Source: Prevotellaceae bacterium (GTDB lineage: Bacteria; Bacteroidota; Bacteroidia; Bacteroidales; UBA932). From it: DNA of 12,415 nucleotides. Shown one piece after another: positions 1-12,415 of the stretch; position 1 is the first letter of the stretch, and each line of letters begins with the position of its first letter. Location of the stretch: contig JAITKY010000162.1 of the NCBI GenBank assembly GCA_031278135.1, positions 1 through 12,415 on the forward strand. Reading direction: 5' to 3'. Below the pieces are notes generated by a model, which did not search any database, was not told the origin of the DNA, and saw only the letters and a program-made list of their open reading frames with translations. A program made the translations under genes and the position numbers.

Positions 1-201
1 GATATACCAAAATAATGTAATAAAAAATATTTTGCTGAAAATTATAGATAAGTTATAATAAGATAGTTACAATTTTAAAAAGTGTCAAAAATATGTTGTC
101 AAACATATTTTTTTCTAAACATTTTTTGTCATTTTTAACGTCAAAAAAAAATTTTTTCATCAAAAAATGCGTTTTTCAAACATATTTTTCAGTTTTTTAT
201 A
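1..201. other. AT-rich non-coding end of the tail operon
   Basis: No credible gene is seen in these 201 bases. The stretch is very rich in A/T runs. It holds an inverted repeat (87-112) and several near-copies of a 14-base unit starting TGTCAAA: 83-96 and 97-110 match at 12 of 14 positions, and 174-187 matches the second copy at 13 of 14. The octamer CAAACATA at 100-107 and 177-184 reads TATGTTTG on the minus strand and so matches the Bacteroidetes -7 consensus, but I see no matching -33 TTTG at the usual distance. The stretch may hold the end of the operon and the start of the next minus-strand unit. Confidence 0.5.
87..112 (-). terminator. AT-rich inverted repeat, possible terminator
   Basis: A perfect 11-base stem (87-97 against 102-112) encloses the 4-base loop GTCA, about 90 bases after the last stop codon of the minus-strand operon. 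The stem has only two G/C pairs, and on the minus strand a run of T appears only several bases beyond it, so this is a weak terminator at best. It could also be an operator, because one arm overlaps a TATGTTTG promoter-like octamer. Position supports termination; composition does not. Confidence 0.3.
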
Positions 202-711
202 TCAATACGTTTCTCTCTGCATAAACTTTACTTTTGCTCCAATACCTATACATTCGATTTTGGCGTTTCCATATAGATTTACCGACACATCAGCGCCTCC
301 GGAAACAGCAACAACCAATTCCGTATCATCAAAAGCGTCAACGGTTACTATTGAATGTTCCGAAACATTGATAGACGCTTTTGACGTATGCCGCACAAAT
401 ACCTGTGCCACCGTATATTTATCGTACTCCAGAAAAGCGCGGCAATCGCCATTTAACACTATTTTCCGAATGTTTGTTACCATAACTTTGTCGTCAATAA
501 AAATTCCGTAAGGTTCGCAAATTCCTTTAAATTCTTTTCTTAAAAAAGCAAGAGTAGGATAGTCGGAAGATATGCAAAAATCAATGCCTTTCATGTACAT
601 TCTGGCGAGGGTTTCGATACTCATTTCTTGTTTAAATTTTGATTCCCAAGTTGCACATAAACCCTTGCTGACTGCATCCTCTTTTAATGTTTGTATCACT
701 TCTTTATTCAT
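202..711 (-). CDS. Small phage protein after the tape measure, unknown function
   Basis: A 169-aa protein with no family I can name. The N-terminal half (about residues 1-65) looks helical and charged. The C-terminal half (about 75-165) is a run of short beta-like segments, alternating valine/isoleucine with small or polar residues around the VAVSGGADVSVNLYG stretch, which suggests a beta-sandwich or beta-solenoid. There is no signal peptide or membrane segment. It starts 4 bases after the tape measure stop and has an unusually clear Shine-Dalgarno (AGGAGG) 8 bases before its ATG, so it is a real, translated member of the tail operon. Place and fold suggest a minor tail or baseplate-associated protein, but this is inference. 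It resembles proteins I recall from Bacteroides prophages that also lack a known role. Confidence 0.8.
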   Translation of the reverse strand: MNKEVIQTLKEDAVSKGLCATWESKFKQEMSIETLARMYMKGIDFCISSDYPTLAFLRKEFKGICEPYGIFIDDKVMVTNIRKIVLNGDCRAFLEYDKYTVAQVFVRHTSKASINVSEHSIVTVDAFDDTELVVAVSGGADVSVNLYGNAKIECIGIGAKVKFMQRETY

Positions 712-715
712 ATTA

Positions 716-3700
716 TTAACCTCCTATTCCTTGTGATAATAACGAAACATTGTTTTTCATTTCGTTTAATACCAGATATATGCCTTCCAAATGTCGATTA
801 TAGCGTGTATTTGTTGCAATTTCTGCTTGCCAAATCAGCGATTGCCGCATGAGCGCCATCATCTCAGATTGATTAATTACAACCGCATTAATTCTTCCTG
901 CTACTACCGAACCCGTCTCTTCGCTCAATCCCTGTAAAGCGCCAACAAGCGGGTCTGCTACAGTTTCACTCCCTATATCCTTTATCCAATCGCCGACAGC
1001 GTCTAATGCGGCTGTCGTTGCCGCGCCGGCGGCATTCACCATATTTTCAAAATCGCGCCGTTCTTTATCCGATAAAGTTCCATCTTTCATAGATTCGCCC
1101 AAATATTCTACTGCATCATTAATGGCTTTCGCCAAAAACTGCCTTTTGATGGCCTCCACAACTGCTTTTTTCATCACATTTTTAGTGACTTCTCCAAGAG
1201 CCACAGCCGCATCTTCGCCTTTTACATAAGCCTCTACCAAAGCGTCGGCAAACTCGTCAATTGCCGATTTTACATCCGTACCGGCAAGGGTTTCAACCAT
1301 TGAACGCTCCATATCTTCGAGCTGCGTATTAATATCATTGATTTTTTCTTCCCAATCACGAATTTTATCGTAATCTGTTTTTTTCTTCTCGTTTTCGGCG
1401 GCAATTTGTTGATTTAACATTTCTTGCTGCTCTTTGAGATTCTCGCGTTGAGCATTGTAGATGTCGAATATATCCCCTCCTTGTTGAGTTTTTTCGAGGG
1501 CGTATTGTAAATCTTTTATTTCCTGTGTTAGGCGCGCATATTCTGAGAATTGCCACGAGGATAGCGCTACTTGTCTTTGTTGTTCCAAAGCATTTATTTG
1601 CTGATTGATACTATCAATTCTTTGTTTATGCGCTTCACGTTCTTCATCCGAAAATTCCCAATATGTACGATTTGCTGCATTCGACAAGCGGTCAAACGCA
1701 TTAGACAACCCATCAATGCTGGCTTGGATATTTTGTATTCGTTCTTCGATTTCCTCATCTTTATTGAACAAAGAGGCAATCCATTGAATTGCTTGCAATG
1801 CAATGCTTATGATAGTCAAAATTACTGATGCTTTTTCAGCCGATTTAATTGCCGCAGCCATAGCGATACCCGCCATTACAATGCCCTGAAGAGTATTGAT
1901 TATTGCCTTGCCCGAATCTCCTATCACATTCGACAAAACACTGCAATTATCTATTGCATCATTCACGAAATCAAATGTTCCTTCGGTAGCTTTCGCTAAA
2001 TTATTCCAATCGCGTTTAATTTCGGCGCTACTTTTTTTCGAACCGTCTCTCGATGTTTGAAATACGGATGTAAGCGCCTTGCCCAGAGCCTTAAATGGAT
2101 TCACGTCTAAAATCTTTTTCTTGGCTTCATCGAGTTTGTCAAGGACAGCTTTCATGTCCGCAGGATTGAGTTTCAAGTCGGCAGAGGACATTTTTTGTTG
2201 AATTTCTTGTATCAGCTTATCTATTTCTTCCACAGAGAGTTCGTCCAAATCTGAAAACAGATTCTTCCAACTGTCGGTTTGCATAAGCATTTGAGCGTTA
2301 AGCGTCGAAAGCGCTTCGTTCTCGCCTCTGTTTATTTCGTTCAAAACGGCAGTATTTCCCTGACGTATAGCCTCTAATCGTAATAATTCGTATTCGTCCC
2401 GAATCTCTTTTTGTTTTTGCTCAAATGTGCGATAGTCATTTAATACGCGTTGCTGGAGTTCTTGTTCAAGCTCTCTCCGTTCTTCTGATATAAACAATGC
2501 TCCTTCAGCTTTTTCATCTTCGCCAACCAATCCCGAACTGTTTCCATTTGCCATTTTCGCTTCTTCATCGTTGATAATTTTAATTTTTTCAGCAAGAGTA
2601 GCAGCGCGTTCAATTGCCCGATTGATGCTTTCTTTAAAGGTATCCATTGCCGATTTTGCGCCGACGACTTCATTGTATTGCGCCGAAACAGTGATAAGGA
2701 AATTCGTTTCACCTTCAGTAATATTGCTCTTACCTTTTTTCGCGTTCAGTTCCGAAATTTGACGTTCCAGATATTCTTTATACGATTTACCATCTTTTAG
2801 CAAATCAACAAAGCGCGTGTCGGCGGTCTCTTTTCCCATTGCGCGAAGCCATTGAAAATACAGTTCATACTGAGACTTCTTGTATTCTATTTCGCCGTTA
2901 AACAACTTGTTTTCTTCTTGTGTATATTTTTGATTTTCAACGTTCCGCCGTTGTTGAAATAAATCTTTTTCGGCGCCGGATAACCCGCTTTTCCCAGCCT
3001 CTTTTCTTGCTTTTTCGAGTTCCCGCTCCTCTTTGTCAATATCTGCTAAATTGCGTTTATGCTGAATATTCAGGATAGCCTTTCTTTTTTCATACCCATC
3101 CTTCATGACGTCAATTCGAGCCTGCTCTAATTTCAATTCGGCTTGTAATTGTTTTTCGGCAAGTTGTGCAGTATTATCGCTTTTATTATCGCCTTTTTTA
3201 TCCGGCAACTTAGCTTGTAATCCTTTGATTGTCTGTGATAATTGTACGTATTCTTTACTGTTGATTTTGACATTTTCGCGCTCTTCTTGCAACTGTTTGA
3301 TACGTGTGTTTATGGCGGCTTCGGTATCTAAATTTGCTTCTTTCTCCGAAATAGTTGTTTTGACGTCGCCAAGTTGCTTTTGTAACTCACTTAATTTGCC
3401 AGCGTCGGCATTTCCGAGGGCTTTGATTTCGGACTGTGTGTCCTTTAACGCTTTATCCAACTCGGCTAACGACATTTTCGCATAATTCACCGATGCTGCC
3501 ACAGCAGGAGATTTACCCCCGGCTTCGGAAAATTTTTTCATCGACGCAACGACGTCATTTGTTTTATTTTCTGCTTTCTGTCCGGATTCGACAATAGCAG
3601 TAAGGTATTTGGTAAGTTTTTTCTGAAATACATCCATGTCGTCATCACTTGCTTCGGATGCGGCTTTAACAGCTTTTGATATATTATTCAACGAAGCGCT

Positions 3701-6031
3701 AAATCCCTCTGCATAAGCATCTCCTGTGAGATTTTTTAACTTTTCAGCCGATTCCATAGCCATCGTTTCTATCTGGTCATAGATAACTTTATTCATCTTT
3801 TGTATCGAATCAATATCCACTGAGCGATCGCCGCCTCCGAAACCGCCTCCTCCTCTGCCAACAAACTTTTTTAAATTTTCACCACCCTTGATTAAGTCTT
3901 TCTTTGCTTTATCCTGTGCATCAGTTTGTTCCTGTTGTATTTTTTCTATATGTTTTGCCTTTATCCGGCTTGCTGCGCTTTCGTTAATCGCCGCCGTCAA
4001 TTCAACATATTTTTTCTGCAAATCATCGACGGTAATTGATTCAGTTATGAGTTCTTTATTATACTCTTGCAATATTTTATTGAGTTTTTCCAAAGCGTCT
4101 TTATGTACCTTAGTTCCTTTATCGGTATTTTTCAACACATTTATTAAAATGTTGAGTAGCTCGATTTCCTTTTTGGTTGTGTCGTTAAATTCACCCATCG
4201 CGTCAGTCGCTTCATCATTTTTCTTTCCAAATAACGAAAATGCTGCAACAGCCAGACCGATTACGGAAATAAGCGTCATCATCGGGTTTGCCATCATGGT
4301 TGCCCAAAGAGCCTTTAATTTCGCCGTAAGCGTTGTTGTTACTTTACTCAAAAGACTTTTTTTAACAATTTGCGTATCCGTAGTTGTATTGTCCACAACA
4401 TTTGCGGCAGTTCCTTGCTTTGTGGCTGCGGTTTCGAGCGCTTTCTTTTTGATGTAGAAATCGGATTGTGCCGCTAATGCTGCTTTTCGCATGATGCCTT
4501 CCTGCTCAACAGCATTTAAATACTTTTTCTCGGCGATTTGAATTTTCGTCGCATCTCCCGAAGCTTTTGCGTACCAAAGTTCGAGACGTGCAGATTCAGC
4601 GGCTGCCCTTGCCGACAAAGCTTTTGCTTTTGCCGCTTCAACGGCGGCGGCGGCGGTTTTTACTTCGGTGCGCATCAGATTCAATGACGCCGCCTGATTT
4701 TGTGTTTTTGCATTCACTTCCTGTATCAATGCAGCCCGATATACGGCGCTGTTTGACGAAAGGTTTGCTTTGCTAAGCGCTTCCCGTTGCTCGACTGTCA
4801 GTAATTCCAATGCAGCAACTAAATAACCTTCTTTGACGGCAGTTAATCCCATTGTCGAAAGAATTTCCTGTTGTTGTACAGTCAAAAGTCCCTGTATAAC
4901 GCCAATTTTTAACGATTTTACCAGATTTTCTTTTTCTTCGACCGTAAGTTTGGCTTCTAATGCAGCAACTTCGGCAGTATGCGCATTAACGCTTAAACTG
5001 CTTTGCGCAAGTTCTTTACCCGAAAGTATCGTCGTTTTTTGTTGCAATGCTACTTTTGCCGCCCTCACAGCATTATCAATGAGGGCAACGCCTGTATATC
5101 CTTTTGTTACAAGAGTATTTGCGACTATTGCCGCTTTGACGGTCCCGTAACCGATTGCGACGGCTTTCAAAGTTCGCAAAATTGCATCCAAATTTTCGAC
5201 TAAATAAGTCGCTCCGGTAATTGCCCCTGCAAAAAGATTTTCATTATCCTGCCCTAATTTATTTAAAGCCATATCCCAAGCATCGCCAAGGTTGGCAATC
5301 ATACCCGTGAGCGAGGCTGATTGCTTCTCCATGAGATTAAAAAATTGTCCTCCGGCGGTTGTCATTTTATTGATGACTTTTTCGACGTCTGCAAATCCTA
5401 TTTTACCCGCTGAAACCATTTCGTTGATTTCTTCGGCAGTTTTTCCGTACATTGCCGCTAATTCATTAACTAACGGGATGCCTCTTCCCATAAATTGTCG
5501 CACGTCATTCGCGTAAAGCCGTCCCTGTACCATTGTTGTACCATACAGGTAAACAATGTCCTGCAAAGGAATCGATAGTCCGGATGCGACGTTTCCCAAC
5601 TTAACGAGTGTTTCGTTTACTTTTTCGGCAGCCGTACCATAAGCAAGTAACTGTTTGGCGCTCGATGAGACGCCCATTAAATCGAACGGGGTTTTTGCAG
5701 CAGTATCGACCAATTGATTCATCAGGTTTTTCGCTTTCACCTGATTTCCAAGCATCGTTTCAAAAGCTATTTCTAATTGCTGGAATTGTCCACGTATCTG
5801 TACAATGCTGTTTACCAATGCCGCCATACCTCCGCCTACTAATGTTCCGATTATGTAGCTCGCCCCGTTTTGTGCAAAATTCAATATGGATTCTTCCATT
5901 GCCTCCGATTCCTCCGCTGTTGTCGCCGTCATATTTCGGATATGTTCTTCCATCGCCTCTGTTGACACAATGAAATCATCTATATCAAGTGTCGCTTGAA
6001 AGGCTAACCCGCCGTTTACATTTTCTGCCAT
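716..6031 (-). CDS. Tail tape measure protein
   Basis: A 1771-aa protein that sets tail length during assembly and is probably delivered into the host envelope at infection. Residues about 80-255 match the tape measure N-terminal domain (TIGR02675 type) in style, with motifs such as VQGRLYANDVRQF, GRGIPLVNEL near residue 180, and SLTGMIANLGDAWD. The remainder is mostly long charged or alanine-rich helices likely to form coiled coil. Hydrophobic segments lie near residues 575-600 and 1380-1425, as is common in tape measures. A glycine-rich patch (GRGGGGFGGG) lies near residue 725. By the usual rule of about 0.15 nm per residue, the tail would be roughly 260-270 nm long. The start ATG overlaps the stop of the preceding chaperone-like gene by one base (TAATG), and the next gene follows after 4 bases. 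Whether the tail is contractile cannot be judged, since no sheath or tube gene lies in the window. Confidence 0.93.
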   Translation of the reverse strand: MAENVNGGLAFQATLDIDDFIVSTEAMEEHIRNMTATTAEESEAMEESILNFAQNGASYIIGTLVGGGMAALVNSIVQIRGQFQQLEIAFETMLGNQVKAKNLMNQLVDTAAKTPFDLMGVSSSAKQLLAYGTAAEKVNETLVKLGNVASGLSIPLQDIVYLYGTTMVQGRLYANDVRQFMGRGIPLVNELAAMYGKTAEEINEMVSAGKIGFADVEKVINKMTTAGGQFFNLMEKQSASLTGMIANLGDAWDMALNKLGQDNENLFAGAITGATYLVENLDAILRTLKAVAIGYGTVKAAIVANTLVTKGYTGVALIDNAVRAAKVALQQKTTILSGKELAQSSLSVNAHTAEVAALEAKLTVEEKENLVKSLKIGVIQGLLTVQQQEILSTMGLTAVKEGYLVAALELLTVEQREALSKANLSSNSAVYRAALIQEVNAKTQNQAASLNLMRTEVKTAAAAVEAAKAKALSARAAAESARLELWYAKASGDATKIQIAEKKYLNAVEQEGIMRKAALAAQSDFYIKKKALETAATKQGTAANVVDNTTTDTQIVKKSLLSKVTTTLTAKLKALWATMMANPMMTLISVIGLAVAAFSLFGKKNDEATDAMGEFNDTTKKEIELLNILINVLKNTDKGTKVHKDALEKLNKILQEYNKELITESITVDDLQKKYVELTAAINESAASRIKAKHIEKIQQEQTDAQDKAKKDLIKGGENLKKFVGRGGGGFGGGDRSVDIDSIQKMNKVIYDQIETMAMESAEKLKNLTGDAYAEGFSASLNNISKAVKAASEASDDDMDVFQKKLTKYLTAIVESGQKAENKTNDVVASMKKFSEAGGKSPAVAASVNYAKMSLAELDKALKDTQSEIKALGNADAGKLSELQKQLGDVKTTISEKEANLDTEAAINTRIKQLQEERENVKINSKEYVQLSQTIKGLQAKLPDKKGDNKSDNTAQLAEKQLQAELKLEQARIDVMKDGYEKRKAILNIQHKRNLADIDKEERELEKARKEAGKSGLSGAEKDLFQQRRNVENQKYTQEENKLFNGEIEYKKSQYELYFQWLRAMGKETADTRFVDLLKDGKSYKEYLERQISELNAKKGKSNITEGETNFLITVSAQYNEVVGAKSAMDTFKESINRAIERAATLAEKIKIINDEEAKMANGNSSGLVGEDEKAEGALFISEERRELEQELQQRVLNDYRTFEQKQKEIRDEYELLRLEAIRQGNTAVLNEINRGENEALSTLNAQMLMQTDSWKNLFSDLDELSVEEIDKLIQEIQQKMSSADLKLNPADMKAVLDKLDEAKKKILDVNPFKALGKALTSVFQTSRDGSKKSSAEIKRDWNNLAKATEGTFDFVNDAIDNCSVLSNVIGDSGKAIINTLQGIVMAGIAMAAAIKSAEKASVILTIISIALQAIQWIASLFNKDEEIEERIQNIQASIDGLSNAFDRLSNAANRTYWEFSDEEREAHKQRIDSINQQINALEQQRQVALSSWQFSEYARLTQEIKDLQYALEKTQQGGDIFDIYNAQRENLKEQQEMLNQQIAAENEKKKTDYDKIRDWEEKINDINTQLEDMERSMVETLAGTDVKSAIDEFADALVEAYVKGEDAAVALGEVTKNVMKKAVVEAIKRQFLAKAINDAVEYLGESMKDGTLSDKERRDFENMVNAAGAATTAALDAVGDWIKDIGSETVADPLVGALQGLSEETGSVVAGRINAVVINQSEMMALMRQSLIWQAEIATNTRYNRHLEGIYLVLNEMKNNVSLLSQGIGG
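720..725 (-). promoter_or_regulatory. Strong Shine-Dalgarno for the 202-711 gene
   Basis: AGGAGG on the minus strand, 8 bases before the ATG at 709-711 and inside the last codons of the tape measure gene. Most other starts in the window lack such a site, as is normal in Bacteroidetes. This one fixes the start codon and suggests efficient translation of this small protein. Confidence 0.6.
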
Positions 6032-6237
6032 TACTTATTCATTAATCCATTTATATAGTTTTTTATATCATCTTTGGTTGTCAATGTCTCTTCTTCTGCA
6101 TTTTCCGCATCTTCAATACGAAGCGAATCGTGCAACATCAGTTCCACATTGAACCAACTAATCCCCCAAAGCAAATAATCGAATGTCCATCCGTAGCGTT
6201 CCAATATGGCGCTGAAACTGCCCCACGGGCTGTTCAT
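6031..6237 (-). CDS. Tail assembly chaperone, second part (GT-like)
   Basis: A 68-aa reading frame directly before the tape measure gene, in the place of the T part of the G/GT tail chaperone pair of long-tailed phages. Its N-terminal part is aromatic-rich (GWTFDYLLWGISWFN) and its C-terminal part is acidic and helical. It could be made from its own ATG at 6235-6237, 5 bases after the previous stop, or as the tail of a -1 frameshift product: its frame stays open upstream past the GGGTTTT heptamer at 6309-6315, which would add 24 codons. A fusion would be 280 aa. The assignment rests on position, size and the slippery site; I do not recognise a named domain. Confidence 0.7.
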   Translation of the reverse strand: MNSPWGSFSAILERYGWTFDYLLWGISWFNVELMLHDSLRIEDAENAEEETLTTKDDIKNYINGLMNK

Positions 6238-6242
6238 TCCAA

Positions 6243-6872
6243 CTACTCTATTCGACTTGCTTTGGGCAGGGTGATTCCCGCTCCCTGTATCAATCGAATA
6301 GAGTTTGTAAAACCCGCCGCATCCATCATTTGCGCTATGATTGTAACTAACTTTTGCAAGAGCGGAGTAGTCATATTATTTATGAGAAATCGCTGTAAAC
6401 GCCTTGTTTCGGTGTTGTTTACTATTGTGGGATTATTGATGATGGCGACGGCTGCAATTTCTGCCATCGTTTCCCAAAATCGAAATACGTCTTTTTCGAC
6501 TTTATCGGGATTTTCAATTTCGATTTGCAAATACAATTTTCGTAATATACAGATAGTGCCGCCATAAAGAGGTTTAATATGAAAATTTCGCATGTACGCC
6601 TCTTTTGTTTTTCCCAAATTGACGTCGACAATTTCTTTTATTTCGACGTCCCAATCTTTGGGAATCCTTTTGTCTCGCCACACTTTCACATGGTTAGGGA
6701 AATGCTTATTCCAAAAATATATCCATTTGGGCGGTTTCCTGACTGCTATTTTCAAAGGCGTTTGAAATTTTACCCCCAATTGTAGCAGCGCATTTATCGC
6801 TTGTTCCTCGATTTCTAACCGTTCTTCTCTTGTGAGTTCTTTATCCATGTCTGATTGTTTTATAAACGACAT
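6243..6872 (-). CDS. Tail assembly chaperone, first part (G-like)
   Basis: A 209-aa protein in the position of the first tail chaperone gene upstream of the tape measure. In long-tailed phages the short product and a frameshifted longer product bind the tape measure and recruit tube subunits. The sequence is mixed helical with no signal peptide, although it contains the hydrophobic segment AAVAIINNPTIV. The listed start (6872) overlaps the spanin-like gene by 32 bases. A second ATG at 6846-6848 would give 201 aa, beginning MDKELTREER, with an 8-base overlap, and is equally plausible because neither has a clear Shine-Dalgarno. The 68-aa frame follows after 5 bases in the -1 phase. Function comes from context, not from a recognised domain. 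Confidence 0.68.
   Translation of the reverse strand: MSFIKQSDMDKELTREERLEIEEQAINALLQLGVKFQTPLKIAVRKPPKWIYFWNKHFPNHVKVWRDKRIPKDWDVEIKEIVDVNLGKTKEAYMRNFHIKPLYGGTICILRKLYLQIEIENPDKVEKDVFRFWETMAEIAAVAIINNPTIVNNTETRRLQRFLINNMTTPLLQKLVTIIAQMMDAAGFTNSIRLIQGAGITLPKASRIE
6309..6315 (-). promoter_or_regulatory. Candidate -1 ribosomal frameshift heptamer GGGTTTT
   Basis: On the minus strand, GGGTTTT lies in the phase X XXY YYZ of the 209-aa frame (codons GGT TTT at 6314-6309), 22 codons including the stop before the end of that gene. A -1 slip would join residue 188 to the frame of the next gene and give a product of about 280 aa. A stop closes the -1 frame about 20 codons upstream of the heptamer, so the overlap window is short and the heptamer sits inside it. 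I did not identify a convincing downstream pseudoknot by eye. Confidence 0.45.
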
Positions 6873-7320
6873 AAACTACTAATAATAAAACAGGTATGGC
6901 AATCCATGCCCATAATGTTTTTTTCTTTGTTTCCGTTATTTCAACCGTTTCAATTACACTATTATCATTCGCCTCAATTACGATTTCGCTCGTTGCCGTT
7001 TCGTTAGTGTCATTTTCAATTATCAATTCTTCGTTTTCCAATACCCGTAGCGTTCTCAGTTTTTCGACTTTTTTTATAACATATTGTTTTCCCGTAGAAT
7101 CCGGGATTGAAAAGAAGGTTTCGTTTACCGTTTCATCAATAATTGTCGATGTTACATTAATTTCGGAAATCTTTGCCGTTTCCTGTTTTGTTTCAATTGT
7201 TTCAATTGTTTCCGAAACATGAACATCTTTTTTTATCTCCGTTTCAGAGAGTTGTTTTGTCGATTTACATCCAAATAACATGCACAACGACACTATTGCT
7301 CCAAAAATCCTTATTAACAT
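6841..7320 (-). CDS. Lipoprotein with C-terminal membrane segment, likely unimolecular spanin
   Basis: A 159-aa protein with a short lipoprotein signal. The basic start MLIR is followed by a hydrophobic stretch ending in the lipobox LFGC (residues 15-18), so Cys18 would carry lipid in the outer membrane. Residues about 20-135 are polar and rich in Glu, Thr and Ile, giving a periplasmic linker. A strong membrane segment (WAWIAIPVLLLVVYVVY, about 137-153) sits at the end, followed by a short basic tail. A lipid anchor at one end and an inner-membrane helix at the other is the layout of one-piece spanins (type: phage T1 gp11), which fuse outer and inner membranes in the last step of lysis. It overlaps the DUF5675 gene by 7 bases and follows the holin, which supports this role. 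An envelope-spanning lipoprotein of other function remains possible. Confidence 0.65.
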   Translation of the reverse strand: MLIRIFGAIVSLCMLFGCKSTKQLSETEIKKDVHVSETIETIETKQETAKISEINVTSTIIDETVNETFFSIPDSTGKQYVIKKVEKLRTLRVLENEELIIENDTNETATSEIVIEANDNSVIETVEITETKKKTLWAWIAIPVLLLVVYVVYKTIRHG

Positions 7321-7742
7321 ATCTCAATCGTTACAAGGTTATACTTTTGCAATATTTCAACAAGTCGAGTTTCGTACCCTGTCGAATTGATTACTTTTCC
7401 AACCACCTTATTTTCACCAACGATAATACACCCTGATGAATCTTCGGCAGTATTTCCGCGATGGATTAATATTCCTTCGAAGCCGGGAACATCGATTAAT
7501 CGCGGCAAAAGTCGTTTCTTTGATGGTGAAACATTAACGATAACAGAGTAAGTCCCTGTGGGAATTGCCGTTTGGCTCATTACCTTTATGTGTTTTATTT
7601 CGCTTAAAGGCATTGATTGCTTCAATCCTCTGTCGGTATCTTCTATTGTATCGCAGAAATAAACGTCGTCGACATATAATTTCCCGATAGTGTATGAAGG
7701 CTTCCGTGCGATTCGTTTAACTGTTAATTTCGCGATTTTCAT
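7314..7742 (-). CDS. DUF5675 family protein, candidate endolysin
   Basis: A 142-aa protein with the pattern of DUF5675 proteins: an IPTGTY motif (residues 60-65), then VPGFEGILIHRGN (85-97) and SSGCIIVG (102-109). His94 and Cys105 are spaced and framed much like the His...(S/H)GC active site of YkuD-type L,D-transpeptidases, which suggests a cysteine-based cell-wall enzyme. No signal peptide is seen, so it would need the holin for release to the periplasm. It lies between the holin (26-base overlap) and the spanin-like gene (7-base overlap), exactly where an endolysin is expected, and no other endolysin candidate is in the window. An AAGGA site lies 8 bases before the ATG. The family call is fairly firm from memory of its motifs; the enzymatic role is inference. 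Confidence 0.7.
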   Translation of the reverse strand: MKIAKLTVKRIARKPSYTIGKLYVDDVYFCDTIEDTDRGLKQSMPLSEIKHIKVMSQTAIPTGTYSVIVNVSPSKKRLLPRLIDVPGFEGILIHRGNTAEDSSGCIIVGENKVVGKVINSTGYETRLVEILQKYNLVTIEIC

Positions 7743-8184
7743 CTTCTTTTTCCTTTAAAAAGCTTGATAATATTGGAATATATTTTAAAAATTCAATTGC
7801 AAGTAATTCATGTATCATACTGAAAAATTTGTCGTTAGGAAAAATCACCTGTAAATTTTCGACTATCGACAATCCTTCGATGTAAACTATACACCATACT
7901 TCAATCTTTATCACCGAAAGTGTTGCGTCCAATTCGATGCCCATTATCCGGCAAATAAAAAATGTTAATGCCATAATTGAGAGGTACACGCACATTTTAA
8001 CTGCACTCCATCTCAATCTTTTGGATTTCACGCATATCGCGTGTGTTGTTTTCACAGATTTAATGAAACCCGTGACGAAATCGACGGTAAAAAGAATTGC
8101 AACCAATAGCAACAATCCATGTATTGGCTCAAAATACGTCATTCCCAATGTAATGACGAAAACTGCATACTTTACTATATTCAT
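7717..8184 (-). CDS. Phage holin, Holin_4 (PF05105-like)
   Basis: A 155-aa inner-membrane protein with hydrophobic segments around residues 5-36 (two hairpin-like stretches), 66-82 and 90-110. It shows the marks of the toxin-secretion/phage-lysis holin family: an aspartate followed by TGF-K near residues 35-42, a basic SKRLRWSAVK stretch, and EGLSIVEN near residues 103-110. Holins of this family form lesions in the inner membrane that let the endolysin out. The C-terminus is charged. Its ATG overlaps the stop of the preceding gene (TAATG), and its end overlaps the DUF5675 gene. This start is supported by the overlap and by an AGGA inside the repeated end of the upstream gene. Confidence 0.82.
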   Translation of the reverse strand: MNIVKYAVFVITLGMTYFEPIHGLLLLVAILFTVDFVTGFIKSVKTTHAICVKSKRLRWSAVKMCVYLSIMALTFFICRIMGIELDATLSVIKIEVWCIVYIEGLSIVENLQVIFPNDKFFSMIHELLAIEFLKYIPILSSFLKEKEDENREINS

Positions 8185-8573
8185 TATTTATTCCTTTTAT
8201 ATTTATTGCGTTTATAATAATCGAAATTATCTTTATCTGATTGAGTAATCGTGCTTTTAGGGGAGAAAAATTTGAATCCGCAATTATTCCCGTAACGGAC
8301 TATTTTAACAATCGCTCGAAAAGGAAATGTCCGCTTCGAATCACAAACAACATCTTTCAACCGTTTACTTTCAGTAAAAAATGCAGAACGAGACGCTCCT
8401 TCGCCAAATGCTATTAATGTTCGTATCCCGTTTTCTGTTTGAATATCCGTTTTGACGCCCGTAAACACAACTACCTCATTTATAATACAGTCGATACTTG
8501 AATATTCGCAATCAAACAAGTCTTCATTACTGCGTTCAACATCAAAATCATCGAAATCAATTATATCCTTCAT
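8184..8573 (-). CDS. Hypothetical phage protein with acidic N-terminus
   Basis: A 129-aa protein I cannot assign. Residues 1-30 are strongly acidic (IIDFDDFDVE). Residues about 33-105 look like a small beta-rich domain with a central helix (VVVFTGVKTDIQ..., then FPFRAIVKIVRYG and FKFFSP), roughly the layout of a small OB-like or beta-barrel domain, though no motif proves this. The C-terminus ends in a repeated basic pentapeptide YKRNK-YKRNK. It overlaps the gene before it by 4 bases (ATGA) and the holin by 1 base, so it is translationally tied to its neighbours. No membrane segment or signal is present. Confidence 0.75.
   Translation of the reverse strand: MKDIIDFDDFDVERSNEDLFDCEYSSIDCIINEVVVFTGVKTDIQTENGIRTLIAFGEGASRSAFFTESKRLKDVVCDSKRTFPFRAIVKIVRYGNNCGFKFFSPKSTITQSDKDNFDYYKRNKYKRNK
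8187..8216 (-). repeat. 15-bp tandem duplication at the gene end
   Basis: Two adjacent 15-base units (8187-8201 and 8202-8216) match at 13 of 15 positions and encode YKRNK twice at the end of the 129-aa protein. The copy nearest the holin carries AGGA upstream of the holin ATG, where the other copy has different bases. The duplication may therefore have supplied or moved a ribosome binding site. Confidence 0.6.
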
Positions 8574-8992
8574 GAATTATCCGGCACATTATAAGTTTCA
8601 CAATCGTCTTTTATTGAGGCGCGTAAATTTAACCTGTCCTGCAAAAACTCTTCATAAGGAGTTTTATAAGAATCGTCCAACAATCCAAGTTCTGCCGAAC
8701 GATACTCGTTCATTAACTTCGATTCTATCGAAGGAGGATATTTTGCCCCCAGCAAAGTTGCAAAAATATTTGCTCGCGTTTTCGGATATTCAATACGTAT
8801 CGAATCATATTGAAACATTATGCTTGTCTCCTTCGTTTTGCCCGTGACAACGATTATGTTGTCTTTGTCCTTTGTTACATTTACCTCTTTGATGTTGTGA
8901 TTGTACAGAAATGTTCCCTGTCCATTTTTCAAATCAAAGAATACATCCGGTTTACTGTCCGCTAACAGCCCGATTTTTAATACATCTTCCAT
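8570..8992 (-). CDS. Hypothetical phage protein overlapping the RT gene
   Basis: A 140-aa protein of unknown function. The first half (residues 1-75) is beta-like with alternating hydrophobics. The second half (about 75-140) is helical and charged, with YPKTRANIF, YRSAELGLLDDSYK and LRASIKDDCE. It looks like small proteins found beside tail genes in Bacteroides-type prophages and not like the four-helix Avd accessory protein of DGRs. Its ATG (8990-8992) lies inside the end of the RT gene, a 41-base overlap in another frame, and no better start is seen after the RT stop. Its own end overlaps the next gene by 4 bases. A role in tail fibre assembly is possible but not shown. Confidence 0.72.
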   Translation of the reverse strand: MEDVLKIGLLADSKPDVFFDLKNGQGTFLYNHNIKEVNVTKDKDNIIVVTGKTKETSIMFQYDSIRIEYPKTRANIFATLLGAKYPPSIESKLMNEYRSAELGLLDDSYKTPYEEFLQDRLNLRASIKDDCETYNVPDNS

Positions 8993-9992
8993 TGTTTAAA
9001 CATTTATTAAATATATAATTACTATGCTCTTCCGAACACTTGATTATCCATCCGTATTCGGATGCGAACAAGTGTTTTATATCTGTCATATCAGAAATAT
9101 CATGTTTTCTGGCAACAGAATTAAACTTTTTATAGAATCGGCTTAATATGCCTTTCCTAAGTAAAATTCCAAAATGATTTTGCTTAAAGCCCACATAATC
9201 AATTCCCCGTGCATCAACCGGAAAAATCTGCCAATTATGTTTTATTTCCAAATGCAGTTCAGCGCCCAAATAAAGCCCCATCATATCCAAATAATAACGA
9301 AGCGTTTCTTTGCTGTCGTTAAGTATTACCATATCATCCATATAACGGTAATAATATTTGATTTTCAACTCTTCTTTCGCAAAGTGGTCGAAATACGATA
9401 AATACAAATTTGCAAGATATTGACTTGTGAAATTTCCAATCGGTAATCCTTTCGGTTGATGATTGCTGTCTATAATTTTATCCAACAATCGTAACATTTT
9501 TTCATCGGCGATACGATAACGAATTATAGATTTTAAAACATTGTGATTTACATTGTCGTAAAACTTTACAATGTCGATTTTAAGACAATATTTTGTGCCT
9601 TTATTGTCGTTTATTAATGCCCTATGAATATCACCCATACATTTATGTATCCCGCGCCCTTTGACACAAGCATAAGTATTGTTGATAAATATTTTTGTCC
9701 ACATTTCACCCAAAACGTTAATAACACAATGATGAATAATCCTGTCGGGGAAAAACGGAGCAATCATAATCACGCGTTCCTTTGGTTCGTAAATTATTTT
9801 AATACGATATTCGCTTGCTTGATAACTTTCACTTTCCAACATGTCATACAGTTTGAAAAGGTTACTTGTAGTTTCCTTATTAAATTGTTTCACCTCGTTT
9901 CTGTCTTGTTTCCCCCTTTGCGCATTATGCTGCGACCGTAATAAATTATCGGTATCGTAAACTAATGAATAAATATTTTTTAAACGTTTCAT
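8952..9992 (-). CDS. DGR reverse transcriptase
   Basis: A 346-aa reverse transcriptase that copies the template RNA into cDNA with errors at adenines, which is then homed into the VR of the target gene. In order: KIDIVKFYDNV (about 138-148, first catalytic Asp140), GLPIGNFTSQ with the DGR hallmark IGxxxSQ (185-191) where other RTs have QGxxxSP, then YMDD (217-220) with Asp219 and Asp220, and GIDYVGFKQ (about 263-271). The N-terminus starts MKRLKNIYSLV, typical for DGR RTs. I chose the ATG at 9990-9992; the frame runs 7 codons further to a TTG (10011-10013), which is less likely. The gene lies 157 bases after the TR on the same strand and overlaps the next phage gene by 41 bases. There is no maturase, X or endonuclease domain as in group II introns. 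All catalytic residues are intact, so it should be active. Confidence 0.95.
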   Translation of the reverse strand: MKRLKNIYSLVYDTDNLLRSQHNAQRGKQDRNEVKQFNKETTSNLFKLYDMLESESYQASEYRIKIIYEPKERVIMIAPFFPDRIIHHCVINVLGEMWTKIFINNTYACVKGRGIHKCMGDIHRALINDNKGTKYCLKIDIVKFYDNVNHNVLKSIIRYRIADEKMLRLLDKIIDSNHQPKGLPIGNFTSQYLANLYLSYFDHFAKEELKIKYYYRYMDDMVILNDSKETLRYYLDMMGLYLGAELHLEIKHNWQIFPVDARGIDYVGFKQNHFGILLRKGILSRFYKKFNSVARKHDISDMTDIKHLFASEYGWIIKCSEEHSNYIFNKCLNNGRCIKNRAVSGQ

Positions 9993-10035
9993 AACTAATG
10001 TTTTAATTAACAATTATGTGCCGTTGTTAAAACAG

Positions 10036-10059
10036 AGTGTTCAATGACTTACTAACACT
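10036..10059 (-). repeat. Small hairpin between TR and RT
   Basis: A 6-base stem (10036-10041 AGTGTT against 10054-10059 AACACT) with a 12-base loop, between the DGR spacer and the RT start. It may be part of the template RNA or the RT leader. A stem this short can arise by chance. Confidence 0.25.
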
Positions 10060-10081
10060 GTGAAAACACATATTATTTTGC

Positions 10082-10100
10082 CGACTTTGCAGGAAAGTCG
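10082..10100 (-). repeat. Perfect 7-bp hairpin in the DGR spacer
   Basis: A perfect stem, CGACTTT (10082-10088) against AAAGTCG (10094-10100), with a 5-base loop. On the minus strand it lies just downstream of the arm that could pair across the TR (10112-10122). There is no T run after it on the minus strand, so it is not a terminator. A structured spacer after the TR is needed for cDNA priming in the Bordetella phage DGR, so a structural role in the template RNA is plausible. Confidence 0.5.
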
Positions 10101-10111
10101 CTGTGAGGCAA

Positions 10112-10278
10112 GGTTGTAGCGGCTTTAAAATCTTTATTATTAAACAGTAACGGTAAAGGCGAAACCCAATGTTCGCATTCGAGTTCGACGACCGATTATT
10201 CGTATTGAGACAACCGAAACCCGCATTCGTCCCATTATTCGCATTCGCGGACAGCAGGCAACCCCAACCGCTACAACC
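10112..10278. repeat. 11-bp inverted repeat enclosing the TR
   Basis: GGTTGTAGCGG at 10112-10122 is the exact reverse complement of CCGCTACAACC at 10268-10278. One arm sits one base outside the 5' edge of the TR (coding strand) and the other 26 bases past its 3' edge. In the minus-strand RNA these could pair over 11 base pairs and close the TR into a loop. The VR has no such flanks. A chance match of this length within these short flanks is unlikely. Confidence 0.75.
10149..10266 (-). repeat. DGR template repeat (TR)
   Basis: 118 bases that align without gaps to the VR at 10341-10458 (constant offset 192; 108 identical). On the coding strand the TR contains 24 adenines. All 10 differences from the VR fall on these, and none on the other 94 positions. 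Read in the VR frame the TR has 10 AAY (Asn) codons at the sites matching residues 424, 426, 427, 430, 437, 439, 440, 444, 446 and 448. This is the usual DGR design, because AAY can mutate to many residues without giving a stop. A 15-base block (10155-10169) has no mutable adenine and matches the position of the homing-initiation element. The TR lies between target and RT on the same strand. Confidence 0.95.
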
Positions 10279-10308
10279 CTATATTATAATTTCAAATATC
10301 CTTTTTGC

Positions 10309-10333
10309 GCATCGCGTACCGCGTTACGTATGC
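10309..10333. repeat. Interrupted hairpin just after the VR and target stop
   Basis: GCAT (10309-10312) pairs with ATGC (10330-10333), and CGTA (10315-10318) pairs with TACG (10325-10328), with a small internal loop and a 6-base loop. It ends 2 bases from the target stop codon and 7 bases from the VR. In the Bordetella phage DGR a hairpin or cruciform at the same place promotes homing. Here the stem is interrupted, and no T run follows on the minus strand, so it is not a simple terminator. Confidence 0.4.
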
Positions 10334-10335
10334 CG

Positions 10336-11706
10336 TCAAAAACGGCAAAGGCGAAACCCAATGCTCGCATACGAGTGCGACGACCGATTAGTCGTATTGA
10401 GACAACCGAAACCCGCAGTCGTCCCAGTACCCGCATGCGCGGACAGCAGGCAACCCCACCACCCAGTGTTAGAGGCGGAATCATCAATTGCCGTCCAAAA
10501 ATAATCACATGCTCCTGTATTTGCGTTTCCTCCAACTTTTTCGGGAAATGAATATCCTTTTAATGAGTGCGTTAATTGCAAAATATAACCGTCGTTTCGG
10601 GGAATATTAGCAATTGCAACATAACCGTTAGGGATTGTTGTCGCAGCATCGGAATGCGATGTGAATTTTGTTATATCTTCGCAAAGATATATTGTTGATT
10701 TACCTGTATTTGTTGCTGAATCGTTATATGCAAGAACATCATCAGCCAACATCCACAGATATTCAAACGGGGCTTCAAGTCCACGATAGGATGTTAATTG
10801 AACAGTCTTGTCGCCTCCTGTCCACCCTTTAATGACGTACGAGACTTTGCCTGTGTTATTGCCCAAAACAGAAGTAACTCCGCATGGCATGAATGGTCTG
10901 TATCCCGCCCAAGTATTCCATTGACCGCCATCAACAACAGGTCCGCTTCCAAGCCCCCCCTGCCGAAAACCATCAGCGGTAAGTGTTTCCGTATAGGCGC
11001 TTTGACAATTCAACGAGGCATATTCGAGCCTTTGCAACCATGCAATTTCGTTATATACCCGATAAACGCCATGATGAGTTCCATTTTTGCACCATGTGCG
11101 CACTGTCGATTTCGGAATACTTGTGCGGGGCATACCAAGTTGTGAACGATAAGTACCATCATACGAGGCGTCAGAAGTTCCAGCGCCGCCGCGAAATTGT
11201 GCTGCATTGTTTTTGAGTACAATAAACCCGCTTTCGTCTCGCGCCAAATCGTTACCGTTCCAAGTAAGCCAACAACCGGATACGGCTGTACTTGTTGTTG
11301 AATCAACTGTAGCATACCAAGGCGATACTGTTAGTCGCGGCATCTCAATAAAACCCGGAAGAGGGTACTCGCTATATGCCCGTCGCCATTTTGTCCCTTC
11401 GATTTCAAACCGAAAGTAATACTTTGGCTTTTCGAGCATTACATTACCGTCGGTAGAATCAATTAAAGCGGTTGCCCCGCTTTCTTTCAATCGGCTGTCG
11501 TTCTGATGCAGGTAATATTTTACCGAGCCATCGGCGTTTTCGACAAGCCGGCGTAATTTTTTTTGAATCGGGCAGGTACGATGTAAATCCAGATTCCCAA
11601 TTCTCGTAAGGAGATAATCGTTACTCGTAACGTCTCCTTCTATTCCGTACCACATATCGTAAGGGTACTGTGGTTTAGCGCTTCCGCTTGCAAATAATAG
11701 TGCCAT
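10336..11706 (-). CDS. DGR target protein, probable receptor-binding tail protein with C-type lectin fold
   Basis: A 456-aa protein whose last 40 residues are the VR. Features such as SYRGLEAPFEYLWMLADD (about 325-342), the WTAID...WWG region and the end IGFRLCRF resemble DGR variable proteins with the C-type lectin/formylglycine-generating-enzyme-like fold, where the variable residues form a ligand-binding surface. The N-terminal part (about 1-130, with YDMWYGIEGD and LTRIGNLDLHRTCP) probably attaches it to the tail or builds the trunk. No signal peptide or lipobox is seen, which fits a virion protein better than a cell-surface protein. It follows a tail fibre-like gene after 76 bases, with a Bacteroidetes -7 box in the gap, and is followed by TR and RT. 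By analogy to Mtd of Bordetella phage BPP-1 it likely decides host range. The start ATG at 11704-11706 is the only one fitting the promoter. Confidence 0.9.
   Translation of the reverse strand: MALLFASGSAKPQYPYDMWYGIEGDVTSNDYLLTRIGNLDLHRTCPIQKKLRRLVENADGSVKYYLHQNDSRLKESGATALIDSTDGNVMLEKPKYYFRFEIEGTKWRRAYSEYPLPGFIEMPRLTVSPWYATVDSTTSTAVSGCWLTWNGNDLARDESGFIVLKNNAAQFRGGAGTSDASYDGTYRSQLGMPRTSIPKSTVRTWCKNGTHHGVYRVYNEIAWLQRLEYASLNCQSAYTETLTADGFRQGGLGSGPVVDGGQWNTWAGYRPFMPCGVTSVLGNNTGKVSYVIKGWTGGDKTVQLTSYRGLEAPFEYLWMLADDVLAYNDSATNTGKSTIYLCEDITKFTSHSDAATTIPNGYVAIANIPRNDGYILQLTHSLKGYSFPEKVGGNANTGACDYFWTAIDDSASNTGWWGCLLSAHAGTGTTAGFGCLNTTNRSSHSYASIGFRLCRF
10341..10458 (-). repeat. DGR variable repeat (VR)
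   Basis: The VR forms codons 417-456, the very end of the target gene. Compared with the TR it carries 10 substitutions giving nine residue changes: Asn to His424, Gly426, Thr427, Thr430, Thr439, His444, Tyr446 and Ser448, and Tyr to Cys454. Asn437 and Asn440 are unchanged. All changes are at TR adenines. The constant end GFRL, between the changes at 448 and 454, covers the presumed homing-initiation stretch. The number of changes suggests that at least one mutagenic homing event has taken place in this lineage. Confidence 0.95.
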
Positions 11707-11726
11707 TTTTCGCCTAATTTTTTTTG

Positions 11727-11734
11727 CAAAGATA
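11727..11734 (-). promoter_or_regulatory. Bacteroidetes-type -7 box before the DGR target gene
   Basis: TATCTTTG on the minus strand is an exact match to TAnnTTTG, 20 bases before the target ATG, giving a leader of about 14 bases. It is in the only sizeable gap (76 bases) between the tail gene and the target. I see no clear TTTG -33 element at the normal spacing, so the promoter could be weak or use another factor. It could drive the target, template RNA and RT, and perhaps the genes beyond. Confidence 0.5.
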
Positions 11735-11782
11735 ATATAAATATGTTTATTGAACGTATATCTTGAGAAATCAATAACTTTT

Positions 11783-12415
11783 TTATAAACTTAAAAAATC
11801 GTCGCTGTCGAAATCGGAATAATTATCCACATACCAATTTACATAAGTACCACTTAAATTTGTTACAGGCATTGCCTCCAACCTAATTTTGCGATTATAT
11901 AAATTCACGGCATTTTTGCTTCCCGTACCGTCGTATCCGGGAACAATAATCTTTGCATTTGCATTTTGTAACCTTATACGAATGGCTACATCACTTTTTG
12001 AAAATGATGTTGAAAATATTAGACAAATTACTCCATTATATTGCGAATCACAGGGTATATATATCGTTTTTTGTCCGTTTATAAAATTGCATTTCGCTAT
12101 ATAATTGAATCCGTTAGCAAAATTCAAAATTACGTCCTTGGTAAGCGTACCTAAGTCTACGTATGGATTTATGATAAATCCTTTTATAAACCCGCCGCTC
12201 CCATCAAGATATGTACCGCCTTCCTGTGTCTCCAATCTGTTATTTCTGAATACCCAGCCTGCTATATTCGCGTTCTCGGCTAATAACAGTTGTGTCGCCA
12301 CGCTTTCAAATTGAGCGCCGAATGTGTTCCAATAATTCGTATTAGTCGGGACTTTATTTGTAAAACCATTTCCGGCGTCGACGCGGGCGACATAGTAATT
12401 TCCATTATATCGCAC
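11783..12415 (-). CDS. Tail fibre or tail tip protein, C-terminal part (runs off the window)
   Basis: The last 210 residues of a larger protein. The frame is open to the right edge, where the first codon is GTG inside the gene, so the true start lies outside. The visible part begins with YNGNYYVARVDAGNG. It then has FGAQFESVATQLLLAENANIAGWVFRNNRLETQ-like sequence (about residues 33-65), which is typical of tail fibre or tail tip proteins in Bacteroides-type prophages, followed by a beta-rich domain ending in acidic SDFDSDDF. It precedes the DGR target gene on the same strand, so it may be the structural partner on which the variable protein sits. Family recognition is from memory and no catalytic motif is seen. 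Confidence 0.7.
   Translation of the reverse strand: MRYNGNYYVARVDAGNGFTNKVPTNTNYWNTFGAQFESVATQLLLAENANIAGWVFRNNRLETQEGGTYLDGSGGFIKGFIINPYVDLGTLTKDVILNFANGFNYIAKCNFINGQKTIYIPCDSQYNGVICLIFSTSFSKSDVAIRIRLQNANAKIIVPGYDGTGSKNAVNLYNRKIRLEAMPVTNLSGTYVNWYVDNYSDFDSDDFLSL

Follow-up and report, generated by a model that had tools for sequence, protein, structure and literature searches.

The diversity-generating retroelement (DGR) of Bordetella phage BPP-1 (NC_005357) comprises a DGR reverse transcriptase (RT), a template repeat (TR), a variable repeat (VR) that forms the C-terminal end of a tail protein with a lectin fold, a stem-loop after the IMH and a spacer before the RT, and it requires the protein Avd (PMC12875486). 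According to the same paper, loss of Avd in the model DGR lowers activity to about background. Avd, HRDC and MSL are named as DGR accessory proteins in PMC10053308, and PMC7290462 puts the share of DGRs without any accessory gene at about one quarter. The latter paper also describes crAss-like phage DGRs (crAssphage LMMB) that have no avd, with the order target-VR-TR-RT and an IMH/IMH* pair, and their RT is about 41% identical to the one studied here. Closer still is the DGR shared by Bacteroides phage Versailles (ON453897) and a near-identical prophage of B. acidifaciens DSM 15896. Here the order target, TR, RT, 140-aa gene and 129-aa gene is the same as in the window, the 12,415-nucleotide stretch of Prevotellaceae DNA analysed in this work, with 68% identity for the RT, 73% for the target and 63% for the 129-aa protein. 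The Versailles RT is annotated at 395 aa with an N-terminal extension that the window RT lacks, and the surrounding tail genes are ordered otherwise.

The window almost certainly carries a DGR of the target-TR-RT type in the tail and lysis region of a Bacteroidales phage, with the following features:

8184..8573, minus strand: candidate DGR accessory protein, 129 aa (phrog_29953, E 2.1e-54; phrog_19665, E 2.2e-6; RT co-occurrence and RT fusions)
8570..8992, minus strand: 140-aa phage gene (phrog_11557), sharing 41 nt with the 3′ end of the RT gene
8952..10013, minus strand: DGR RT, 353 aa from TTG, or 346 aa from ATG 9992
10017..10118, minus strand: conserved RT-17-like spacer RNA between TR and RT (Rfam RF03020, covariation, model R1)
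10149..10266, minus strand: TR (TR/VR alignment; ten AAY codons in the target's frame)
10331..10347, minus strand: stem-loop TGCCGT-TTTTG-ACGGCA at the 3′ end of the VR, absent after the TR
10336..11706, minus strand: DGR target, 456-aa tail protein (open ORF 11706..10336)
10341..10458, minus strand: VR, codons 417-455 of the target, 92% identical to the TR

As a DGR it is ordinary, since the avd-less target-TR-RT arrangement is an already published type. Two elements look new: the covarying spacer RNA, apparently akin to Rfam RT-17, and the 129-aa gene, which belongs to a small family lacking a Pfam model and tracks the RT.

Anatomy of the retroelement and its adenine bias

An initial sequence-only reading had described a complete, apparently active DGR in a Bacteroidales phage tail region, with target, TR and RT intact on one strand. 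Its anatomical claims stand: the target and RT ORFs are open, all parts lie on the minus strand, and profile matches in the region identify a PHROG tail protein, tape measure, holin and DUF5675. The Bacteroidales assignment agrees with the named relatives, which include B. acidifaciens, phage Versailles (B. caecimuris), Dysgonomonas and Tannerellaceae. The span given in that reading, 8952..11706, stops short of the gene at 8184-8573, and it was silent on the spacer RNA.

Alignment of the TR (10266..10149) with the VR (10458..10341) covers 118 nt and contains 10 mismatches, every one at a TR adenine (10 of 24 adenines against 0 of 94 other bases; hypergeometric P = 2e-8). This recount matches the earlier claim number for number, but the last mismatch (TR position 113, VR base 10346, codon 454, TAC to TGC) is probably not a product of mutagenesis, because all 22 complete TR/VR 3′ ends of the window-type group, the window included, have TACCGT on the TR side and TGCCGT on the VR side (23 distinct ends were listed, with L060 incomplete at its end) and because C454 is invariant across a 16-row target alignment. 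The bias persists when codon 454 is set aside (9 of 23 adenines against 0 of 94; P = 1e-7). With the TR as query, the binned genome, 74% complete, yielded no second, remote VR; of its four matches, two were the TR and VR themselves and the others were 18-nt stretches with E 0.46.

Among relatives, a search favouring adenine mismatches with a cut-off of at least 60% gave 69 TR/VR pairs and thereby dropped L006/L056 (10/21); L006 violates the adenine rule, with 10 of its 21 mismatches at adenines. Repeating the search with equal penalties and no adenine filter gave 66 pairs, in which L006 and the two-VR loci L047 and L048 fell under 60%. This repeat found no pair within the searched range in 11 loci, among them the Clostridia-type loci L023-L031, where the TR is located after the RT; another 13 loci were too short.

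The VR occupies the C-terminus of a lectin-fold target. Structure prediction reached a pLDDT of 93.1 from 81 diverse rows, against 35 from 16 close rows. The IMH at the VR reads TGCCGTT and the IMH* at the TR reads TACCGTT, with a hairpin after the VR only. Folded as DNA, this stem-loop gives -8 kcal/mol and z -2.4 over a 36-nt stretch, versus z 0.05 for the stretch after the TR. By eye, an inverted repeat stands at the equivalent place in every complete end but one (21 of 22, the exception being L004), and it is absent in L006. The locus thus combines an adenine-biased TR/VR pair, a C-terminal VR in a lectin-fold target and IMH/IMH* with a stem-loop, to which the RT described below adds membership of the DGR clade.

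Whether the element is still active is a separate matter, as the window may hold a fossil in which the VR was diversified once and is now silent. The window's element is a single copy, and some related phages have no RT and a VR whose end has decayed (L081/L094); both observations would suit a fossil. Against this, the ORFs, TR, IMH, stem-loop and spacer RNA all appear intact, the 94 non-adenine positions hold no mismatch, and close relatives show recent VR turnover, as seen between L019 and L040 (counted ungapped; BLAST over the same stretch gives 25 mismatches and 2 gap openings) and in further close pairs. We consider a silent element improbable. The best RT relatives are ~75% identical and the closest target protein, P0001 on a 2.1-kb contig, is 90% identical; neither a near-identical copy nor a second copy of the window's phage was found. 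For this reason the earlier “apparently active” has good support from the close relatives, while for the window's own copy activity is only inferred. The DGR may in turn alter host range. Two relatives with different VRs belong to different host species, which is compatible with such a change and no proof of it.

The reverse transcriptase and the search for Avd

The open RT ORF contains GLPIGNFTSQ and YMDD, in line with the motifs first read from the sequence, and matches PF00078 (E 6e-18) and phrog_1423 (E 4e-114); by sequence, its nearest solved structure is 8ub7 (E 2.9e-37). RT models of the retron, group II intron and DRT classes also match, as they would if the RT belonged to another class and the repeat were coincidental. 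The NCBIfam matches lie far under their curated cut-offs, however, the best at 112 of 300 bits (the PADLOC table carries no cut-offs), and the motif has SQ rather than SP. In a quick tree the RT groups with BPP-1 and 39 related RTs, and a branch with SH-aLRT 99 separates these from retron-like and group II RTs. This tree omits L014 and L018 (misframed short translations), places the retron-like L148 on a very long branch among group II RTs, and applies its “TR/VR seen” label to some RTs for which the script found no pair (L009, L022, L034 and L124). A retron or group II intron RT was rejected on the model cut-offs, the motif and the clade; together with the adenine-only TR/VR differences, the tree position makes any other RT class extremely improbable, and an RT outside the DGR clade, which the first reading had named as its refutation, was not what the tree returned.

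The Avd model PF22296 found nothing in G000, G016, G046, G011 or phage Versailles, the nearest complete phage, while the BPP-1 control matched at E 2e-37; PF05635 found nothing in G000, G016 or Versailles, and also nothing in BPP-1. These searches covered G000, the binned genome, at 74% completeness, and the window as a single contig. The L019 genome contains two borderline bAvd matches and the L020 genome one PF05635 match; none overlaps L019, L020 or L040 (pairs compared: L152 and L153 with L019, L154 with L020, L152 and L154 with L040). Neither cassette nor genome thus revealed the Avd gene that defines a BPP-1-type DGR.

A 129-aa gene that accompanies the reverse transcriptase

The 129-aa gene lies two genes downstream of the RT, with the 140-aa gene intervening. 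Its profile matches, together with its link to a DGR RT, place it in the phrog_29953/19665 family. The 140-aa gene was itself tried as a DGR accessory and rejected; a 47% identical homolog directly follows the target in an RT-less Porphyromonas phage, and since the gene is present with or without an RT, it is not part of the DGR. The accessory family behaves differently, being present in all 63 complete neighbourhoods that have an RT and in none of the 5 that lack one (Fisher P 9.6e-8), and no homolog was found in the Porphyromonas phages examined. Seven of the 75 loci, which end before the expected place of the missing gene, were set aside (L278, L316, L329, L340, L342, L282 and L344); with them the table becomes 63/5/1/6 and P 1.5e-5, neither value being a true probability because the rows are related. 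The five RT-less loci (L294, L295, L321, L327 and L328) include near-copies of one another, and loci from separate viral scans overlap in part, coming from the same contigs.

From this pattern, in which relatives keep, lose or fuse the gene together with the RT, we propose that the 129-aa protein is a candidate DGR helper. It could instead be an ordinary phage gene, for example for lysis, DNA binding or tail assembly, that travels by chance with the DGR-bearing members of a phage group, and its place beyond a phage gene and next to the holin, as well as the non-independence of related loci, would fit such a passenger. Co-travel by chance accounts less well for homologs found at three different places with respect to the RT, with six ORFs in which the two are fused (L047/L048 and L269/L270/L272/L273, each a group of similar sequences), or for their absence from the RT-less neighbourhoods. 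RT and accessory also agree in 69 of 69 tree rows, with 4 changes each, although only 3 supported independent pairs result, too few for significance among related loci (the rows leave out the seven set-aside loci, L308 and L005, and add L088, L150 and the window). On balance a passenger gene seems the less likely reading. Our preferred reading, to which we give a probability of roughly 0.6, is that the 129-aa gene adds another type to the DGR accessories Avd, HRDC and MSL and, in combination with an RT-17-type spacer RNA, takes the place of Avd across a large class of DGRs in gut and Bacteroidales phages. In that class its homolog would be encoded after the RT, in the interval from VR to TR, or within the RT as its C-terminal domain.

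Like Avd, HRDC and MSL, the protein is linked to a DGR RT; unlike them, it has no Pfam match (at E 0.01), and its 113-aa relatives matched Pfam only here and there, with values above 0.006, in unrelated families that did not include bAvd. Among solved structures no convincing relative was found (best E 0.3). An OB-like topology was considered as a possibility on the basis of the sequence pattern alone. Used by itself as query, the 129-aa sequence had no matches in a viral scan, and the accessory alignment gave 42. The 113-aa profile has no match in the window's own genome and so cannot see the 129-aa type unaided; hhalign between the two families gives a probability of 20, weak alone, and their link relies on bridging sequences.

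The spacer RNA and a proposed mechanism

Like Rfam RT-17 RNA (RF03020), the window spacer lies directly 5′ of the RT gene. Its score is 33.7 bits (E 0.0025), under the gathering score of 40.4, which seven related DGR loci other than the window reach (7 of 26 sources searched at threshold). Single-sequence folding from TR to RT gives no signal (z +1.0); the signal comes from covariation, found in 19 sequences. Covariance model R1, which has the window in its training set, is without a match in BPP-1 and in 21 of 45 sources with a DGR-type RT.

In the mechanism we propose, one transcript would contain the TR and the spacer RNA that follows it, and the conserved fold of this spacer would recruit and position the RT. 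The RT would make errors opposite adenines while copying the TR, and the resulting cDNA would replace the VR via retrohoming at the IMH and its stem-loop. As a result, about eight AAY-coded residues would vary in the tail protein's C-terminal part, which has the lectin fold and where receptor binding may take place. The 129-aa protein would act as a stand-in for Avd, a partner of the RT that helps to start or carry cDNA synthesis.

If this is correct, part of the Avd-less DGR class would no longer be accessory-less, its role being filled by a small, easily missed family without a Pfam model. Linking RT-17 with DGR spacers would also assign a function to this Rfam family, and the RNA-protein step that starts synthesis would become testable with a defined RT, protein and RNA fold.

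Gene order and the TR/VR pair

Along its minus strand the window runs from the end of a structural ORF through the tail target gene, the variable repeat (VR), the template repeat (TR) and a spacer to the reverse transcriptase (RT). A 140-aa gene and a 129-aa gene come next, then a holin, a DUF5675 protein, a small ORF that we read as lipoprotein-like and two further ORFs, with a tape measure protein and a final ORF closing the series. This diversity-generating retroelement (DGR) adds one member to a class that is well known from Bacteroides phages, as described in sections of PMC6199706, PMC8143477 and PMC8144416.

The TR and VR are each 118 nt long. The sequence-only reading placed all 10 of their mismatches at TR adenines, and the count bears this out (10/24 adenines vs. 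0/94 other bases, P = 2e-8), with 8 of the 10 AAY codons in the TR changed in the VR. One mismatch has to be read differently: the A-to-G change at TR position 113 is, judging from aligned relatives, a fixed difference between IMH*, the TR counterpart, and IMH, the element at the VR 3′ end. Among loci of the window's type, the TR reads TACCGT and the VR TGCCGT in 22/22 complete distinct 3′ ends (window included), and the cysteine encoded at this difference is invariant across 16 targets. Leaving position 113 out gives the fairer count of 9/23 adenines (P = 1e-7).

The viral contig IMGVR_UViG_2940244548_000002 (114,945 bases; L007 and L054/L159/L197) holds a pair of DGRs that differ in sub-type and lie ∼55 kb from each other, both having their own RT and 129-aa-type accessory gene. 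At L047 and L048 (757-1418), one TR is matched by two VR-like repeats; the two in L047 each end a short ORF (of 160 and 123 aa), so a single DGR seems to supply two small targets.

Adenine-directed variation in related loci

A pair search without adenine preference among related loci gave 66 non-redundant TR/VR pairs, in which 935/1634 TR adenines and 88/5860 other bases differ; an earlier, adenine-favouring count had given 1033/1792 and 58/6052. L006 is a real exception, with 10 of 21 mismatches at adenines (L006 9474-9800). Several adenines present in relatives are missing from its TR, which looks as though it had itself been overwritten.

In close pairs (TRs at least 97% identical, flanks at least 96% identical, VRs differing), the VRs disagree at 12 to 20 TR adenines and 0 to 2 sites elsewhere. 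The clearest comparison is between L019, a prophage in Bacteroides acidifaciens DSM 15896, and L040, Bacteroides phage Versailles, whose host is B. caecimuris. These differ by 28 mismatches in 13,890 ungapped positions (by BLAST, 25 mismatches and 2 gap openings), 19 of which lie inside the 115-nt VR, at 19/23 TR adenines and 0/92 other bases; the other 9 are scattered over 13,775 nt. A comparable published case is that of Bacuni phages F1 and F4, from different hosts, for which a passage of PMC8143477 reports 24 SNPs, 18 of them in the VR. A search for a second copy of the window's own phage found none.

A candidate accessory family beside the RT

The product of the 129-aa gene is a candidate accessory protein:

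8184-8573, minus strand: candidate accessory, 129 aa; matches phrog_29953 (2.1e-54) and phrog_19665 (2.2e-6)

Further phage contigs form a second group at greater distance, with targets 35-38% identical; here a 113-aa ORF lies between VR and TR, and the copy in L100 matches phrog_19665 at 2.9e-31. Aligned directly by hhalign, the two extreme families give a weak match (probability 20, E 0.0011), so their homology rests on bridging forms, which the profiles of both families recover (L312, L313, L322, L325 and L334, both profiles matching at E 6e-9 to 1e-15). The accessory domain also forms the C-terminus of the RT ORF in L047, L048, L269, L270, L272 and L273. In two loci of the distant group, L096 (5404-5850) and L108 (5425-5783), a stop or a shift of frame interrupts the 113-aa ORF; amber suppression is reported in Zeta crAss-like phages in part of PMC12386605. 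In L061 (7259-7665), the 129-aa homolog is broken into two ORFs that overlap, next to a DGR that looks intact.

The RT accompanies both families closely. The 129-aa family was found at 42 loci in a viral-contig scan, with the RT 439-502 nt upstream in 41, the remaining locus ending 425 nt upstream of the gene. For the 113-aa family, 80 of 170 loci were kept, 76 with an RT, and the other 4 end within 403 nt after the gene; across 299 host-family genomes its profile matched 5, with the RT adjoining or fused in 5/5.

The 140-aa gene was rejected as a DGR component and is a phage gene, a 47% homolog directly following the target in an RT-less Porphyromonas phage. Of 75 loci anchored on this gene, 63 hold RT and accessory, 5 RT only, 1 accessory only and 6 neither; truncation at the locus end affects all 5 RT-only loci, the accessory-only locus and one of the 6 with neither. 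In the tree of the 140-aa gene (69 rows, 7 with neither), RT and accessory change 4 times each and agree in every row; the 3 supported independent pairs all agree, and are too few for significance to be reached. A gap of 3 nt separates the target from the 140-aa gene in L150 (Porphyromonas phage 005b, 9371-9375), where TR, spacer, RT and accessory are all missing, an empty-site arrangement. The RT-less relatives L081 and L094 (5200-5500) retain a VR-like target end; their decayed-looking IMH/stem-loop, and a search that found no TR pair in them, look like DGR loss.

Accessories named in the consulted part of PMC10053308, where screening was by Pfam, are Avd, HRDC and MSL, and the accessible text of that paper, PMC10907252, PMC7290462, PMC12386605 and PMC11054128 holds no description of this family. 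As subscription papers lay outside the search, an earlier description is possible.

Spacer RNA and the place of Avd

The window's TR-RT spacer matches Rfam RT-17 weakly (33.7 bits, E 0.0025, under the gathering score of 40.4), a score exceeded in 7/26 sources tested (L007 of 8; L011, L022, L047, L049, L051 and L124 of 18). Nineteen aligned spacers share a fold made of hairpin P1, the upper part of its stem and a further stem, P2, with P1 pairing as UGCC/GGCA in 7 spacers and UACC/GGUA in 12. Two-sided changes occur in 9/16 pairs (36 cells vs. 10.4 in shuffles, reached in 0/500), and slid structures fail. The covariance model built from these spacers, whose training set includes the window and L008 as well as near-identical relatives of L020, L040 and L005, matches 24/45 sources holding a DGR-type RT, all on the RT strand and 15/24 with E <0.01; their ends range from 31 nt within the RT to 104 nt upstream of its estimated residue 1. 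Outside the sources with a DGR-type RT, the model had 0 matches in 13 (7 whose locus lacks an RT, 6 whose RT is group II or retron-like). It also misses 21 DGR sources, including BPP-1 and three Clostridia loci. The RT-17-like RNA is thus the spacer in one broad section of the DGRs. Our literature search, with the RT-17 source paper outside its scope, found no paper linking RT-17 to DGR spacers.

Searches for bAvd (PF22296) found none in the window's genome (74% complete), in host genomes G016, G046 and G011 with the same DGR type (95-99% complete) or in the whole of phage Versailles (58 kb), BPP-1 serving as control (E 2e-37). PF05635 was likewise absent from the window's genome, G016 and Versailles; it also misses BPP-1, and is thus the weaker test. 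Against this absence stand two borderline bAvd matches in the B. acidifaciens genome and one PF05635 match in the L020 genome, but none overlaps the phage loci of the pairs compared (L019, L020, L040). A target-TR-RT order without avd is a published architecture in crAssphage LMMB, according to a section of PMC7290462.

In BPP-1, as part of PMC12875486 describes, a folded spacer recruits the RT-Avd complex and a spacer adenine primes cDNA. We infer that in the window the RT-17-like spacer would recruit the RT together with the 129-aa protein, the latter taking the place of Avd. The accessory-RT fusions fit such a replacement, as does the distant group's 113-aa homolog, located where BPP-1 carries avd.
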